A DNA stretch of 64,000 bases, taken from a virus. The notes under the pieces are model-generated. The model was not told the origin of the DNA, searched no databases, and saw only the letters and a program-made list of their open reading frames with translations. Each line of letters opens with the position of its first letter. Position 1 is the first letter of the stretch. The stretch is taken from positions 1-64,000 of IMG/VR virus record IMGVR_UViG_3300023257_000013; one strand, written 5' to 3'. A program made the translations under genes and the position numbers. Below, in pieces: positions 1 through 64,000 of the stretch.

Positions 1-198
1 TTGTATCGAAGATGTTACCAACCATTTCAGGTCTTGTTTCGTCCTTCGATACTGCTAGAGCCTGAGACTGGACCAATCTCAGGGTAGCTGTCCTTAAAGA
101 CAACCCGGAGAACATAGGAGTCTCACCCTTAGTTCCACCATTTTTATTCTGGTGGTTCACCTTAACACTCCTCCTTAGCCTCAACCTCGATCATTGCA
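1..198 (-). ncRNA. Stand-alone IscB omega-RNA copy (partial at window edge)
   Basis: Positions 1-182 match 6497-6678, the leader of the intact iscB, at 180 of 182 bases without gaps; only 128 and 130 differ. Similarity stops abruptly after 182, as expected at an IS200/IS605-type left end. In IscB systems the omega-RNA lies upstream of iscB and takes its guide from the sequence flanking the left end. Here the guide-position bases would be the complement of 183-198 (TGCAATGATCGAGGTT), which lies inside the SLOG-like gene. The rest of the scaffold and any iscB lie left of position 1, so it is unknown whether this is solo or part of a full element. Homology is certain; the RNA role is inferred from the family. 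Confidence 0.75.
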
Positions 199-596
199 CC
201 GGCTGTTTGGCCGGAAAGGTGACCGAGGCCGTTCACACGGATGACCTTTCGGTCTGCCGCAAGGATCTCCAAGACCAGGCTTTTCACGCTGATCGACCCA
301 TCCCAAAACACCACCGCAACGTCACAAGACTGAATCAGCAATTGCCTGCTGGAGACTCTACCCCAAATCCAATCTCGGATCCGCCCCCCGAAAGTGGGTT
401 CTCCTCTAAGCTCCTCAGAGTCCCATACCTCCAGCCCAAGCCGTTTGCCACAACTCCGCACACAGGAGGATTCCGGCATTTTGGCGTCCGTGAGGAGTAC
501 CTTGGGGGGGTCTTTACGGACCACTCGTCGGAGTAGCCTTTCAATAAGGCGTTTGTCGATCACACACCCCTCATGGAACAGGATAGCCATCTTCAT
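162..596 (-). CDS. SLOG/YpsA-like (DUF2493-type) protein with element-derived C-terminus
   Basis: This 144-residue protein has an N-terminal strand (MAILFHEG), a second strand near 33-37 and the motif CDVAVVFWDGSISVKSLVLE at 91-110. That motif resembles the (D/S)-x-(V/I)-x-x-FWDG-S core of the SLOG (YspA/YpsA-related, DUF2493) Rossmann-like family, thought to bind nucleotides or nucleotide-derived ligands. The ATG at 596 follows a weak G-rich ribosome site. The last residues (EAKEEC and stop) are encoded by the left end of the IscB omega-RNA element, so the insertion replaced the original 3' end or 3' flank. Because the core motif is upstream of the junction, the protein may still fold. The family assignment rests on one motif and is moderate; no substrate is proposed. 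Confidence 0.6.
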   Translation of the reverse strand: MKMAILFHEGCVIDKRLIERLLRRVVRKDPPKVLLTDAKMPESSCVRSCGKRLGLEVWDSEELRGEPTFGGRIRDWIWGRVSSRQLLIQSCDVAVVFWDGSISVKSLVLEILAADRKVIRVNGLGHLSGQTAGAMIEVEAKEEC

Positions 597-710
597 GGGG
601 GAACCCCCTTACAAGGGGCGGGCAATAGAGAAGCTATGGAAAACCTGAGTTGAGACGTTGTTAAACTGACAGATCGCTGTGATCAAAGGGGGCTTTCAGA
701 GGTACAGGAT

Positions 711-1361
711 CTAGCCTTTTACACCGAAGAACGATCGTCCGTTGGTGCTGGTGCCCGTGAGGGACTCCGCTACCTTATCCAGGTTCGGATAGGTCACCCC
801 CCTACACTCGAAACCCTCTTCCTTCACCAGCACCTTGATCATGCTTCCCCCGTAGCGCCTCTCGATAACGGTGCCCACAGCGATCACCTTGGGGTCTCGC
901 TTCTTCGGCTTGGGTTTCGGGGGTGCAACTTCGGCGGGAGTACCTTCCTCGGGGAGGATCTCCGGGACAGGCTCTGCAGGGGTCTCTGTAGGGGTAGGGG
1001 ATGCCTCAGAGGCGTTTTCGTCCGAGAGCAGCATGGGAGTGGGGGTGGCGTTGATTTCGGCCACGTCGGCGTCCGTGGGGCTGTCCACAGGTACCGGGAT
1101 GTTGCTGGGTCGTTCCGCCTTGATGATTTCCGAGAAGGAGAGCCTTCGGGGAGGGCGAAGTATCACGTCCCCGTACATCAGAGCACCGATACGAAGTACC
1201 CCAGCCAGCGTGTTGATCTTTTCGACTGTCCCAGCGGAAAAGGCGGACACCGGATCCCAATAGGAGATGGAATCCCCTACCCTGATGTTTGTAGGGTCAC
1301 CCTCGGCGGGCGCTGGCCGTTTGCCCTTGCCCTTCCTACGGTAGATCAGTGTGAATGCCAT
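711..1361 (-). CDS. DUF2924-like C-terminal domain protein
   Basis: This 216-residue protein starts at the ATG at 1361, five bases after the stop of the lipoprotein gene, with GGGGGAG as the ribosome site; a TTG three bases upstream is less likely. Residues 1-75 form a basic N-terminus and a small beta-rich part. Residues 85-155 are a low-complexity Pro/Thr/Glu/Ala linker. Residues 160-214 (IERRYGG, GFECRGVTYPNLDKVAESLT, NGRSFFGV) fit DUF2924, a family common in phages and mobile elements that ends in an ITG...NG..FFG signature. The function of DUF2924 is not known to me. The tight coupling to the lipoprotein and WGR-like genes suggests one short operon read from the divergent promoter near 2910-3080. 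Confidence 0.7.
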   Translation of the reverse strand: MAFTLIYRRKGKGKRPAPAEGDPTNIRVGDSISYWDPVSAFSAGTVEKINTLAGVLRIGALMYGDVILRPPRRLSFSEIIKAERPSNIPVPVDSPTDADVAEINATPTPMLLSDENASEASPTPTETPAEPVPEILPEEGTPAEVAPPKPKPKKRDPKVIAVGTVIERRYGGSMIKVLVKEEGFECRGVTYPNLDKVAESLTGTSTNGRSFFGVKG

Positions 1362-1364
1362 CAA

Positions 1365-2273
1365 CTACTCCCCCTCCGACACGTTCTCACAATACGTACC
1401 ACCGAGACCCCCGTTATTATTACTAATTATTTTGGGGTAGCCCGTGTCGTTGTCAACGATCACTTGAAGGGCATAACGTACCCCAGACATATAGCTCTGA
1501 TCCAAAGTCGTCGTTTGCTTATCCATACCGAATGGGACATCGGGAACCTCCACTGTGATCTCGGTCGTCTGGGAGACACCGGCCTCGTATGTTAAAAACA
1601 CCATTAGAACGTAGGCGAAACCATAACCCTGTGGTGGTGGCGGAGGAGGTACCACCTTGGAAATATCCAACGTCACGATCCACGCCCCGTCCTCATCTGT
1701 CATTGATGTGATCTCAGGAATGAGTTCGTCAGCAAGGTTGTAACACAGAGATTCAGCATCTGACGCCACAAAACAACCAGTAGCAAGCGGGTTGAAAAAC
1801 CAGATGGATGTCTCGTGGTTACATGCAAACGCTGATATGGGTCCGGGGTATTTCAGAGCCATCGTAAGCCCACCGAATGACCCCACCGTCTTGAAGGTCA
1901 CTCGAATAAGGGGTTTTTCAGGTTCCGTCGTATCCGCATCAAAGATGTCGAAATCCGTGTCCTCCCCGACCGGCGTGTCAGAACTCTCTACGTCCAGATC
2001 TTCGGTGTCATCCCCGGTCTCGGCATCCTGCAAATCAGCATCTCCAGTTTCGTCAGAGACCCTGTCAAACACCGTATCCTCTCCCGGCAGGAAGGTGTCC
2101 TCCCCAGGTTCCACATCCTCAATCGGGACGTCCTCCCTAGTGATGGTGTCCTCACCACCTCCTTGGTACTCGTCGCCTTCTACCCACATGGTAGGATCCT
2201 CGATGTCAAAGCCGGTTCCGCAACCTGTCAACCCTACCGCCAAAGCCACCAGCAACCCGATGATGTGTCTCAT
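1365..2273 (-). CDS. Predicted lipoprotein with Asp/Glu/Thr-rich linker
   Basis: This 302-residue protein begins with a lipoprotein signal peptide: MRHII, a hydrophobic stretch and the lipobox LTGC with the lipidated Cys at 18. Residues 25-115 are an acidic linker rich in GEDT/DxxD-type runs, followed by a folded part (about 118-302) with several Cys that may form disulphides and a poly-proline run near 205-211. Such lipoproteins are typical of cell surfaces in Myxococcota and relatives. In a phage genome a lipoprotein often alters the infected cell envelope, for example superinfection exclusion, but no such function is shown here. ATG at 2273 lies just after the stop of the WGR-like gene (GGAGGGAGCA ribosome site). 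Confidence 0.75.
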   Translation of the reverse strand: MRHIIGLLVALAVGLTGCGTGFDIEDPTMWVEGDEYQGGGEDTITREDVPIEDVEPGEDTFLPGEDTVFDRVSDETGDADLQDAETGDDTEDLDVESSDTPVGEDTDFDIFDADTTEPEKPLIRVTFKTVGSFGGLTMALKYPGPISAFACNHETSIWFFNPLATGCFVASDAESLCYNLADELIPEITSMTDEDGAWIVTLDISKVVPPPPPPQGYGFAYVLMVFLTYEAGVSQTTEITVEVPDVPFGMDKQTTTLDQSYMSGVRYALQVIVDNDTGYPKIISNNNGGLGGTYCENVSEGE

Positions 2274-2282
2274 TGCTCCCTC

Positions 2283-2909
2283 CTAGAAAACGATGTCGAT
2301 GTCATAGTCCCGAGCGAAGTCCACGGCGTCCGTGGGGTCGAGCACCATCAGCTCGTCATCACTCGCATCCCGAGCCGAGTATCCCGTGATGGTCAGACCC
2401 TGTCGCAGGATCTTCATTGTTGCGATCAGGCTGTATGGAGCACCCAGGGCCTGCTGTGCCGTGCTGAACACCCTGGGAGCCACCACAGGGGCGGGCGGTG
2501 GTGTCACCGGAGCGGGAGCCACCGGGGGCTGGGTGAGTACCGAGGTCGGAGCCGAACTCACCGCCTTGGCGGTCGGGAACGTTGCTACCGGGTTCCCCGT
2601 GACCTTGGCGAAGTTGACTGCGCTCATCCGTACATAGGGGGTATGGGCGTAAACGTACCCCTCGGAAGTCTTGTCCGCCACCCGCTGCCGCAACTTGTCC
2701 CAGTCGATGAGCCGGTACTGCGGGGAAGAGCCGATGGCCCCGTACCCGATCTCGACCGCCTCGTTGATGCCCCGCCCCGTGGCGAACCAGTACTTGGAGG
2801 ATACGCCGCTGGCGTTGGCCAGATTTGCCCCGACAAACTCCAGGCGGATTGTCCACGGGCGTCCCCGCCCTGCGATCTGCTCCGCTTCCTGCAACGTCAA
2901 CTTGGCCAT
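2283..2909 (-). CDS. WGR-like domain protein
   Basis: This 208-residue protein has, at about 18-85, a block with SSKYWFATGRG, VEIGYGAIGS and a following K-x-x-x-GY, resembling WGR/poly-ADP-ribose-polymerase-associated domains that bind nucleic acid and are scattered in phages. Residues 110-150 are an Ala/Pro/Val-rich linker, and residues 155-208 form a small acidic tail domain. I chose the ATG at 2909 rather than the GTG at 2912 because TAGGAGA then sits at a normal distance. It is the first gene left of the divergent promoter region. Function unknown; the WGR relation is by eye and should be checked by profile search. Confidence 0.65.
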   Translation of the reverse strand: MAKLTLQEAEQIAGRGRPWTIRLEFVGANLANASGVSSKYWFATGRGINEAVEIGYGAIGSSPQYRLIDWDKLRQRVADKTSEGYVYAHTPYVRMSAVNFAKVTGNPVATFPTAKAVSSAPTSVLTQPPVAPAPVTPPPAPVVAPRVFSTAQQALGAPYSLIATMKILRQGLTITGYSARDASDDELMVLDPTDAVDFARDYDIDIVF

Positions 2910-2934
2910 CACGTTTCTCCTACGGGGTCATTTG

Positions 2935-3054
2935 CCCCTCACACTGTCTACTCTGGTCCCGGCGACGATGATCCCACAATGATCCTACCATCCTTAAAAG
3001 AGAGCGCCAGCGTGGGATCATCTGACCGACCCTCAGAGTAGCTAATGTGAGGGG
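2935..3054. promoter_or_regulatory. Nested inverted repeat in the divergent promoter region
   Basis: Between the divergent genes starting at 2909 (minus) and 3081 (plus) lies a large dyad. The outer arms are 2935-2955 and 3034-3054, matching at 18 of 21 positions (CCCCTCACA...CTACTCTG). The inner arms are 2967-2977 and 3012-3022, a perfect 11-bp pair (GATGATCCCAC). The 34-base centre contains TTAAAAG. The symmetry fits a bidirectional operator bound by a multimeric repressor or activator, or a replication-origin-like structure. No canonical -35/-10 pair stands out to me. Structure is read directly; function is inferred from position. Confidence 0.6.
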
Positions 3055-3080
3055 AAAGGACCCTGATCAAGGAGCACCCA

Positions 3081-3419
3081 ATGAGCATCGACACCGCCAA
3101 CGTCCACAGTATGTACCGGGGAAACAACCCAAACCCCAAGATCGGAATGGGGGCCACCATGATCATAGGGTCCGACCGTGAGCCCTACACAGTGGTCGAG
3201 GTCAGTCCGAATGGCAGGCGCTGCGTGGTGCAGGCCGACCGATCCATCCGCACTGACGACAACGGGATGTCCGACTGCCAGGACTACGACTACGAGCCGA
3301 ATCATGAGGGCCGCAAGGTCACTCTGAGTCGCCGCAAGAACGGCGACTGGCGACAGGTCGGCGGCACCCAGCTCTTCTACATTGGGTACCGGAGCCGGTT
3401 CTTCGACTACAGCTTTTAG
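3081..3419 (+). CDS. Conserved phage protein of unknown function (112 aa)
   Basis: This is the first of only two plus-strand genes. The ATG at 3081 follows AAGGAGCACCC. The small, probably all-beta protein has a pattern I associate with a widespread phage hypothetical family: G-x-G-A-T near the N-terminus, PYTVVEV, RCVVQADRSIRTDDNGMSD, QDYDYEPNHEG and a Lys/Arg-rich RRKNGDW segment. No catalytic motif is visible. It precedes the next gene by 10 bases and both read away from the palindromic promoter, suggesting they are expressed separately from the late structural block, possibly earlier in infection. Confidence 0.75.
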   Translation: MSIDTANVHSMYRGNNPNPKIGMGATMIIGSDREPYTVVEVSPNGRRCVVQADRSIRTDDNGMSDCQDYDYEPNHEGRKVTLSRRKNGDWRQVGGTQLFYIGYRSRFFDYSF

Positions 3420-3429
3420 GAGGTCTGAG

Positions 3430-4437
3430 ATGGACTCCACCCTTTCCCACCACGTTCTCGCACAGGTCACGGCTTCACACTGCTGCGTGTGCCGTGCCCA
3501 CCTGACCGACGCTGAATCGGTAGAACGGGGCATCGGACCCGTGTGTAGTCGCAGATACTACGACCCCGTTCACGTTCCGACCGAGGCACAGGTGATGGAC
3601 ACTCTCGGCCTGCTCGCCGTGTCCAACCTGCCGGACCACCTCATCGATGCCTTCCTGACCCTGGTGAACAACGATCACACCAACGCCCGCAAAGCCAGCA
3701 ACCTCCTGGTCTACTGGGCGTCAGCCCACTACGCCGACCGGGACGAGGTCTTCAAGTGCTGCGCCCTGATCCGGTCCCTCGGGTACACGGAACTGGCAGA
3801 CAAGCTGGAGGTGGATCGTACCGAGGCGATGATCCTAGACAAAGGGGACCATCTCGAAGCGTTCATCTCGGACAAGGGCAAAATCCGCAGGGATATGAGT
3901 TTCATCGAGGGAGCCAAACACCTGATCGATGAGGAAATCGGTCTGATCGGGAACGTCACCAAGACCCGGATCAAGCGGGGCCACAAAGTCGGCTGGTGGG
4001 TACCCAAATCCGAGGAGGAGCACTTCCTGTGTGTCCTGGGTGTCAATATGCCCCGGTCCCTGGTGTGCGGAACGAAGGGCCTCTACGAAGTCCCCTACCG
4101 CCGCTGGTCCGACCTCATGAAGTTCCGGCACAAAACCAAACCCGCTGACCCGAAACCCCGCCTACCCGTTCAGTTGGAAATGAATCTGCTCAAGGTCATC
4201 CTGGCATGGGATCCGGTCTTCGTAACCGAGGGAACGGATGGGAAATTGCGAATAGTGACACCTTACAACGACTCCTTCATTGCCCAGCTCAAACTCCAGG
4301 TTCCCTATCGCCATCGGGCTTGGGAACGAACACAGCGGTACTGGGAGGTGTCTGCCATCTACAAAGACATTGTGCTAAAGATAATTAAAGAGAGCTACGG
4401 GGTGGCCACTCCCGTATCGAGCGCGACCACCCCGTAG
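3430..4437 (+). CDS. DUF6011-like zinc ribbon plus HARP-like C-terminal domain
   Basis: This 335-residue protein starts at the ATG at 3430, behind the strong TAGGAGGTCTGAG; an in-frame start 48 bases upstream overlaps the previous gene and lacks a ribosome site. Residues 17-39 (CCVCRAHLTDAESVERGIGPVC) match the DUF6011 zinc-ribbon pattern C-x2-C...ES...GIGP-x-C seen in phage and plasmid proteins. The last 80 residues (PYNDSFIAQLKLQVPYRHRAW followed by RYWEV) resemble the HARP/SMARCAL1-type substrate-binding segment often found C-terminal in such proteins. A DNA or RNA transaction role is plausible but unproven. Its stop codon lies within the right arm of a strong hairpin. Confidence 0.7.
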   Translation: MDSTLSHHVLAQVTASHCCVCRAHLTDAESVERGIGPVCSRRYYDPVHVPTEAQVMDTLGLLAVSNLPDHLIDAFLTLVNNDHTNARKASNLLVYWASAHYADRDEVFKCCALIRSLGYTELADKLEVDRTEAMILDKGDHLEAFISDKGKIRRDMSFIEGAKHLIDEEIGLIGNVTKTRIKRGHKVGWWVPKSEEEHFLCVLGVNMPRSLVCGTKGLYEVPYRRWSDLMKFRHKTKPADPKPRLPVQLEMNLLKVILAWDPVFVTEGTDGKLRIVTPYNDSFIAQLKLQVPYRHRAWERTQRYWEVSAIYKDIVLKIIKESYGVATPVSSATTP

Positions 4438-4438
4438 C
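4394..4438. terminator. Convergent hairpin, probable terminator for the minus-strand block
   Basis: A perfect 12-bp inverted repeat (GCTACGGGGTGG at 4394-4405, CCACCCCGTAGC at 4427-4438) with a 21-base loop lies between the converging genes ending at 4437 (plus) and 4489 (minus). On the minus strand the stem is followed by CTCTTTAATTAT, an A/T-rich tail, so it most likely ends leftward transcription after the holin-like gene. On the plus strand no U-run follows. The plus-strand stop codon is inside the right arm. Confidence 0.6.
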
Positions 4439-4488
4439 ATATCAAGGAAAAGGACTTACCCGCCTCCAGGTTCGTCCCTGTAGTTCCG

Positions 4489-5214
4489 TCAGGCCGACTC
4501 GACCTTAGAGGCCCCCGCAGACAAGTGTTTGAAACCCAACTCCCACATTGCCGGAGCAGCCAAGCCGCCTCCAATACCCTGCGTGAGAGCCACGACCCAG
4601 GACTGGCCACCAGCCAATACCAGTCCGACCGCTGTCAGGCACCCCAATATAACAGTCACCCACGGGACAGCCTTCTTCGGGATCTTCGCCAGAATCTTGA
4701 TCCGCCGCAGAAACCAGACGACCAGCATCAGGATGAAGCCGATAAATGCCGTCCAAGCACCGTGCGCTGCCAAATCAATTGCCGTCCCGATAGCTTCCCC
4801 CGCTTCCGCATCGGTCTCGGGAGGTACGACGATCTCCGCCGATGCTTCCTTCTCTTCTGCTGCGGGTGCTTCCTCTTCAGCCACAAGGACGATCTCAGAG
4901 GTTTCCTCCGCCATTACGGGGGCTTCCTCCGGGGTCTCCTCTGCGGATGCTTCCTCCTCGGCTACCTGAGCAGCCTCAGGGGTTTCCTCGACCACCACCA
5001 AAACCGGAGCCTCCTCTGCAATAGGAGCCTCCTCAATCACGGGGACATCGACAGGAGCAACCTCATGGGCAGCTTCCGCCGGAGTTGCGGGCGCATTCTC
5101 TGCAATCTCCGCCGCCGGAACCGGAAGTTCCTCAACGGAAGGTGCCTGACCCATGAGTACCATGGAGCCAAAACAGATGAGAGCAAAAAGCGCCAGTTTC
5201 CGAACGTTGCTCAT
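4489..5214 (-). CDS. Holin-like membrane protein with acidic low-complexity region
   Basis: This 241-residue protein has an N-terminal hydrophobic signal-like segment (6-21), a long Ala/Glu/Pro/Val-rich acidic region (about 25-140), and two clear C-terminal membrane helices (about 151-170 and 183-203) joined by the basic turn RRIKILAKIPKK. A third mildly hydrophobic stretch lies at 205-222. The helical hairpin with a short basic loop and its place at the end of the late block fit a holin or other lysis protein, but the acidic extracytoplasmic region is unusual, and a phage-encoded envelope protein is an alternative. The ATG at 5214 follows GAAGGAGGATAG. No endolysin gene is adjacent, so the lysis role is tentative. 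Confidence 0.5.
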   Translation of the reverse strand: MSNVRKLALFALICFGSMVLMGQAPSVEELPVPAAEIAENAPATPAEAAHEVAPVDVPVIEEAPIAEEAPVLVVVEETPEAAQVAEEEASAEETPEEAPVMAEETSEIVLVAEEEAPAAEEKEASAEIVVPPETDAEAGEAIGTAIDLAAHGAWTAFIGFILMLVVWFLRRIKILAKIPKKAVPWVTVILGCLTAVGLVLAGGQSWVVALTQGIGGGLAAPAMWELGFKHLSAGASKVESA

Positions 5215-5232
5215 TTTCTATCCTCCTTCAAA

Positions 5233-5251
5233 GACAGTGCTCAACACTGTC
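5233..5251 (-). repeat. Hairpin at the putative right end of the IscB element
   Basis: GACAGTG (5233-5239) and CACTGTC (5245-5251) form a perfect 7-bp stem with a 5-base loop, overlapping the iscB stop codon and lying just before the ribosome site of the holin-like gene. IS200/IS605-type elements carry subterminal hairpins recognised by their TnpA transposase; this one is at the expected right end. The exact end cannot be fixed without an empty site. Confidence 0.45.
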
Positions 5252-6440
5252 AGACATAAACAAGACCCCCAAAGCGCCACAAAACTTGGGATTTGTTATA
5301 CGAAACAGGAAAGTTACTGTCCCAATTCGTTCGTAAAGTAAGGGTAGTCTTCTTTAGACTCCTTATGGACCCAACAACTACACCACGAGTACGATGACGA
5401 GCCTTCACCAAATCCCAATGTCTAAAACCCCGAAACTCAAAACGCTTTTTCGTGGGATTGTTTTCCCATACCTTCGTTCTCTTCGGGATAACCAAAAAAG
5501 ACCTTAGACACAAGTAGGGCTTGCAGCCCCGACAAACCATAGCAACGGCATCTAAGTCATGTGCTTTCTCCAACTCAAGACATTTCCGCCACTTGGCAGT
5601 CATCCACCCGAAACAAACCTCGATTCTTAAGCCAATCCCATGAAGAAGCTCCCTCAGGTAATTCTTACCTGCTTGTAGATGAGCAGGATACCTAAAAGGA
5701 CGAGGCTTCTTTGTCAGCACCCACAATCCTTCATGAAGATCCGCATGACATGTCCCACAAAGAGTAAGCCCATTTTGAGGGGAATCCCCACCACCTCGAC
5801 TCTTAAACTGAATGTGGTGGGCTTGAAGGCGATCAGAGGTACCACAATGTTGACACTTGTATTTGTCTCGCCACAGCACCTTAGCTCGAAAACCCCCCTT
5901 ACTGTATTCAGATTTCTGAAATTCTGCCCCTGTCAATTTTCGTCCTGCAACCAAACTACTTGTGTCAAACTGACCTTCTTCAATCGTAGCCTCGATGATG
6001 TTCAACCTCTTTTTGAGATCGACAAGCACTCTCAAAATGGATTCTTTCTTCTGTCGGATCGTTGGGGGCAGAAAGCCCCTTCTACCCCTGTTCCTGAATC
6101 TCGGTGCCCGAAAGCGTAACCGACTTCTCCTCGTTCGTCGATACGCTGCCCGTTGTGTCATTTTCCTCGAAACGTCTTGTCTCAAACGAATTGTGCCTCG
6201 GAAAACAACTTCTTTCTGATGCCTGTTTACAACTGCAATACCAACGTGTTTCGCTCCATCATCGATACCAACAGTGAAGGCTCCAACAGGATTCTCAACA
6301 ACACGGCTCAATTGAATCGTAAACGGCACCACTTGGTGTACCTGGGCACGACCAGCTCGCAACAATTTTCTAGAGCGTGCTGGGTGAGTGGGAAGTAGCT
6401 GCTTCCCGTCAGCGTCAATCACAAAGATTTTCTGTGTCAT
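5250..6440 (-). CDS. iscB: IscB RNA-guided endonuclease
   Basis: This 396-residue protein is a full-length IscB, the ancestor-like relative of Cas9. An N-terminal PLMP-type segment (QLLPTHPARSRKLLRAG, 14-30) is followed by RuvC-I with D60 (VGIDDGAKHVGIAV), an Arg-rich bridge helix at about 100-121, and RuvC-II near E150 (NIIEATIEEGQFD). The HNH domain at 190-240 has Cys196/199/228/231, AHH at 207-209 and N223, and RuvC-III has H294 and D297 (AHDLDAVA). All expected catalytic residues appear intact, so it should cut DNA guided by the omega-RNA encoded just upstream. ATG at 6440 follows GGGAGGTGTCTTAA. Known IscBs nick or cut both strands next to a 3' target-adjacent motif; the motif here is unknown. 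Confidence 0.93.
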   Translation of the reverse strand: MTQKIFVIDADGKQLLPTHPARSRKLLRAGRAQVHQVVPFTIQLSRVVENPVGAFTVGIDDGAKHVGIAVVNRHQKEVVFRGTIRLRQDVSRKMTQRAAYRRTRRSRLRFRAPRFRNRGRRGFLPPTIRQKKESILRVLVDLKKRLNIIEATIEEGQFDTSSLVAGRKLTGAEFQKSEYSKGGFRAKVLWRDKYKCQHCGTSDRLQAHHIQFKSRGGGDSPQNGLTLCGTCHADLHEGLWVLTKKPRPFRYPAHLQAGKNYLRELLHGIGLRIEVCFGWMTAKWRKCLELEKAHDLDAVAMVCRGCKPYLCLRSFLVIPKRTKVWENNPTKKRFEFRGFRHWDLVKARHRTRGVVVGSIRSLKKTTLTLRTNWDSNFPVSYNKSQVLWRFGGLVYV

Positions 6441-6656
6441 TTAAGACACCTCCCGAAGGGAAATTGTTGTCCTCGGCAAAGTTTCCGGGCCTCTGGTTGT
6501 ATCGAAGATGTTACCAACCATTTCAGGTCTTGTTTCGTCCTTCGATACTGCTAGAGCCTGAGACTGGACCAATCTCAGGGTAGCTGTCCTTAAAGACAAC
6601 CCGGAGAACATAGGAGTCTCACCTTCAGTTCCACCATTTTTATTCTGGTGGTTCAC
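6441..6656 (-). CDS. Possible 71-codon leader ORF inside the omega-RNA
   Basis: A GTG at 6656 is preceded by AAGGAGGAGTGTTAAG, one of the best Shine-Dalgarno matches in the window, and opens a 71-codon frame whose TAA directly abuts the ATG of iscB. The second omega-RNA copy keeps the ribosome site, the start and the open frame over all visible bases; its two differences change a single codon (Glu to Lys). The peptide (MNHQNKNGG..., Ser/Thr/Arg-rich) resembles nothing I know. It could couple iscB translation to passage through the RNA, or be a chance frame in a structured RNA. Confidence 0.25.
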   Translation of the reverse strand: MNHQNKNGGTEGETPMFSGLSLRTATLRLVQSQALAVSKDETRPEMVGNIFDTTRGPETLPRTTISLREVS

Positions 6657-6694
6657 CTTAACACTCCTCCTTAGCCTCGAAGCCGCATGTTCGG
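6441..6694 (-). ncRNA. IscB omega-RNA (scaffold 6441-6678, guide about 6679-6694)
   Basis: The non-coding leader directly upstream of iscB is where omega-RNAs are encoded in this family. Positions 6497-6678 recur at 1-182 with 180 of 182 identity but different flanks, showing a conserved mobile RNA unit with a sharp left boundary. The guide would be the complement of 6679-6694 (CCGAACATGCGGCTTC). Several self-complementary segments are visible, such as CCACC/GGTGG around 6632-6652 and CTGAGA/TCTCAG around 6559-6579. The 3' limit near the iscB start is an assumption from family architecture. Confidence 0.75.
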
Positions 6695-6707
6695 TTTTGT
6701 TCGCCTT

Positions 6708-7061
6708 TCATGAAGCTCCATTGTGTGTGGCCAATATCAACCGTTCAATGATCGCAGCCTTCGTCCCGTTCGTCGGGATCTGCAGCTTACGAGCGATGAC
6801 CAGCAAATCGACCCTCTTCAACGTCTCAAGGATTTTCCTGGGAGGGAGGGGTTCTTCGAATGAGATGGCACCGGGCTTTGGAGGCGTGTCCACCCGGTAA
6901 ACCTTCGGTTGTCCCACCTCGGCCAGTTGATCCTTGATGCGTTCTCGTTGTTCGGCAGTGAGACCGGGATTGGTCAGAGCCTGCCGAAGCTGTCCCTTGT
7001 ACGCTCCCTCATAGGGTTTACGCACAGCGGGGTTGATCTTGTCTCTGCAGATGAAGGGCAT
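6708..7061 (-). CDS. Small protein with C-terminal SAP-like motif
   Basis: This 117-residue protein is basic in its first half (Lys/Arg with a YEGAYKGQLRQAL helix). The C-terminus, about 75-111 (LKRVDLLVIARKLQIPTNGT followed by KAAIIERLI), fits the SAP helix-extension-helix pattern, a small DNA/RNA-binding motif frequent in phage proteins. Start and upstream stop overlap as TGATG at 7059-7063, implying translational coupling with the 138-aa gene. It is the last gene before the IscB insertion. Role unknown. Confidence 0.7.
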   Translation of the reverse strand: MPFICRDKINPAVRKPYEGAYKGQLRQALTNPGLTAEQRERIKDQLAEVGQPKVYRVDTPPKPGAISFEEPLPPRKILETLKRVDLLVIARKLQIPTNGTKAAIIERLILATHNGAS

Positions 7062-7477
7062 CAGAACATATCCCTCAGGCCATCTGCTACCGAAGGGTGA
7101 TGGACAACGGACTTGATCAAGTCAATCTGATCCCTATCCCAGCTTCCCGTCTGGGGGCGCAGCCTGACGTACGCCTGCATCTCTCGGGGCTGGTGCTTGT
7201 CCGGCTCGAAAAACACTTCGCGACCGAACTTGCTGGGTATGCTGTTGTCCTCCAAGATGAGCCGTGCTGCACGCCCCACCTTGTACAACGCACTGTCCCA
7301 CCAATTAAGCTGCGAAATGAGGTGGTGTGCTCGCCCGAAACTGGCGAAACTCGTCCACAGAACCAGGGTGTGGGCGTCGACCATGGCGTAGACCTTGGGG
7401 GCCACACCGTAACCCGCCTGCCGTGTGGTCTCAGCGGTTAGGTATTTCTTCGCCAAGGCTTGTGCTCGATTGCTCAT
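7061..7477 (-). CDS. Hypothetical protein (138 aa)
   Basis: I do not recognise the family. The protein is mixed alpha/beta with a Trp-rich centre (WTSFASFG, QLNWWDSALYKVGRAARLI) and a C-terminal helical end. The ribosome site AGAGGTAACA overlaps the stop of the 2104-aa tail gene, and the stop overlaps the next start (TGATG). This places it firmly in the late operon; it may be a chaperone or assembly factor for the preceding giant fibre, but that is only positional inference. Confidence 0.65.
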   Translation of the reverse strand: MSNRAQALAKKYLTAETTRQAGYGVAPKVYAMVDAHTLVLWTSFASFGRAHHLISQLNWWDSALYKVGRAARLILEDNSIPSKFGREVFFEPDKHQPREMQAYVRLRPQTGSWDRDQIDLIKSVVHHPSVADGLRDMF

Positions 7478-7479
7478 TG

Positions 7480-10400
7480 TTACCTCTGCTCGTCAGGGTA
7501 CACTACAAGCTCAACGTCAGCAGGATTCGGAACGGCTCTGCTGTAACCCTTGAACATAGGCTTCCCGTCGATACGGAAGCGGTCGGCTGCTGCCCAGCCC
7601 TCACCATAGCCCGAAGGTGAGATGCTCCCACCCAGGTTGACACCCTCAGTCCGTGACTGACCATCACCCAGGATGCCGTTGGTGATCACCACCATCTGGA
7701 TCTCGTCCCCGTCCGTCACCTTGTAGGTGCTGCCCGAGGGAGTCACGTCCTCACGGTAGTTCCGCACGAGCATTGCACGGCACCCCAGGATCCCGCCCTT
7801 GAGGACAGGCTCAAAAGCACTGGGGAAGGTGTCGGACACCCAGTTAATGGGAGCGCCAGGGTAGTCCCCGCTGAGGGTGAAGGCTGATCCACCACCCCGA
7901 TACAAACGGAACCGGCGGGAACCCGTGGGTCCACCACCACCTTCGCTGGTCTGACGCCAGGCACCGAAACTCGTCACCGAAATGGACCCGTCAGCCAGGG
8001 CCAGGAGTTCCCCAGGCTCACCAAAGAAGCGAGTGTACTCGCCGCCCTCGGAAGTCAAGGGCATCACCGTCTGGATGGGCCTCGGACCAGTCGGACTGGT
8101 CTTGACCGCAGAAGCGGTATCGTTCAAGGGGTTCTCACACAGGAAGTCGCTATCCTGGAGGAGGGCACCCATCGGGAGCCTCTCCGTCATTCCTGTGATG
8201 TTGATCTGGCTCGTCCCGTCCCCCGCATTCATCGGAAGGTTGTCCCCACCCAACAGCGGGGACATTGACTGGCCCTGGACTCGGACAACCGTGTTGTCGT
8301 GGGGGATCTCCATCCGAGCAATCGACTGCGGGTTGACGGCTCCCACACCACGCATCGCAACGGTGACACCTCGCCCGGCCTTCCCCGTGGGAATCGCTTC
8401 GATGCGGACCTTGTTGCCCCCAAAGGACATCTGCTCCTGCGGCGTAGCCGAGATCGTCTGCTTCAGCTTGGAGTGTCCATTGATCCTATCAGCCAACGAC
8501 ACGACAGTCCTTTCAGCCAGCCCCCCCGTGATGTCCGTCTTCAAGACCCGCACGAAGGTCGTCTCCCCACCCATGTCATAGGTGTAGAGGGTCAGGTCCA
8601 TGGGGTCGAGCATGCCGAAGCGCAGTGTCACGGGGGCACCACCACCGAGGGGACCAACCGTGGGGTTGTGTACGAACACCTGAACTGTGCCCGGTGCTGT
8701 CACCTCTGCGGTAAACAGAAGACCAGTCTCAGCGGCAACGGTGCTGTAATGCACCACCAGTTTCTGCGTCGGGGCTGCCCCTGGGAGTGCCGTGAGGGCG
8801 ACAACGGGAAGCATCGCTCCTGCTCCTACAACGGGAAGCGTCACCCCAGCAACATCAGCAACCGAGGGATCCCCCCCCGGATCAGAAAGGAAGGCAGCCG
8901 GTGTCCAGATATTGAAGTACTGGAGGGTCACTGTGTCCGCTGCCGACACCCAACCCCGGACCTTCACCAGAGGTGACGTGTCCGTGCTGACGAGCACAGA
9001 ATCTGCCATGAGGGAGGCACCCGCCACCGTGACAGTGTCCGTGATGACCTGTCCCGGTGCAATCTCCGTGGGGTTGGGGAAACTAAGGCTCCCCGTACCG
9101 ACCTCTCGAATCGTCCTGGTCTCGTTTACTGTGAAAATGTCCTCGGCTGGGATATTCCAGGGGGCTGCCTGAAGGATGATGGCGTTGGCGTCGGTAGCGG
9201 CCCACAGGTCCACCGCTGTGCCGTCCAAGAGTCCGATCCGAAGCGTGAAATAGTCCGTTGCCGTGGGGTTCAGTCCAGCATTGTAGAGCAAGTACAAGTC
9301 GAGGGACGCCCTGGACGTATTGGTCTTCTGTCCCTCGGTGAAGGCACGGGGGAGAACCCGGAAGGGAACGTCCACCTCATCCATGTACCGATGAGCAGAC
9401 TTAGCGTTGGCTTCGGTGAAACCCACATCCAGGGGTGTGCCCGGATAGAGTTGGCCACCGATCTTGCCGGTACCCATCGTCGTGTAGAAGTCCAGGGACG
9501 CCAGCACCTCGAACGCATGAGCATTCGGGATCTCAGGAACGAAATCCCCATTGGCGTCGTACTGCTCGATAGGCATCCGCATCGCATACTGAGCGCCCAC
9601 CGAAAGCTGTCCATAGCGAGTCTCGTAGTCGGACTCGGTCTTCGCACCACCACGGCTCATGTAGGGGTCGCCCTGGTAGACCGTGCGGTTGTACGCTGCG
9701 TAGAACTGATCGTGGTACGCAGCCGGGCAGGGGAGGACCATGTGGACCCCCCGGATCTCCAGGTCATCTCCGTCTACGTTGCCGCCCGGAGTACCATCAA
9801 GGCCGAGGCCCGTGCCACCAAACTTCCTCACGGTGACCAGGTTGTTCTGGTCGATGAAGCCCCGAGCGAAACCAAACGTCGAGCATTCCACAACGTAGTG
9901 ATAGTCCTCCGGCACGTCCCCGTCGATGTAACCCACAGCACGTGTGATATCAAGGGCGTTGAAGGGAATCAGGTAAGTATGGTCTCCGTCGCTCTCGCCA
10001 AAGTCCTTAGCCCCACCCTGGAGGATGAACAGCGTCTGCTGGGTGGCATCCTGCCTGAGAAGGTTCGGGACCGGATCCGTCTCAGGGTCAATCCGGTTGG
10101 CCTGGAAGCTCCGGCCACCCTTCGCATCGAAGTCCCTGACATCGTACACACCGTAAAGGCGTGCAATCCCGTAGTAGGGCGGAAGCTGAATGCCCTTGAG
10201 ACCCTTACCGAAATCCGAGGAGTTGACCGCAGCCAATTTGTTCACGACGCCCTGAGCAAAGGGGTTGACCGTGTTGATGTCCTCGGGTGCCCGCCGTGCC
10301 CAAATGAAGGGCAGCGTCTGCATGTACGCAGGCATCGTTCCGCTGCGCCCATACTCCCAGGGGAGGACGCCACCGCCACCGTCCGGGATGTTGCCCGTGG

Positions 10401-13400
10401 CGAAGAACATTGAGTAGACCGCCGGGACACTCGCAGCCGTGGGGTGCCCACCGATGATGTTGAATACCGGGCTGGTCGTATCTGCCTCATCCTTAAACAG
10501 GTGATTGATCCCGCTCAGGAAGGGGCCGGTCCCACTCGCCTGGTCTACGTAGTAAGGGATGTCCTGCCGACCGAACCGGGGCATGAATTCGTAAGGGACG
10601 GGGAAACCCATCTTTTTGCCCGTGCTGTCCTGGGAACCAGCCGCCCCCGTCCAGATCAGCAAAGCGTCCTTCGCCACACTCGTCAGGTTGTAGGTGTACT
10701 CCCCGAACAGGCACCTGTTCGCCGGAATCGGTACGGGAGCGATGACGTCCACGAAGGACTGTTCCTGGAGGGTCATCCGGCGATCCCGGAAGGGACGGAA
10801 CAGGACGGTCTTGGAACCCCGGTCGAAGAACAGTTCGTTCTCCCGATCCTGCTCGGTGTACCCGATCACCTCCCCACCGTAGTTGGGGGCGAGGGGGGCA
10901 TTCCAACCGAGACCCGGCAGACGGTTCCAAAGCTGGACGTGGCTGGGTTGCCAGTTGGTCTCGTCCGTGGGTGTCCCCACCGCACTGAAGGTCGTGTCAA
11001 GGGATGCAGGGCTCTGCCGGAGGTAGGCCCCGTTCGTGTCCGTGGTGCCCCCCTTCATGGAGAAGCGGACCAGTTCGTCTGGGATACGCACCATACCACC
11101 CCGACCCGGATGGTAGAGCAGCGCCATGCTGATCAGAAGCTGTGACTCGACCGCTGCACGAGCCGCTACGAACGGCATCGAGATGTCGTAGTTGTAGCCG
11201 TGGCCGAGGTACTCCCGCTTCCACGGATGCTCGGTCAGACCACCGATGTCCGTCAGCACGATGGCCATATCAGCGACCTTCGTGTTGTAGCTTGACACGT
11301 CGTCAGCGTTGGTCTCCTGGGACCGGAACTCCACCGTTACGGTGTTGCCCGTGGCACTGTCGAACGCCGTGAACTCTGCACACACGGAAACAACCCGGAT
11401 CTCGGTGGCTGCGGAGGGTGTGGACGCCGTGTAGGGCACCGTTCCAGCACCAATCACCTTCCAGCAACCATTGTTCTGGTTGCTGGCGTTGTCACCATAA
11501 ATGACAACGTAGACCTCGGAAGAGTACCCCGAGTAGTCCGTCCCATCCGCCGTAAGCATCCCGTAGAGAGTGCGTTTGCCCCGAAGCAGAGGACTGGAAA
11601 CAGCAGTCGGATCGTTGGCGATGTTTCCAGCAGCGTCCAAGGAGTAGTAATCACCCAGCGCATCAAAATCGATACCCACGTCGATGGTACTAACGGTACC
11701 CACCGTTGTCATATCCGCAGTGGCCACCGCCGTGATACGCATCTCCGGGCGCAACATCCCACCGAGTACGATGAAGGGCTTCTCGAAGTTCGTTTCCCGG
11801 TAGGGGGAGAAGGGTCCAACGTGACGAGCCTTCCGTGCGTCGCTGCTGAGAGCGGTCGGAGGCTGTTCGTTGGCCCGCTCCTCCAGGAAACGCAACGTGA
11901 CTGGGTGCTGATTGCCGTTGGCCGGGTCCACAATGGGGTACCCTGACTTCCAGTACTCCTTGGGGGTCACGGCCCGCACAGCCCTGGTGTCCCCGTCCCT
12001 GAAGGTTGCCCGAGCACCTCCCGATCCGGCCAGTCCACCTGTAAAGAGCAAGAGGGTGGTGCCGTTACAGAAGACATCGGTCGCAGGCTGTCCGAACACA
12101 TTCATGAAGCCACTGGGGTAGAACCCGGCTCCCACGTCCCAGGCGAAACCCGCCCCGGAGGTGAAGGTGTTGGCGTTGGTCAGTCCGACGTTCCCGCCGT
12201 CCTGGATCGCCTCGTTATTCAGAAGGACCGTCACGTCCGGCTGGATGGTCGCTGCGTCCGACCAGATGGTACGGATCCCGTCCGGGCCATCCGCAGCCTC
12301 AGTGTGGTTCGGAACAGCAATGGAACCGTCCCCATAGAGGTAGGTGATCTCGTGGGTTTCAGGCCCCTGGGTGTTGCCTGCCGCAGCGTGTTTCCAGGTG
12401 GCGTGCAAGTCTCCCTTGAGGAGTGCAGCGACGTTGTGCTCCAGGAGCCTGCCAAAGTCCCAGTCGTTGGGATTGACAGCATGGCGCATGTCCATAATGT
12501 CCTGGGCAGCGACCTGGTCCGAGTACAACCCATCCGGGCGGGTGTTGAAAAACCCTACCTCAGTGGCCGCTGCGTGCCCCACAGCCGCCGTTCCGTACCG
12601 ACCCCTACCACCGGCAGGGATGGTGATCGTACCGGCTACAAGGTCCAGTGCGCTAATCCCAACGATCTCGTTCTCCAGCACCAGGAAGACGCTGGTAAGG
12701 ACGTGGTGCGTGTCCTCCAAGCCACAACCGTTCAAGTTCGTGACGTTCACCATCGCATCGGCCCCGGCGGGGTCCAAAGCGTCAGTCGGGGACAGGTCGT
12801 TGGTGAGGGTTGCCTGCAACAGCACTCGTGCTCCCAAGAGGGGGTCCGGGAGGAACTTGCTGCTGGGCGTCCTGTTGAACGCACCGTTGTGGTTCGGATT
12901 ACCTGCCGTGTTGACCGCCATATAGACGTTGGAGCAACGGCGGAAGATGGCACAGACCGGGACAGCATAGGTGTAGCCATCGATCGTGCCGAGAGAGTTG
13001 TTAGGATCCCCTGAACCTGCACGCCAGAGGCTGGGGTCACCCAGCGCCTCACGCATATTGACGAAGTTGTCACCACCGACCGGAAGGGCTGCCGTGCCCT
13101 GTCCGAGCACGTTGGGGTCATCCAAACCCTCGGGATAAACGTCCAGTGCCACCGAAGCCCCGAGGCCGGTGCCCTGTCCGTGAACCCTGAGCCTGTACTG
13201 GATCTGGACCCGAGCCGTGGTTTCGTAACCGATGGTGGGATCCTCAAGATCGTCAGCCAGATTGGTGCCGCCGTACTTGGTGTTTCCGAACTTCCAGATG
13301 GTAGAAGCGGATGGCTTGTTCACCGTGGAAGGGTTGGCGTCTACCCGAGTGGCCCATGCCTCAAGGAAAATGAAGTCTATCCGTGTGTCACTTTCGGGCG

Positions 13401-13794
13401 GCGGATACAACTTGATGATGTTGGCAAGGTCACCCTCGACCGTGGTGGACCCACAAACAGGAATGACCCAGCCATTGACGTTCGCCCACAGAACCGGATC
13501 CTGCTCCGCAGCCTCGCCGGAACCAAAGGGTACCCGAGGGTTGCCCAGCTTAATCTGGTTTGCCCACAGGGGATCCGTCTGGTAGTCCTGCACAGTCCTG
13601 GTCGGGTCCATGAAAAACCCAGAAGGGAGCATCGTGCTGACAAGTTCCTTAGACATCTCGGAGGAAATGTCGTCCTGAAGCGATAACTCAGAATCGAGTG
13701 GGGGGCGACCTTTCTGCCAAACGACATGCCGGAACTGCCGCCTGTAAGCATCCAGTGTCCGGGAAACCCCGCTGCCATAGTCCTTATTAGCCAT
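7480..13794 (-). CDS. Very large tail/fibre protein (2104 aa), paralogous N-terminus
   Basis: The start is the ATG at 13794, with GGAGGAAATAG as ribosome site formed partly by the stop of the HNH gene; an upstream in-frame ATG at 13845 would overlap that gene by 50 bases. The N-terminal 350 residues share a motif series with the 1204-aa protein at 26380-29994: VVWQ-x-G-(K/R)-x-x-LDSEL, R-x-DF-(I/L)-FLE-x-W, R-VQ-(I/L)-QYR-(L/I)-R, DGY-x-YA-(V/I)-P and DMRH. The module probably attaches to the tail or baseplate. The rest is Gly/Thr/Asp-rich, beta-predicted sequence without recognisable catalytic motifs, typical of long side fibres or adhesins. Its exact role is unknown. Confidence 0.75.
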   Translation of the reverse strand: MANKDYGSGVSRTLDAYRRQFRHVVWQKGRPPLDSELSLQDDISSEMSKELVSTMLPSGFFMDPTRTVQDYQTDPLWANQIKLGNPRVPFGSGEAAEQDPVLWANVNGWVIPVCGSTTVEGDLANIIKLYPPPESDTRIDFIFLEAWATRVDANPSTVNKPSASTIWKFGNTKYGGTNLADDLEDPTIGYETTARVQIQYRLRVHGQGTGLGASVALDVYPEGLDDPNVLGQGTAALPVGGDNFVNMREALGDPSLWRAGSGDPNNSLGTIDGYTYAVPVCAIFRRCSNVYMAVNTAGNPNHNGAFNRTPSSKFLPDPLLGARVLLQATLTNDLSPTDALDPAGADAMVNVTNLNGCGLEDTHHVLTSVFLVLENEIVGISALDLVAGTITIPAGGRGRYGTAAVGHAAATEVGFFNTRPDGLYSDQVAAQDIMDMRHAVNPNDWDFGRLLEHNVAALLKGDLHATWKHAAAGNTQGPETHEITYLYGDGSIAVPNHTEAADGPDGIRTIWSDAATIQPDVTVLLNNEAIQDGGNVGLTNANTFTSGAGFAWDVGAGFYPSGFMNVFGQPATDVFCNGTTLLLFTGGLAGSGGARATFRDGDTRAVRAVTPKEYWKSGYPIVDPANGNQHPVTLRFLEERANEQPPTALSSDARKARHVGPFSPYRETNFEKPFIVLGGMLRPEMRITAVATADMTTVGTVSTIDVGIDFDALGDYYSLDAAGNIANDPTAVSSPLLRGKRTLYGMLTADGTDYSGYSSEVYVVIYGDNASNQNNGCWKVIGAGTVPYTASTPSAATEIRVVSVCAEFTAFDSATGNTVTVEFRSQETNADDVSSYNTKVADMAIVLTDIGGLTEHPWKREYLGHGYNYDISMPFVAARAAVESQLLISMALLYHPGRGGMVRIPDELVRFSMKGGTTDTNGAYLRQSPASLDTTFSAVGTPTDETNWQPSHVQLWNRLPGLGWNAPLAPNYGGEVIGYTEQDRENELFFDRGSKTVLFRPFRDRRMTLQEQSFVDVIAPVPIPANRCLFGEYTYNLTSVAKDALLIWTGAAGSQDSTGKKMGFPVPYEFMPRFGRQDIPYYVDQASGTGPFLSGINHLFKDEADTTSPVFNIIGGHPTAASVPAVYSMFFATGNIPDGGGGVLPWEYGRSGTMPAYMQTLPFIWARRAPEDINTVNPFAQGVVNKLAAVNSSDFGKGLKGIQLPPYYGIARLYGVYDVRDFDAKGGRSFQANRIDPETDPVPNLLRQDATQQTLFILQGGAKDFGESDGDHTYLIPFNALDITRAVGYIDGDVPEDYHYVVECSTFGFARGFIDQNNLVTVRKFGGTGLGLDGTPGGNVDGDDLEIRGVHMVLPCPAAYHDQFYAAYNRTVYQGDPYMSRGGAKTESDYETRYGQLSVGAQYAMRMPIEQYDANGDFVPEIPNAHAFEVLASLDFYTTMGTGKIGGQLYPGTPLDVGFTEANAKSAHRYMDEVDVPFRVLPRAFTEGQKTNTSRASLDLYLLYNAGLNPTATDYFTLRIGLLDGTAVDLWAATDANAIILQAAPWNIPAEDIFTVNETRTIREVGTGSLSFPNPTEIAPGQVITDTVTVAGASLMADSVLVSTDTSPLVKVRGWVSAADTVTLQYFNIWTPAAFLSDPGGDPSVADVAGVTLPVVGAGAMLPVVALTALPGAAPTQKLVVHYSTVAAETGLLFTAEVTAPGTVQVFVHNPTVGPLGGGAPVTLRFGMLDPMDLTLYTYDMGGETTFVRVLKTDITGGLAERTVVSLADRINGHSKLKQTISATPQEQMSFGGNKVRIEAIPTGKAGRGVTVAMRGVGAVNPQSIARMEIPHDNTVVRVQGQSMSPLLGGDNLPMNAGDGTSQINITGMTERLPMGALLQDSDFLCENPLNDTASAVKTSPTGPRPIQTVMPLTSEGGEYTRFFGEPGELLALADGSISVTSFGAWRQTSEGGGGPTGSRRFRLYRGGGSAFTLSGDYPGAPINWVSDTFPSAFEPVLKGGILGCRAMLVRNYREDVTPSGSTYKVTDGDEIQMVVITNGILGDGQSRTEGVNLGGSISPSGYGEGWAAADRFRIDGKPMFKGYSRAVPNPADVELVVYPDEQR

Positions 13795-13795
13795 T

Positions 13796-14833
13796 CTATT
13801 TCCTCCGATAAACGGGAAGTCCGTATAATTGCCGGTGTCTCCCAACAGTTTTTCTTGTCAGGCCCCATTGTGAGGCAAGCACCCCATCAGACACCGTACC
13901 TGCAAGGGGATGCCATGGATACCGTTGGGCAATGTCCAGACAAAAAACGGGCACCCCGATCTTTTTCCTGTAAACACAAACTGCAGCAGGGGTCACACCC
14001 CCTTCTTTAGCTACTGCTACGTCAGACATTGTACCAACCAGAGCATGCCAACTTCTATGCCGTTCCGGCACAGGAGGGGCAGGAGCAAATAGCGTTTGTG
14101 GCCCCGTCGTTTTTCGTTGCCATCTCAGTTCCAAACCCGTGTTGTTCCGCCTGGGGTTAATCAGTTTCCGCTGTGTCCGTTCCCGGTGACAGTTGGCACA
14201 AACCACGTCGCACTTGGCAGCCTCTGTCCGAATGGCTGCCTTTGAACCGGCATGTGGAACACAGCACAGCTTTTTCCCACGGACATGGTCAAAGTCCATC
14301 TGGCTGTAGTGGAATGTATCCCCACAGTCAATACAAGGGACAGCCTTCAACGACTGAACCAACCTGGTGCGTGTGCTACTCTGCTTGGGAGGGTGCCAAG
14401 TTCTTAGTCTGTGGCAACGCACACAAACCACGTCACACTTGTTGATTTCAGTCAAAAGCCTGCTCCAAGGAGCAGCCGTTTTGTGTATGAGATGGTTGAT
14501 GTTCCACAACTTTGTGCTTGGATCCAGATGATCAAAATCCATCACATAAGGAGGGTAACTCATACCACAATCCTTACAGGGAACACTCTTCAAACGATCA
14601 ATCTCCTGCTGCCTCTCAGCTTTTCGCCTGCGTGAGATCACAAGGTTCAGTGCCCGGTAGTGCTCCCTATTCTCCTCCCTGTACTTTGCCCATCTAGCCT
14701 TCTGCTTTTGATACCGTTCACGTCCGTATTTCCGTTCACAGTCTCGGCAATGCTGAAACCCCGGACGGCACTCACCGGACCCCCCGCATTTGGAACATTT
14801 GTGCAGTGTCTGAACTGTGGATGCCTGAGTCAT
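13796..14833 (-). CDS. Double-HNH homing endonuclease with C-terminal HTH-like repeats
   Basis: This 345-residue free-standing endonuclease has an N-terminal zinc ribbon (C13, C16, C29, C32) and a basic helical stretch (35-80). Two tandem HNH units follow: C86/C89, MDFDH (98-102) and CDVVCVRCHR (133-142); then C167/C170, MDFDH (179-183) and CDVVCANCHR (208-217). Two C-terminal repeats of about 37 residues (WHALVGTMSDVAVAKEGGV; WHPLAGTVSDGVLASQWGL) each look like a DNA-binding helix-turn-helix segment. Single-HNH relatives of this CDVVC-x-x-CH type are common in phages; a tandem pair is less usual. It sits between two structural genes with TAGGGGTAG before its ATG, overlapping the upstream stop. 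Confidence 0.85.
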   Translation of the reverse strand: MTQASTVQTLHKCSKCGGSGECRPGFQHCRDCERKYGRERYQKQKARWAKYREENREHYRALNLVISRRRKAERQQEIDRLKSVPCKDCGMSYPPYVMDFDHLDPSTKLWNINHLIHKTAAPWSRLLTEINKCDVVCVRCHRLRTWHPPKQSSTRTRLVQSLKAVPCIDCGDTFHYSQMDFDHVRGKKLCCVPHAGSKAAIRTEAAKCDVVCANCHRERTQRKLINPRRNNTGLELRWQRKTTGPQTLFAPAPPVPERHRSWHALVGTMSDVAVAKEGGVTPAAVCVYRKKIGVPVFCLDIAQRYPWHPLAGTVSDGVLASQWGLTRKTVGRHRQLYGLPVYRRK

Positions 14834-14842
14834 GCACTACCC

Positions 14843-15118
14843 CTACTGTGCCTGTCGGGCGGTAATCTCGATCCGACTGTACTTCACGACCTGCGTCTTC
14901 ACAGTACCATCGGGATTGGTCAGGACCCGGCGCTCATTAGTGGACACAGGAAACTCAGACGTTCCTGCCTGGATCAACTGGGGCTCCCCCAAAACAGCCT
15001 GTCCGCACTCATGGGTTACGAGGTTCACCCAGTGCAAGCAGCCCATCTGGTTACCTTCAGCATCTAGAACCCTGATCAGGTTCGTGCTGTTGGCCAGGTC
15101 GTCCATTGTGATCCGCAT
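14843..15118 (-). CDS. Hypothetical protein (91 aa)
   Basis: The ATG at 15118 follows an excellent CTAAGGAGATAG that begins at the stop of the preceding gene; longer in-frame starts up to 15262 overlap that gene by more than 100 bases and are rejected. The protein (MRITMDDLANSTNLIRVLD...) has an acidic N-terminus and a C-terminal beta part ending TQVVKYSRIEITARQAQ. Family not recognised. Context suggests a small virion or assembly component. Confidence 0.7.
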   Translation of the reverse strand: MRITMDDLANSTNLIRVLDAEGNQMGCLHWVNLVTHECGQAVLGEPQLIQAGTSEFPVSTNERRVLTNPDGTVKTQVVKYSRIEITARQAQ

Positions 15119-15128
15119 CTCTATCTCC

Positions 15129-15920
15129 TTAGAACAGCACTGCAAAGTGCGCCAGGTAAATCTTGTCCAGTGAGGAACTGCGGAAGGCAACCCGGAAAGC
15201 GGTCGTCTTCGCACAGAAGGCCACTGGTTCCAAAAATCCTGTTTCACACCAGTGCATTCCATTATCTGGGGAAATATAAAAGGATAACCCGGTCGGTTCC
15301 TGGTCTGTTTCCTCTACGGTACGGATGGCAGGAGTGTTCTGTCCCGCCAACACACCGAAATCAGCACAGATGTCCTCGGTGACGCTGAACTCCAAAATCT
15401 TCCAGTAGACCATGAACTCATCAGCACCAGCCGCCGCATAGGGGCTGATGTCGATGTTGTCCGAGATCAGGAGGCCAGGACGGACGGGGGTCGTAAGGAA
15501 GTTTTGCCCGAGGAGCGCCGTGTGTGTAGGCATCTGCCCATCATTGAGCCCAGGACCTCGTCCTGACTGATATCTGGGGGTGACATCCACACCGAGGATG
15601 GGATCATGGAACGCCAGGGTCGGGTCCAGTTCCCCTACGTTGGCTGCCGTAAGGAGCGGGTTGAAGTAGATGTTCCCGAACTGCGGATATGCCGCAAGAA
15701 GATGAGCGAAAGAGATGCTGGAAACATCCTCACCGTCAACGTCTCCGCCCCCGTCCAACACATAGGAGTCCGCCGTGATCGGGAACTCCGCACCTGGGAA
15801 GATGGGCAGGACGTACTTCCCGTTGATGGGCACGCCAACGCCAGCGTCAGGAACCCGCTCCACCTGTGTGATAGCGGGGACGCCTCCAACGTGGCTGCCA
15901 AGATCTACGAGTACCCTCAT
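15129..15920 (-). CDS. Phage structural protein, unknown (263 aa)
   Basis: The ATG at 15920 follows AGAGGTGACCG, ten bases after the stop of the 1766-aa gene. The sequence is beta-rich, with loops full of Gly/Pro/Asp and a C-terminal segment (FYISPDNGMHWCETGFLEPV) of the kind seen in small virion or tail-tip proteins. No signal peptide, membrane segment or enzyme motif is visible. It lies between a tailspike-like gene and a small gene in the late block. Could be a tip or collar subunit, or an adhesin accessory; not resolved. Confidence 0.65.
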   Translation of the reverse strand: MRVLVDLGSHVGGVPAITQVERVPDAGVGVPINGKYVLPIFPGAEFPITADSYVLDGGGDVDGEDVSSISFAHLLAAYPQFGNIYFNPLLTAANVGELDPTLAFHDPILGVDVTPRYQSGRGPGLNDGQMPTHTALLGQNFLTTPVRPGLLISDNIDISPYAAAGADEFMVYWKILEFSVTEDICADFGVLAGQNTPAIRTVEETDQEPTGLSFYISPDNGMHWCETGFLEPVAFCAKTTAFRVAFRSSSLDKIYLAHFAVLF

Positions 15921-15929
15921 CGGTCACCT

Positions 15930-18900
15930 CTAATCAATATTGTAGTCATCCACCAGAGCGGGAATTGGGTACTGTGTGGGGTTCGGATTCAGTGTCAGCA
16001 CGTTCGTTGCCCTATTCCCCTGACACACATAGTGAACTGTCCCCGGAGGAGCCACTGAGGCGAACGCAAACACATCGTAAAGAACAATGTCATTCTCAAC
16101 CCAGTTACCCAGTACCAGGAAATTAGGGTAAATGGTAAGGTTGGAATTACACTCGATGCGGATGTCCCCCGCCCCGCTCGTTTCTACCCTGTTCCCCTGG
16201 ATGGTCACGTCATCAATAATAGGGGTTGCGTTATTCCAAATTACCCGCAACGTTCCCATTACATAGTTACCTGTCACGGTACATTTCGTGCCGCCAATAT
16301 CCAAGGCGTAATAGGGATCAATAGTTGGTCCTACGTTGTTTCCCTGAACAGTGGTCCTTTCTGCTGACACGAGAAGATGGCTAACCTTGTTTCCTGACAC
16401 AGTACACAAGGTACCCTGCACCTCAAGACTTGCGGCTCCCCCAGACTTTGCAGTACTTACCTTATTGTCGCCTACTACGGTGGCACTGTCATCCGTACCA
16501 CAGAGGACAGTGACATCACCATTAAAGGACTGAACAACGTTACCCACAATGGTACCGGAGGTTACCGTAACAATTATGTCCCCGACAGAAAGAAACTCAT
16601 TACTGTTGACAACGGCTGTTTCGCCCACCAAAAGGGTAACACTGGAGGTAGCATCAAATCTGTTGCCCGTAAAAAGGACTTGGGCCTCGGATAAAGCCAG
16701 GCCCGTTGCCCTGATTATGTTGGATTCCCAGACTTGAGCCTTTCCAAACAAACCACCATCCTCTGTTCCTGCGACATCCTCCCCTACGTGGATGACAGTG
16801 TTACCCATCATCAGCAAATCATTTGCTTTACGTAAAGTAGGCGTAACAGGATCAGGCCAGAAATAGGGTGTCTTCAGGTGCTCGATGTAGTTGTCTACCA
16901 AGCGGCAGTCGTCATTCACATAACAACCGATGCCAAGTGTCCCCGTCCCTTCGATCCGGTTCCCTTCCAACACAGTCTTCACACCAAACACCGTTAACGT
17001 CCCATCTGGGGAAACGGTAAATTCGAACGTGTTGTGGGCAACGTAGTTCGACTCGTAGATGTCGATGAAAGTCTCTGGTGTGTAGGTCGTCTCAACGAAC
17101 CACCCGTAATGGTCATAGTTGACGAAGATACGGGGCATCGAGTTGTGAACAATGCTATTCCCTTGCCCTACCACGATCCAGTTGTCCGAGTGACTTTCCA
17201 GAACACAACCCGTACCTGCAAGGACAGAAACAGGTGCTATATGAATACCCACCGCCCCCACCACATGGGAGTCATTCCTACGGATGATTCCGGGTGCAGC
17301 CTTAGTCACGGCCATCTCGGTCGTCACATACAGGGCAGCCCCAGGGATCGCCGTGTCAAAGTCCGAGGCCATGTAGATGCTATTGCCCATCACCTCGAAA
17401 CCCTGCATCGAGTAGTTGACCAATAGGGTCGAAATCTTCATCCCGGCTCGCCACGTTCTCGGTACTGTCACGGGGGGGATGTCCAGGTGGACGTTGTAGA
17501 GGAAGTTGTAGGCCACCTCCCCGACCAGACCTATAATCAAAGCGCCCGGACCCCTTGTGTCCCAGATCCGGTTGTGCCTGACGTTGATCCCCCCAATGTC
17601 CGATGAGGGGGTGGCAATCCCAGAGCCTGAGGCACTGGCAAAAATGCCATGGTTGAAACGACGGATGTCATTCCGGTCGATTGTGATATCCCGACCCGCT
17701 GAGAGCACCGGACCGATCCCTTCGATTTGGATGCCCGAGGTAACGTCCGCCAGGGGCCATCCTGACTGAGCGGCAATCCCCCAGAAGGTGTTATCCTTAA
17801 TCACACACTGCTTGAGTCCCGAAGCCAACCGGACATGGACACCGGATGTGTACAGGGTCAGACCGACGTTCTTCTTGATCTGAAGGTTGACGCAGTCGCC
17901 TAAATTCACCGTGAAGAACCCATCCCCCTCGGCCAAGCGACAGTTCTCCAACGTGATGTTGGTACAGGTGGATCCTGCCGCCTTGTTGGTCAGGACGAAG
18001 GCTCCCAGAGGGTCAGCATCGGTCGGGAGTGCCCCTCCTTGCCACAGATACCGGAAGGCCACCCCCCGGATCACGATGTTGGAATGCCCGTTAAGATCCA
18101 GAAGCGGCTCACGGGCGGTCGCTGCTGCTTCATCCCCCCAACAAATCTCTGTGTATGGTATGGCTGTCGATTCTTTCGCTGCCGACTCAATGATGATACC
18201 ATCGGTTTTGATCTGGATGGGGTACGTTCCGTCCTGTTCCCAGGTCGGACCCACCACGAAGATCCTGATCTGTGCCACACCCTCGCCCCCATCAGGGTTG
18301 CCGATCTCGTTGGCGTAGCCGATGGCCTCGCTCAAGGTGGCGAAGTTCGGGCGGTAGGCCAACCAATCTCCAGCCTCTCCCAGGGGAGCCCTCTCTCCCA
18401 CATAGAGGTCGACCCGTTTGTCCACATCCTGGAGGGGTGCCCTGAGGTCTGTTGTGGTAATGGTAATGGGACCAATGCCCAACACCTCAACCTTCCACAA
18501 CAGGATGTCCTCGGGAGAGGGCAGCGGAAGAGTCGTGGCCACAGCCAGGGTCACACAGTCACCAGGCAGCGACGTGTAGTACAGGTAGTGAACACCAAGC
18601 CCTACTGGAGTGATCATCATAGACAAAGCAGGAGGACTCTGACGCACACCCTCTTTGATGATCGTGGCTGGTGCCACGGTACAGGTGATGTCTGCCCCTA
18701 CAATGTTGGTTGTCAGTGCCCCATCTCGGATCAGCCAAGAACTGAACAAGTCATCGAACAGATGAGTTTGGTCTCCCGTCGTGGGATTCTGGTCGATGAC
18801 CGAGACAGACCCATCGGTGTTGACCCTCGTTCCCGAGTACTCGAACCGGAGGGCGTTGGCCCGCTTGGCAGACCCGTAGGTCGTGTCGTACTGGTACTCC

Positions 18901-21230
18901 ACCCCTATGGTGCCCGTGGCGGTCTGGGGTGTCAGGAACTCTCGCCTGAACACGGCACTAGCGGGGTGCGTCGAGTCCACTGTAGCAGCCGTAGCTAGAA
19001 TCCCCCCGCCGTAGCAACCCGTCAAGTTCGTGACATTGTCGGGACCTACAACAGCTTCAACCACTCCTGCATAACCGAAAATGGAACCTCTCAAGCCTGA
19101 AACTCCCACACTGAACAGTGGGTCACCATAGGGCGTCTCACCCCAAACCAGTTCTACGAAACCACCGGGAGGGATCTGATCGGCAACCCAACCTTGTAGT
19201 GTGATTGTCGTTCCTGCGCCCCGGCTACTGTTAATCACCTGAGTAGAGAGGGCCGCAAAAAAACGATTACTGTACACATCAGCGTGCTCAGGAGACCCCG
19301 TGGGGTCAGCAACACAAGCGCCTGTGACAGGCAGGGCATCGGAGCCTGTGACACGCACACCGCTGCCAAGCTGACCCTCCTCCATCGAGTAGGGTACGCA
19401 GCAGGCAAACAGAACCAACTCTTCTCTGGGATTATCAGCACCGTAACTGGTAGCGTCGAGATCTGAACCCGTCTGTGGGGCATGGGACAGCCGCACCAGT
19501 CCGTTAGAATAGTCTACCGTGATGAACTGCTTCTCATCCAGCTTCGAAGGATCGAGCACCACCTCGTTGGATGTGATAGGACGGCTCCAGTCTGGACCAG
19601 TAACACTCAGGGACAGTGGAGCGCCCGCCGGGTCATCCACAAGGTGTTCCATCGCCGGGAACAAGACCATGCGGAAGCCCAGGTCCAACAAATTGCCAGG
19701 ATTGACATTGTTCCCAGGAGTACCCGGCCCTTTCGTGTCGAAGACCGCACGGTCGGCTCGGCCAGGGTTGATCCCAGCGTCTTCGACACCCATGGACTTC
19801 ATCGTACTCTCAACCCAGTCCGGGTTGATGATGTTGGTCAACCGAGCGGAATCCACGGCGTCAACGTCGAAATAGTTGCCAGTCACGGCATTGTTCCAAA
19901 GCGTGGTGACCGGACTGTGTACCGTGCAGACCAGTTCTATGTAGTCAGTTGGTGTGACCGCAATTTCCTGGGTGAGGAGTTCGGGGGTGCCAAAGAAGGT
20001 GGCACCCGTGGTGGGATTACACTCTTCCATCCGGCGGACCCAGGTCTCACCACCACCGGGAGTCGCCATCACCTCGAACCATCCCAGGAGGACGTCCAAC
20101 GAAGCCCTCTTCCCGGTGGCCACGTTGGTTGTCAGCCCGGCATTCCCGACGATCTTGATGTCGAACACCCTGATGATGTCCCCAACAACCAACTCAGCAG
20201 CGGCCTCCAACAACCTCATCCACCCCGCCTGGAGTACGACAGGGACACCCCCGTACAGACGTGCTGCCGTGTGCCCCTTCGGACGGGGGACGGGCAGGGA
20301 GGGCTTGTTGCGGTAGTCAAAGGGAAGCCCCACCGGCATGGTAGAACCACCGTTAGCCAGCCAGTACTCTGTGAACCCTGCCAGCCAGTCCTTATAGGGA
20401 TACTGCTCGTCCGTGTTGAGCGCCCTAACGGGCGACACAACGGCAAAAGTCTTTTCATGTCCTTTAGCCACGCCCGGCTCAGGGATAGCTGTCATGCGAG
20501 TCGCACGGGGCTGAACAATCGTAACCCCCCGCACGGAACAGGGATTAGCCGCTGCCGTAAAGTAGGTGCCAACACGCTTGGTGTAGTCCAGTGTCAGCTC
20601 AGAAGCACGGACGGCAACTACTCGGAAGATTTCACCTTTGCTGGAGGCACTGTTCGGAGTCAGGTCCGGGACCATGCTGTTCCCATCACCCACACCGCCG
20701 CCAGTAAAGGGTCCTTCGTCGCCCGTCTGGTTAATGAAAACGTAGAGCCCCCCCGGAAAACGGTCAAGGATGTCAATCCCAAAAATGTCTAGCATCGCCG
20801 TGAAGCCACCACCGGCGAGCGTAAACGTATCCCCCGTAGTCCCTGTGCCCTGCTGGAGAACCCAGTAGTAGGAGTCTGAATCAGGCGCCTTGAGCGTCGG
20901 ACCCACCGGCTCAAACGAGATGGGATGTCCAATCAGGGATCCACCCTTCGGTCCGAACCTATTCGTGCGGAAGTTGTAAGGAGCGAAGTTGATCTCGGGG
21001 TGTCCCGGATCCCCAATCTTGGACTTTTTGATCCGCCGGGGGTTAGGGGTACTTATGTCAGCGGACGAGATGTCCCCAGAAGTACCCGTATCGAAAGCGT
21101 AGGATCCGGCCCAGGAACCAATGAACCCCTGAAGAATCTCAGAGGCTTCCAGAACCTTGGTGGCCGGAACGGTGGTCAGGTTGGCCAATGGTTCCTGCCA
21201 GGGATCAAGGGGGATGTTATTTGTGCTCAT
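15930..21230 (-). CDS. Beta-helix tailspike-like protein (1766 aa)
   Basis: The start at 21230 uses the ribosome site AAAGGAAC, which overlaps the stop codon of the upstream tnpB. The first 950 residues are mixed beta domains. From about 970 (FATLSEAIGYANEIGNP, a typical entry into a pectin-lyase-like fold) to about 1740 the sequence shows repeated short strands with Asn-rich turns (SNIVIRGVAF, NITLENCRLAEG, CVIDKDN-like CVIKDNTFWG, ITIDRNDIRRFN, TVQGNNVG, CTVTGNYVMG). This is a right-handed parallel beta-helix, used by phage tailspikes to bind and often depolymerise surface polysaccharide. I cannot point to catalytic carboxylates, so enzymatic activity is open. Very long for a tailspike. Confidence 0.8.
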   Translation of the reverse strand: MSTNNIPLDPWQEPLANLTTVPATKVLEASEILQGFIGSWAGSYAFDTGTSGDISSADISTPNPRRIKKSKIGDPGHPEINFAPYNFRTNRFGPKGGSLIGHPISFEPVGPTLKAPDSDSYYWVLQQGTGTTGDTFTLAGGGFTAMLDIFGIDILDRFPGGLYVFINQTGDEGPFTGGGVGDGNSMVPDLTPNSASSKGEIFRVVAVRASELTLDYTKRVGTYFTAAANPCSVRGVTIVQPRATRMTAIPEPGVAKGHEKTFAVVSPVRALNTDEQYPYKDWLAGFTEYWLANGGSTMPVGLPFDYRNKPSLPVPRPKGHTAARLYGGVPVVLQAGWMRLLEAAAELVVGDIIRVFDIKIVGNAGLTTNVATGKRASLDVLLGWFEVMATPGGGETWVRRMEECNPTTGATFFGTPELLTQEIAVTPTDYIELVCTVHSPVTTLWNNAVTGNYFDVDAVDSARLTNIINPDWVESTMKSMGVEDAGINPGRADRAVFDTKGPGTPGNNVNPGNLLDLGFRMVLFPAMEHLVDDPAGAPLSLSVTGPDWSRPITSNEVVLDPSKLDEKQFITVDYSNGLVRLSHAPQTGSDLDATSYGADNPREELVLFACCVPYSMEEGQLGSGVRVTGSDALPVTGACVADPTGSPEHADVYSNRFFAALSTQVINSSRGAGTTITLQGWVADQIPPGGFVELVWGETPYGDPLFSVGVSGLRGSIFGYAGVVEAVVGPDNVTNLTGCYGGGILATAATVDSTHPASAVFRREFLTPQTATGTIGVEYQYDTTYGSAKRANALRFEYSGTRVNTDGSVSVIDQNPTTGDQTHLFDDLFSSWLIRDGALTTNIVGADITCTVAPATIIKEGVRQSPPALSMMITPVGLGVHYLYYTSLPGDCVTLAVATTLPLPSPEDILLWKVEVLGIGPITITTTDLRAPLQDVDKRVDLYVGERAPLGEAGDWLAYRPNFATLSEAIGYANEIGNPDGGEGVAQIRIFVVGPTWEQDGTYPIQIKTDGIIIESAAKESTAIPYTEICWGDEAAATAREPLLDLNGHSNIVIRGVAFRYLWQGGALPTDADPLGAFVLTNKAAGSTCTNITLENCRLAEGDGFFTVNLGDCVNLQIKKNVGLTLYTSGVHVRLASGLKQCVIKDNTFWGIAAQSGWPLADVTSGIQIEGIGPVLSAGRDITIDRNDIRRFNHGIFASASGSGIATPSSDIGGINVRHNRIWDTRGPGALIIGLVGEVAYNFLYNVHLDIPPVTVPRTWRAGMKISTLLVNYSMQGFEVMGNSIYMASDFDTAIPGAALYVTTEMAVTKAAPGIIRRNDSHVVGAVGIHIAPVSVLAGTGCVLESHSDNWIVVGQGNSIVHNSMPRIFVNYDHYGWFVETTYTPETFIDIYESNYVAHNTFEFTVSPDGTLTVFGVKTVLEGNRIEGTGTLGIGCYVNDDCRLVDNYIEHLKTPYFWPDPVTPTLRKANDLLMMGNTVIHVGEDVAGTEDGGLFGKAQVWESNIIRATGLALSEAQVLFTGNRFDATSSVTLLVGETAVVNSNEFLSVGDIIVTVTSGTIVGNVVQSFNGDVTVLCGTDDSATVVGDNKVSTAKSGGAASLEVQGTLCTVSGNKVSHLLVSAERTTVQGNNVGPTIDPYYALDIGGTKCTVTGNYVMGTLRVIWNNATPIIDDVTIQGNRVETSGAGDIRIECNSNLTIYPNFLVLGNWVENDIVLYDVFAFASVAPPGTVHYVCQGNRATNVLTLNPNPTQYPIPALVDDYNID

Positions 21231-21244
21231 CCGTCACTGTTCCT

Positions 21245-21420
21245 TTAGGCATGGCATAATTGCCCCTTACCTTGCAAAGGTAATTCGCTCACCGTTGATA
21301 GACCCTCCGGTCTGCAACTGGTGTCCAGGTTGAGCAGTCCCAACCGATGGCATTTAGTCCGCTCAAGCAAAATACCCCGAACTTTCCGGTACGGAGTCCA
21401 ACGACCTATCTCAAAGTCGT
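21245..21420 (-). ncRNA. Probable TnpB omega-RNA/right end of the 462-aa tnpB
   Basis: TnpB omega-RNAs overlap the 3' end of tnpB and take the guide from sequence just past the right end. The 3' part of this gene holds a perfect 7-bp hairpin (TTACCTT 21267-21273, AAGGTAA 21277-21283, loop GCA), a typical IS200/IS605 right-end structure. The exact RNA limits and guide position cannot be fixed because no second copy exists in the window; the guide would fall within or just before the start of the tailspike-like gene at 21230. Confidence 0.4.
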
Positions 21421-22633
21421 AATGTCTTGCCAAAACGTTTCGTGCAGCATTCTCATCAGAGTGCAAAACAACCCCATCAAAACAGTAAAACGAATCCCCC
21501 TTACGACGTCCACGAAGAACACCATAACGAGAATCCACTTGCGATGTATATGCACAATTAACGAGCGCAAGCGTAGAACCTCTACGCTGAGATACGGAAT
21601 CAAGACTCTCCGCAATGACACCCTTGGTCCAAGCGGAAAGTCGCCGGTTCATATTCCTCCCATAAGATCTTTTCGAAGGAATAGGTGAGGTTAAATCCTC
21701 AGCAACCACTACTGCTGCTTTATCAACAACAGCATGAGCAGCTTTGAAAACCTTGTCTCGAACACAAACCTTTACAACCCGATCTCGTCGATCAAGTTTC
21801 TTTCGACCAAGATTGTTTCGTTCGATGTCCACCCTTTTATGAGGCTTGTTCCTAGCAATTGCCTTGAGTTTGTTTCGTCGTTGGTATTTGACCTTCAGGT
21901 AACCGGACTCTGAGGACAACAGTTTCCCCAATCCTTCCCCATGGTGGTCTCCGTCAGAATCTACAAGGACTTCCGTGTAACCTTTGTCCACCCCAAGTGT
22001 TTTGTCTCCGTGACGGTTTTCCTTTTTGACCTCGATTTGATAATGGATCTCAACCTTACCACCTCGAAGGATCAGTCGGAGAGTACCTGTTGGGTGTACG
22101 TTAGTGTCTAAGGGAATCGAGATCCTTTTTCGTGGTGTTAACCCTGGTATCTTAAGCCAAACGCTACCGTCGAGTTCAAAAGTCCTGTAGTTGTCAGTAC
22201 GAACGATGATCTGATTATGGGTGTGGTTGTGTCCTCGCTTCCAGTACTTTCGCATGATACGAGTCAAATAAGGATCGGTGGTCCAATTATCTGACTTAAG
22301 AAGCGTATACAGACACTTTCTTTCAGCAACGTCAGTTGTGTGGCGGCAAACCGCTTTTCTTGCTTTGACCTTTGCTGCTTCCCTAGAGGTCTTGATGTCA
22401 GAAACAGTATCCCTTAGGGTTTCTTTCCAGGCGTTGGCTGGAACATCAAACTCTTTCTTCTGTTGCAGCCATTCGTCCCGGATTTCCCTATCCGATTTTC
22501 CCACCCCATTTACAGATCCGAATCGTTGCCATATTTCTGAACGAAGTTCCCCTAATCGGTGCGCTTGTTCCTCTAAGGCAGTGAATTTACCTGCATTGAG
22601 GTTTTTGGAAAAGAGTATTCGGGTAACCTTCAT
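21245..22633 (-). CDS. tnpB: TnpB-type RuvC nuclease with degenerate zinc finger
   Basis: This 462-residue protein of the IS605 OrfB/TnpB group has RuvC-I D216 (LGVDKGYTEVLVDSDG), RuvC-II E312 (VVVAEDL) and RuvC-III D393 (HSDENAARNV). The usual Cys4 zinc ribbon between II and III is largely lost: TSQVDSRYG (363-371) occupies the place of TSQ-x-C-x-x-CG, and only C384 remains of the second pair. The catalytic triad is intact, so RNA-guided DNA cleavage is expected. A separate 5'-end helical domain (1-140) is longer than in the other TnpB here, so they belong to different lineages. The stop TAA overlaps AAAGGA, the ribosome site of the tailspike-like gene. No TnpA is present. Confidence 0.88.
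   Translation of the reverse strand: MKVTRILFSKNLNAGKFTALEEQAHRLGELRSEIWQRFGSVNGVGKSDREIRDEWLQQKKEFDVPANAWKETLRDTVSDIKTSREAAKVKARKAVCRHTTDVAERKCLYTLLKSDNWTTDPYLTRIMRKYWKRGHNHTHNQIIVRTDNYRTFELDGSVWLKIPGLTPRKRISIPLDTNVHPTGTLRLILRGGKVEIHYQIEVKKENRHGDKTLGVDKGYTEVLVDSDGDHHGEGLGKLLSSESGYLKVKYQRRNKLKAIARNKPHKRVDIERNNLGRKKLDRRDRVVKVCVRDKVFKAAHAVVDKAAVVVAEDLTSPIPSKRSYGRNMNRRLSAWTKGVIAESLDSVSQRRGSTLALVNCAYTSQVDSRYGVLRGRRKGDSFYCFDGVVLHSDENAARNVLARHYDFEIGRWTPYRKVRGILLERTKCHRLGLLNLDTSCRPEGLSTVSELPLQGKGQLCHA
21267..21283 (-). repeat. Perfect hairpin near right end of tnpB element
   Basis: A 7-bp perfect stem (TTACCTT/AAGGTAA) with a 3-base loop lies within the last codons of the 462-aa tnpB. This is the expected location of a TnpA-recognised right-end hairpin and of the 3' scaffold of the omega-RNA. 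Confidence 0.5.
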
Positions 22634-22750
22634 CTAGTCTGTATTTCCCCCCCGTCACGTCCTAGTGAGGGTGTCTTCAAATAAAAAGCCAAATGCCTAT
22701 TTGTCCTCCATGCTACGCCTAACCAGGGATCCTTATAACCAACTCACCGA

Positions 22751-25700
22751 TCAGGCCCCAGGACCAGTCGCCGGGTCCATGTACGCTTCCCAAGCACTCA
22801 ATTCCGCCGCAGTCGGGGCCAGCACGTTGTCGGGGTGTACCAGCGAAAGTTCCTGGATGCCCCGAACCCGATGCGCCCACACTGCGGGATCGGCAACAGC
22901 CGGGAGGAAGGTGCCGGGCACCGTGGCCTTCATCGTGAGGTCGTAGTTCGTGAAGTCTGGGCCTGCCATGACCTTCACCAAAACGGGAACCTCATCCCGT
23001 GGGGTACCCCCACCGATAGAGTACCCTGCGGCCAGTGTTGCCACTGGACCAACATGGATACGGATCTGGCTGAAAACGGCCCCTGTGTCCGGGTCTACGC
23101 CCGTGAAGGTATAAGGCCCGACTACCTGACAACCAGCCCCGTCCGAGAAAGCATCCTGCTTGCTGGGTCCATCACCGTCACGGCGACCAACGTCCATCCA
23201 GGTCGTCAAACCCGGCACCTTGATCATGATGGCAATGTCCTGACCAGCGATGGCCAAAGCTCCCGGACCGACACCTGTAAAGGCGAAATCACCCAGGACC
23301 AGCCCGTCGATGCGGAAGGTCACTGTGGCCTGACCAGCGGCATCCCAGTGAAGCGTCGCATCACGGGAGAAGGCTGCATCGAAGGCACGGATGTACTCTC
23401 GCAGTCCGGCGGCTGCACTGTAATCGAACTGTGTGTCAGCACCGGATAATTCCCCCACCGCCGGACGGAAGTTCGTCGTGTAGTCCGTCTGGGGGTACAA
23501 CAGCACCCCAGCGGAAGCGAACGGATTTCGTATCCAGTTTTCGGGCGGCGGGTTTCTGTCGGGCTGTCCTGCCGCCTGAAGCTCAGGCACCAGAGCGACG
23601 GAGGTCAAGTAGTCCTGCTCCTGGAGCCATGACGCCGGATCCCATACCGCCTGAGCGGGAGCCGGGATGTATGCCGTGTTCCCGATCTGAACGGGCACGG
23701 GGGCGGGACCACCAGCCCAGGTGCCCATTCCAGGTCCAACAAGAGCCGCTATCTTGGCTGCGGGCCAACCAACAATCGGGAGGTCTTGCTTGATCCGGTA
23801 CACCTCATCCAGGAACCGTTCGGACACATCCTTCGTTGCATCCGAAAGGATACCCCAAGCTCGGGGAGTAGCATCGACAAAGTTGCCGAAGGATGAACCC
23901 ACTCCGACACCAGCCGCAAGGTGGAAACCAGTGGAGTGGAAGAGCACCTGATCGGTGAGTGCTCCACTCAGGGGCAGTTTATACCCAAGTCCATCAGCCG
24001 AAACGGGCTGCATCGGAGGCGTCGTGGGACGCCTCACAAACACTCGGGGGGCAGCATTCGTTGCAAAGGCAGGTAGAACATCCCCGTCGAGGGTCGCAGC
24101 GGTTTGGAACTGAATCACGAGGGCATCCGCAGCCGTTGGCCCCAGATTTTCCGTGAAGAGACCTGTGAAGGTGAAGGGGAACTCCACCCGCTGTCGTCGC
24201 TCGCCCCGTGCATCCGTGGTACCACCAGGGATGTTGTAGGTCGGAGTACCCGCCACCGTGTCGTAAGCAAAGTGGGACAGGGACAGGAGCGCCGGGTTGG
24301 CACTGGAGACCGAGGAGGGCTCTGCCGAAGGATCACCCGTCATCGGGTTGTCATCCACCCTGTAACCATCGTCCCAAGCGTTGGCGAACTCAGCGTACAA
24401 CGTGGCAATGCGGAAGTTGGTCGTGCCGTCGATGTGCAGCGGGACCATGTAGGCCACCCCGCTGACATACATGTAGTCAAGTGGTGGGACGCTGACATCG
24501 TAGCTCCACTCGGATGCGACGTCCGGCGTCGGGGTCGTGACGGTATCCGCCAGGAACATGTTCTCCCGCAGGACGTTGTAAGCGTTGCCCTCGTAGCCAT
24601 ACGTCGGCGGAATGTCCCCAACCACCTTACGGTTCACCAGATCGGCATAGGTGTCCGGGACACCAACGAGCGGATCCACCTGAGGAGTCACCCCATAGGT
24701 CTCGTATCCGTCCGCCGCATCCCAGGGCATCACACCATCTCGGACGCAGGTTTCGAAGTCCGCTTCGGTCTTGAAATGGATCAAGACGTTGGTCCCGATG
24801 CGTCGGCCAGCTACAACAGCTTCGGACTGGAAGAAGAACTGCTTGTACCGGGCAAGCTGCCAGGTCCAATAGTCCTGATCGAAACCCCCATAGGCTCCAG
24901 CGTTTACTAGTCGGTCGGCACCCCCTACTGTCTCCACCAGGCCAGCAATCGTGTTGTAAGGAAGAGCCACCTCGAAGTAGCGCCCCGTCTCCCGTGTGCC
25001 AATAGGGGTCTCCCCTCTCGGGGTGTACTTCAGTCCTGTGCTCTGGCTGTAATCATCCAGATAGGGCAGGCGGTATCGGAAAAAGTTGTCTGGTGCCACT
25101 ACCGTCCGACCCAACGTGGGAGTCGGAGGGATGAAACTGGCGTTGTTGAGTACGACAGGGCTGTACGCTGCAACGCTCGCCCCCAGGATTGGGATGCCGT
25201 AGTCCGTGGGGTCAATCTCACCAGCGTCAGGGTCCGTACCCAGTCGAACCTGACCGGCTCCGGGAATTATAGCGTCCTTGACTCTCGGTGCCCCCGCCGC
25301 CGGAAGGGCTGACCCATCGATACCTGACAGTCCTGTGTGCATTTCCTCCAGATCATACTGCCCTGAGGCCCTGCCCGGATAAGCAAAGGGATCGTAGTTG
25401 CCGTCAGCGTCTTCACCGGGGGCGAAAATGCCCCCTACATCCCCATCGCAACTCGTTGGGGTAGGACTGGCGATGCACCCCGGATTCTGGTACAGCCCCT
25501 GGCCCAGCAGGAGAGCCGCCCAGCACCTCTCCTCCAACGTCTGGTCAAGGAAGGCGGTCCCCGAGTCCAGGGACGGGAAATGAACAAGCGCCAGAACACC
25601 TCTGTCTGCCGGGTGAAGAGCACCCGATAGGTTGATGACAGGAGCGTCCTCCGTGGCCCACGGAAGGGCCGCAAGGGGCGTGAAGAGGCGTGTCCGCACG

Positions 25701-26365
25701 ACACCATCGGTAACGGGGTCTGTGTAGCCCCCAGCGATGGGGCAGACCTCGACCAGTCCCACCCCAAGACTGCTTGGGATGTGATTCCAGATGGGGTCCG
25801 TGTAGGGATCCTCACCAGGGAGACCATAGGACAGGAAGGACACATCCCCCACCGGAGTCGGGGCCGTCCAGTAGCAGGGGTAGACCTCCTCGCCAGTCTC
25901 CGTGTTCCCTGGGGGTTCCTCATGAGGAACAGGACCGTCGTCCATCCGAGCCTCACCCCAGTCGGGGACGCAGTCGAACTGTGGGGTAATATGTGCGAGC
26001 CACTCACCAAGTTTCGGGGGCTCGGGGGCGATAGCACCCATGAGTTCGTCCAAGGCTCCTTCGACGTTCTCCGAGAAGATCAACGGGGGATGCCCGTCGA
26101 TGCTGATAGCGATGGCCGAATGTGCCCCACTAGGGTCATTCAGATGAGTCAGAAGGACAGCACCAGTTCCGGCCACGCCGCCCAGCGGAGGCATGGGGTA
26201 CCCGGCTTCAGGAACGATTCCTCCGGGTGGGATGAAACCAGGCTCCCCAATGTTCGGGGGCAGCCCGACCATCCCAGCGCCGACAAGAGCATACTCATCC
26301 GTCTGGCCCGGAGTGGTCTTGCCTGGACCTGTCTTGATGCTTCCAGGGTTAGTCGGTCTCGGCAT
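22751..26365 (-). CDS. Large virion/tail protein, unknown (1204 aa)
   Basis: The start is set at the ATG at 26365 (MPRPTNPG...), behind GGGGGAACGGAG and 14 bases past the previous stop; an in-frame start 99 bases upstream runs into the preceding gene and lacks a ribosome site. Residues 1-70 are Gly/Pro-rich and disordered. An early segment (GTGAVLLTHLNDPSGAHSA, IDGHPPL) resembles fibre-type loops. The rest is Pro/Gly/Asp/Tyr-rich beta sequence with a helical C-terminal end (TAAELSAWEAYMDPATGPGA). No enzyme motif. It is followed by a 117-base gap and the inserted tnpB. Likely a fibre or baseplate-periphery protein by context. Confidence 0.7.
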   Translation of the reverse strand: MPRPTNPGSIKTGPGKTTPGQTDEYALVGAGMVGLPPNIGEPGFIPPGGIVPEAGYPMPPLGGVAGTGAVLLTHLNDPSGAHSAIAISIDGHPPLIFSENVEGALDELMGAIAPEPPKLGEWLAHITPQFDCVPDWGEARMDDGPVPHEEPPGNTETGEEVYPCYWTAPTPVGDVSFLSYGLPGEDPYTDPIWNHIPSSLGVGLVEVCPIAGGYTDPVTDGVVRTRLFTPLAALPWATEDAPVINLSGALHPADRGVLALVHFPSLDSGTAFLDQTLEERCWAALLLGQGLYQNPGCIASPTPTSCDGDVGGIFAPGEDADGNYDPFAYPGRASGQYDLEEMHTGLSGIDGSALPAAGAPRVKDAIIPGAGQVRLGTDPDAGEIDPTDYGIPILGASVAAYSPVVLNNASFIPPTPTLGRTVVAPDNFFRYRLPYLDDYSQSTGLKYTPRGETPIGTRETGRYFEVALPYNTIAGLVETVGGADRLVNAGAYGGFDQDYWTWQLARYKQFFFQSEAVVAGRRIGTNVLIHFKTEADFETCVRDGVMPWDAADGYETYGVTPQVDPLVGVPDTYADLVNRKVVGDIPPTYGYEGNAYNVLRENMFLADTVTTPTPDVASEWSYDVSVPPLDYMYVSGVAYMVPLHIDGTTNFRIATLYAEFANAWDDGYRVDDNPMTGDPSAEPSSVSSANPALLSLSHFAYDTVAGTPTYNIPGGTTDARGERRQRVEFPFTFTGLFTENLGPTAADALVIQFQTAATLDGDVLPAFATNAAPRVFVRRPTTPPMQPVSADGLGYKLPLSGALTDQVLFHSTGFHLAAGVGVGSSFGNFVDATPRAWGILSDATKDVSERFLDEVYRIKQDLPIVGWPAAKIAALVGPGMGTWAGGPAPVPVQIGNTAYIPAPAQAVWDPASWLQEQDYLTSVALVPELQAAGQPDRNPPPENWIRNPFASAGVLLYPQTDYTTNFRPAVGELSGADTQFDYSAAAGLREYIRAFDAAFSRDATLHWDAAGQATVTFRIDGLVLGDFAFTGVGPGALAIAGQDIAIMIKVPGLTTWMDVGRRDGDGPSKQDAFSDGAGCQVVGPYTFTGVDPDTGAVFSQIRIHVGPVATLAAGYSIGGGTPRDEVPVLVKVMAGPDFTNYDLTMKATVPGTFLPAVADPAVWAHRVRGIQELSLVHPDNVLAPTAAELSAWEAYMDPATGPGA

Positions 26366-26379
26366 CTCCGTTCCCCCTA

Positions 26380-29300
26380 TTACGGTGCAGGCGCAGACGG
26401 AACAGGATAGGACCTGTCGCCTACGATAAGCAGCATATTTCTCGTGCGGTACAGACCAGCGCACGTTGCATTGTCCGTGTCCGTGAAGCGCACGTTGTTT
26501 TCGTCATCCAGTTCGGCAAAACGGCTCAGAACAACAAGGACAACCTCGTTTTTACGGAACAGGATCCCGTTCCCATCTACAGCATGAACCTCTTCCACGA
26601 TCCTGGCCAGGAAGGGATGCATGACCTTGTGGCGTGTCGCTCCGTACAACGGCTGGGACAGGACAGTCGGCCTGTAAACCCAGTCAGCGGCGAAGGGGTA
26701 GAAGGCCCTGAATTCGCCATCTACCAGAGGGGACTCGTCCGCTGCCAGACCCCCGAACTGAAGGATGTTCTGTGTGTCCGCCGGAACGAAGGGATGGAGA
26801 TTGAGCAGCCCCGTGTCCGAGTTGAAATCCGACACTGCGATGTTGGCCGTGGCGCAGAAATACCACTCCCTGGTGAGGGGTACGGCACCATCATCGTTGA
26901 TGGGGATCTGATCCAGTGCCATCCCGTAGGGGTAACCCCTATCCTGGGAACCGGAACCGATCTGCCCGGACCACACAGTTGGCCCCATCAGGAGAGGTTC
27001 TACGTTAAGGATGGTGGGAATGACCCCATCCCCCGTTGACTTGATGTCCCCCTCTTTGACCCCAGCCGTCTGCGGTGCATTCGACCGGAAGTAGGCACTC
27101 ACCTGATAGCCACCACCGTTGACACCGTAGTTGGAGATCGGGTCCAGTGGGAAATAGGTGATGTCGCAGAGGGTGTGCCCAACACCCGAGAGGTTCGTTG
27201 TTACGTCCAGCTTCCGGCTACTACTTCCGTACTCGGTCGTAGCCGTATCAACGACCATGGGAGCCGCCGTTTGGGCATCAACGACAGTGATCAGCTTGGT
27301 CCTACTACCGTACAATCGACGTGGCGGGTACAGGGTGTCCCGGTCCCGGCTCACGACGGTGTCGGGCACCGGAACACCCGCACTCGGGGGCACTGCATGG
27401 CTGGTCGTGTCGTTGGCGATATACTCCAGATGCACCTCTCGGTAGGTGTCCCGGTACTCAGGGGCCAGGAGCGCCTCGAAATCGTTTGGCCTCTGTCCGG
27501 CGTCGTTCTCAATGATCGGACCGGGACCGGGAGCTTCTCCGAAGGCCTTCGACCCGTCGTACACGTCACCATCAGGAGTGATCAGGAGGTCCGGGGTATC
27601 CGTAGTCCCCGTCCCCAGCGGATAGGTGATCTCGACTTCAAGGAAGATCCTACGGGGTGACCCGTCTGCGGGTGCAACCAAGTCCTCAACCATGTCATAG
27701 GTAGCGACATCGAGACCCCCAGTCACTTGGGTGGGATTGCCATCCAACGTGACCTGGAGATGCATTGTGCCCAAACCCGTGACGAGGGACGCCTGGACGG
27801 TCTGATCCACCGGGCCGTTCCAGTCTCCATCATCGTGGTAGATGCTCAGGACGTCCGTGATAACCGTCCCCAAAGGAGCGAATTCAGCTACCGAGGGAGT
27901 GAAACCGCCTGGAATGAATGAACCGCCCCCATCTGCTGTGCCCTGGAAGATGCCACCAAGAGTCGTGGCATCCAATTCCTCCAGGTTCAGGTTCAAAACG
28001 TCGCCCTCAGACCAGATGGTCGTCGTCCCTCCTACCACGGGGTCCACATACTTGCCGGGGTTTATCAGGCCCGGTGCAACCACAGGACCAACCTCCCGGT
28101 CACCGGGATAGAAAGCGATCACGAGCCGTTCGACTACGGGCTGATCCCCGAAACGCCGGGCGACATGGTCGAAATCTCTAATGAAAACGCCTCGTTGCGT
28201 GTCCCCAGAGGTCACGTTGTTGCCGTGGTGTGCGGAACTCCGCCCCACCTCGTTGCAGATGAGGAACTGGGAGGACACGTCCCCGCTATCCCCGCCCAGA
28301 TCCTGTTTGCTGGATGTGTCCACGGACCAAGTGTGGTTCGAGCCGTCCATGAGGGACTGGAACTGATACTGCAACTCAGAGGCCGTGTCCAAGCCACCGG
28401 GCAACAGAATATGTCGCCGGAGATCCAGGATACGGGTCGGGTCGATGACGTCGCAGTAGTGGGAGTCAGGACGGTCAGAGGCCCCAGCGGGAATCGCCCC
28501 CAGGGGTCCATTGTATCCTAGATGCTGATAGGTGGGCGCTCCGTTGGCATTGGACACGGGGTCGAAACCCTTAAAGCCCGCCATGCTGCTGGAGACGTCA
28601 TTATGCCTATGAACGAAACAGAGGGGAATGGCATAAACGTACCCATCCAGTGACCCAAGGGCCATCGCTGCGGCCTCAGAACCGTCACCCGCCACCCAGA
28701 GTCCCGTGTCCTCTACATCGTAGGCAACAGCAGAGGAACTCATCCATACGGACGTGCGATCCGCCGGGACAAAGGGATAGGGGCTGACAGGGGCAGGGGT
28801 GCCCCCCTGGGCGTAGATGGTGGGTGCTGGCCCCGGTGCCGCCGTGGTGTTGCTGAAGGCGTCCGGGTGCTTCTTGTAGCCCACGCCCTGGTGTGTGTCC
28901 GTGTGACGGATACGGTACTGAAGTTGCACCCGCTGACTCGTCTCAGCGTTCACTATCGGGTCCACGATCTCGTCTTCGAGCCACACAGGCCACGGAGACA
29001 GCACGTTTCCATGGCGATAGAGGGCATCCTGATCCGTAGCAGGTTTGGCGAAACGGTCGGCTCCACCTATCAGCAGCGGTCCTGAGACCACCATCGCTCC
29101 GACCACCATCGTCGTTACAGCAAGGGTGATGAAGTTCCCTGTCGGGGGAGGCCCAACATCCCCCGCTCCGGGCACTACACCTTCGACCGTGACTGTGTCA
29201 AAGGAAACTGAAGCCGCCACCGTGGTGGCGAAGGAGTTGGCAGGGTCATTGAGGGCCTGGGCGATGTTGGCAGCGGTGGCTGCCTCGTCCACACCAATGA

Positions 29301-29994
29301 GGAATGTGTCCACCCCACCGGGAATGGCGACTGCCGTAAGATTCATCCCCGCAATTGTTACGAGGTCACCAGCAACCAGGACAGCAGCGTCGGCCACCTG
29401 AAGCTGACCCGAAGCCTTCGGGCTGGGGGCAACAAGCGCCTGCCAAACTTCAAGGAACAGGAAGTCCGTGCGCTTCACTGTCCCCTCAGTCCCGTCATAT
29501 GTCTGAGGAGGTGACAAGGGGATCAGGTTCCAACCCGGCGTTCGGGTGTAGGTGTACTCTACGACGATGGGCCGTCCTGCCACCACACACTCCAACCGAG
29601 GAAGTAGGAAACAGTTGATCATCGTTCGATCGGGGAGGATCCCGGCATCACCTGGCCCAATGGACCCGTACGATCCACCATAGTCTTCGATGTCGTCCAC
29701 GACCACTGCCGGAGCGAGTTGGAGGGTGTAATCGTGCAGGACGTCGTAGTGAGTCTGCCCCCGCAACCAGCCGGAAGGCACCTGCCACCGCCTGAACGTG
29801 AAGGTATCCCACCAGGCTGCATCCTGGCCACACTGCAACTCAGAATCGAGGACGGCCTTGCCGGACTGCCATACGACAGTCGTAAGTGCCCGCTCTCCGA
29901 CCTCGATGTTTCGAGACACAGTATTTGGGGTCGGCGTAGCACCCAGCGGATCTCTCAATCCGTCGTAATGCTTGGTGTAATCTTTCACGGCCAT
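26380..29994 (-). CDS. Tail/fibre protein (1204 aa), paralog of the 2104-aa protein
   Basis: The ATG at 29994 follows TAGGGGAG. N-terminal motifs TVVWQSGKAVLDSELQ (37-52), TDFLFLEVWQ, RVQLQYRIRH, LDGYVYAIPLCFVHR and ILDLRRHILLP occur in the same order as in the 2104-aa protein at 7480-13794, so the two share a conserved head module and differ in length and distal parts. Such repeated heads usually dock different fibres to the same virion position. The middle and C-terminal parts are beta-rich; late segments mention no catalytic motif. It sits immediately after the homing endonuclease gene, with 11 bases between them. Confidence 0.75.
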   Translation of the reverse strand: MAVKDYTKHYDGLRDPLGATPTPNTVSRNIEVGERALTTVVWQSGKAVLDSELQCGQDAAWWDTFTFRRWQVPSGWLRGQTHYDVLHDYTLQLAPAVVVDDIEDYGGSYGSIGPGDAGILPDRTMINCFLLPRLECVVAGRPIVVEYTYTRTPGWNLIPLSPPQTYDGTEGTVKRTDFLFLEVWQALVAPSPKASGQLQVADAAVLVAGDLVTIAGMNLTAVAIPGGVDTFLIGVDEAATAANIAQALNDPANSFATTVAASVSFDTVTVEGVVPGAGDVGPPPTGNFITLAVTTMVVGAMVVSGPLLIGGADRFAKPATDQDALYRHGNVLSPWPVWLEDEIVDPIVNAETSQRVQLQYRIRHTDTHQGVGYKKHPDAFSNTTAAPGPAPTIYAQGGTPAPVSPYPFVPADRTSVWMSSSAVAYDVEDTGLWVAGDGSEAAAMALGSLDGYVYAIPLCFVHRHNDVSSSMAGFKGFDPVSNANGAPTYQHLGYNGPLGAIPAGASDRPDSHYCDVIDPTRILDLRRHILLPGGLDTASELQYQFQSLMDGSNHTWSVDTSSKQDLGGDSGDVSSQFLICNEVGRSSAHHGNNVTSGDTQRGVFIRDFDHVARRFGDQPVVERLVIAFYPGDREVGPVVAPGLINPGKYVDPVVGGTTTIWSEGDVLNLNLEELDATTLGGIFQGTADGGGSFIPGGFTPSVAEFAPLGTVITDVLSIYHDDGDWNGPVDQTVQASLVTGLGTMHLQVTLDGNPTQVTGGLDVATYDMVEDLVAPADGSPRRIFLEVEITYPLGTGTTDTPDLLITPDGDVYDGSKAFGEAPGPGPIIENDAGQRPNDFEALLAPEYRDTYREVHLEYIANDTTSHAVPPSAGVPVPDTVVSRDRDTLYPPRRLYGSRTKLITVVDAQTAAPMVVDTATTEYGSSSRKLDVTTNLSGVGHTLCDITYFPLDPISNYGVNGGGYQVSAYFRSNAPQTAGVKEGDIKSTGDGVIPTILNVEPLLMGPTVWSGQIGSGSQDRGYPYGMALDQIPINDDGAVPLTREWYFCATANIAVSDFNSDTGLLNLHPFVPADTQNILQFGGLAADESPLVDGEFRAFYPFAADWVYRPTVLSQPLYGATRHKVMHPFLARIVEEVHAVDGNGILFRKNEVVLVVLSRFAELDDENNVRFTDTDNATCAGLYRTRNMLLIVGDRSYPVPSAPAP

Positions 29995-30005
29995 CTCCCC
30001 TACCC

Positions 30006-31013
30006 CTATTTTGTCCGTCCGAACACTTCTGGATGGGTCCGTCTGTTCCGGCGACCAGTTTCCCAGGCCCCCTTACCAGCGTAACGTTTCTCAATTACGC
30101 CCCACAGGGTACTATCCTGGGTAACTACAGTCATATGTTCGCCCGTCATAGATTCAAAAGCTTTGATTTTGCTGTCCGCAGCACCGGGCAAAGTCCCATC
30201 CTTATTTCGCCACCCCTTCAGTTCGACCCAACCCGCAGGTACAAGGTTTCCCAACGACCGAGCCAGCAGGAAATCAGGTGTCCATCGCTGACCGTTAGGC
30301 AAAAGGAACACCTTTGGCTCGTACTCATATGGGATGTTCTCCGATATAAGTACTCTAGCGAAATTGGCTTCAAGGGTACTTCGACAATAGTGTGGAATAC
30401 CAACACGGAAGCCAGTAATACCCCGTCCAGCGTTTGCGGACACCACAGTTCCGTTTCGTACCTTTGAGGCCATAATCCTATCAAAAACGCCGGGACTCCG
30501 AAACCCAAATTGTTCCCCCTGTTGGAACCGACGCCTGGTTGCTGCTCCTATCTTCAAACGGACCTGTGGATCATTACGGATCTCAGACAGCACACGCCGA
30601 CCCCGGTCCCCCTGCGCTTGTCTCGACTCATCAGTCAACTTGTGCGAAATGCCACGGCCACCCCTACTGATAGCACGTTTGTGCTCATCGGTGAATTTTT
30701 TACCCTTCCAGGGAGCGGCCTTTTTAAGCCGAACTGATTGTGCAGCCCGTTCATCAGGGTTTGCCCATCGTTTGAATGCTGCTACAGATTGTTTGGCTCG
30801 ACATTCAGGAGATCGTTTTCGGGAACCCGGCACCTCTGTTAAGGCATCTGGATATTTCGTTTTGTATTCCTCAACTGTCATAGCATGTGTCGCTTTGATG
30901 TGTGCCCCCAACCGTCGTCGTTCTACACCACAGATTTGACACACCACAACATGGAGATGGTTCTTACAAATCACCATGTCTACATTCTCTAAGCTCATTG
31001 TTGGTTCGGACAT
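30006..31013 (-). CDS. Homing endonuclease: C2H2 finger, NUMOD3, PD-(D/E)XK (Vsr/EDxHD-like)
   Basis: This 335-residue protein starts at the ATG at 31013, which overlaps the stop of the 218-aa tail gene as TGATG; a longer in-frame start overlaps that gene by 57 bases. Residues 25-43 (CQICGVERRRLGAHIKATH) form a C2H2/MucR-like finger. SPECRAKQSVAAFKRW (68-83) and KGKKFTDEHKRAIS (103-116) are NUMOD3-type DNA-binding helices. The C-terminal nuclease has a Glu helix (STLEANFARVL), TPDF with D247, and VELKG with E264 and K266, the PD-(D/E)XK order of Vsr-like/EDxHD homing enzymes such as I-Bth0305I. It is free-standing, not in an intron, and lies between two tail genes. Confidence 0.85.
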   Translation of the reverse strand: MSEPTMSLENVDMVICKNHLHVVVCQICGVERRRLGAHIKATHAMTVEEYKTKYPDALTEVPGSRKRSPECRAKQSVAAFKRWANPDERAAQSVRLKKAAPWKGKKFTDEHKRAISRGGRGISHKLTDESRQAQGDRGRRVLSEIRNDPQVRLKIGAATRRRFQQGEQFGFRSPGVFDRIMASKVRNGTVVSANAGRGITGFRVGIPHYCRSTLEANFARVLISENIPYEYEPKVFLLPNGQRWTPDFLLARSLGNLVPAGWVELKGWRNKDGTLPGAADSKIKAFESMTGEHMTVVTQDSTLWGVIEKRYAGKGAWETGRRNRRTHPEVFGRTK

Positions 31014-31669
31014 CAAAAGGAAAGTCTCCACGTAATGGTCAGCACCGCAGTCGACGGCTTTGAAAGACAACTGAAGGTTAAATAGTTAGCCATCAGGTCT
31101 TTGCCAGTCACATCAATCGTCGGGTCATAGTCAGTCGGGCCGTTCTGGATCGGGTTCGTGATGAGCGGGTTCAATGACGCCGTGCTCATCAGGCCCATCT
31201 CGTTCAACGGCCCGACCGCCTCGGCCTCCCCGAAGGTCGTAGTGAAATCCACGACGTTCGTTGGGTAGGAAACCGCCACCCCGTTGGCATTCCTGAACTG
31301 AGTAGAGGCAAAAGCCTTCCGTCCGATCTCGGCGTTCAGTTCTCGCTGCCCCGTCTGCGGGGCGTCGGGTGAGAGGATGTTGCCTGTCGCCCCGGTGCCC
31401 ACCCCCAGCATCACCAGCCCGTTGTTCTGGGCCGGGCTTGGGTCCGTGCTGTTTTTGAAAAGTCGGGCAGCCAAAATGCCAGCATCCAAAACGATTTGAT
31501 TTTTCTTTTCCCAATACTCCAGAACTTCCCCGGTAGTGGCATCTCGCATTTCGAGGATGAAAACGCCTCCCACTGCGGCGGTAATGCCCCCCTTTTCCAG
31601 GAAGGTTCCCATATCGAGGCCCATTTTCACCCCCTGCTGGATCTTACGTGCTTTGTCTCTATGTAGCAT
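31013..31669 (-). CDS. Phage tail protein (218 aa)
   Basis: The ATG at 31669 follows AAGGAGCCGGG. The protein has an N-terminal helix and strand (GGVFILEMRDATTG), then EYWEKKNQIVLDAGILAARLF, VMLGVGTGATG and LNAEIGRKAF, followed by PTNVVDFTTTFGEAEAVG and LNEMGLMS. This series (N-x-IV...G...A-x-LF, GxGTG, L...E..R, F...EA.G...E.GL) is one I associate with small virion proteins located near fibre genes in many phages. It is preceded by a 40-base A/T-rich gap containing CCTCTATTTTAG, a possible promoter, and its stop overlaps the endonuclease start. Confidence 0.72.
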   Translation of the reverse strand: MLHRDKARKIQQGVKMGLDMGTFLEKGGITAAVGGVFILEMRDATTGEVLEYWEKKNQIVLDAGILAARLFKNSTDPSPAQNNGLVMLGVGTGATGNILSPDAPQTGQRELNAEIGRKAFASTQFRNANGVAVSYPTNVVDFTTTFGEAEAVGPLNEMGLMSTASLNPLITNPIQNGPTDYDPTIDVTGKDLMANYLTFSCLSKPSTAVLTITWRLSF

Positions 31670-31709
31670 CCCGGCTCCTTACCCTTGCCCTAAAATAGAG
31701 GCTCTACCG

Positions 31710-34700
31710 TCACACCGCTGGAGACGACAAAACCTCAATCACTGTACCGCCCACGGGAAGGAGGGCACCGCCCTGACACACAAAACCGAGAAGCGGATCA
31801 TGTTCTCCTGGTCCGACAGGGTTAACCGTCTGCCAACCCCCGGCCAACACCGATGACTGATTGATCTTCGCCCCCCCAGTCAAGATACCTCCGGCCTCCG
31901 TCCCCAGGACATCCTGCACCACAATCTGCGGGGGCGTGCCCCAGATGCTAACCAGATTCCCAACCACTACGGGGGACAAGGACTCCACCGTCACCGCACG
32001 GCTTCCCCACCAAGTCAAACCAGCCACCGCCTCCACCCAGTTCCGGGTGACGGCGTGGTTGTTGATGGCGTCAGCCAAACTGAGATGCGGCGTCGGGGCC
32101 GCTGCAAATTCCGTGGGGAGAACCGGAACAGCCACTGCCGTGAAAACAACGGACCAGCCTGCATCGCTCCGTACCTCTGCTGTAGTGCCCACGGGAACCG
32201 TCAGCCCAAGGAACTCCAGGATTCCGAAGTCCTGGGCCGCTTCCAATGCTGACAGTCCACCCCAAGGCCCCGTGTGCGAATACTCTCCTGCTCCCGTATA
32301 CTCCGCCAGGCAAGCCCCATAACCATTGACTGGGGGCGTCCCCGAGGGGTTGACAGCCCAACGGTACGGTGTGGTGGGTGGCGTGTTGTCTGCACTGTCC
32401 AGGGACATGATCTCGATGAGTTGCTTCTCTTGCTGGTTCTGCCCTATGACAGCGTGCAATCGGAGGAACCAATCAGTGCGGCGGTAGATCCCTTTGATCC
32501 CGGTCCCCGGTTTAGCAGCACCCTCTACGAAGTTCGGGTACAGAACAGCCGTTCCCGGCCCGAGCGTCCCGCCAAGGGGCTTCATGTCGATGATTTGTCC
32601 ACCCAGATCCACCACTGGGCCAAGATAGTTGCCTCCAGATGCAAACAAGGTTTTGCCCGGCATCCCACCGCCTTGCTCGAACGGGCTGGGCTTCGGTGAT
32701 GTCATCTTCTCCCAGAACTTAGTGCCTTTGAACCCCAAGACGTGGGCACCAACGGCTTCTCCCACCTTCGTCCCGGTTGCCTTGAGGCCAGCACTCTGGC
32801 CAACGCCACCCAGGGAGGCTCCCGTACCCGTCTTGGAGTACACTTCCTCACCCTCATCCGGCGAATGCCCAGAGAAACCTTGTGGCAGAGTACCCTCGCA
32901 GGGGGTGGAGATCAGGCCCGTATCACCGCTGTTGTCCACCTCCATGAACTTCATATTCTCGTAGAGGGCTTCGGCGTCATCCACGAAAACCAGGACATTG
33001 TAGGGGTCGTTCAAGGTGAAGCCCGGATTCTCGTTCAGAATGTGGGCAGGGTCGTTCAGGAACGACCCGTGGATCTCTTCGTGCGTGGCTCCTACACCCT
33101 GGCTCATCGGAACAGGGGGTGTACCCTCGTTCAGAAGCGTCATCCCATCCTGGACGGGTTGGCCCAGGAGGTAGGTGTCGGTGATGGGTTTGCCTGGGTA
33201 GAACAAGACCGTGACGGTTGCCGTAGCGGAGGAGAAGTTCAGTCCCTTGTCCAGCACCAGCGTCTGCTGGTTGGCATCAAATGTCCAGTCCGTCCGGGCA
33301 TAAACCGTCGAGCCATCCACCACCTTGTAGACACCCTCGGCTACCATATGGAGCGGGGCCAGGGCCAGCGAATTGATACTGGCAACCTGGAGAGTTGCCG
33401 TCTCCAGCGTCCTGTCCAACAACCAGTCACCGCTGGTGAGGACGTTGTTCTGGTTGAGCACCATGTGGTCCGGGGACTTGTGCTCCTCCGTGATCGTTTT
33501 GAAGATCTTGTACCGGACCCAATCCCAATGTTGCTGGGTCACGGATCGCTGATCCAAGGCCCCGAACGAGATGCTCCCAAAAATGGCTGGCAGTTTGGGG
33601 ATCTCCGCATCCTCTACGTTGATCCACCCAGCGGAGGGGACCGCCGTCTGGGTGGCGTACCCACTGCCAGGAACGCCCGGAGTCTCAGGAACGTAGTAGG
33701 GAGGCATCGGAAGGTCCGGACGGAGCATTGTGACGCCCCACTCGGGGGTCCGTAGCAGGCGCACCTCCATGGGGGTCCGCCAGTCCATCTCTTCCACAAC
33801 GGGGCCAATCTCATCGGAATTCTTCGCCGTCGTGCTGTCCGTCCGAGGAATCTGCCACTGATCGATGTCGTCCTTGTTCCCGCCAAGCCAGATCCCGAAG
33901 GTCCGTTTCACTGTGGCAGGCGGGATCACCGAATAGGACACCGACCGCCATCTGGTGGTCATGTCCGATGTGGGGGCGACAGATCCGAAGAGGAACTGGC
34001 TGCTACCACCGGAGGCGAACGGCCCCATCCCAACGGTCGGAAGCTGGAGGGTGTTGTCGATGAGAAGTGATGCAACCCCGCTAGAAGCGATCAACCTATA
34101 GGCGTGCAGCGCATCATCGGTCCAGTCGAAGTCGTAGGCTTGGACAATCACCCCCGCCTCAGTCCTAAGCTCTACCCCAGGGGTCGCACCCTCACGGAGC
34201 CAGAACTGGATGCTGTGCCCCGAGGGAGATGCCAGGGTGAACAAGTAGCCTGCAGCATCAGAGGCCACCAGCACCTCGCCAATCCGGTCACCAGGGTCAC
34301 CGCAAACGAGTCCCGTCGTGTCCGCTGTTGCTCGGTAACGGGTGGTCTCACCCGCAGGCACAGTGAGGGTGAAGTCTGGCCCCTCGGACAGCCCATCATT
34401 CCCAACATCCCCGCTGTAGTCCCAGCCCTGTTGGTCAGGGGACATGAACCCAGCACAACTCACGGAGGGCATCTCCACAAGTTGCCGCCAAGGGTCGTCG
34501 CCCTCGTAGTACATCAGGGTCGCCAAGCGGATCACCCGCACCCCATCCTGGAGGACAATCTCAGCATCCCCGGCCCCGAGCACGGCGGAGTCCACCCCGA
34601 AAAAGGCCCGGAGGTCTACGTTGGCGTCAGGGAACAGGAAGGGCTCGATCCGGCTGTATCCGTAGACCAGATTATAGGCGTCGCTTCCGGCAGTGCTCTT

Positions 34701-37700
34701 AAGCTGCATCCCCCCGGTCATCAGGATCTCGGACGTTCCAAACGGCTCAGTGAGGAACCACTCTTCGTTGGGGTCCTCTTCGGGAAGATCCCCCATCTCC
34801 GTGTTCACGACTTGAACGTATCCTCGCAAAGACGTTTGGTCAGGAACGATACCGTAGCGGAGGAAGGACCAGGAGGAATGTGACACGGCGAAGGAGTCCA
34901 GCGACCCCCAAAAGACCTGGCCTTCGTACTCGGTGCTCAACAAAAGGGACGTCTGGGCAGGCTGAGGCATGTGCGCCACGGTACCGTCCAACGTCGCAAC
35001 CCGCCCGGAGAGTCTACCCGAAATGTCAAGCGTTGCCGTCCGCTGCTCTGGGTCCACCACCATCCGGTAGGTGGATGAATCCTCCACCCAGTCCACCTCA
35101 AAGATCGCATCGAAGTACTTGTTATCGTACAGCTTGGGATTGGCGGGGAAGCCGGGGGTCACCGTAATCTCGGTCGTTCCCGTACTGTGGCGGATCACGG
35201 AGGAAGCCGTGTAGACACCCGCCTGGGAGCCACTCAGAATATTGAACCGACCGCCTGTAGTGAATCCCGTAGGCACACTGGAGGAAGCTGCGGTACACAC
35301 GGTAGAGGAGATGATGCTGATGGTGGCCTTCGGTCCCAGATCCCACCCGTCCAACAGATGCATCATCGTTGGATCTTTGAGTATCCCGACGTGACGAATA
35401 ATATCCGTTGTGCCTAGCTGAATAGCTCCGGCCAGGTACAGGTGGTGATTGTCGTGGACACCGAACCCAACACCCGTGAAGACTCCGTGGGGTGACACGG
35501 AAGCCACCTCTGTCACGGGATCTTTGGGCACCGAAAACTTCCCAACCAGATAGAGGTTAGAGGGGAAATTAAGGTCGATCTCCCCCCAGTACATCGCAAC
35601 CTTGGGGTCGTCAGGATTAAAGGCTCCCGACTGGCTGTCAATGACAGTATAAATGCCGTTGACCGCTGAACCCGTGTCTTGCCCCTCTAACGTCCAAGGG
35701 GGGTCGTCCAGTGTAGGACTCTGGGCACCCTCAAAAGCCCGTGTCGTGCCCTCGGTGGGCGACTCAAAGGCCGGAACCTGGGAGACACGGGGATCCTGAT
35801 TCAGGATCATCGTGGTAGGACTGTTGAGGAGCGCCGAAGCGTCCTTCTCGAACCCCATGTACCGATGGCTGACCAAGAGCGGTTCGGGGTAATCTGGGGG
35901 TCCAATCACCACACCCATCGGGAAACGGCTGATGTCGGGTGCCCCCTTGGCGTGGGTGGCGTCCTGGATCTGCTCGCCGTGGAAGGCGGGATCGTGGTGT
36001 CCGGTTGCCCGGTCCCACTTGTTCAGAACAGCCCCTTCTACGTTCAACCCCGCCAAAGGCATGATTGGTGTGGCCATCCAGTGATAGTCTATTTTGACGT
36101 CGGCTTGAGGGTCGCCCGGTGGGAGCAACGGAATGGGAATCGTCGGTGTGACCTTTCCCCAATAGGGATTCACATCGGAAACATCGACTTCACCACCATT
36201 GACCCACAGTGCTACGTCCTGCTTGGTGGCGGGAGTCATGTCCCCCCAGTCCTTCACCAAGGGACCTCGCTGAGTCAGAAGCCAGGGCCGTGTGTGCGCT
36301 GCGGATCCCTGGAAGAGGCCCATCATGTTATGCAGGAAGTTCCACGCTGCGGACCACACCGTCTCGGTCTGCTCGAACGACACGTCCAGGAGTTGAAACC
36401 CCGAAATGTTCGTGAGGGACGGCGAGAGCAACCACCGCACCCCTGCCCCAGCCAGCGTGGAGGGTTCCGAAATGGTGGCTGTAGGCACTGTAACGAGGGG
36501 CACGCCTCCGAGAAGGAAGGTGATGAAACCCGCCTTCCTGTTCCGCACCATCGAGAGTGTGATGTCCCCGGAACTCCAGGTGGCCATCACCGTTGTGATC
36601 CAGACCCCACTCTGGATATGGATACGATCCTGATTACCAGCCACCTTCTGAAGTGTCACCGTCGCCTGTGTGCCCATCCCCACAGGACCTGTGGCAAAGA
36701 TGGCCTGTCCCAGGTTCAACGTCGTAAAGGCTGCCAACGGAGGGGCATAGATCGCTGCTCCCGCATTGACGATCACGTCTGCACGGAACGTAGAGTCAGC
36801 GGGGATCGTTCCACCCAAGACCAGGAAGTCCCAACCGTAGCTGAGAACCTTAGCCTTATTAAGAATGAGTTTGCCCCCTGTGATGAGGGACTGACCGTTA
36901 CCAGGGAACACCTCGGTCCCGGTAAAAGTCGTGGCCTCGCTCGGCAGGATCGTCCCGTCGTACTCAATCTCGGTTGCGGGGCTGATCGTACAGTTGTACT
37001 GCACCGACGTCATCCCCTGCACTTCTTGATGCACCTGGGAGGCGTCTCCATTATATGGGTGAGTGATGATGACAGGTGTCAAGGTGATCGGATAGTCTGG
37101 GTCAGACGTGAATTGGTACGAGGCAGGGTTCGTGATACCTGGAGATCCGGCAGGTTCATCCGCCGCCGAGAGCATCGCATGGCTGAACTGGAACAGCAGT
37201 TCGTTCCCGCTGGCAGCGGAGACGGTGTAAACGGGAGCTTCCCCGATGGTCAACAATTCAAAGGGGATGTCTAGGATGGGGTTCCCTGAGACGTCGGTCG
37301 GTCCCGTGGCCCACACTTCATAGGTCCCACCCAGAGTGGTTCCCGTGTGTGTGATGATGACGGACAAGACACCCTGGAAGTGATCGTGCAGAGAGATGCT
37401 GCCCAACTTTTCAATTCGTACCGAAAGCACCTCGGAGGCGGCAGCATCCACGGGAGTCAACAGATAGGAAAGGGGATCCACCAGCGAAAGATCATTGGGA
37501 TCCATCTCCTCAGAGAAGAACACCTCGATCTCCCAACCGTTCAAGCTAACAGCGGAAGACAAACGAGGGGGTACTAGCTCGATCCCACCATAGGGTCCTG
37601 TCCCATAGGGGTCACCACCATAACCCCCATCGACGGCAATCGGCGGGGCGGGGAAATCGATGGCTCCATAGGAGTCCTCACCGTAGCCATAGGCCACGTT

Positions 37701-37802
37701 CTGGGGATCGAACGTTCCGTCCCCGGCACGGGGACTCCATCCTACACCACCGTAACCGGCTCCTGCAGGATGAGGCAGAGGATATGTAAAGGGTCCAGGC
37801 AC
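31710..37802 (-). CDS. Giant virion protein with Ig-like and lectin-like regions (2030 aa)
   Basis: This protein starts with GTG at 37802 (CGGGGGCATC upstream), 12 bases after the stop of the 1004-aa gene. Residues 1-80 are Gly/Tyr/Pro-rich with YGEDSYGAID and YGGDPYGTGPYGG repeats. Residues 85-190 (GWEIEVFFSEEMDPNDLSLV, then YLLTP) look like a SbsA/Big_5-type Ig-like domain, with a related copy near 195-300. Later parts contain several segments resembling concanavalin/laminin-G-like jelly rolls (TVTLQKVAGNQDRIHIQSG; NHHLYLAGAIQLG; HSIQFWLREG). The composition suits a long receptor-binding or decoration protein. No protease or glycosidase motif is evident. Domain boundaries are approximate and judged by eye. 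Confidence 0.72.
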   Translation of the reverse strand: MPGPFTYPLPHPAGAGYGGVGWSPRAGDGTFDPQNVAYGYGEDSYGAIDFPAPPIAVDGGYGGDPYGTGPYGGIELVPPRLSSAVSLNGWEIEVFFSEEMDPNDLSLVDPLSYLLTPVDAAASEVLSVRIEKLGSISLHDHFQGVLSVIITHTGTTLGGTYEVWATGPTDVSGNPILDIPFELLTIGEAPVYTVSAASGNELLFQFSHAMLSAADEPAGSPGITNPASYQFTSDPDYPITLTPVIITHPYNGDASQVHQEVQGMTSVQYNCTISPATEIEYDGTILPSEATTFTGTEVFPGNGQSLITGGKLILNKAKVLSYGWDFLVLGGTIPADSTFRADVIVNAGAAIYAPPLAAFTTLNLGQAIFATGPVGMGTQATVTLQKVAGNQDRIHIQSGVWITTVMATWSSGDITLSMVRNRKAGFITFLLGGVPLVTVPTATISEPSTLAGAGVRWLLSPSLTNISGFQLLDVSFEQTETVWSAAWNFLHNMMGLFQGSAAHTRPWLLTQRGPLVKDWGDMTPATKQDVALWVNGGEVDVSDVNPYWGKVTPTIPIPLLPPGDPQADVKIDYHWMATPIMPLAGLNVEGAVLNKWDRATGHHDPAFHGEQIQDATHAKGAPDISRFPMGVVIGPPDYPEPLLVSHRYMGFEKDASALLNSPTTMILNQDPRVSQVPAFESPTEGTTRAFEGAQSPTLDDPPWTLEGQDTGSAVNGIYTVIDSQSGAFNPDDPKVAMYWGEIDLNFPSNLYLVGKFSVPKDPVTEVASVSPHGVFTGVGFGVHDNHHLYLAGAIQLGTTDIIRHVGILKDPTMMHLLDGWDLGPKATISIISSTVCTAASSSVPTGFTTGGRFNILSGSQAGVYTASSVIRHSTGTTEITVTPGFPANPKLYDNKYFDAIFEVDWVEDSSTYRMVVDPEQRTATLDISGRLSGRVATLDGTVAHMPQPAQTSLLLSTEYEGQVFWGSLDSFAVSHSSWSFLRYGIVPDQTSLRGYVQVVNTEMGDLPEEDPNEEWFLTEPFGTSEILMTGGMQLKSTAGSDAYNLVYGYSRIEPFLFPDANVDLRAFFGVDSAVLGAGDAEIVLQDGVRVIRLATLMYYEGDDPWRQLVEMPSVSCAGFMSPDQQGWDYSGDVGNDGLSEGPDFTLTVPAGETTRYRATADTTGLVCGDPGDRIGEVLVASDAAGYLFTLASPSGHSIQFWLREGATPGVELRTEAGVIVQAYDFDWTDDALHAYRLIASSGVASLLIDNTLQLPTVGMGPFASGGSSQFLFGSVAPTSDMTTRWRSVSYSVIPPATVKRTFGIWLGGNKDDIDQWQIPRTDSTTAKNSDEIGPVVEEMDWRTPMEVRLLRTPEWGVTMLRPDLPMPPYYVPETPGVPGSGYATQTAVPSAGWINVEDAEIPKLPAIFGSISFGALDQRSVTQQHWDWVRYKIFKTITEEHKSPDHMVLNQNNVLTSGDWLLDRTLETATLQVASINSLALAPLHMVAEGVYKVVDGSTVYARTDWTFDANQQTLVLDKGLNFSSATATVTVLFYPGKPITDTYLLGQPVQDGMTLLNEGTPPVPMSQGVGATHEEIHGSFLNDPAHILNENPGFTLNDPYNVLVFVDDAEALYENMKFMEVDNSGDTGLISTPCEGTLPQGFSGHSPDEGEEVYSKTGTGASLGGVGQSAGLKATGTKVGEAVGAHVLGFKGTKFWEKMTSPKPSPFEQGGGMPGKTLFASGGNYLGPVVDLGGQIIDMKPLGGTLGPGTAVLYPNFVEGAAKPGTGIKGIYRRTDWFLRLHAVIGQNQQEKQLIEIMSLDSADNTPPTTPYRWAVNPSGTPPVNGYGACLAEYTGAGEYSHTGPWGGLSALEAAQDFGILEFLGLTVPVGTTAEVRSDAGWSVVFTAVAVPVLPTEFAAAPTPHLSLADAINNHAVTRNWVEAVAGLTWWGSRAVTVESLSPVVVGNLVSIWGTPPQIVVQDVLGTEAGGILTGGAKINQSSVLAGGWQTVNPVGPGEHDPLLGFVCQGGALLPVGGTVIEVLSSPAV

Positions 37803-37814
37803 GATGCCCCCGTT

Positions 37815-40800
37815 TTAGATGATGAACCAACCAGCGGCACCGCTAAAGTACATTGTCAGGCTGAACTGGTGGTCCAACGGGTTGTTGTAGACACGGGGTC
37901 CAGCGACACCGTCGATATTGGCTGCCCCCGGAACGATGTTCACAGGAGTAAGTGGAGCCAACACACCCGCCTCGTGCTTGACCGTAAGCTGTGTCGCCAC
38001 AGCAGGAGCTACTGGAAGTGTCACCGTAACAGTACCTGCCGTGTTATCCACCCCAACAATAGCGATTCCTGGTCCAACAAGCGCTCCAGGATTGAGCATT
38101 GGCTGATAGCCACCAGGAACGGCAATAATGGGCACATCTGCCGAGACTGTACCGTGAACATGGAACAGATTGGCTCCAATGCAACTCAGACCCACATGAT
38201 TGACGTAGCTCCCTGCAACATATGTCGCCGCCGGGGGGACCAAGTCTCCCATCATTGTGTTGAGTGCCCCGCCCTGATCATCCGTCATGTAGAGGATGAA
38301 GGCGGTCGGCCCCGTGTTCAGACCCGTGAGTCTTAGTGTGGTCCCCATGACGGCTGTAGCCGCCAAACTCAGGGAAGTGGTGTTGATTCGGGCCACCAAA
38401 GTGCCAATGGTGTCCGCCGCCAGGATCGTGTGCTCCTCCACACCATTGATGGTCTGAATGTAGAAGGTGCCTGTGGCGGGACCAGGAACAAAAGGTCCGG
38501 CAGCCAACAAAGTGGGGGCCGTCGCCGTTGAGGGGTCCGCCAACTCTAGACGTCCGTTAGTAACAGTGTGGGCACCGGGGGCAACCCACACAGAACCCGT
38601 AGTGGGTGCGGGGTTTCCTGCGGAACCCGCTTGTAGATGAACGTCACCGCCCCCAGGGCCAAGTGCCCCTACCCCGGATCCTGCAACCAGACTTGCAGCC
38701 CCCGGCCTGAGGAGTAGACCAGCACTGTTCCTCGTGTGGACAGTGTAGTCGAAAGGCAAAGAAGGATCGGAACCCACCTGAACCAGAGCCAACGAATTCA
38801 GCCCCGTCACGTTGGGGAAGACATTGCGACCCATCTTAAGGATCACACCCATCCCAAAGGTGTTGGGGTCGACCGTAAACTCGGAGCCCAGGCCATCCCC
38901 CATCAGGGGGCCTATATCAACCTGACCCTCTACCTGAAGACCGCCCAACAGGAGCGGCTCGTAGGGTACCACCGGGGCAAGTGCCGCCGTGATCTGAACA
39001 GCTCCGGCACCCGCCTCGATGGTCCGGCCCAACCCATCACCCGCTACCGGGGGGTTCAAGGAAGCGAGGCCGTTATATGCAGACTCCAGGGAGTAGAACG
39101 GTGCTCCCGTGACGGGCAGCACGTAACGAGTCAGGAGCGTAAGGGCCTCCTGGACGTTACCCACCGGGATCTGCTGAAGACTGTTCAGCGAAAGCGTCGT
39201 CAGAGGGTTGGTGAAGTTGTTGTCAAAATAGTTGGCGTAGCTCTGAGAACTGGGCTCCACCGTAGGCACGTTTCCAGGGGCCGTGGGGACATCCAGATAA
39301 TCCCCTGCGGTAGCTCCACGGACAACAACGTCCCCGTGGTTGAAAGTGCAGGATCCGGTCGTACCAGTCGGGGTCACTGACACAGGGGCAACCAGCAGAG
39401 CTACATCAAAGGAAACAGCGTTGAGTTCCAGTTCCACATCGTGGGTGTAGGCCCCCACCCCGTAAGCCCCGGAACTAAGCACCACAGGCCCCCCAATCTC
39501 AGAGGTAGCAAACGTCGTACTGCTGGGGTATCCCTGATAGGCAGTACCTCCGACCCCTGCTGTAATCACAGCACTGCGGATGTCTACAGCCAGCGTAGAT
39601 GCTCCTGCGACAGGATCCGAGAGACAGAACACAGCGGATGGCCCAACGATCATCCCCCCTGTAAAGGTGACTGCTCCAGCAAGGTTCTCAAGGACGAGCG
39701 CATATTGAGTTGCAGGAGAGCCCTCTGAACTCAAGAGACATTGGTCAGCCCAGACCGTAGACTCAAAAGCCTGATCAACATGAAGAGCAGGCCCCTGCGT
39801 TCCGGAAACACCTTCCTGCTGGACTGCAACGTCCTGAAGGATGAGAATACCACCGTTGTTTTCCAGAACCGCCCCGGTTGTAACGAGACTATTCGTCAGG
39901 TGCATCCCTATCAAAACACAGAGGTCACCGGGACCTGTTGCCGTAAACGTGTGGGAACCTGTAGTGGTGGCATCAACTGTAGTGACCCGATTGTAGTACC
40001 CCCCAGCCCCCATCAAATAAACGAAGGGGACCAGCGCTAAGTCCTCATTGTAAGTCCCAGGGGCCACATTGATGATGTAGGGATCCCCTGCAGCCAAGGC
40101 CGGTTCCCCCCTGGCGACAGCAGCGGAAGCGTAGCTGATGGCTTCAGAGATGGAGGAGAAGTCCCCACACCCTACCGCCGACATCCGCATCCCACTCTCA
40201 TCTCTCGCTGCGGAGTCCGGTCCGGGGACACGCACGATATTTGTAGTATCGTCGGACGCCTGAGAGGTAAGGAAGGTCCGCCCCCTGTTGGGATCAACGT
40301 AGAGCGTCCGGCCCGTAGTCATTCCCCGGCGCACCATCAGCATCAGCCGCTGGATGTTCTGGTTCTGGACATCCGACCACCCTTCGGTCGCTGCGTCCAC
40401 AGGAACCACACCACCTTGGTCCCGACGCTCCCCGGCGGCGATGAGCTTCAGATCACCGAAGGTAGTCATCAATCGAAGCCGGATGAACTGAGAGTCCTCG
40501 TCTACCGTGCCCGCATCAGTGATGAGACGGATGAGGTAGGAACCGTCCCAGTCTACATCAAACTTGCACGTGGCCGACGTGCTACCCTCGGGGGGCAGCA
40601 GGCCCGCAGTGGACGGAGTACCTGTGAAGTCGTTCCCAGAGGCCGCTGTGGGGCCAGGGGAATCCGGAGTGAACACAAGGGACCAACTGTAGGTCGTCGC
40701 CACGTTAAGTGACTCACAGACCACACGGTAGCCCTTTTGTAGATCGTTCCTGCTGATCCCCGTCTCGGTGGGTCCAACCTGGGGGCCAACCGGAGAGGTG

Positions 40801-40829
40801 TATAGTTTACTGACGATTACCGCTGCCAT
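37815..40829 (-). CDS. Beta-helix-like tail/adhesin protein (1004 aa)
   Basis: The ATG at 40829 sits two bases past the conserved right end of a TnpB-type relic; the GGGGAAAGG that precedes it belongs to that relic. Residues 1-130 are an Ig-like domain (TYSWSLVFTPDSP, GSYLIRLITDAG). From about 210 (CGDFSSISEAISYASAAVAR, then INVAPGTYNEDL and VYLMGAGGYYNRV) a pectin-lyase-like beta-helix begins and continues to about 500. The C-terminal third contains Thr/Ala/Val-rich beta segments and ends with NNPLDHQFSLTMYFSGAAGW, a trimerisation-type tip. Similar in layout to, but much shorter than, the 1766-aa tailspike-like protein. Probably a receptor-binding spike. Confidence 0.75.
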   Translation of the reverse strand: MAAVIVSKLYTSPVGPQVGPTETGISRNDLQKGYRVVCESLNVATTYSWSLVFTPDSPGPTAASGNDFTGTPSTAGLLPPEGSTSATCKFDVDWDGSYLIRLITDAGTVDEDSQFIRLRLMTTFGDLKLIAAGERRDQGGVVPVDAATEGWSDVQNQNIQRLMLMVRRGMTTGRTLYVDPNRGRTFLTSQASDDTTNIVRVPGPDSAARDESGMRMSAVGCGDFSSISEAISYASAAVARGEPALAAGDPYIINVAPGTYNEDLALVPFVYLMGAGGYYNRVTTVDATTTGSHTFTATGPGDLCVLIGMHLTNSLVTTGAVLENNGGILILQDVAVQQEGVSGTQGPALHVDQAFESTVWADQCLLSSEGSPATQYALVLENLAGAVTFTGGMIVGPSAVFCLSDPVAGASTLAVDIRSAVITAGVGGTAYQGYPSSTTFATSEIGGPVVLSSGAYGVGAYTHDVELELNAVSFDVALLVAPVSVTPTGTTGSCTFNHGDVVVRGATAGDYLDVPTAPGNVPTVEPSSQSYANYFDNNFTNPLTTLSLNSLQQIPVGNVQEALTLLTRYVLPVTGAPFYSLESAYNGLASLNPPVAGDGLGRTIEAGAGAVQITAALAPVVPYEPLLLGGLQVEGQVDIGPLMGDGLGSEFTVDPNTFGMGVILKMGRNVFPNVTGLNSLALVQVGSDPSLPFDYTVHTRNSAGLLLRPGAASLVAGSGVGALGPGGGDVHLQAGSAGNPAPTTGSVWVAPGAHTVTNGRLELADPSTATAPTLLAAGPFVPGPATGTFYIQTINGVEEHTILAADTIGTLVARINTTSLSLAATAVMGTTLRLTGLNTGPTAFILYMTDDQGGALNTMMGDLVPPAATYVAGSYVNHVGLSCIGANLFHVHGTVSADVPIIAVPGGYQPMLNPGALVGPGIAIVGVDNTAGTVTVTLPVAPAVATQLTVKHEAGVLAPLTPVNIVPGAANIDGVAGPRVYNNPLDHQFSLTMYFSGAAGWFII

Positions 40830-40925
40830 GGCTTCTGCTACCTTTCCCCACGCACAAAAACGTAGGAATTAGCCCCTACTCCAACGAGGACAGTTTCGTT
40901 TCAGCTAATGCCGAAACCAGCGCCC
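40816..40925 (-). ncRNA. Solo TnpB omega-RNA / right-end relic
   Basis: Positions 40832-40924 align with 51930-52021, the 3' end and right end of the 402-aa tnpB, at roughly 84% with one gap. Read as protein, the relic keeps ALV-S-ALAETKL of the TnpB C-terminus but then meets a stop, so it is not coding. The hairpin seen in the intact copy (CCCCTACGC ... GTGCGTGGGG) is retained through C-G to U-A or U-G changes. Selection on structure rather than protein is implied. The guide would be the complement of 40816-40831 (CCATGGCAGCGGTAAT), which covers the start codon of the 1004-aa gene. The remaining 59 bases to the next gene (40926-40984) contain no recognised feature. Confidence 0.6.
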
Positions 40926-40984
40926 CGTTACACACTGTCAAGAACCCTAGAAACGTTCTCCTACCTCATTGGCTAAAAACTGGG

Positions 40985-41509
40985 TTAACCCTCGTCCTCA
41001 TCCATGATAGCATTGAGAACCGCCATGAACTCCTGGTTGTTCAGCCCCTTCATCCGTTCTTTCGTTTCAGGGCTGGCCTTTGCCAAGAACTTAGCTTTGA
41101 GTTCCCAGGGCTTCAATTTGCCCTTCTGACCCGGCTTCACATTCTTCTTCTGATAGGCCTGAACTTCTTCAAGATCCTTATCCTTGAGACCCCTGGATTT
41201 CACAACTTTATCGGACAATTCCTTTCGGTCCTTCCGTTTGGTGTCGGACTTATCCGTCTTCTTCAGGTCCTTCTTGGCCGCTTCGTCCTTCTTCCACTCT
41301 TCGTGGCCCTCAGAGATCCCCCGGTTGCGCAGCACCCTCCTCTCCCACTTATCCTTGGAGAGAGGACGCTCATTCTTCTGTCTCTTCTTGTCCACGTACT
41401 CCTGGTAGGAGGGAGTCGAAGCAGCACACCTTCTCAACAAAGGAACAAGGTACTTCCGAAATTCTGGCCGGTCGTGGGCCAACTTGAGCACTTTCTCACG
41501 TAAAACCAT
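40985..41509 (-). CDS. Highly charged small phage protein (174 aa)
   Basis: The ATG at 41509 follows AGAGGGGACACA. The N-terminus LREKVLKLAHDRPEFRKYLV, continuing PLLRR, matches a motif (LR...L..LAH..PE.R..LLPLL) that I have seen at the start of many unrelated proteins of large phages, possibly a targeting or processing signal. Residues 55-150 are extremely Lys/Asp/Glu-rich and probably helical or disordered; the end (SPETKERMKGLNNQEFMAVL) is a short helical domain. No membrane segment. Function unknown. A 92-base gap upstream holds a possible promoter. Confidence 0.7.
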   Translation of the reverse strand: MVLREKVLKLAHDRPEFRKYLVPLLRRCAASTPSYQEYVDKKRQKNERPLSKDKWERRVLRNRGISEGHEEWKKDEAAKKDLKKTDKSDTKRKDRKELSDKVVKSRGLKDKDLEEVQAYQKKNVKPGQKGKLKPWELKAKFLAKASPETKERMKGLNNQEFMAVLNAIMDEDEG

Positions 41510-41601
41510 TGTGTCCCCTCTCCACAGTCTGTAACCCCAAACCCAACTTCTTTCAGACTAGACCTCACCCTACCGAATTTATAGGCGCATCAATGGACGG
41601 C
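41510..41601 (-). promoter_or_regulatory. Intergenic gap with TATAAATT-like promoter candidate
   Basis: This is one of the longest gaps of the late block not explained by a mobile element. On the minus strand it contains CCTATAAATTCGG (around 41576-41588), similar to TATAAATA-type phage late promoters, and an AGTCTG/CAGACT 6-bp inverted repeat between it and the start of the 174-aa gene. No -35 element is evident. Confidence 0.3.
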
Positions 41602-43020
41602 TTAGATGAGAAACTGTACGGTGGCATCTTCCTGACTAGCCAAACGAGGTTCCTGCACTCCCAACCTGTCCACCTGAACCTCATAGGACTGCCCAGTAGC
41701 ACTGACCCCCATCCGACGACGAAGCCGGAGGATGCTGGGGGCAACCTTCACCCCTGTAGCCGGTGCTGCTATCAATGTGCTACCCGCTGGTCCCCCGTAC
41801 TGTCCCAACACAGTCTTGAGTCGATAGGAGCCTGCATTGGGGCCACTCAGGAGGGTCAGAATTTCACCCTCCTGGATCGTGTGCCAGGAAAGCTGCGCCG
41901 TGTCCTCTAATTCGTCCCCGGACACCGTTGCCGACCCCGTCAGCCCCGTGGGAAACGTGGTGTACTGCCGGGCAACCTGATCGTCCTGAACAAAAAACTT
42001 AACTTCCAGAACCTCGTACCGACCGACGTGGCACATATCCTGGGAAGCGGGTGTCCCTTCAGTGCCCCCAACATGGATTGAGTTCAGACCGGAGAGGATA
42101 GTCAGCATTGCCGTGGGATCAATCCCCGTGAAGTCCCTCTGGTGATCGCTGAACAGGGTCTTGTTCGCCCAGGTGATCCCCGCCGTTCCTGCTACCCTCT
42201 TGGCCCCGAGACAGTACCGCCTGAAGTCCTGGTAGTAGTAGGAGGACATGTCGACCCGGTGAACATCAGAGAACATCTCCCCGAAGGTGTCCAGGAAGAG
42301 ATGGCGATAGTCATAAAGGGCGTGGGCGGGTTTCAGCGCCCGGAGCACCAGATAGACGTTCCGCTGGAGTTTGAAGGGGTCCTCAGGGAAGCCGTACAGC
42401 GGAACGGAGACCCCGTCAATCTCAACAGTTCCGGCCACTTGGCTGATATTGATCTCAAAAGTGAAAGCGTCGGCTTCAGCCCAGGCGGAGGTCGGGCGAA
42501 GTGTGCCGTCCGCATCCCTCACAAGGAGTTTGCGGGCCTCTATGCCCCGCTCCAACACCTGGACGGTGGCAGTCGTGAGCAACTCTACACCGTCCTTCTG
42601 CACCGAGGTCGTGGCTCCCCGAAGGAGAAGGACCACCATCCGTTGGAGGAACACTCTGTAGGTCAGGTCGCCCTCAAGCTCAGGATACCCATAGGTCCGG
42701 GCGTCGGGGAACACCAGATCACCAAGGATCTGATAGAGCACCTCGGAACGGGTGAAATCATAGAACGAGTCAGCAAAGACCTCTTGGGCCGTGATCTGGA
42801 AGTCGGCAATCTGCTCCGCTGCCGACTGGAACTGCGTCATGTAGAAAGGACCAGGCACATTGCTAACATAGTTGCTGGGGATGAGTTGGCGGAACACCGT
42901 CATCACCCGCTCTACCTGCTCCTGCACCTTCCGTTTATGATCCTGGGAGTCCTTTTCCCAGAGGGACGGATTCTGCGCCAGCAGTCCTGGCAGGAGGTTT
43001 TTGTCCGTAGGATCAGCCAT
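41602..43020 (-). CDS. Probable baseplate-associated protein (472 aa)
   Basis: I take the ATG at 43020 (MADPTDKNLLPG...), which overlaps the end of the 76-aa gene by 8 bases and has a G-rich site upstream; a start 27 bases earlier is possible. The N-terminal half is helical (QVERVMTVFRQLIPSNYVS; AAEQIADFQITAQEVFADSF) with FLQRMVVLLLRGATTSVQKD, and the C-terminal half is beta-rich with a run of Gly/Thr strands. The gene directly follows the baseplate J gene and the 76-aa gene. In many myoviruses a gene for a tail-tip or baseplate-periphery protein (gpI-like or gp7-like position) lies here, but I see no sequence match to those families. Confidence 0.65.
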   Translation of the reverse strand: MADPTDKNLLPGLLAQNPSLWEKDSQDHKRKVQEQVERVMTVFRQLIPSNYVSNVPGPFYMTQFQSAAEQIADFQITAQEVFADSFYDFTRSEVLYQILGDLVFPDARTYGYPELEGDLTYRVFLQRMVVLLLRGATTSVQKDGVELLTTATVQVLERGIEARKLLVRDADGTLRPTSAWAEADAFTFEINISQVAGTVEIDGVSVPLYGFPEDPFKLQRNVYLVLRALKPAHALYDYRHLFLDTFGEMFSDVHRVDMSSYYYQDFRRYCLGAKRVAGTAGITWANKTLFSDHQRDFTGIDPTAMLTILSGLNSIHVGGTEGTPASQDMCHVGRYEVLEVKFFVQDDQVARQYTTFPTGLTGSATVSGDELEDTAQLSWHTIQEGEILTLLSGPNAGSYRLKTVLGQYGGPAGSTLIAAPATGVKVAPSILRLRRRMGVSATGQSYEVQVDRLGVQEPRLASQEDATVQFLI

Positions 43021-43243
43021 CCCGTGCCCCCCAGATTGAGCCCCCACGCCACCCCTTATCCGTCAGCATCTTCCAACGGGTCCTCGGCCCCCTGAGATGC
43101 TGCGTCAAGGCAGCCAACTCCAAAACGGTGGGGGGTCGGTGAAAGATCACCTCGTCCAGGATGTGACCCGTCCAGGGCAGCCTCTCCACGGCCTTCTCCA
43201 TGCGTTCGCCACCTTCCCGCCATCTGACGGTGATGATTGTCAT
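43013..43243 (-). CDS. Small protein between baseplate genes (76 aa)
   Basis: ATG at 43243 overlaps the baseplate J stop as TAATG, and its own stop overlaps the next start, so it is translationally coupled on both sides. The sequence (MTIITVRWREGGERMEKAVER...RWKMLTDKGWRGGS) is basic and Trp-rich. Family not recognised; the position suggests a baseplate assembly partner. Confidence 0.65.
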   Translation of the reverse strand: MTIITVRWREGGERMEKAVERLPWTGHILDEVIFHRPPTVLELAALTQHLRGPRTRWKMLTDKGWRGGSIWGARDG

Positions 43244-46200
43244 TAGCTCCGCCCTGTCACCAGAGCCGAGAAGTCCCGGTCCTCATCATAGGTAAACTCC
43301 AGGTCACCCAACACCAGATACTCCGCAGGCCCCGGTTCGATGTTCTTCACCCCGCTGTCGTCCATGGCAATGTAGGTCACCTTCAAGGTACCGTCCGAAG
43401 GATTCACCCCCGTAGGGAGTGCCAGCAAGATCCTGTTGGCCGTGGCCCCAAGGTACCCTGGGATGCTCATCCCATCGTCACCGATGATGCACGCCCCGTT
43501 GGCCACGCCCTTAAGCGGTGCCCCGTCGAATTGAGGCACAACGTCAAAGAGGGTCTGGGGAACGTCGTCAATGAAAACGCCTCGGAATTCGTTGTAGTCG
43601 CCGCCCCCATCCGTGGTGTTACTGTACAGGGGGTTGGTGACCAAGTAGATCGTCACAGCATCGTCATGCCAGGCGTGAGTTGAAACGGAGGAAATGTCTA
43701 CCCAATCTGTGCCTCCCTGCGAGGTCACAACCTCTTCCCGCACCACAGTAGAACCGTCCTGCCTGGCCAGATGGGTCAGAGGAACTACAGCGTAGGACAC
43801 TCCCTGCACCGTTTCGATTGCACTGATGACGTCGCTCTGACGGAGAGGCTGGGCCAGGGTCATTGCCCCGAACACTCGACCCAACTCTGTGCGGATGTTG
43901 CCGTCCACCACCGAGGACTGCTGGTTCCTGAGGATGACAACCGTCCCGGAAATATTCACACCCGCCGGGATGGACTCCTTGGACACCACGTCAGCGGTGG
44001 CGTGCCTGCTCAGGTCCACTGCGTTCTGCACGGCCTGAACCACGGCGTTGATCATGTACTCCACCGAGTAGTTTTCGTCGTGCTGATAGTCAACGATGAC
44101 TTGCATCCCTTCCAACAACCGCCCGCCCGTAACCGGGACAAAGGCAACGGGAGTCTCATCCACCTCCTCTACCAGGGTGTAATCCTTGACTGAGGAAGAG
44201 TGGAAGGGACCGTTGTACTCGATGGAACGGTCAAAGTTGTAGACGTGGACCGTGTATGGGTTAATCCCGAGGTTCTCCAGATACTCAGGCCCGGAGAGGA
44301 GTACGTGACTCTCCCCCGTGATCACGATGGGGTCACCGGAGGGAATGTTCACAGGAGGTGTCCCGTCCAGAGGCTCCACCACCTGGATGTAGTCCCCAGC
44401 CTCTGTGGACCGTCCCAGCACCATTGGGTCGCCTGGATGGAATAGCTTGTATGCCGAGGTGCTGACGACGCTCTTGTCACCCGAGGCCAGCAGCTTGTAG
44501 AAGGAGTTGATCTCGCCCACGGGCTGACGGCTGAACACGAACTTGTTACTCGTGCGGAAGCGGTAGGAGCCTCGGAACACGTCCAGATAGTGCAACAGCG
44601 TCGGATCATTGTAGGTGGCGGAAAGCTGCAACCCATCCGGTCGGATGATCTCAGCGTCCCTCAGGTCCAGCACAGTCCCCTTCGTTTCGTCCCTGAACTC
44701 CAACTCCCAGTCAGGGATGTTGAGCATCTCAATGATGGGGAAGTCCTCGGTCACACGGGAGTTGATCGCCCGGAACTTGAGGTTTCCGATGTCCCCCACT
44801 GCCTCGAACTGTCCGTCGATTACCGACTCGAACGAGAAGGCAAAGGAGTCGGTGAGCGTGGCACTACTGTCTCCACGGGTCCACACATCCACCTTGCCGC
44901 CCCAGTGCCTGCCTGTTGTGACATCCAAGTCCCTCATCATGAGGGTGTGCCCTGCCTCTACCACGTTCACCTGACGCACCCCAGGCACATCCGAGGCATC
45001 CTGAGTGAGACCCCTGTACGTCCCCGAATCCACCGAAGCCAATACGCCGTCTGCACGAATCGCAAGGGCGTAGTTGGACTCCGTGTTTCGACCACCGAAG
45101 GTGTTGTTCGGGTTCGTGACCTGTACATCGGTGGGGCCATTCTGAACGGTGCGGATCTGATCTCTCGTCAGGTTCCCTGCTTCCCCCGCCTCCAGCGCCT
45201 GGACGTAGGCTCGGGTCGTCCAGCGTCCGGTGGCAGGACTGTAGGTCGTCCCTGTCCCTGTGGGTGAGATACGGGCTGCGGACGTAGTGCGGAACCTCAC
45301 TGAACCGCTCGTCACAATCGTCCCAATCGGGATAAAGCGGGTAGAGGTCGGTCGGTTGGTCACATAGAAGAGCACCTCACCATGGGCACGGTACCCAGCC
45401 CGCCGCTGAACCCCTCGCCTGGCTGCCAGATGGTCGAAAGCATTGTCCACCAGGTTCTGTACCGATGCCGTGTCTTGCAGGTAGAACGCCTGCTTGAGGG
45501 CAATCTTGTACGGACTCTGTGTCACAGGTAGCGACGTACCCGACCCAGTGGGGTCATCGATAGCCAGCAGCGTGGTGAAGCTCTGCCCCGCCTGGAGGAA
45601 CCCCACGATGAAACGGATACGTTCCGCCTCCGTAGAGAAGGGGTCGATGAAGGTGTCCCTGAGGTAAGAGCCGGGCTTCACGTCCACTTCGGGGTGGGAC
45701 CGGAAGATCGCCAGTGTGGTGTCTCGCACGACCTGCTGCCGGGAAACAGCCGGGAGGTTCGCTACCTGGGGGGTCACGATGAGAGGTGCCCCCGCAACCT
45801 CCTGGGACACCTGAGATTCGTACTCCACACCATCGATGAGGTAGATGGCAGTGACCGCATAGTACAGGGGATCCTCATCGGGGAGGGCCTGGAAGTCATT
45901 GTATGGAACCGCTGGATTTTTCGCATCCGTAGGCAGTGCCGCTCGATTGTGTGTGAAGGAGAACTTCTTCACGAGAGAAACTGAGTCTATCCCAACAGAG
46001 GTGCGGAAATGGGTCGTGCTGTCCGGTATCCGAATACTCTCGTCAAAGTCCGACTGGAGGATGTCGCCCGCAAGATTCACCTGCATCCCCATGGTGCGGA
46101 AAAGCAGAGGATTGGCTAGGGGTGTGCCATCATCGTTCAGAGGCACATCCATGTCCACGTCTAGGATGCCGATAAGAGACAAGACCTCCTCTGTGTCATA

Positions 46201-46710
46201 GGAGATGACAGGCTGGATGCTGACCCTCTTGTACCCGGTGATCCCGCCTCCGGGAAAGGCGGAGGCGTAGAAGTTGTACCCCGTCACCTCCTCGTCCTCC
46301 AAACCCGTGACCGTGATCTTTACTGTGCGGTCCAAACGCTCGATGAAAATCCCGGAAGGAGCCAGCACCTCAGCCTTCACATCCCGGTCAACCGCCAGGT
46401 TCGCCCGAATGACACCCGCCGCTGTCGTCTCTCCCGTCGTCAATACCGATTTGACATCGATGACGTTGGCACCCTGAAGAAGCTGGAGTCCGTCCGGGAA
46501 GGCTGAAGGATTCGGGATCGTGAAGGTCGTACCTTCGAACTGGATGTAATCAGGATTAGACGAAAAGGCCCCGCCCCGAAGCGAAACCTGCATGTCCGCC
46601 GTGTCCGCATCCATCTGCCCCGAGAAGAAGCGGTAGGAGACGTCTGTGGTGAAAACGTAGTTCTCCCGATACTGCCCATCGGGGGCCAGGAACTTGGGAG
46701 TTGTCGCCAT
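43243..46710 (-). CDS. Baseplate J-like (gp6-type) protein, 1155 aa
   Basis: The ATG at 46710 overlaps the stop of the gp25-like gene (TGATG) with AGGAGGCAACTG upstream. Residues 1-310 are a large N-terminal extension. From about 320 (VSRQQVVRDTTLAIFRSHPE, then PGSYLRDTFIDPFSTEAERI) the baseplate J pattern begins, with RAHGEVLFYVTNRPTSTRFI at about 435, PIGTIV, VRFRTTS, ALEAGEAGNLTRDQI and TNPNNTFGGRNTESNYA. This family forms the wedge ring of contractile-tail baseplates (T4 gp6, P2 gpJ). The protein is about twice the usual length, with an expanded C-terminal region of beta segments and a late IGDDGMSIPGYLGATANRIL. It shows the virion is a contractile-tailed phage or a related injection device. 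Confidence 0.88.
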   Translation of the reverse strand: MATTPKFLAPDGQYRENYVFTTDVSYRFFSGQMDADTADMQVSLRGGAFSSNPDYIQFEGTTFTIPNPSAFPDGLQLLQGANVIDVKSVLTTGETTAAGVIRANLAVDRDVKAEVLAPSGIFIERLDRTVKITVTGLEDEEVTGYNFYASAFPGGGITGYKRVSIQPVISYDTEEVLSLIGILDVDMDVPLNDDGTPLANPLLFRTMGMQVNLAGDILQSDFDESIRIPDSTTHFRTSVGIDSVSLVKKFSFTHNRAALPTDAKNPAVPYNDFQALPDEDPLYYAVTAIYLIDGVEYESQVSQEVAGAPLIVTPQVANLPAVSRQQVVRDTTLAIFRSHPEVDVKPGSYLRDTFIDPFSTEAERIRFIVGFLQAGQSFTTLLAIDDPTGSGTSLPVTQSPYKIALKQAFYLQDTASVQNLVDNAFDHLAARRGVQRRAGYRAHGEVLFYVTNRPTSTRFIPIGTIVTSGSVRFRTTSAARISPTGTGTTYSPATGRWTTRAYVQALEAGEAGNLTRDQIRTVQNGPTDVQVTNPNNTFGGRNTESNYALAIRADGVLASVDSGTYRGLTQDASDVPGVRQVNVVEAGHTLMMRDLDVTTGRHWGGKVDVWTRGDSSATLTDSFAFSFESVIDGQFEAVGDIGNLKFRAINSRVTEDFPIIEMLNIPDWELEFRDETKGTVLDLRDAEIIRPDGLQLSATYNDPTLLHYLDVFRGSYRFRTSNKFVFSRQPVGEINSFYKLLASGDKSVVSTSAYKLFHPGDPMVLGRSTEAGDYIQVVEPLDGTPPVNIPSGDPIVITGESHVLLSGPEYLENLGINPYTVHVYNFDRSIEYNGPFHSSSVKDYTLVEEVDETPVAFVPVTGGRLLEGMQVIVDYQHDENYSVEYMINAVVQAVQNAVDLSRHATADVVSKESIPAGVNISGTVVILRNQQSSVVDGNIRTELGRVFGAMTLAQPLRQSDVISAIETVQGVSYAVVPLTHLARQDGSTVVREEVVTSQGGTDWVDISSVSTHAWHDDAVTIYLVTNPLYSNTTDGGGDYNEFRGVFIDDVPQTLFDVVPQFDGAPLKGVANGACIIGDDGMSIPGYLGATANRILLALPTGVNPSDGTLKVTYIAMDDSGVKNIEPGPAEYLVLGDLEFTYDEDRDFSALVTGRS

Positions 46711-47861
46711 CAGTTGCCTCCTGAAAACGGGTTGGGCTGGTTCTCAAGTCCTGCGGTCTTTGCCCCTAACATTAACCCGTTGGATCCCATCAGAGCCACC
46801 ACTCCAGGCACCGTGTAGACGATGTTCAGATGGATTGGGTCAGAAGAAGCGTTCTGAACTGTCACGTCGATCATGAAGGTGGTCTGGTCCTGCGTGTGCG
46901 GAGAGACCGTCACATTGGTCACGGAGTAGAGACGTTCCTTGTAGGTGACCTGCTGGAACTTGGCCTGCTCCGTCTGGAGGGACTGATACTTGGCCAACGC
47001 TTTCCGCACGTCCTCATTAATCAAGGTCGCCACACCGGAAACGGTCTTCGAACCAATCCGAGAACGAAGGTCCGTTCCGTACCAGGGATGGTAGGGATTA
47101 GAACCCTTGTCCGTCAGTAGAATCTTGAGGGCCGCTTGATAGAGCAGATCCTCATTAGCCACCATCAGGCTTTGACCGCTGGCTGCGAACCGGATGTCGT
47201 TCTCGACATAGGTAGCGCCACACCTGAGGCAGCGGTTACCCGGCATCGAATACGTCACCTTAAACACGGGGTCACCCATTGTGATAGGTGACGTGAACCG
47301 GGGGTACCTGGCCGTGATTGCTCCGCCTGGTGTGTAAATGTTCCAGGAGGGAAACAAACGCCGTCCTATGGCCCGCCGCTGGTAGGAGTTGACCCCCGCC
47401 GCCCCGAACCCCAAAGCGCCTGCAGCGGTCCCGCTGACGGCCACGTAGGAGGCATCCCCAATCGCAGCAGTGTCCGTGAAGGAAAGGTGGCTGTTGCTTG
47501 TCCCAATGAGGACGGTTCCGGTGCTAACCTTCTGGAACAACGCCTCAACTTGTTTCGCCGTATACCTTGTCACTGCCTGAACAGCAAAAACGAACGTCTG
47601 GGAACCCGCCGAGGTCTCTACCGTGAAACTGTTCTCACCGGGGATGATGTCATAAGGACCGGACACAGCACTCATCAACTCGGCTTGTGAAAACATCCCT
47701 GAGTTGGGGATGTAGAACTCGTCGTTGGCAAGGATCCTGATGGTGCCTGTGTTAGCCACAGGCTGCTTGGTGGCCAAAGATCTCCGATCCGGTCCAAGAG
47801 GAATGTACTCCTCTACAGTCAGATGCGGACAAGGCCAGGCCAGTTGGAAATCTTGGGACAT
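46710..47861 (-). CDS. gp25-like baseplate wedge protein with N-terminal extension (383 aa)
   Basis: The C-terminal part, about 235-355 (LLYQAALKILLTDKGSNPYH, PWYGTDLRSRIG, INEDVRKALAKYQ, ERLYSVTNVTV, TFMIDVTVQN), matches the gp25/GPW family: a short protein with KI.LLT..GS.P..P.YGTDL and a terminal pair of strands that nucleates the baseplate wedge and sheath. Typical gp25 is about 130 residues; here about 230 residues precede it, including a beta region and a single CLRC knuckle near 208-211. The ATG at 47861 has GGAGAGAGC upstream. It directly precedes baseplate J, as in other contractile-tail clusters. Confidence 0.82.
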   Translation of the reverse strand: MSQDFQLAWPCPHLTVEEYIPLGPDRRSLATKQPVANTGTIRILANDEFYIPNSGMFSQAELMSAVSGPYDIIPGENSFTVETSAGSQTFVFAVQAVTRYTAKQVEALFQKVSTGTVLIGTSNSHLSFTDTAAIGDASYVAVSGTAAGALGFGAAGVNSYQRRAIGRRLFPSWNIYTPGGAITARYPRFTSPITMGDPVFKVTYSMPGNRCLRCGATYVENDIRFAASGQSLMVANEDLLYQAALKILLTDKGSNPYHPWYGTDLRSRIGSKTVSGVATLINEDVRKALAKYQSLQTEQAKFQQVTYKERLYSVTNVTVSPHTQDQTTFMIDVTVQNASSDPIHLNIVYTVPGVVALMGSNGLMLGAKTAGLENQPNPFSGGN

Positions 47862-47911
47862 GCTCTCTCCATCAAGGTGCCACAGGATCTAAAATATAGA
47901 GGAAACACCGC
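47862..47911 (-). promoter_or_regulatory. A/T-rich promoter candidate before gp25-like gene
   Basis: On the minus strand the 50-base gap carries CCTCTATATTTTAG (47889-47902), 27 bases before the ATG. A near-identical CCTCTATTTTAG lies at 31690-31701 before the 218-aa tail gene. Both are in the few non-overlapping junctions of the block, which suggests a shared late-promoter element. No -35 match is visible. Confidence 0.3.
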
Positions 47912-48793
47912 CTAACAACCCAACATGTCCCTCCCCACCTCTGACGCTTCATTCGGGAAGGTGAACTGGAGAAAGGGCATTTCGTCGCTGGGTTCAAAAG
48001 TGACCCGCCCCGTCTCATCTGACTGGTACAGAATCTGATACATGTCCTGAATGACGTTTTGCACCATCAACGTCTCGTCAAACCGGGTCGGGTCGAACGG
48101 CCCCACCCCACCCAGAGCACCACCGAAGGCCTGAACGAGCACCTCGTCCCGCTCCTTCACAAGCTGCTCTCTGAGGTCACAGAGCTTGACAATCCGCCAC
48201 TCCAGATCCTGGCGTTCCTTCAAATCTTGATTAGCCCACTCCCGCATCTGCCGCATCGATTTCACGACCCCCTCATGGTCATAAGAACCGGGGTCGATCC
48301 GGCCACCTTGGCGAGCCGGGTAGTAGGCATCTGACTGGAGATAACCTCCGGGATGACCACCCCAACCAGGGGATTGATCAGAGGAAATCGGATCGTTGGG
48401 GGCTGCCGATTGAGGGGCTACGACTCCGCCAAAGGGGTATTCCTCCTGCACCACCGCATCCTGCTCGGAATTCCCCTGCGTCATGTCATTGGTCTCAGGA
48501 TAAGTAAAGGGCGAGATGCTAAGAGGATCACCCCCCTGAGCAACGTAGGCTCGAAACAATTTGCCCAAGGCCGAGCCGGGAGTCACATAGAGGCCAGTCC
48601 GTTCCTCCGTCCGACGAACCTCTCCGTTTGCTTCCACGGCCCTGTATGTGACTTTGACCACCCCGATCCGTTCAACCTCGGCATTGATGACATTGATCCG
48701 CTGTGACACAGTGCGGCGGTTTTTAAGCAACCAGCTTGAGTAAGCTCGGAAATACCCGAGCGGCCACACACACAACTTGGAAAAGCTGGGCAT
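47912..48793 (-). CDS. Baseplate-region protein of unknown function (293 aa)
   Basis: The ATG at 48793 follows TAGGAGATAATC. The N-terminus is basic and hydrophobic (LCVWPLGYFRAYSSWLLKNR), followed by a beta domain, a Pro/Gly/Ser-rich linker (about 120-165), a strongly helical charged part (MRQMREWANQDLKERQDLEW, then KLCDLREQLVKERDEVLV; about 178-215) and a short C-terminal domain. The helical part may be a coiled coil. It lies just before the gp25-like gene, so an assembly or tail-core role is likely. No family recognised. Confidence 0.65.
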   Translation of the reverse strand: MPSFSKLCVWPLGYFRAYSSWLLKNRRTVSQRINVINAEVERIGVVKVTYRAVEANGEVRRTEERTGLYVTPGSALGKLFRAYVAQGGDPLSISPFTYPETNDMTQGNSEQDAVVQEEYPFGGVVAPQSAAPNDPISSDQSPGWGGHPGGYLQSDAYYPARQGGRIDPGSYDHEGVVKSMRQMREWANQDLKERQDLEWRIVKLCDLREQLVKERDEVLVQAFGGALGGVGPFDPTRFDETLMVQNVIQDMYQILYQSDETGRVTFEPSDEMPFLQFTFPNEASEVGRDMLGC

Positions 48794-48802
48794 GATTATC
48801 TC

Positions 48803-51697
48803 CTACAAAACATCAGGAACAACAGGATCTGATGGGACAACAGGAACACCGTTGATCCCCTCCACGGTTGTCGGATCCTCACCCATGGGACCATCTGGCT
48901 TCCCTGATTTGGGGTGCCAAAAGGCCAACAACAAATCTAACAGGACGAAACTGGGGAACAGAGGAATCACCACTGCGACACCACCCCCGTAGGCCAACGG
49001 CGTGTCGCTGGGTTTGTTGTCCGCCGTGATCAGGTCAGACAAAACCCCGCCCGTCCCATTGGACACCATCGTCAACACGGAACATGAGGGGATCTGGAAG
49101 GTGAAACCCAGGATAGACTGAAGCAGTGCATTGATCCGCCGGATCAACTGCTGTAGGTCCACGATTCGGGCCTCAAGGTACTCGATGTACTTTCGGATCG
49201 TATCTATAATGGACTGAAGGGATGCCCTGATTGCCTCCATCCAGTTTGCCAGGGAAGCCAGGAAGTCTTCCAAACCGGGCATCGTGTCAAACCACCGAAC
49301 GAACAGCCACTCCCCATCGGACAGGGGTCTGCGAATTGCCGCCCCCGCCACACGCAGGGCAAGAGATGCCTGTTGGAGGATTCTTCCCTTGCTGGCATCC
49401 TGTGCCGTCACGAGATCTGATTTGACGAACAACCCTCGACAGTACATCATCTTGTCGGGGATAGGGGGACCATAAAAGAACACAGGGGAAAGATCCGCTG
49501 AACCTACGTGCCTCTCAGCCATGTCTGATGTATCCACCCGGTGGAACCAATCGTCGGGTACGGCAATGTCCTTATTGTCAGGTTGCACGACACACTGCTC
49601 GTAAATGCTCCGCAGCCCTGGTGGGCACTCCTTCAAGAAGGTCTGGAGTTCCTCCTTGGACCCGAAAGCCATCTCCATGAATTTGTAATTGTCCCACTTC
49701 CCAGCGTTTGCATCTACCAGCCCGTCCTGCATGTGGGGATCCCGATCCAGGGTAACATCGGGGTTACCCATCAGACTCCGTGCCACATCCTCAAGCCCCC
49801 CAAGAACGGACAGAGGGTTCCGAGCAACACCAATCTTCGGATCGGAACTCTCCAGAGACTCCCACAGTGTCAGATCCAGGAAAGCAGCCCAGCCGCTAGG
49901 TTTCCCATCAGATGTCACCTCAGGATGAACTGCATCTAGGATGTCCCCCCACGTTGCCGTGCGGAGGAACTTGGTTCCACTGACTACGGTAGCCTCAACG
50001 TCGGGCATTGGGCCAGTCTTGCTGTAGATGTCATGGGCTGCCAGGTTGATCCGAGCAATGAGATCCTGACGGAAAGTCAACACGGTAGCGTCCGACACCT
50101 TCATGGCATCAGCGTAGGACAGTTTCTGGTCATAGACCACACCCGTCAGATGCTGAACTGACTCCAACCCGCAGTAGCCGAGGGCCAACCCCTCGGTGAT
50201 GACTTTGCTGGACTTGAGGTTTTCGAAGGTCTCGGTAGACACCGTCCCCTCAATCTCATCCAGCGGCTGTAGGTCGGGGCGCACCAACACAAGCACCAGG
50301 AGGGCCACCCGCAGAGCATCCAGGTACTCCTTGGTGTTGGTGTTCGCAAACACGATCTGCTGGGGATTGCTGAAGGATCCGATATCCGTGGGAGATTTGC
50401 CCTCCTCCACCCCATCAGAACTGACCCCCACCTGAATGGGTTGCCCCGTGATGCTCTTCGTCCCCTCCTGAAACTGATATCGGAAGGCCCCGGAGTTGGC
50501 CACGGCCTTGGAACAGGTCGCCACCCGGACGTAAAGGGTCGCAGCAGGGCCATCATCCACGAACTGAAGTTCCCCACCCGAGTCGGCTACGACATGGGCT
50601 GCACGTGGCATTTCCTCACCCTTCAGAAGGATGGAGTACTCCCCGGTAGCAAAGGCCCCTCCAACGGCCTTGGGGGACACCCAGAAGGTCCGCTGGAGAT
50701 AGTAGTCGTCCCCGTTCTTCAGGAGGTCGATTGGGATTGGTGTCCTCCCCGATCCCAGCAGACCATAAACTCGGGTTGCCCCATCAACCAACGCCCCGTC
50801 TTTGATCCCCCAGTTGTAAGTCATAGAGGCAGGGACCGGATAGATCATCTCCCCCCCACCGTACAGAATGAGGGGACGACCATCGGACATCAGCACCGGC
50901 CCATACTCTCGGGGCTGCGCCAACGTGGATGTGCCCGGCACCTTCTTCTTATCCTGGTCCCCCTGAGGACGGTCATACACGATGGGGATGCCCTCGGGCA
51001 CCGTGGACACCGTAACGATGAAGCCGCCTGGAGGAATGGAGATCGGGGGCAAAAACGCATCACCCTTGAAGGCTTTGTCGACCCGCCACTTCACCAGAGC
51101 CAGTGCAGGAGGTGTACTCTCCTTCGTGAAAAAGGCCCCAATGTCTCCGAAGTCCATCAAATTCGCTGCGGATGCCCCGTACAGAACCTCCGTGATTGCT
51201 ACGGCAGGATGAGAACTAGCCAGGGCGGGGAACTGCTTGAAGTAGGCGAGCAACATCCTGATGGTGCGGTCAAGCCGCTCCCACTCGGACAGGTCCACGG
51301 ACACATAGAAGAACATGGACAGGACGGTGGTCGCTGCGGAAACGTCAGGGCGTGACGGATCCGTCCTATCCGTGAGGCGGGCGATCATCCTCCGCTCATA
51401 CTCCTGGAAGCCGCCCTTCAACGTGTCGGGATCCTCCAAGAGGTTCCAATCCCCCGTCAGGTATAACCCTAACTGCCTCAAGTCCCGGAGAAGAGCGTTG
51501 ATCTCATCAATGAGGGCCTGCACCAATGCAATAATTGGATCGAGGAAGCCAACCAGAAACGCCTTGATGAAGTTCAGAGCGAGCAGGGCGATGTCCAACA
51601 CCGCAACCATCCATTCGGCCACGCTGTTGATTGCGTTTCGGATGTCATCCAGAAAGTCCGGGATCTCAAACGTCAGTGTTCCCCACGAGTTCGCCAT
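48803..51697 (-). CDS. Large protein with amphipathic/hydrophobic N-terminal helices (964 aa)
   Basis: The ATG at 51697 overlaps the stop of the 75-aa gene (TGATG). Residues 20-75 form one to two long hydrophobic helices (VAEWMVAVLDIALLALNFIK; AFLVGFLDPIIALVQALIDE), and there is another helical stretch near 825-890 (SLANWMEAIRASLQSIIDTI, RKYIEYLEARIVDLQQLIRR) and a short hydrophobic one near 930-943 (FVLLDLLLAFW). The middle is mixed alpha/beta. Hydrophobic ends flanking a large soluble part recall tape-measure or ejected proteins that enter the membrane, but it is placed downstream of a giant gene beside the baseplate rather than in a typical tape-measure position. Function unassigned. Confidence 0.65.
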   Translation of the reverse strand: MANSWGTLTFEIPDFLDDIRNAINSVAEWMVAVLDIALLALNFIKAFLVGFLDPIIALVQALIDEINALLRDLRQLGLYLTGDWNLLEDPDTLKGGFQEYERRMIARLTDRTDPSRPDVSAATTVLSMFFYVSVDLSEWERLDRTIRMLLAYFKQFPALASSHPAVAITEVLYGASAANLMDFGDIGAFFTKESTPPALALVKWRVDKAFKGDAFLPPISIPPGGFIVTVSTVPEGIPIVYDRPQGDQDKKKVPGTSTLAQPREYGPVLMSDGRPLILYGGGEMIYPVPASMTYNWGIKDGALVDGATRVYGLLGSGRTPIPIDLLKNGDDYYLQRTFWVSPKAVGGAFATGEYSILLKGEEMPRAAHVVADSGGELQFVDDGPAATLYVRVATCSKAVANSGAFRYQFQEGTKSITGQPIQVGVSSDGVEEGKSPTDIGSFSNPQQIVFANTNTKEYLDALRVALLVLVLVRPDLQPLDEIEGTVSTETFENLKSSKVITEGLALGYCGLESVQHLTGVVYDQKLSYADAMKVSDATVLTFRQDLIARINLAAHDIYSKTGPMPDVEATVVSGTKFLRTATWGDILDAVHPEVTSDGKPSGWAAFLDLTLWESLESSDPKIGVARNPLSVLGGLEDVARSLMGNPDVTLDRDPHMQDGLVDANAGKWDNYKFMEMAFGSKEELQTFLKECPPGLRSIYEQCVVQPDNKDIAVPDDWFHRVDTSDMAERHVGSADLSPVFFYGPPIPDKMMYCRGLFVKSDLVTAQDASKGRILQQASLALRVAGAAIRRPLSDGEWLFVRWFDTMPGLEDFLASLANWMEAIRASLQSIIDTIRKYIEYLEARIVDLQQLIRRINALLQSILGFTFQIPSCSVLTMVSNGTGGVLSDLITADNKPSDTPLAYGGGVAVVIPLFPSFVLLDLLLAFWHPKSGKPDGPMGEDPTTVEGINGVPVVPSDPVVPDVL

Positions 51698-51924
51698 CAG
51701 GATCCCCCACCGTGTTTCAGTCGGGCCAACTGTTCATGCAGCCCCGACAATGCGGCCTGATCCTGGGCCACCATAGTCTCCAGGAAGGTGCGGAGCTTGA
51801 CGAGAGTTTCAGCCTGACGCTGCATCAGGGGAGGAGTGGCAGCGTGCCCTTCCATCTCACCCCAGGCCCCAGGGTCCACCCCGAGTTTGTCCAGCAAGTC
51901 CTGAATTTCTTTAGGGATCTCCAC
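51697..51924 (-). CDS. Small helical protein (75 aa)
   Basis: I take the GTG at 51924 (VEIPKEIQDLLDKLGVDPGA...) as the start: it overlaps the tnpB stop as TAGTG, and the site before it (GGGGAAAGG/CAGAAGG) belongs to the tnpB right end. An in-frame GTG at 51954 would lie inside tnpB and add ten codons encoded by the element. The C-terminal half (MQRQAETLVKLRTFLETMVA, then QDQAALSGLHEQLARL) is a likely coiled coil. Its stop overlaps the 964-aa start. Probably an assembly or adapter protein; unknown. Confidence 0.62.
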   Translation of the reverse strand: MEIPKEIQDLLDKLGVDPGAWGEMEGHAATPPLMQRQAETLVKLRTFLETMVAQDQAALSGLHEQLARLKHGGGS

Positions 51925-52060
51925 TAGGCCTTCTGATACCTTTCCCCCACGCACAAAGGCGTAGGGGTTAGTTCCTGCTTCATCAAAGGCAGTTTCGTTT
52001 CAGCTAATGCCAAAACCAGCGCTTCCTTCTCCACAAGCGTAACTTCCCGTGTAACCCACG
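51914..52060 (-). ncRNA. TnpB omega-RNA of the 402-aa tnpB (approximate limits)
   Basis: In TnpB systems the omega-RNA comprises the 3' end of tnpB plus the flanking guide. The last 92 bases of this element (51930-52021) are conserved in the solo relic at 40832-40924, and similarity ends exactly at 51930, marking the right end. A hairpin of 9 pairs with one G-U (CCCCTACGC at 51960-51968 and GTGCGTGGGG-type arm at 51944-51953 on the minus strand) lies near the end. The guide would be the complement of 51914-51929 (GCCTAGTGGAGATCCC). The 5' limit is assumed. Confidence 0.6.
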
Positions 52061-53132
52061 GTAGTAAGTTCAAAGCGGCATTGACATCTCTGTCAATTTC
52101 CCAACCGCAGGCGCACTTGAAGGTACGCTCGGATAGGCTTAACTTAGCCCTCTTTTCACAACACAAAAAACAGGTCTTCGACGAAGCGTAAAAACGATCA
52201 TGAACAACGACCACGTCATCAAAGATGACCGCCTTATAATTGATCTGCCGTCGAAACCCCCCCCATCCCTCATCCACGATGTGGCGGCTCAACCGCCTAT
52301 TACGAACCATGTTCTGTACAGCCAAATCCTCGATCCCTATCGCTTGGTTCTCACGACAGAGCCTTGTACTCAGTTTGTGCAGATAGTCGGATCGGACGTA
52401 ACCGATCCGACGGTGCAATCGAGCCAATTTCATTGTCGATTTACGGCGATTTGCTGATCCCTTCTGTTTGCGGGAATGCCAACGGGACTCCCGTTGCAAC
52501 TTCCTCAGGTTCTTTTTCAAGGCCTTTGGTCCTTGAATATGCTCCCCGGTGGAGAGTGTAGCAGAGGATCTGATACCCAAATCGACACCGACCTCACTAT
52601 TGGCAATGCGGTCACGTCGATAGTCACCGACATCGACCTGTACTACAACGAACCAGGCGTCAGCTACACGCTTGACGATAGCACTGGTGATCATACCCTC
52701 GAAACGTAGGACTTCACGCAACCTGACCCATCCTATTTTGGGTAAGTGGATACGTTTGTTGTCTAATCGGAATCGGTCATTAGCTATGTAGAAAGAGTCC
52801 TTGCACCCACCTCGTTTTTTAAACTTGGGGTAGCCTGGTTTTCGACCCGCTTTCATACGATGGAAAAAATGCGTGAACGCCTTTTGGAGTTGCGTGAAAG
52901 ACTGGGCTGTACAGTCCCTGTGAACTTCATAAGTCCAGGGAAACTTCTCACGACGGATAGCATTGAACTGTTTCTTGAGAGAAGATCCAGAAGGTTTTTC
53001 TCCCGCCTCGTAGGCGCTTTTCCAATGTTCCAACGCCCAGTTGTACGTGAACCTCGCCACACCACAGGCATGACGAAAGTATTCCTCCTGCGTTCGGGAG
53101 GGACGGAGCCTTATTTCATGAGCTAGAAGCAC
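51924..53132 (-). CDS. tnpB: TnpB RNA-guided nuclease (canonical)
   Basis: This 402-residue protein is a standard IS200/IS605 TnpB. It has an N-terminal helical region with YNWALEHWK (30-38), the WED/REC-type basic part with GRKPGYPKFKKRGG (96-109), RuvC-I D184 (VGVDLGIRSSATLS), RuvC-II E268 (AIGIEDLAVQNM), a zinc ribbon C321/C324 and C340/C342 (CFLC ... KCACG) and RuvC-III D349 (DRDVNAALNL). All catalytic residues are intact. The start is the GTG at 53132, behind AGAGGGGAAAA. No TnpA is present. The gene lies between the giant structural gene and the 75-aa gene; its stop overlaps the next start (TAGTG). Confidence 0.92.
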   Translation of the reverse strand: MLLAHEIRLRPSRTQEEYFRHACGVARFTYNWALEHWKSAYEAGEKPSGSSLKKQFNAIRREKFPWTYEVHRDCTAQSFTQLQKAFTHFFHRMKAGRKPGYPKFKKRGGCKDSFYIANDRFRLDNKRIHLPKIGWVRLREVLRFEGMITSAIVKRVADAWFVVVQVDVGDYRRDRIANSEVGVDLGIRSSATLSTGEHIQGPKALKKNLRKLQRESRWHSRKQKGSANRRKSTMKLARLHRRIGYVRSDYLHKLSTRLCRENQAIGIEDLAVQNMVRNRRLSRHIVDEGWGGFRRQINYKAVIFDDVVVVHDRFYASSKTCFLCCEKRAKLSLSERTFKCACGWEIDRDVNAALNLLPWVTREVTLVEKEALVLALAETKLPLMKQELTPTPLCVGERYQKA

Positions 53133-53198
53133 TTTTCCCCTCTGCCTGCGTGATAGTCATGCACATGACCAACATCTTAAAGCACCGTTGAACACTTA
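51930..53198 (-). mobile_element. TnpB element (IS605-type, no TnpA)
   Basis: The right end is fixed at 51930 by the sharp end of similarity with the relic at 40832. The left end lies in the 66 bases between the tnpB start (53132) and the stop of the giant gene (53199), where ACCGTTGAACACTTATCAAG (53182-53201) weakly resembles CCCGTTACACACTGTCAAG beside the relic. The element neither breaks the giant gene nor the 75-aa gene. Without TnpA it would move with a helper transposase or by break-induced copying. Confidence 0.55.
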
Positions 53199-56100
53199 TC
53201 AAGTTTCAGAGACCTTCTCCATCGATTCCTTCAGGAGCAGATACTGCTCCTGTTCCTGAAGACGTTTGGGTAACTCAGCGTCAAAGCGGCTCAGTGAGGC
53301 AAGCGTGCCCAGAACCTGATGAGTCCGGTAGGCCAACCAGACGTACCGCACGTCCCGGAGCCTCTCAGACTGATCCAGCACATCGTCTACCAAGTCTGGC
53401 AGCACAGGGCGGACCATGCTCCCCGTCACTGTAGAGTACTCAGTGTATGGGGTGTCCCCTGGACCCGCCCTTCTCATCCCCGTCCCGCTGGCTGCATCAT
53501 ACGTCAGGAAGTCCAGCTTCTCGTCCAGGATCCAGAACCTCCTGTCCAGAAGGGACAAGCAGGTCGTGTTATTGGCATAGGGCATCACATCCACCCGGCC
53601 CACCACGGACATGAGGTAGTCGTTAGAGGCCACACCGAGGCCCAACTCCGGGTCGGTCGGGCTGCCCACATCGTACAGGTGGGTGTCCCGTTGGAAGATG
53701 AAATAACTGCCACCCTTGGTGTGCCCAATTTGATTGATCAAAGCGATGAGGGAGAGCATCCGTTCCCGAGTGGACAGGACCAAGTCAATGGTGGCGTCCG
53801 TGAAGAACTGCGTCGGACGAATCACCTGATAAGAGAAGGGCCTTACCGAGTGGTTGCTGAGTCCGCTGGGGTAGTTCTTGAAGGAACCATTCGCAGGATT
53901 CCTCGCCCTCGTCGGACGAAGATCCATCTGCCCCTCCTCGCCAGTCGCAGCCAAAGAAGAGTCGTGGATCGAGGGGTACACCGCATACGCTCGGGTGTCA
54001 TCCGTAGGATCGAACACAACGGGAGCGACATCTGTCCCCGTGAATTCCGTAACCGGATTCACCAGCAAGTAGGGGGGTGTCACCGAATCGACCACCTGGA
54101 GAACCCTGTAGAAGCCCCTGTTGTCATCCAGAGGGTTCGGGCGTCCAGGCACATACACTCCGGCACCGATCCTGACGTCTACAGAATCGTCCCCCACCGG
54201 ACGCATCGCCAACTCTTGCGTTGTGGGATCGCCCGCTAAGTTCTGAGGAATCAACCCGATGGGATCCACCACAACGATATCACCCTTCTGTACCCCCAAC
54301 GCCCCGAAGGTCTGGCCCCCGGTTCCTGGGGCGTTCAGGTCGTCGTAGAGCTTGTTGACATTACCAGCATAGGTGGCCCCACCTGTGACCTCTGGGACGT
54401 AACCACCCAACTCTGAGGCCACACCCCAGGTAGCGTCCGTGCGTGTGACAGCCCGAGAAGTAATGACATCCAGGAGTTGCTCGTTGGTCTGCTCATGGGG
54501 CACCGGAGCGTGCCGGAGGAAAATCTCGAACCGCACGGTCCCGTTAGAGGGGTCATAGAGTTGCAACCCTGGAGGAACAAGAACCAACTCATGTCCTTCC
54601 CTCACGGAACTGATCTCGGCTTCCTCCACTACGTCCCCGAAACGATCCAGGAGCCGGAAGGTGTCCCCGGCGTGGGCGTTCACGTCCTCGTTGTTGAACG
54701 GCCCCAGGTTGGTTCCCAGGTAGGTGGCACCGTCATTCCAAGCGTCGTTCGCTTTGGGTGACCCTGCGGGCTTGATCGATTCCCAGTTCATTGTGAAAGA
54801 GTTGGCCTGCACGATGCACATCTGGCTGGGCATCACAGTGTAATCAGTGATCATTCCTCGGCGGATCTCGTAGGCATATCGCAGGGGCATCAGGTTCGTA
54901 GGAGAACCCCCGACGTTGTGAAAACGACGGATGCGTCTCACAATGAAGGTGACCTCTTCCGGGATGTTCGGTTGCGTAGAAGCACCACCTCCCAGGTAGT
55001 AGTCATGAGCGTTCCTCATCCAGATCTCTCGCACATCATCCGTTGCCGCAAGAGTGGGGTCAGGAAGACTGTGGTCCTGGTCAACAACCCGAACGTGACT
55101 GACTGCCGGAACCAGATCCAACCCGGCACGAGGCACGGAGGGCTCCAGGAAGATCCCTGCCTGGGCACGGAAGCCTGGGAGCATCACCCCGACATTTTCA
55201 CTGGTCATAGCCATCTCGGTCCCAGGGAGGATGCACCGGACTCCCGTCGCACCATGGATGCCGCCGTAGGAGCCACCAGCCACATTCAGGGTGTCCCAAA
55301 GCTGAAGCAGGCTGTTAAACGCCTGCACGTCCAACGTGTGTGCGACCCAGTGGTAGACCGGAGTCGCTGGACTGGGCAGGAACTCATGCCCCGGTTCCGG
55401 GGCAGAGACCATGGGGATCAAGGTGTTGAACCCCGCAACCCTGTCCAAGGCCCCGTCCGTCACGCCGGGTGCCCCCGCAGAGTTGAACACCACAGGTTGA
55501 GCGTTATCCGGGGCGGCAGGGAAATGAGTCAACGACGTGGGCGGCCTGAAGGTCAGCCGCCGGAACCCATAGATGGAAAGGGCTGCATCATCAACGCCCA
55601 CGCAGTTGTCATGGGGCAAACCGTACTCGGCCCCGGAAACCTGTACGGGAAGGAACTGCATCCCCGAGATCTTCGTTCCTACGGTGGCGGAAAGCTCGAA
55701 CTCAGCCTCCGTGATCACCGTCCCCATTGCATCCTGCCAGTTGGCTACCGTGAAGACGCCCCGTCCAGCCACCATCGCCATCCCAGAGTACTCGGCACTG
55801 ATCACAGACCCACGGAAAGTCAACTCATCGAATGAAGCCAACCCTGCAGGACTAATCAACACAAAGACTCGGGTGCCTGCCGCAGGGAGAGGGAACCCGA
55901 CATTGACACCACCCACAAGGGGTCCTCCCGCTGCGGGGGCCAAATCGGAGACCGTCAGTTCATTGGTGACATTGTCGTACCCCAACACCGTGGGATAGAC
56001 CACTGGGCACCAACCCGTCCCTACCCCCGTGGTGGACGTAGGAGCCACCGCTCGGTAGGAACCACCCAAGGTCTCCACTGCATGCCGGACAAGGTACGTC

Positions 56101-59100
56101 CCAGCGTACAGGGTGCCCGGATATGTCAGATTACTGGAACCATTGATGACGAGCACGTCACCCTTCTCAACGGCCCCTACGGAACCTGAGCTTGGGGTGA
56201 TGGCCGTGAGGCGACAGTCTGAACTTTCGACCTCCGCCGGGGTGAGCCAGGTGTTGAGCCTGCTGGATGTGACCCCTACGCCGGAGCAGATCTCAGCGGT
56301 CTGGTTGGGTGGGTAGTCACAGGAAGGCACAGTGGCCGAAGCAACAGTCACCCCTTCAATGGGGACGTTGTCATGCCCCTCAAAAGCCATCACCCGGATA
56401 GACCCCCGCTCGCTGACGGTACCAGCCGCCATCTGCCATTCACCCACGTAGGGTGGAACTCGCATCAAGAACGTGAAGGGAATCGGGGCACCTGTCCAAC
56501 CGTTGGCCCTGGCGTTAACGTCGGACCAGTACCAAGTGGCTGCATCCCGCCCAAGCCGGACCTCGTCCACGGTGAGTTGGGTCTCAAGGTCCAAAGCGGG
56601 ATTAAGAGGATGCACAAAACCCCGCTCTGATGCGTAACGCAGGTCGCAGGTCTCGTGGAAGGTGAGGCGGTCCTCATCCACCCAGGCTGTCAGGGATCCC
56701 CAGATCGGCGCTGCGGGTGCCCAGTGCAAGAACCCTCTGGCGTCGATGTCAAAGCTGTACTCGAACCCGTAGATCATCGTATACAGCGGCCCCGGTGTCA
56801 GCGTGTGAGGCAGGAACCATGTGTTCGGTGGGACAGCACCCCAGGGGATGATGCCGAGGCCAGGAATGATGATCTGGCGGTTGTCTGAAACGGGGAGCAC
56901 CGGAACGACATTGTCCCCAAAGATGGGAGGACCACCCAGCGCCACACCGATAGGAGGTGCCAGGTTGAAGTCGTCCTGATAGGTCCACACGAAGGCCATA
57001 CCCTGCCAGAGAGTAATTCGGAGAGCCTCCACACCGCCCGTCAACGAGGGCAGTGGGTTCGGTCCAACCGGCCCCGCAACTACGTTCGGGTCTGGGCGGG
57101 CAATCATCCTGATGGTAATCGGGTTGCCCGCAAAGTAAACGTCGTTCAGGTTCCCCACCCCTCGGGTGATCCCATCGTTCAGGGCCATGGGAACAGAGGT
57201 GAAGTCCAACACCGTGATCCCAGCCAGTGTGTCCTCAAAGACCGCAACACCCGCTGGCGGTACCCCCACCTGGGGATCCGGCGGATAGATACCATCCACG
57301 AACACCATTGCATTGGTCAGATTGTATCTGACGGCATCTCCCGTCACGGGGCTGAGTCCGGCGGGCGGGGCTGCCGTGTGGGTGACGAACCTCGGGGGTT
57401 CAACCGCCGTCCCACCGGGGATGGTCTCCGCTCGTCCTATGGACAGGATGCCGTGCGGCCCCAACGTGTACCCTGCTAACGTGGTGAAGTCAGAGTCTTC
57501 AAACAAGGCTGGTTCCTGAACCAAGATCAGGTCGTAGGGTCGGGCATTCCCGATCCCAGGAACGATGGGACCAGGCACCACGGGGAACAGGTCCGCATCC
57601 ACATCTAGGGACGCAGGAGTGTCCCCAACGACGTTCACCACGCCGTTCAGGCTCAGGATTTCGTCCGGGTACACCGCCTCGGTTGGCACCGTGTCGGACC
57701 TGGCTGAGATCGCCTCGGACACCACAACGGAGATGTCCTCGAAGCGATCGATCTCTGTGTTGCCCGTGCGGATGTATGGGACCGAGAAGTCCCCCGAGTC
57801 GTCCACCCAACCCCCAAGCAAAGCCGGAACTTTGAGTGGGTTCTGGTTCATGTAAAGGAACTCCAGAATACCCTCCACCGAGGAGGTGGGCTCAGGCACA
57901 TTCTGTCCCGCCAACTCCTTCAACGGGATGTAGGCGTGGTCCTGAAGGGAGGGGAGGGACTTGTCGATGACTTGTCCGTCTGACTTGGTCCCCAAGTCAT
58001 AGCCATCCCGATACAGTCCGGCCAGCACCGTACTGTCAGCGAACGTCTGGAAGGTGGGAGCCGTGGTCAGGTCTGGCACCTGAGGAGCCTGCATCGCCAC
58101 CCCTGAGGGCGAAACCACCATCAGTGTGTCGCCCCGCTCCAAGGGGTACTCGTGGGCGGGTGTGTCCACCACAAGGACTTCCTCAGGGAGCGCCATCGGG
58201 GCGGCCAAGTAGTCCTGGAAGGTAATCACGCACCCGTATAGGACTTCTCTGACGAAGAGGCCCGTGGGTTCCGTGGCACCCCACATCAGGACAGTTGTGG
58301 GACAGAAGGCACCGAGTTCTGTTCCGTCCGGCTTCCCCCAGCCCAACTGATCTCCTGCCTCGAAACCGGGCACGGCCAGTTCTGGGTCACCAGCAACGGC
58401 GTCGCCCAGATCCCCAGGAGGCACTGTGGAGAGGAATCGTGTGTCATCAGGGTAGCCCGTCTCAGGATCCACGGGCACGTCCCTTAAAAGGAGCGGCGTC
58501 ACGATGATGCAGGCAACAGGGACCGGAGGAGAAGCACCCCCGTCGAAAAGACCACCAGGTAGCCCATCCGGAAAGTACCCCCAGATGCGACCCCTCGCCC
58601 GTCTCTCGACCAGATCGATGGAATCTACACCCTGGATGTCCCCCAGCACGGGATTACTGATCTGGCCAATCTGCTCACCCGTGGTCTTCAGCCATTCCCC
58701 GTTGATGTCCCGTCCTGCCGTGTAGACGCCAGGGTTGAAGGCTCCCGGCTCCATCTGTGCCCCTGCGCCGGGGTACAGACGGAAGAATGCCTTGGTCCGG
58801 GTGGGGAAGATGCGGGAGAACTGATGCTGATCGGACATGCGCCCGAAGACACCCTTGGCCTTGAAGTGGTAATAGGGATCCGCCCCCGTCCCTGTAATGT
58901 GCGTCTTTCCGAGCTTGAGGAGAACGACGTCGTCCACATCATTCTGAACCAATGCACCCTGGATGGTCTGCATTATATTCAGCGTGTTTGGACCCAGGAA
59001 AGAACCACTGATCTCAGCATCCTCCAACGTGACGGAGTCAGGAGCCACCACCCAATCGTCCAGGGTCAGGAATGCTGGAGCGCCCAGCACCCGTTCAGAA

Positions 59101-62100
59101 TTTACTGCGTCCGCCCACACAAACCTTGACAGGAGACCACCTGAGATGGCGTCCTCGTACCCAGGCGTGGGGTAGTCCTTCCCGTAGCCCACCCAGAACC
59201 GGAACTTCCCATCCCGATCCCCGACGAAACCTCCCGAGATGGTCTCCTGGATCTGTTCGAAGGCCACGACAGTGTCATTGTAGAAGCCCAGGAACGTCCT
59301 GGCTGCCCGATCCAGGTCCGAGAGGTGTGCCTTCTCCCCCATCAACCCAAAACGCCCCTGCTGCCAGTTGTCGGTCCCTCCGGCGGAGATCTGAATGGAA
59401 CCCCCAGCGGGAGACGTGGCGTTGATGTCCCGGATAGCCTCCTGGGCTGCCTCGCTGAGGAATTGGGTCAACTCCACGGCTCGGAAGTAGAATGAGTCCG
59501 GGCTGGAAAAGGTGAACGTCGCAGCGAGGGTTGCACCCAGTCTGTCATTCGCTTCGCTGGGTGTCGTGACGGACAAGAACGACGCCTGGAACCGAGGCTC
59601 CACCAGCACCTCATCCTTGAGATAGGGTTGGAGGGTCCGCAGCTTGGTGAAGGTCAGAAGGAGCCACTGGTTGGGCTGCAGACCAGCTTGCGGAGGCCAC
59701 AGAAGCTGCACAGCCCCTGACGTGTAGTCCAGATGGTACTCCACGTCAGGCACCAGGGTCCGCCCCGGTGCCTCCTCACCGTTGCTCAGGGTCTCCCCGA
59801 ACAGGACAAGTTCCACCGTCTCAGAGTCCAGAACCGGACCCACGCCCACGAACTCCATGAAGTTCGGAGGGTACACCGGACGGTAGGAGATTTTGACGAT
59901 GGGGGCTGCCAGTATGTCGAAGGCCCGATGGAAGCTCCCCGTCACCGTGATCTTCGTGCGTGTCCCATCCTCCGTGATCTCGGAACTACCGATGGTGTAG
60001 GGTGCGCCCCCGATCTCGATAACATGGCCCGGCACAGCGAACTCCGTAAGGTCACCTCTGAAGATGACAACCTTCTGGCCTCGCACCACAGACTCAAAAG
60101 GAAACTGTGTCAGATCAATAGCTGACATAAACCCAGCGGCTGCCGTTGTGGGCACAGGAGTCGGCCCATCGGGGTCCACCACCGTCGTGAGGGGCTTGTC
60201 CGTAATGTAGTTCAGCAGATCGTTACCAGGAGCCCTGCTGCCCACCTCGTTTATGGTAGAGGGGAAGATGTTGACCTCGGTCACATCCCCGCTGCCATCG
60301 GTTTCGAGCGGAAAGTACTTCAGGGAGCGGATGTAGAAGCAGTCCTCACCAATCCGAATCATCTGGCCCGGTTCGAACTCTGCTGTCCTATCCGTCCTGA
60401 GCCCAAACCGGCTCTGGTTCGCCTTGATGAAAAAGGGTGGACGATAGATGTTTTTCTGACTGGCCTCGTAAGAACGCTCCCCGCCCTGGGCTTCGTACAC
60501 GGCAAAGGTCACGGTCACGGGGTCCGTGGCGTCCACTGTTTTACTCACGAACGTGACACGCCCGGCTCCGTTCCAATCCTCGGGGTAATCGACAACACAG
60601 TCGACCTGCCCGAAGTTCTGCATCATCGCACCGATCCACACGGAAGGTTCGATGTCTTGGAACACGGTGTCTTCAAGAGCATGGTTGAACTTGTAGATGT
60701 TGGGGGCAACCAACTGCGCCTGTTCTTTCCGCACGAAAACGGGAAGGAACTCGACCACTTGGTCACCGATCCGCCGCCCCTCAAGGTCCGCCCGCCAGTA
60801 AAGAACCTCCACCACCGCCCCCCTCGGGAGGGGCACGTTGGGGGAGAAGGCACCCAGCATTGGATTGATGGAAACATCCCTGTGCCCTTCGGTCTCCAAC
60901 TGCTCCACAAAATAGAGCCTCTTCCCAGCGTGTACCGTCAGGTCAGCGGAGGACAAGTTGAACCAACCGTCTGAGGGGTCAAACTCCGCCTCTCCACTGA
61001 CGAGCAGGGCTGCACCCAGGAACTCCTCCTGGTAGTAGACCTTGGCCCCCGTCAGTGAAGTCAACACAGTGGTGCCAAACTTGAGACGCCCCTTCGGTGT
61101 CGTCACACCGCCAACAACAATGTCAGCGGTCAGGTACTCAATTCCTGACGGATCCGAACTGAAGGACGCAACCCCCACCAGATCACCGGCCCCGTGGCTA
61201 AAAGTTGCCCTCCCCACCTGAACGGAGAACGCCTCCGTGGAGAAACGGGAACTGTTCACATCGGGGAGCGTCAGCAGGTTGTTGGCCATCGTCCCCATGG
61301 GGACTTTCCTGAGGGCCGTCAGTGTCGCCTCATTCGTAAGGTTGACTGCCTCCAAACCGAACCGGAGGCTGATAGGACGATCAAGTTCCACCGCTTCGCC
61401 CATGTCCACCTGAAGTCGGTTGGCCTCCTGCTCCGCTGGGGTTGCAGGCACAAGCCCGGCCAGATGCAGTATCCTGATGATGAAAGGCTCCTCAGGGAGA
61501 AGCTGGAAGTCCTTGTAGACCATGTCAGCGACAAGCGCCGGGTCATACACATCCGAGGTGTGTCCCGTGAAAAGCTCCCACGTCATCCAAATCTGGGACT
61601 CCTCTGGGATCGCAGGTGCCAATCGCACTTGTGTAGACGAAAGGATCTCCTCCACAAGATAGGAGCCGGTGTTATCCCCGGAGGTGATCTTCAGGCGGTA
61701 GCCAACCTTGGCCTGGGTGAAGTCAGCGGACTGATCCTCAAAGTGAGTGGGGTCGGTCAGGCGGGCACCCTTGGACCCATAGGTCACCAAGGAACCAAAC
61801 CGCTCGACCAGGATCACGTTCCCGGACACCCCGTCCTGGGGCAGAACGAAGTCCGTGTCAGGATCCTGAAAGATGTAAACACCACCATCAGGGGCCACCA
61901 GCAGCCCTGCGGCAATTTCAGGGATCCCCAGCAGGGTCTCCGGCACCAGGCTGGGAACACCCAAGTTCAGGGTCGTGGTCGTTTTGTCCACGACACCCAA
62001 GGCGATGCTGTCCTCCACCCAGTCAAACTTCCGCTGCCCAAACCTGTGAATGATGTCCTCGTAGTGCAGGAGGGGCTTGTTGACCACCTCGATCTCGTCC

Positions 62101-63956
62101 CCATTAAGGGCAAGGTACTGGAGGGTGAAGAAGACCCCGTCGTCATACCCAGCGATGTCCTGCAATGGCACATTGTCCAGGAACGTGAAGGGGCTGGGAG
62201 GAACACTCTCGGACAGGATGATGTTCTCGACCCGGTCGACTGCGGCGTAGTCCGGGGTGGCACTGCTGCGGTCCATGTTGGAGGGGCTGCGAGGGAGTCC
62301 CAAAGTGACCCCTGAGTCAGGAAGCCAGTTCTGGACCCCGTTCACGGCACGCCACCCAGGCATAAGGCCCAAGGCAGTGCAACCGGAAAGATCCTTTTCC
62401 CCGTCCGTCCCGAAACCGATCTCCACCGAGGTCGCTCCTCGGATTGCAACACGACCGCTCACAGCGGTGGCCGTCCCGGCGGGAGGCAACGGAAGAGTGT
62501 CAGACTGAAGGGATGCGGCGACCATCTCGGGTGTGAAATAACTGTTGTTAGGGTAGGCTGCCAACAGCAGAGTGGGTGTCCACAGGTATGCCGTACCGTC
62601 CACGGCATAGTAGAACACCTCATCACCAGTGAACCTGAAGATGTCCCGTCCCCTGGAGTAGACCACAGCGTCCGTAGTGAAGGTCGCTGGAGTCAGTGAC
62701 GACTGAAGGAAGTAGACAGCGTTATCCCCGAAGCTCTTCCGATCACTTCGGCCCAGCACCACCAGAGATCCCTCTACACCCCGTTCCCTTGCTACATAGG
62801 CTTTGCTGGCCTTGACCTTGAAGCCCATGGTCGGGAGGTCAGCCTCCAGAGTCACCTCCTCCAACGTGATGATGGCCCCTTCACGGGAGAACAAGATGGA
62901 TTCTCCAACCCCGTCGTCTACCTGACGGATCCGACCCAAGTTCTGTGCCCCGATGGTGTCGCCCCCCGGACGTACCGTGGCTGCAACACCGGGCTGGGAG
63001 GGAAGACCCCCTGTACCGTCCGGGGCGTCGAGGATGCCCGAAACCCCGAGTCCTCTTCGGGGGTCGTCCAGCGCAAACTCGGTGGGCAGTTCTACTGCGT
63101 CCGGGATGTACAACGGGTCATCCTGTGCCGTAGCCACAGCGCCCGCTTCATCCACGAGTGCCACAGGAGCACGAGTAGGCTGGGGCTGGCTGTTAAGAGC
63201 CACCCCCTTGTAAATGACGTCCTCTCCCAGGAAGTACTTGTCAAACAGGGGGGTTGAGGGATCAGCCCGCTGTACGTCTTCGGGGGCAAAACGCAACTTC
63301 CCGGTCGAAAGAGACACGGCAACCGTACCGGGGTCCACTGTGTTGATTGATGCCAGAGCCGCATCAGTGGTGACCAAAATAGGGGTCAGAGGATTCCGAC
63401 TCCCAAAATGGATGAAGGGGTGATCAGTCGGACCAGGGATCGGGGCCAAGTACAGGGGTGTGGCATCTGCAAGCCGCATCGGACCCACGATTCCGTCCGA
63501 GGTTGGGCTGTAGCCCTTGTAGGAGTACCAGATGGTCTCACCAGCATGGGCCGTCGCAAATTCCGGGTTAAAAGCGAGCTTCCCACCCGTCTGACCCATT
63601 ACAGCATTGCAAGGGTTTGCTGCGAAGTCATAGTCCTCGAAGTCACTGTCTGCCACCACACGGACAGACCCCACAGGCGTCCCTGTGGCCCCCGGTACGG
63701 ACCCCACCCGGATCATCGAGTACTGGTCAGGGGCTGCCGAAGAACCCGGTAGGAAGGTCCCCACGGGCAGGTTGTTGACCTTAGGGCTCATCGTGTAATC
63801 CAGGTCTAGCACCATTGCACCCAGATTCTTGACTGCCGTGCCCTTGTATGGTGCCCAACGCCGAGCCTGTCCGTCCCACCCGAACCGGGTCTCGTAGCGG
63901 TCGTTCCTCGTCCACCAGAAGCGGGACGACGCCAGTGTGTAGTGGACGGCCACCAC
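53199..63956 (-). CDS. Giant structural protein, at least 3585 aa
   Basis: This is one of the longest phage-type reading frames I know of. I place the start at GTG 63956 because AGAGGGGAC precedes it, as in two other genes here, but the frame stays open to the window edge, so it may begin outside. N-terminal FWWTRNDRYETRF and GWDGQARRWAPYKG are followed by many beta repeats of one type: GKL-x-F-x-P...AGE-x-(I/V)-WYSYKG, GKLRFAPEDVQ...GEDVIYKG, SDGWFNLSSADLTVHAGKRL. The C-terminus (from about 3380) turns helical (IDLVLSTRERMLSLIALINQ; KRLQEQEQYLLLKESMEK). No protease, lysozyme or glycosidase motif is evident. The lead position before the baseplate genes suggests a baseplate hub, tail-tip or very long fibre protein; not resolved. 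Confidence 0.75.
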   Translation of the reverse strand: MVAVHYTLASSRFWWTRNDRYETRFGWDGQARRWAPYKGTAVKNLGAMVLDLDYTMSPKVNNLPVGTFLPGSSAAPDQYSMIRVGSVPGATGTPVGSVRVVADSDFEDYDFAANPCNAVMGQTGGKLAFNPEFATAHAGETIWYSYKGYSPTSDGIVGPMRLADATPLYLAPIPGPTDHPFIHFGSRNPLTPILVTTDAALASINTVDPGTVAVSLSTGKLRFAPEDVQRADPSTPLFDKYFLGEDVIYKGVALNSQPQPTRAPVALVDEAGAVATAQDDPLYIPDAVELPTEFALDDPRRGLGVSGILDAPDGTGGLPSQPGVAATVRPGGDTIGAQNLGRIRQVDDGVGESILFSREGAIITLEEVTLEADLPTMGFKVKASKAYVARERGVEGSLVVLGRSDRKSFGDNAVYFLQSSLTPATFTTDAVVYSRGRDIFRFTGDEVFYYAVDGTAYLWTPTLLLAAYPNNSYFTPEMVAASLQSDTLPLPPAGTATAVSGRVAIRGATSVEIGFGTDGEKDLSGCTALGLMPGWRAVNGVQNWLPDSGVTLGLPRSPSNMDRSSATPDYAAVDRVENIILSESVPPSPFTFLDNVPLQDIAGYDDGVFFTLQYLALNGDEIEVVNKPLLHYEDIIHRFGQRKFDWVEDSIALGVVDKTTTTLNLGVPSLVPETLLGIPEIAAGLLVAPDGGVYIFQDPDTDFVLPQDGVSGNVILVERFGSLVTYGSKGARLTDPTHFEDQSADFTQAKVGYRLKITSGDNTGSYLVEEILSSTQVRLAPAIPEESQIWMTWELFTGHTSDVYDPALVADMVYKDFQLLPEEPFIIRILHLAGLVPATPAEQEANRLQVDMGEAVELDRPISLRFGLEAVNLTNEATLTALRKVPMGTMANNLLTLPDVNSSRFSTEAFSVQVGRATFSHGAGDLVGVASFSSDPSGIEYLTADIVVGGVTTPKGRLKFGTTVLTSLTGAKVYYQEEFLGAALLVSGEAEFDPSDGWFNLSSADLTVHAGKRLYFVEQLETEGHRDVSINPMLGAFSPNVPLPRGAVVEVLYWRADLEGRRIGDQVVEFLPVFVRKEQAQLVAPNIYKFNHALEDTVFQDIEPSVWIGAMMQNFGQVDCVVDYPEDWNGAGRVTFVSKTVDATDPVTVTFAVYEAQGGERSYEASQKNIYRPPFFIKANQSRFGLRTDRTAEFEPGQMIRIGEDCFYIRSLKYFPLETDGSGDVTEVNIFPSTINEVGSRAPGNDLLNYITDKPLTTVVDPDGPTPVPTTAAAGFMSAIDLTQFPFESVVRGQKVVIFRGDLTEFAVPGHVIEIGGAPYTIGSSEITEDGTRTKITVTGSFHRAFDILAAPIVKISYRPVYPPNFMEFVGVGPVLDSETVELVLFGETLSNGEEAPGRTLVPDVEYHLDYTSGAVQLLWPPQAGLQPNQWLLLTFTKLRTLQPYLKDEVLVEPRFQASFLSVTTPSEANDRLGATLAATFTFSSPDSFYFRAVELTQFLSEAAQEAIRDINATSPAGGSIQISAGGTDNWQQGRFGLMGEKAHLSDLDRAARTFLGFYNDTVVAFEQIQETISGGFVGDRDGKFRFWVGYGKDYPTPGYEDAISGGLLSRFVWADAVNSERVLGAPAFLTLDDWVVAPDSVTLEDAEISGSFLGPNTLNIMQTIQGALVQNDVDDVVLLKLGKTHITGTGADPYYHFKAKGVFGRMSDQHQFSRIFPTRTKAFFRLYPGAGAQMEPGAFNPGVYTAGRDINGEWLKTTGEQIGQISNPVLGDIQGVDSIDLVERRARGRIWGYFPDGLPGGLFDGGASPPVPVACIIVTPLLLRDVPVDPETGYPDDTRFLSTVPPGDLGDAVAGDPELAVPGFEAGDQLGWGKPDGTELGAFCPTTVLMWGATEPTGLFVREVLYGCVITFQDYLAAPMALPEEVLVVDTPAHEYPLERGDTLMVVSPSGVAMQAPQVPDLTTAPTFQTFADSTVLAGLYRDGYDLGTKSDGQVIDKSLPSLQDHAYIPLKELAGQNVPEPTSSVEGILEFLYMNQNPLKVPALLGGWVDDSGDFSVPYIRTGNTEIDRFEDISVVVSEAISARSDTVPTEAVYPDEILSLNGVVNVVGDTPASLDVDADLFPVVPGPIVPGIGNARPYDLILVQEPALFEDSDFTTLAGYTLGPHGILSIGRAETIPGGTAVEPPRFVTHTAAPPAGLSPVTGDAVRYNLTNAMVFVDGIYPPDPQVGVPPAGVAVFEDTLAGITVLDFTSVPMALNDGITRGVGNLNDVYFAGNPITIRMIARPDPNVVAGPVGPNPLPSLTGGVEALRITLWQGMAFVWTYQDDFNLAPPIGVALGGPPIFGDNVVPVLPVSDNRQIIIPGLGIIPWGAVPPNTWFLPHTLTPGPLYTMIYGFEYSFDIDARGFLHWAPAAPIWGSLTAWVDEDRLTFHETCDLRYASERGFVHPLNPALDLETQLTVDEVRLGRDAATWYWSDVNARANGWTGAPIPFTFLMRVPPYVGEWQMAAGTVSERGSIRVMAFEGHDNVPIEGVTVASATVPSCDYPPNQTAEICSGVGVTSSRLNTWLTPAEVESSDCRLTAITPSSGSVGAVEKGDVLVINGSSNLTYPGTLYAGTYLVRHAVETLGGSYRAVAPTSTTGVGTGWCPVVYPTVLGYDNVTNELTVSDLAPAAGGPLVGGVNVGFPLPAAGTRVFVLISPAGLASFDELTFRGSVISAEYSGMAMVAGRGVFTVANWQDAMGTVITEAEFELSATVGTKISGMQFLPVQVSGAEYGLPHDNCVGVDDAALSIYGFRRLTFRPPTSLTHFPAAPDNAQPVVFNSAGAPGVTDGALDRVAGFNTLIPMVSAPEPGHEFLPSPATPVYHWVAHTLDVQAFNSLLQLWDTLNVAGGSYGGIHGATGVRCILPGTEMAMTSENVGVMLPGFRAQAGIFLEPSVPRAGLDLVPAVSHVRVVDQDHSLPDPTLAATDDVREIWMRNAHDYYLGGGASTQPNIPEEVTFIVRRIRRFHNVGGSPTNLMPLRYAYEIRRGMITDYTVMPSQMCIVQANSFTMNWESIKPAGSPKANDAWNDGATYLGTNLGPFNNEDVNAHAGDTFRLLDRFGDVVEEAEISSVREGHELVLVPPGLQLYDPSNGTVRFEIFLRHAPVPHEQTNEQLLDVITSRAVTRTDATWGVASELGGYVPEVTGGATYAGNVNKLYDDLNAPGTGGQTFGALGVQKGDIVVVDPIGLIPQNLAGDPTTQELAMRPVGDDSVDVRIGAGVYVPGRPNPLDDNRGFYRVLQVVDSVTPPYLLVNPVTEFTGTDVAPVVFDPTDDTRAYAVYPSIHDSSLAATGEEGQMDLRPTRARNPANGSFKNYPSGLSNHSVRPFSYQVIRPTQFFTDATIDLVLSTRERMLSLIALINQIGHTKGGSYFIFQRDTHLYDVGSPTDPELGLGVASNDYLMSVVGRVDVMPYANNTTCLSLLDRRFWILDEKLDFLTYDAASGTGMRRAGPGDTPYTEYSTVTGSMVRPVLPDLVDDVLDQSERLRDVRYVWLAYRTHQVLGTLASLSRFDAELPKRLQEQEQYLLLKESMEKVSET

Positions 63957-64000
63957 GTAGTCCCCTCTGCGAAGGGACAGGCCCCCGGCGAGAGCGGTCT

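Follow-up and report, generated by a model that had tools for sequence, protein, structure and literature searches.

The window analysed here comprises bases 1-64000 of the 109,386-bp virus record IMGVR_UViG_3300023257_000013. Within it, minus-strand positions 40832-40924 match positions 51930-52022, the 3' end of a gene encoding a 402-aa TnpB, with 84% identity (E 6.7e-23, BLAST against the 109-kb record), and these two sites, referred to below as the solo copy and the tnpB copy, are the only BLAST copies of the 93-nt tnpB-end sequence in the record. The features of both loci, all of them on the minus strand, are as follows:

37815..40829, minus strand: gene of 1004 aa (open reading frame; no Pfam or PHROG match), with its start codon 2 bases from the mini-element
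40812..40831, minus strand: predicted guide, that is, the right flank CCATGGCAGCGGTAATCGTC, placed by its position relative to the right end; AAG, as many as 4 bases earlier, is an alternative start
40832..40934, minus strand: predicted omega-RNA scaffold of the solo copy (match to covariance model R1 at 40841-40934; fold z -3.2)
40833..40955, minus strand: candidate mini-element of ~123 bp (left end by alignment to the tnpB element, right end by BLAST; boundaries within about ±4 bases, inside the shared AGAA)
40925..40955, minus strand: left end CGTTTCTAGGGTTCTTGACAGTGTGTAACGG, which through the deletion of tnpB is joined straight to the right end (score 6.5 against the left end of the tnpB element)
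40958..40962, minus strand: AGGAG in the left flank, a ribosome-binding-site-like target or TAM, from its sequence
51924..53132, minus strand: TnpB, 402 aa, GTG start (Pfam PF01385, PF07282 and PF12323; PDB relatives 8BF8 and 8IAZ)
51930..52066, minus strand: omega-RNA of the tnpB element, with 5' hairpin CCGTGGGTTACACGG (R1, 55 bits; RAGATH-18, 24 bits, below gathering)
51931..53214, minus strand: full tnpB element, ~1284 bp, without a TnpA gene (empty site in the related phage L052; no PF00239 or PF01797 in the record)
53185..53214, minus strand: left end of the tnpB element, whose flank ATGGAGAA is phage sequence (left-end alignment; comparison with L052)

Both copies are present with 100% identity in a second, independently assembled contig (L006, 12,187 bp), which rules out an assembly artefact. 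The solo locus encodes no TnpB, and its tnpB frame contains an in-frame TAG and a 1-nt deletion. The 14 substitutions that separate it from the tnpB end are distributed over the codon positions as 5/5/4 and 12 of them are transitions, so the divergence bears no sign of protein constraint. An earlier, sequence-only reading of the locus had reported the 93-base match at about 84%, the absence of tnpB beside it, the broken frame and the loss of protein coding, all of which are borne out. Its designation of the 1004-aa gene as a spike gene finds no profile support in Pfam or PHROG, although the gene lies among baseplate genes, and it included neither the left end of the solo copy, nor the third family RNA of the record, nor a second TnpB-like protein (all described below). 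Comparison of the locus with phages by blastn gave zero matches, and IMG/VR scans with the TnpB, the 1004-aa and a 174-aa protein returned the same virus only.

The 402-aa TnpB retains its RuvC motifs (GVDLG at 182, GIEDL at 266 and DRD at 347-349), on which grounds a TldR-type, nuclease-dead repressor was rejected for this protein. According to alignment, it lacks the lysines with which ISFba1 contacts the AGGAG TAM, and the AGGAG-reading residues are only partly kept. A related phage contig, L052, with about 70-73% nucleotide identity, directly shows the site of the parent tnpB element in its empty state. The upstream gene of L052 ends ATGGAGAAGGTATGAGC, overlapping the next start, whereas the window instead runs ATGGAGAAGG into the tnpB element and resumes past AGAAGG with CCTAGTGGAG; removal of the element from the window leaves a stop-start overlap like that of L052. 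The genes that flank the element also stand side by side in L061, L062 and L054, and no guide-RNA matches were found near the corresponding sites in relatives L052-L063.

Other nuclease-associated elements occur in the window. A second, divergent TnpB-like protein of 462 aa (21245-22633, minus strand; PF07282 at 28.9 bits, PHROG transposase) has RuvC-like motifs, lacks the zinc-ribbon cysteines and has one phage relative, in H. felis phage BK070119 (54%); the 3' end of its gene, with the terminal hairpin TTACCTTTGCAAGGTAA, runs directly up to the start codon of a 1766-aa gene. An IscB-like protein (RRXRR + HNH) is encoded at 5250-6440 (minus strand), with a HEARO-like RNA upstream of its gene (6461-6683, minus strand; 37.9 bits, E 3e-5, below gathering). 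Window positions 1-182, at the start of the record, repeat the IscB RNA region 6497-6678 at 98.9% with a different 5' flank, and thus a different guide; this contig edge holds a putative second IscB or solo RNA. Outside the window, record positions 96481-96961 and 97247-97728 are tandem 480-bp stretches, 78% identical.

The closest annotated relatives of the 402-aa TnpB (46-50% identity) are IS607-type TnpBs on plasmids, several of which adjoin an IS607 serine transposase, and a scan of genome contigs found one relative, at 46%. The right ends of the relatives share a common order: the coding end contains a 5' hairpin, after which come TGTGGAGAGGAAGGC, one hairpin, GAAACCGGCCTC, GAAGCAGGAA, another hairpin within an outer stem and finally GAACGG. 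A pattern scan of IMG/VR for the segment common to these right ends yielded 26 contigs, and covariance model R1 was built from an alignment of 26 relatives outside this phage, with zero window sequences included; 21 pairs are supported in this alignment, 15 of them by changes on both sides. In cmsearch, with E-values that are rough because of a short Infernal calibration, R1 matches the tnpB end at 51939-52035 (55 bits, E 1.3e-12) and the solo copy at 40841-40934 (24.2 bits, E 2e-4), as well as a third copy, which lies at record 103773-103879 and reaches 54.7 bits (E 1.5e-12). Given that the model contains no window sequence and yet matches both window copies in sequence plus structure, the identity of the solo RNA is real. 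The tnpB copy also matches Rfam RAGATH-18 (RF03064) end to end over 51972-52037, at 24 bits and hence below the gathering score of 44.9 bits, the solo copy does not match RF03064, and Rfam at its gathering threshold gives zero matches. The solo and tnpB-end RNAs are members of an IS607-type TnpB guide-RNA family that is a sub-threshold relative of RAGATH-18. The sequence-only reading had taken the solo copy for a TnpB omega-RNA, which the independent model supports, and the check that it proposed, a covariance model of TnpB right ends, upholds the stem (solo E 2e-4). A chance hairpin or an unrelated terminator is very improbable as an explanation of the solo copy. The 21-nt core of the terminal hairpin does stand alone elsewhere, downstream of a putative capsid gene in an unrelated virus, within a terminator-like hairpin (L007:6111-6131, CCTACGCCTTTGTGCGTGGGG; this contig was dropped as a carrier of the family RNA, as only the core matches and the model does not), but the 93-nt match (E 7e-23) together with the R1 match already refutes this explanation for the solo copy.

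The third family RNA (L012:1273-1379, equivalent to record 103773-103879, minus strand) has no tnpB upstream. It may belong to an element of ~363 bp (record 103773-104135) with the left flank TAGGG and the left end TTGCTAACAG, and the sequence of its P1 helix is quite different.

The 103-nt solo RNA folds with a z of -3.2 (0/200 shuffles are as low), and helix P1 is reformed by pairing of the left-end junction sequence with the scaffold. Compared with the tnpB copy, every pair is kept in the first hairpin and in the terminal hairpin (9/9 in the latter), and the outer stem, as defined by the relatives, pairs better in the solo copy. This pair-preserving divergence is observed directly. When the observed substitutions are redistributed at random over like bases, the pairs kept with the outer stem included exceed expectation (21 observed vs 17.7 expected, P 0.007), and those of the hairpins alone do so without significance (P 0.07-0.12). 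The earlier argument that the hairpin survives by structure-preserving changes is thus weak by itself: all nine pairs are kept, but mostly through one-sided changes from C-G to U-G, and the sole C-G to U-A change in the terminal hairpin arises via a deleted G. These observations bear on the main rival explanation, for which there is an appreciable though minor probability, namely that the solo copy is an inert remnant of a former mini-element or tnpB insertion, now decaying, with its stems kept by chance or by its short age. In agreement with it, the solo copy scores only 24 bits, lacks the 5' hairpin, has a changed right-flank base and shows no significant pair-keeping in the hairpins alone. 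Decay is harder to reconcile with a 93-nt core that at 84% identity keeps every pair of two hairpins, with an outer stem that is improved relative to the tnpB copy and with the reformation of P1 by left-end sequence (P 0.007 overall). The solo RNA lacks both the family 5' hairpin (CCGTGAGTTCCACGG type, which is present in the tnpB copy) and the TGTGGAGAGG segment, and for want of this hairpin its activity counts as putative.

Both ends of the solo copy are seen in the sequence, and its left end is joined to its right end, for which reason it is read as a fused element of ~123 bp. The left end, CGTTTCTAGGGTTCTTGACAGTGTGTAACGG, aligns over ~31 bp with GGTCTCTGAAACTTGATAAGTGTTCAACGG upstream of tnpB, with a score that is reached by ~12 non-self positions of 127,940 in the window; the chance of such similarity is about 1% over the possible left-end region, which makes the support moderate. 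The left-end profile of the relatives (GGG-N-TTGAACAGTTTC) does not single out the window ends, and with the family weight matrix the solo left end ranks 174th of 218,732 positions, so its support rests on the alignment of the solo copy with the full element. The left end is homologous to that of a tnpB-bearing partner, as befits a non-autonomous element, and the solo copy is best read as a ~123-bp internally deleted non-autonomous element of the IS607 type. Against the mini-element reading stand the 24-bit score, the missing 5' hairpin and TGTGGAGA segment, a C in place of G after AGAAG and the lack of a transposase in the record, where neither a serine recombinase TnpA (PF00239) nor a Y1 transposase (PF01797) was found; a TnpA copy might be present in the host. 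The likeness to PATEs proposed earlier is right as to the non-autonomous nature of the element and wrong as to its family. Like these non-autonomous IS200/IS605 elements, the solo copy has transposon ends and no genes, and similar internal deletions occur elsewhere. PATEs, however, have palindromic ends acted on by Y1 TnpA and an IS200/IS605-type partner, whereas the relatives of the solo copy carry the IS607 serine recombinase TnpA; with no PF01797 in the record, PATE identity was rejected.

Among known systems, those with an ISFba1-type IS607 TnpB and RAGATH-18 resemble the present one in the type of TnpB, in the position of the RNA at the 3' end of tnpB and in an AGGAG/GAGGG-like left flank, the TAM of IS607 TnpBs being AGGAG or GAGGG in 22 tested strains, and AGGAG in most (PMC11061315). 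The solo copy differs from them in lacking tnpB, tnpA and the 5' part of the RNA. In ISXfa1, the TAM is GGG, the crossover is GG and one right-flank base is part of the scaffold, its deletion having abolished activity (PMC10711439). The nearest relatives, with GGG-N-TTGAACAG on the left, fit this GG crossover and GGG TAM, whereas both window elements are flanked by GGAGAA, and the solo copy lacks the right-flank G, the base after AGAAG being C, in contrast to G in the tnpB element. With respect to the GG crossover, the full element has AGAAGG at both flanks, and the solo copy has CG and GC beside the shared AGAA.

Solo copies are not restricted to this phage. For about nine viral copies of the family RNA, tnpB is absent upstream or represented by its last codons only (L024, L025 = L044, L026, L027, L030, L039, L047, L049 and, in L040, the first copy). 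In three of these contigs (L025, L026 and L049), the left end of the family, GGG-N-TTGAACAG, occurs 92-158 bp upstream, giving a compact size, and L025 keeps an apparent tnpA start, which is the pattern expected of internal deletions. In L040, the solo RNA (565-668) and the tnpB-linked RNA (2094-2197) differ at 2/104 positions (75 and 86, 0-based), which are partners in one stem, so that a single compensatory base pair is their sole difference. Solo copies are also implicit among RAGATH-18 RNAs, 64% of which adjoin an IS607 TnpB and 36% of which do not (PMC11061315). Together with the copies in other viral contigs, this points to a recurring, under-described form, and no description of phage IS607 mini-elements with a guide RNA was found in the open-access literature. 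The solo copy is thus a genuine, structured part of an IS607-type TnpB system, be it a remnant or a mini-element, and a variant that is new; putative activity in trans is plausible.

An AGGAG ribosome-binding site precedes the solo copy and the start codon of the 1004-aa gene follows it, so that the predicted guide is the start of that gene. The sole perfect match of the guide in the record is its own site, and there are zero other close matches. With the two flanks joined, the sequence is AGGAGAAGCCATGG, in which five bases separate a ribosome-binding site from the ATG. At their right ends the two window elements have TATCAGAA and TAGCAGAA; the GGAG flank is thus present in an empty allele and missing from the occupied one. 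That the guide would take TnpB to the beginning of the 1004-aa gene, as proposed earlier, accordingly holds for element-free alleles only, given that in the present genome the element end TAGCAG, and not GGAG, lies 5' of the guide. No close relative with an empty solo site was found, only distant homologues of the 1004-aa gene (L062 and L063), without the RNA.

The proximity of the RNA end to the ATG (2 nt) also raises the improbable alternative of a cis-acting leader, in which the element end would provide the 1004-aa gene with its ribosome-binding region, and the gene would be tuned by TnpB through binding or processing of the leader. The purine-rich GGGGAAAGGTA block, identical in both copies, and an anti-SD pairing of -7.4 kcal/mol, vs -9.2 with the original AGGAG, are compatible with it; retention of the nuclease motifs, which sets this TnpB apart from TldR-type repressors, speaks against it, as does the fact that insertion next to start codons is not enriched among 28 family members (7/28 vs 4.9 expected, P 0.21).

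The explanation that we favour, with somewhat better than even confidence, is that the solo copy is a non-autonomous mini-element whose omega-RNA would be used in trans by the phage TnpB as a homing or retention element. Its most likely role would be that of a trans guide with which TnpB cuts element-free alleles (homing). The solo scaffold would be transcribed as part of a late mRNA and bound in trans by the intact TnpB, encoded 11 kb away. As the biology of TnpB suggests, the nuclease would then cut the element-free alleles of co-infecting or recombining phages, in which GGAG is joined to the guide, and spare the occupied allele; repair would copy the mini-element, which could thus act as a small homing or retention element. 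Stand-alone omega-RNAs of IscB, with no nuclease gene beside them and the nuclease elsewhere in the genome, were reportedly described by Altae-Tran in 2021. The solo copy resembles these in being a guide copy without an adjacent nuclease gene and with the nuclease elsewhere in the genome, and differs from them in that the nuclease is TnpB and not IscB, the genome is that of a phage and the RNA lies inside a defined mini-element.

A broader, rather doubtful extension is that one TnpB might serve several dispersed guides (its own, that of the 123-bp solo element and the third at record 103773-103879), with every guide protecting a locus of its own and directing cuts in rivals that lack the element, which would amount to phage homing or superinfection exclusion aimed at ribosome-binding sites. 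An AGGAG-type target would explain why, in this phage, the insertion separates a ribosome-binding site from a start codon. If it works, the solo copy would be a near-minimal selfish RNA element, ~120 bp that consist of two ends and a guide RNA, with a nuclease borrowed within the genome; trans-acting TnpB guides in phages would then be directly testable, and many stand-alone guide RNAs of the family would be explained.
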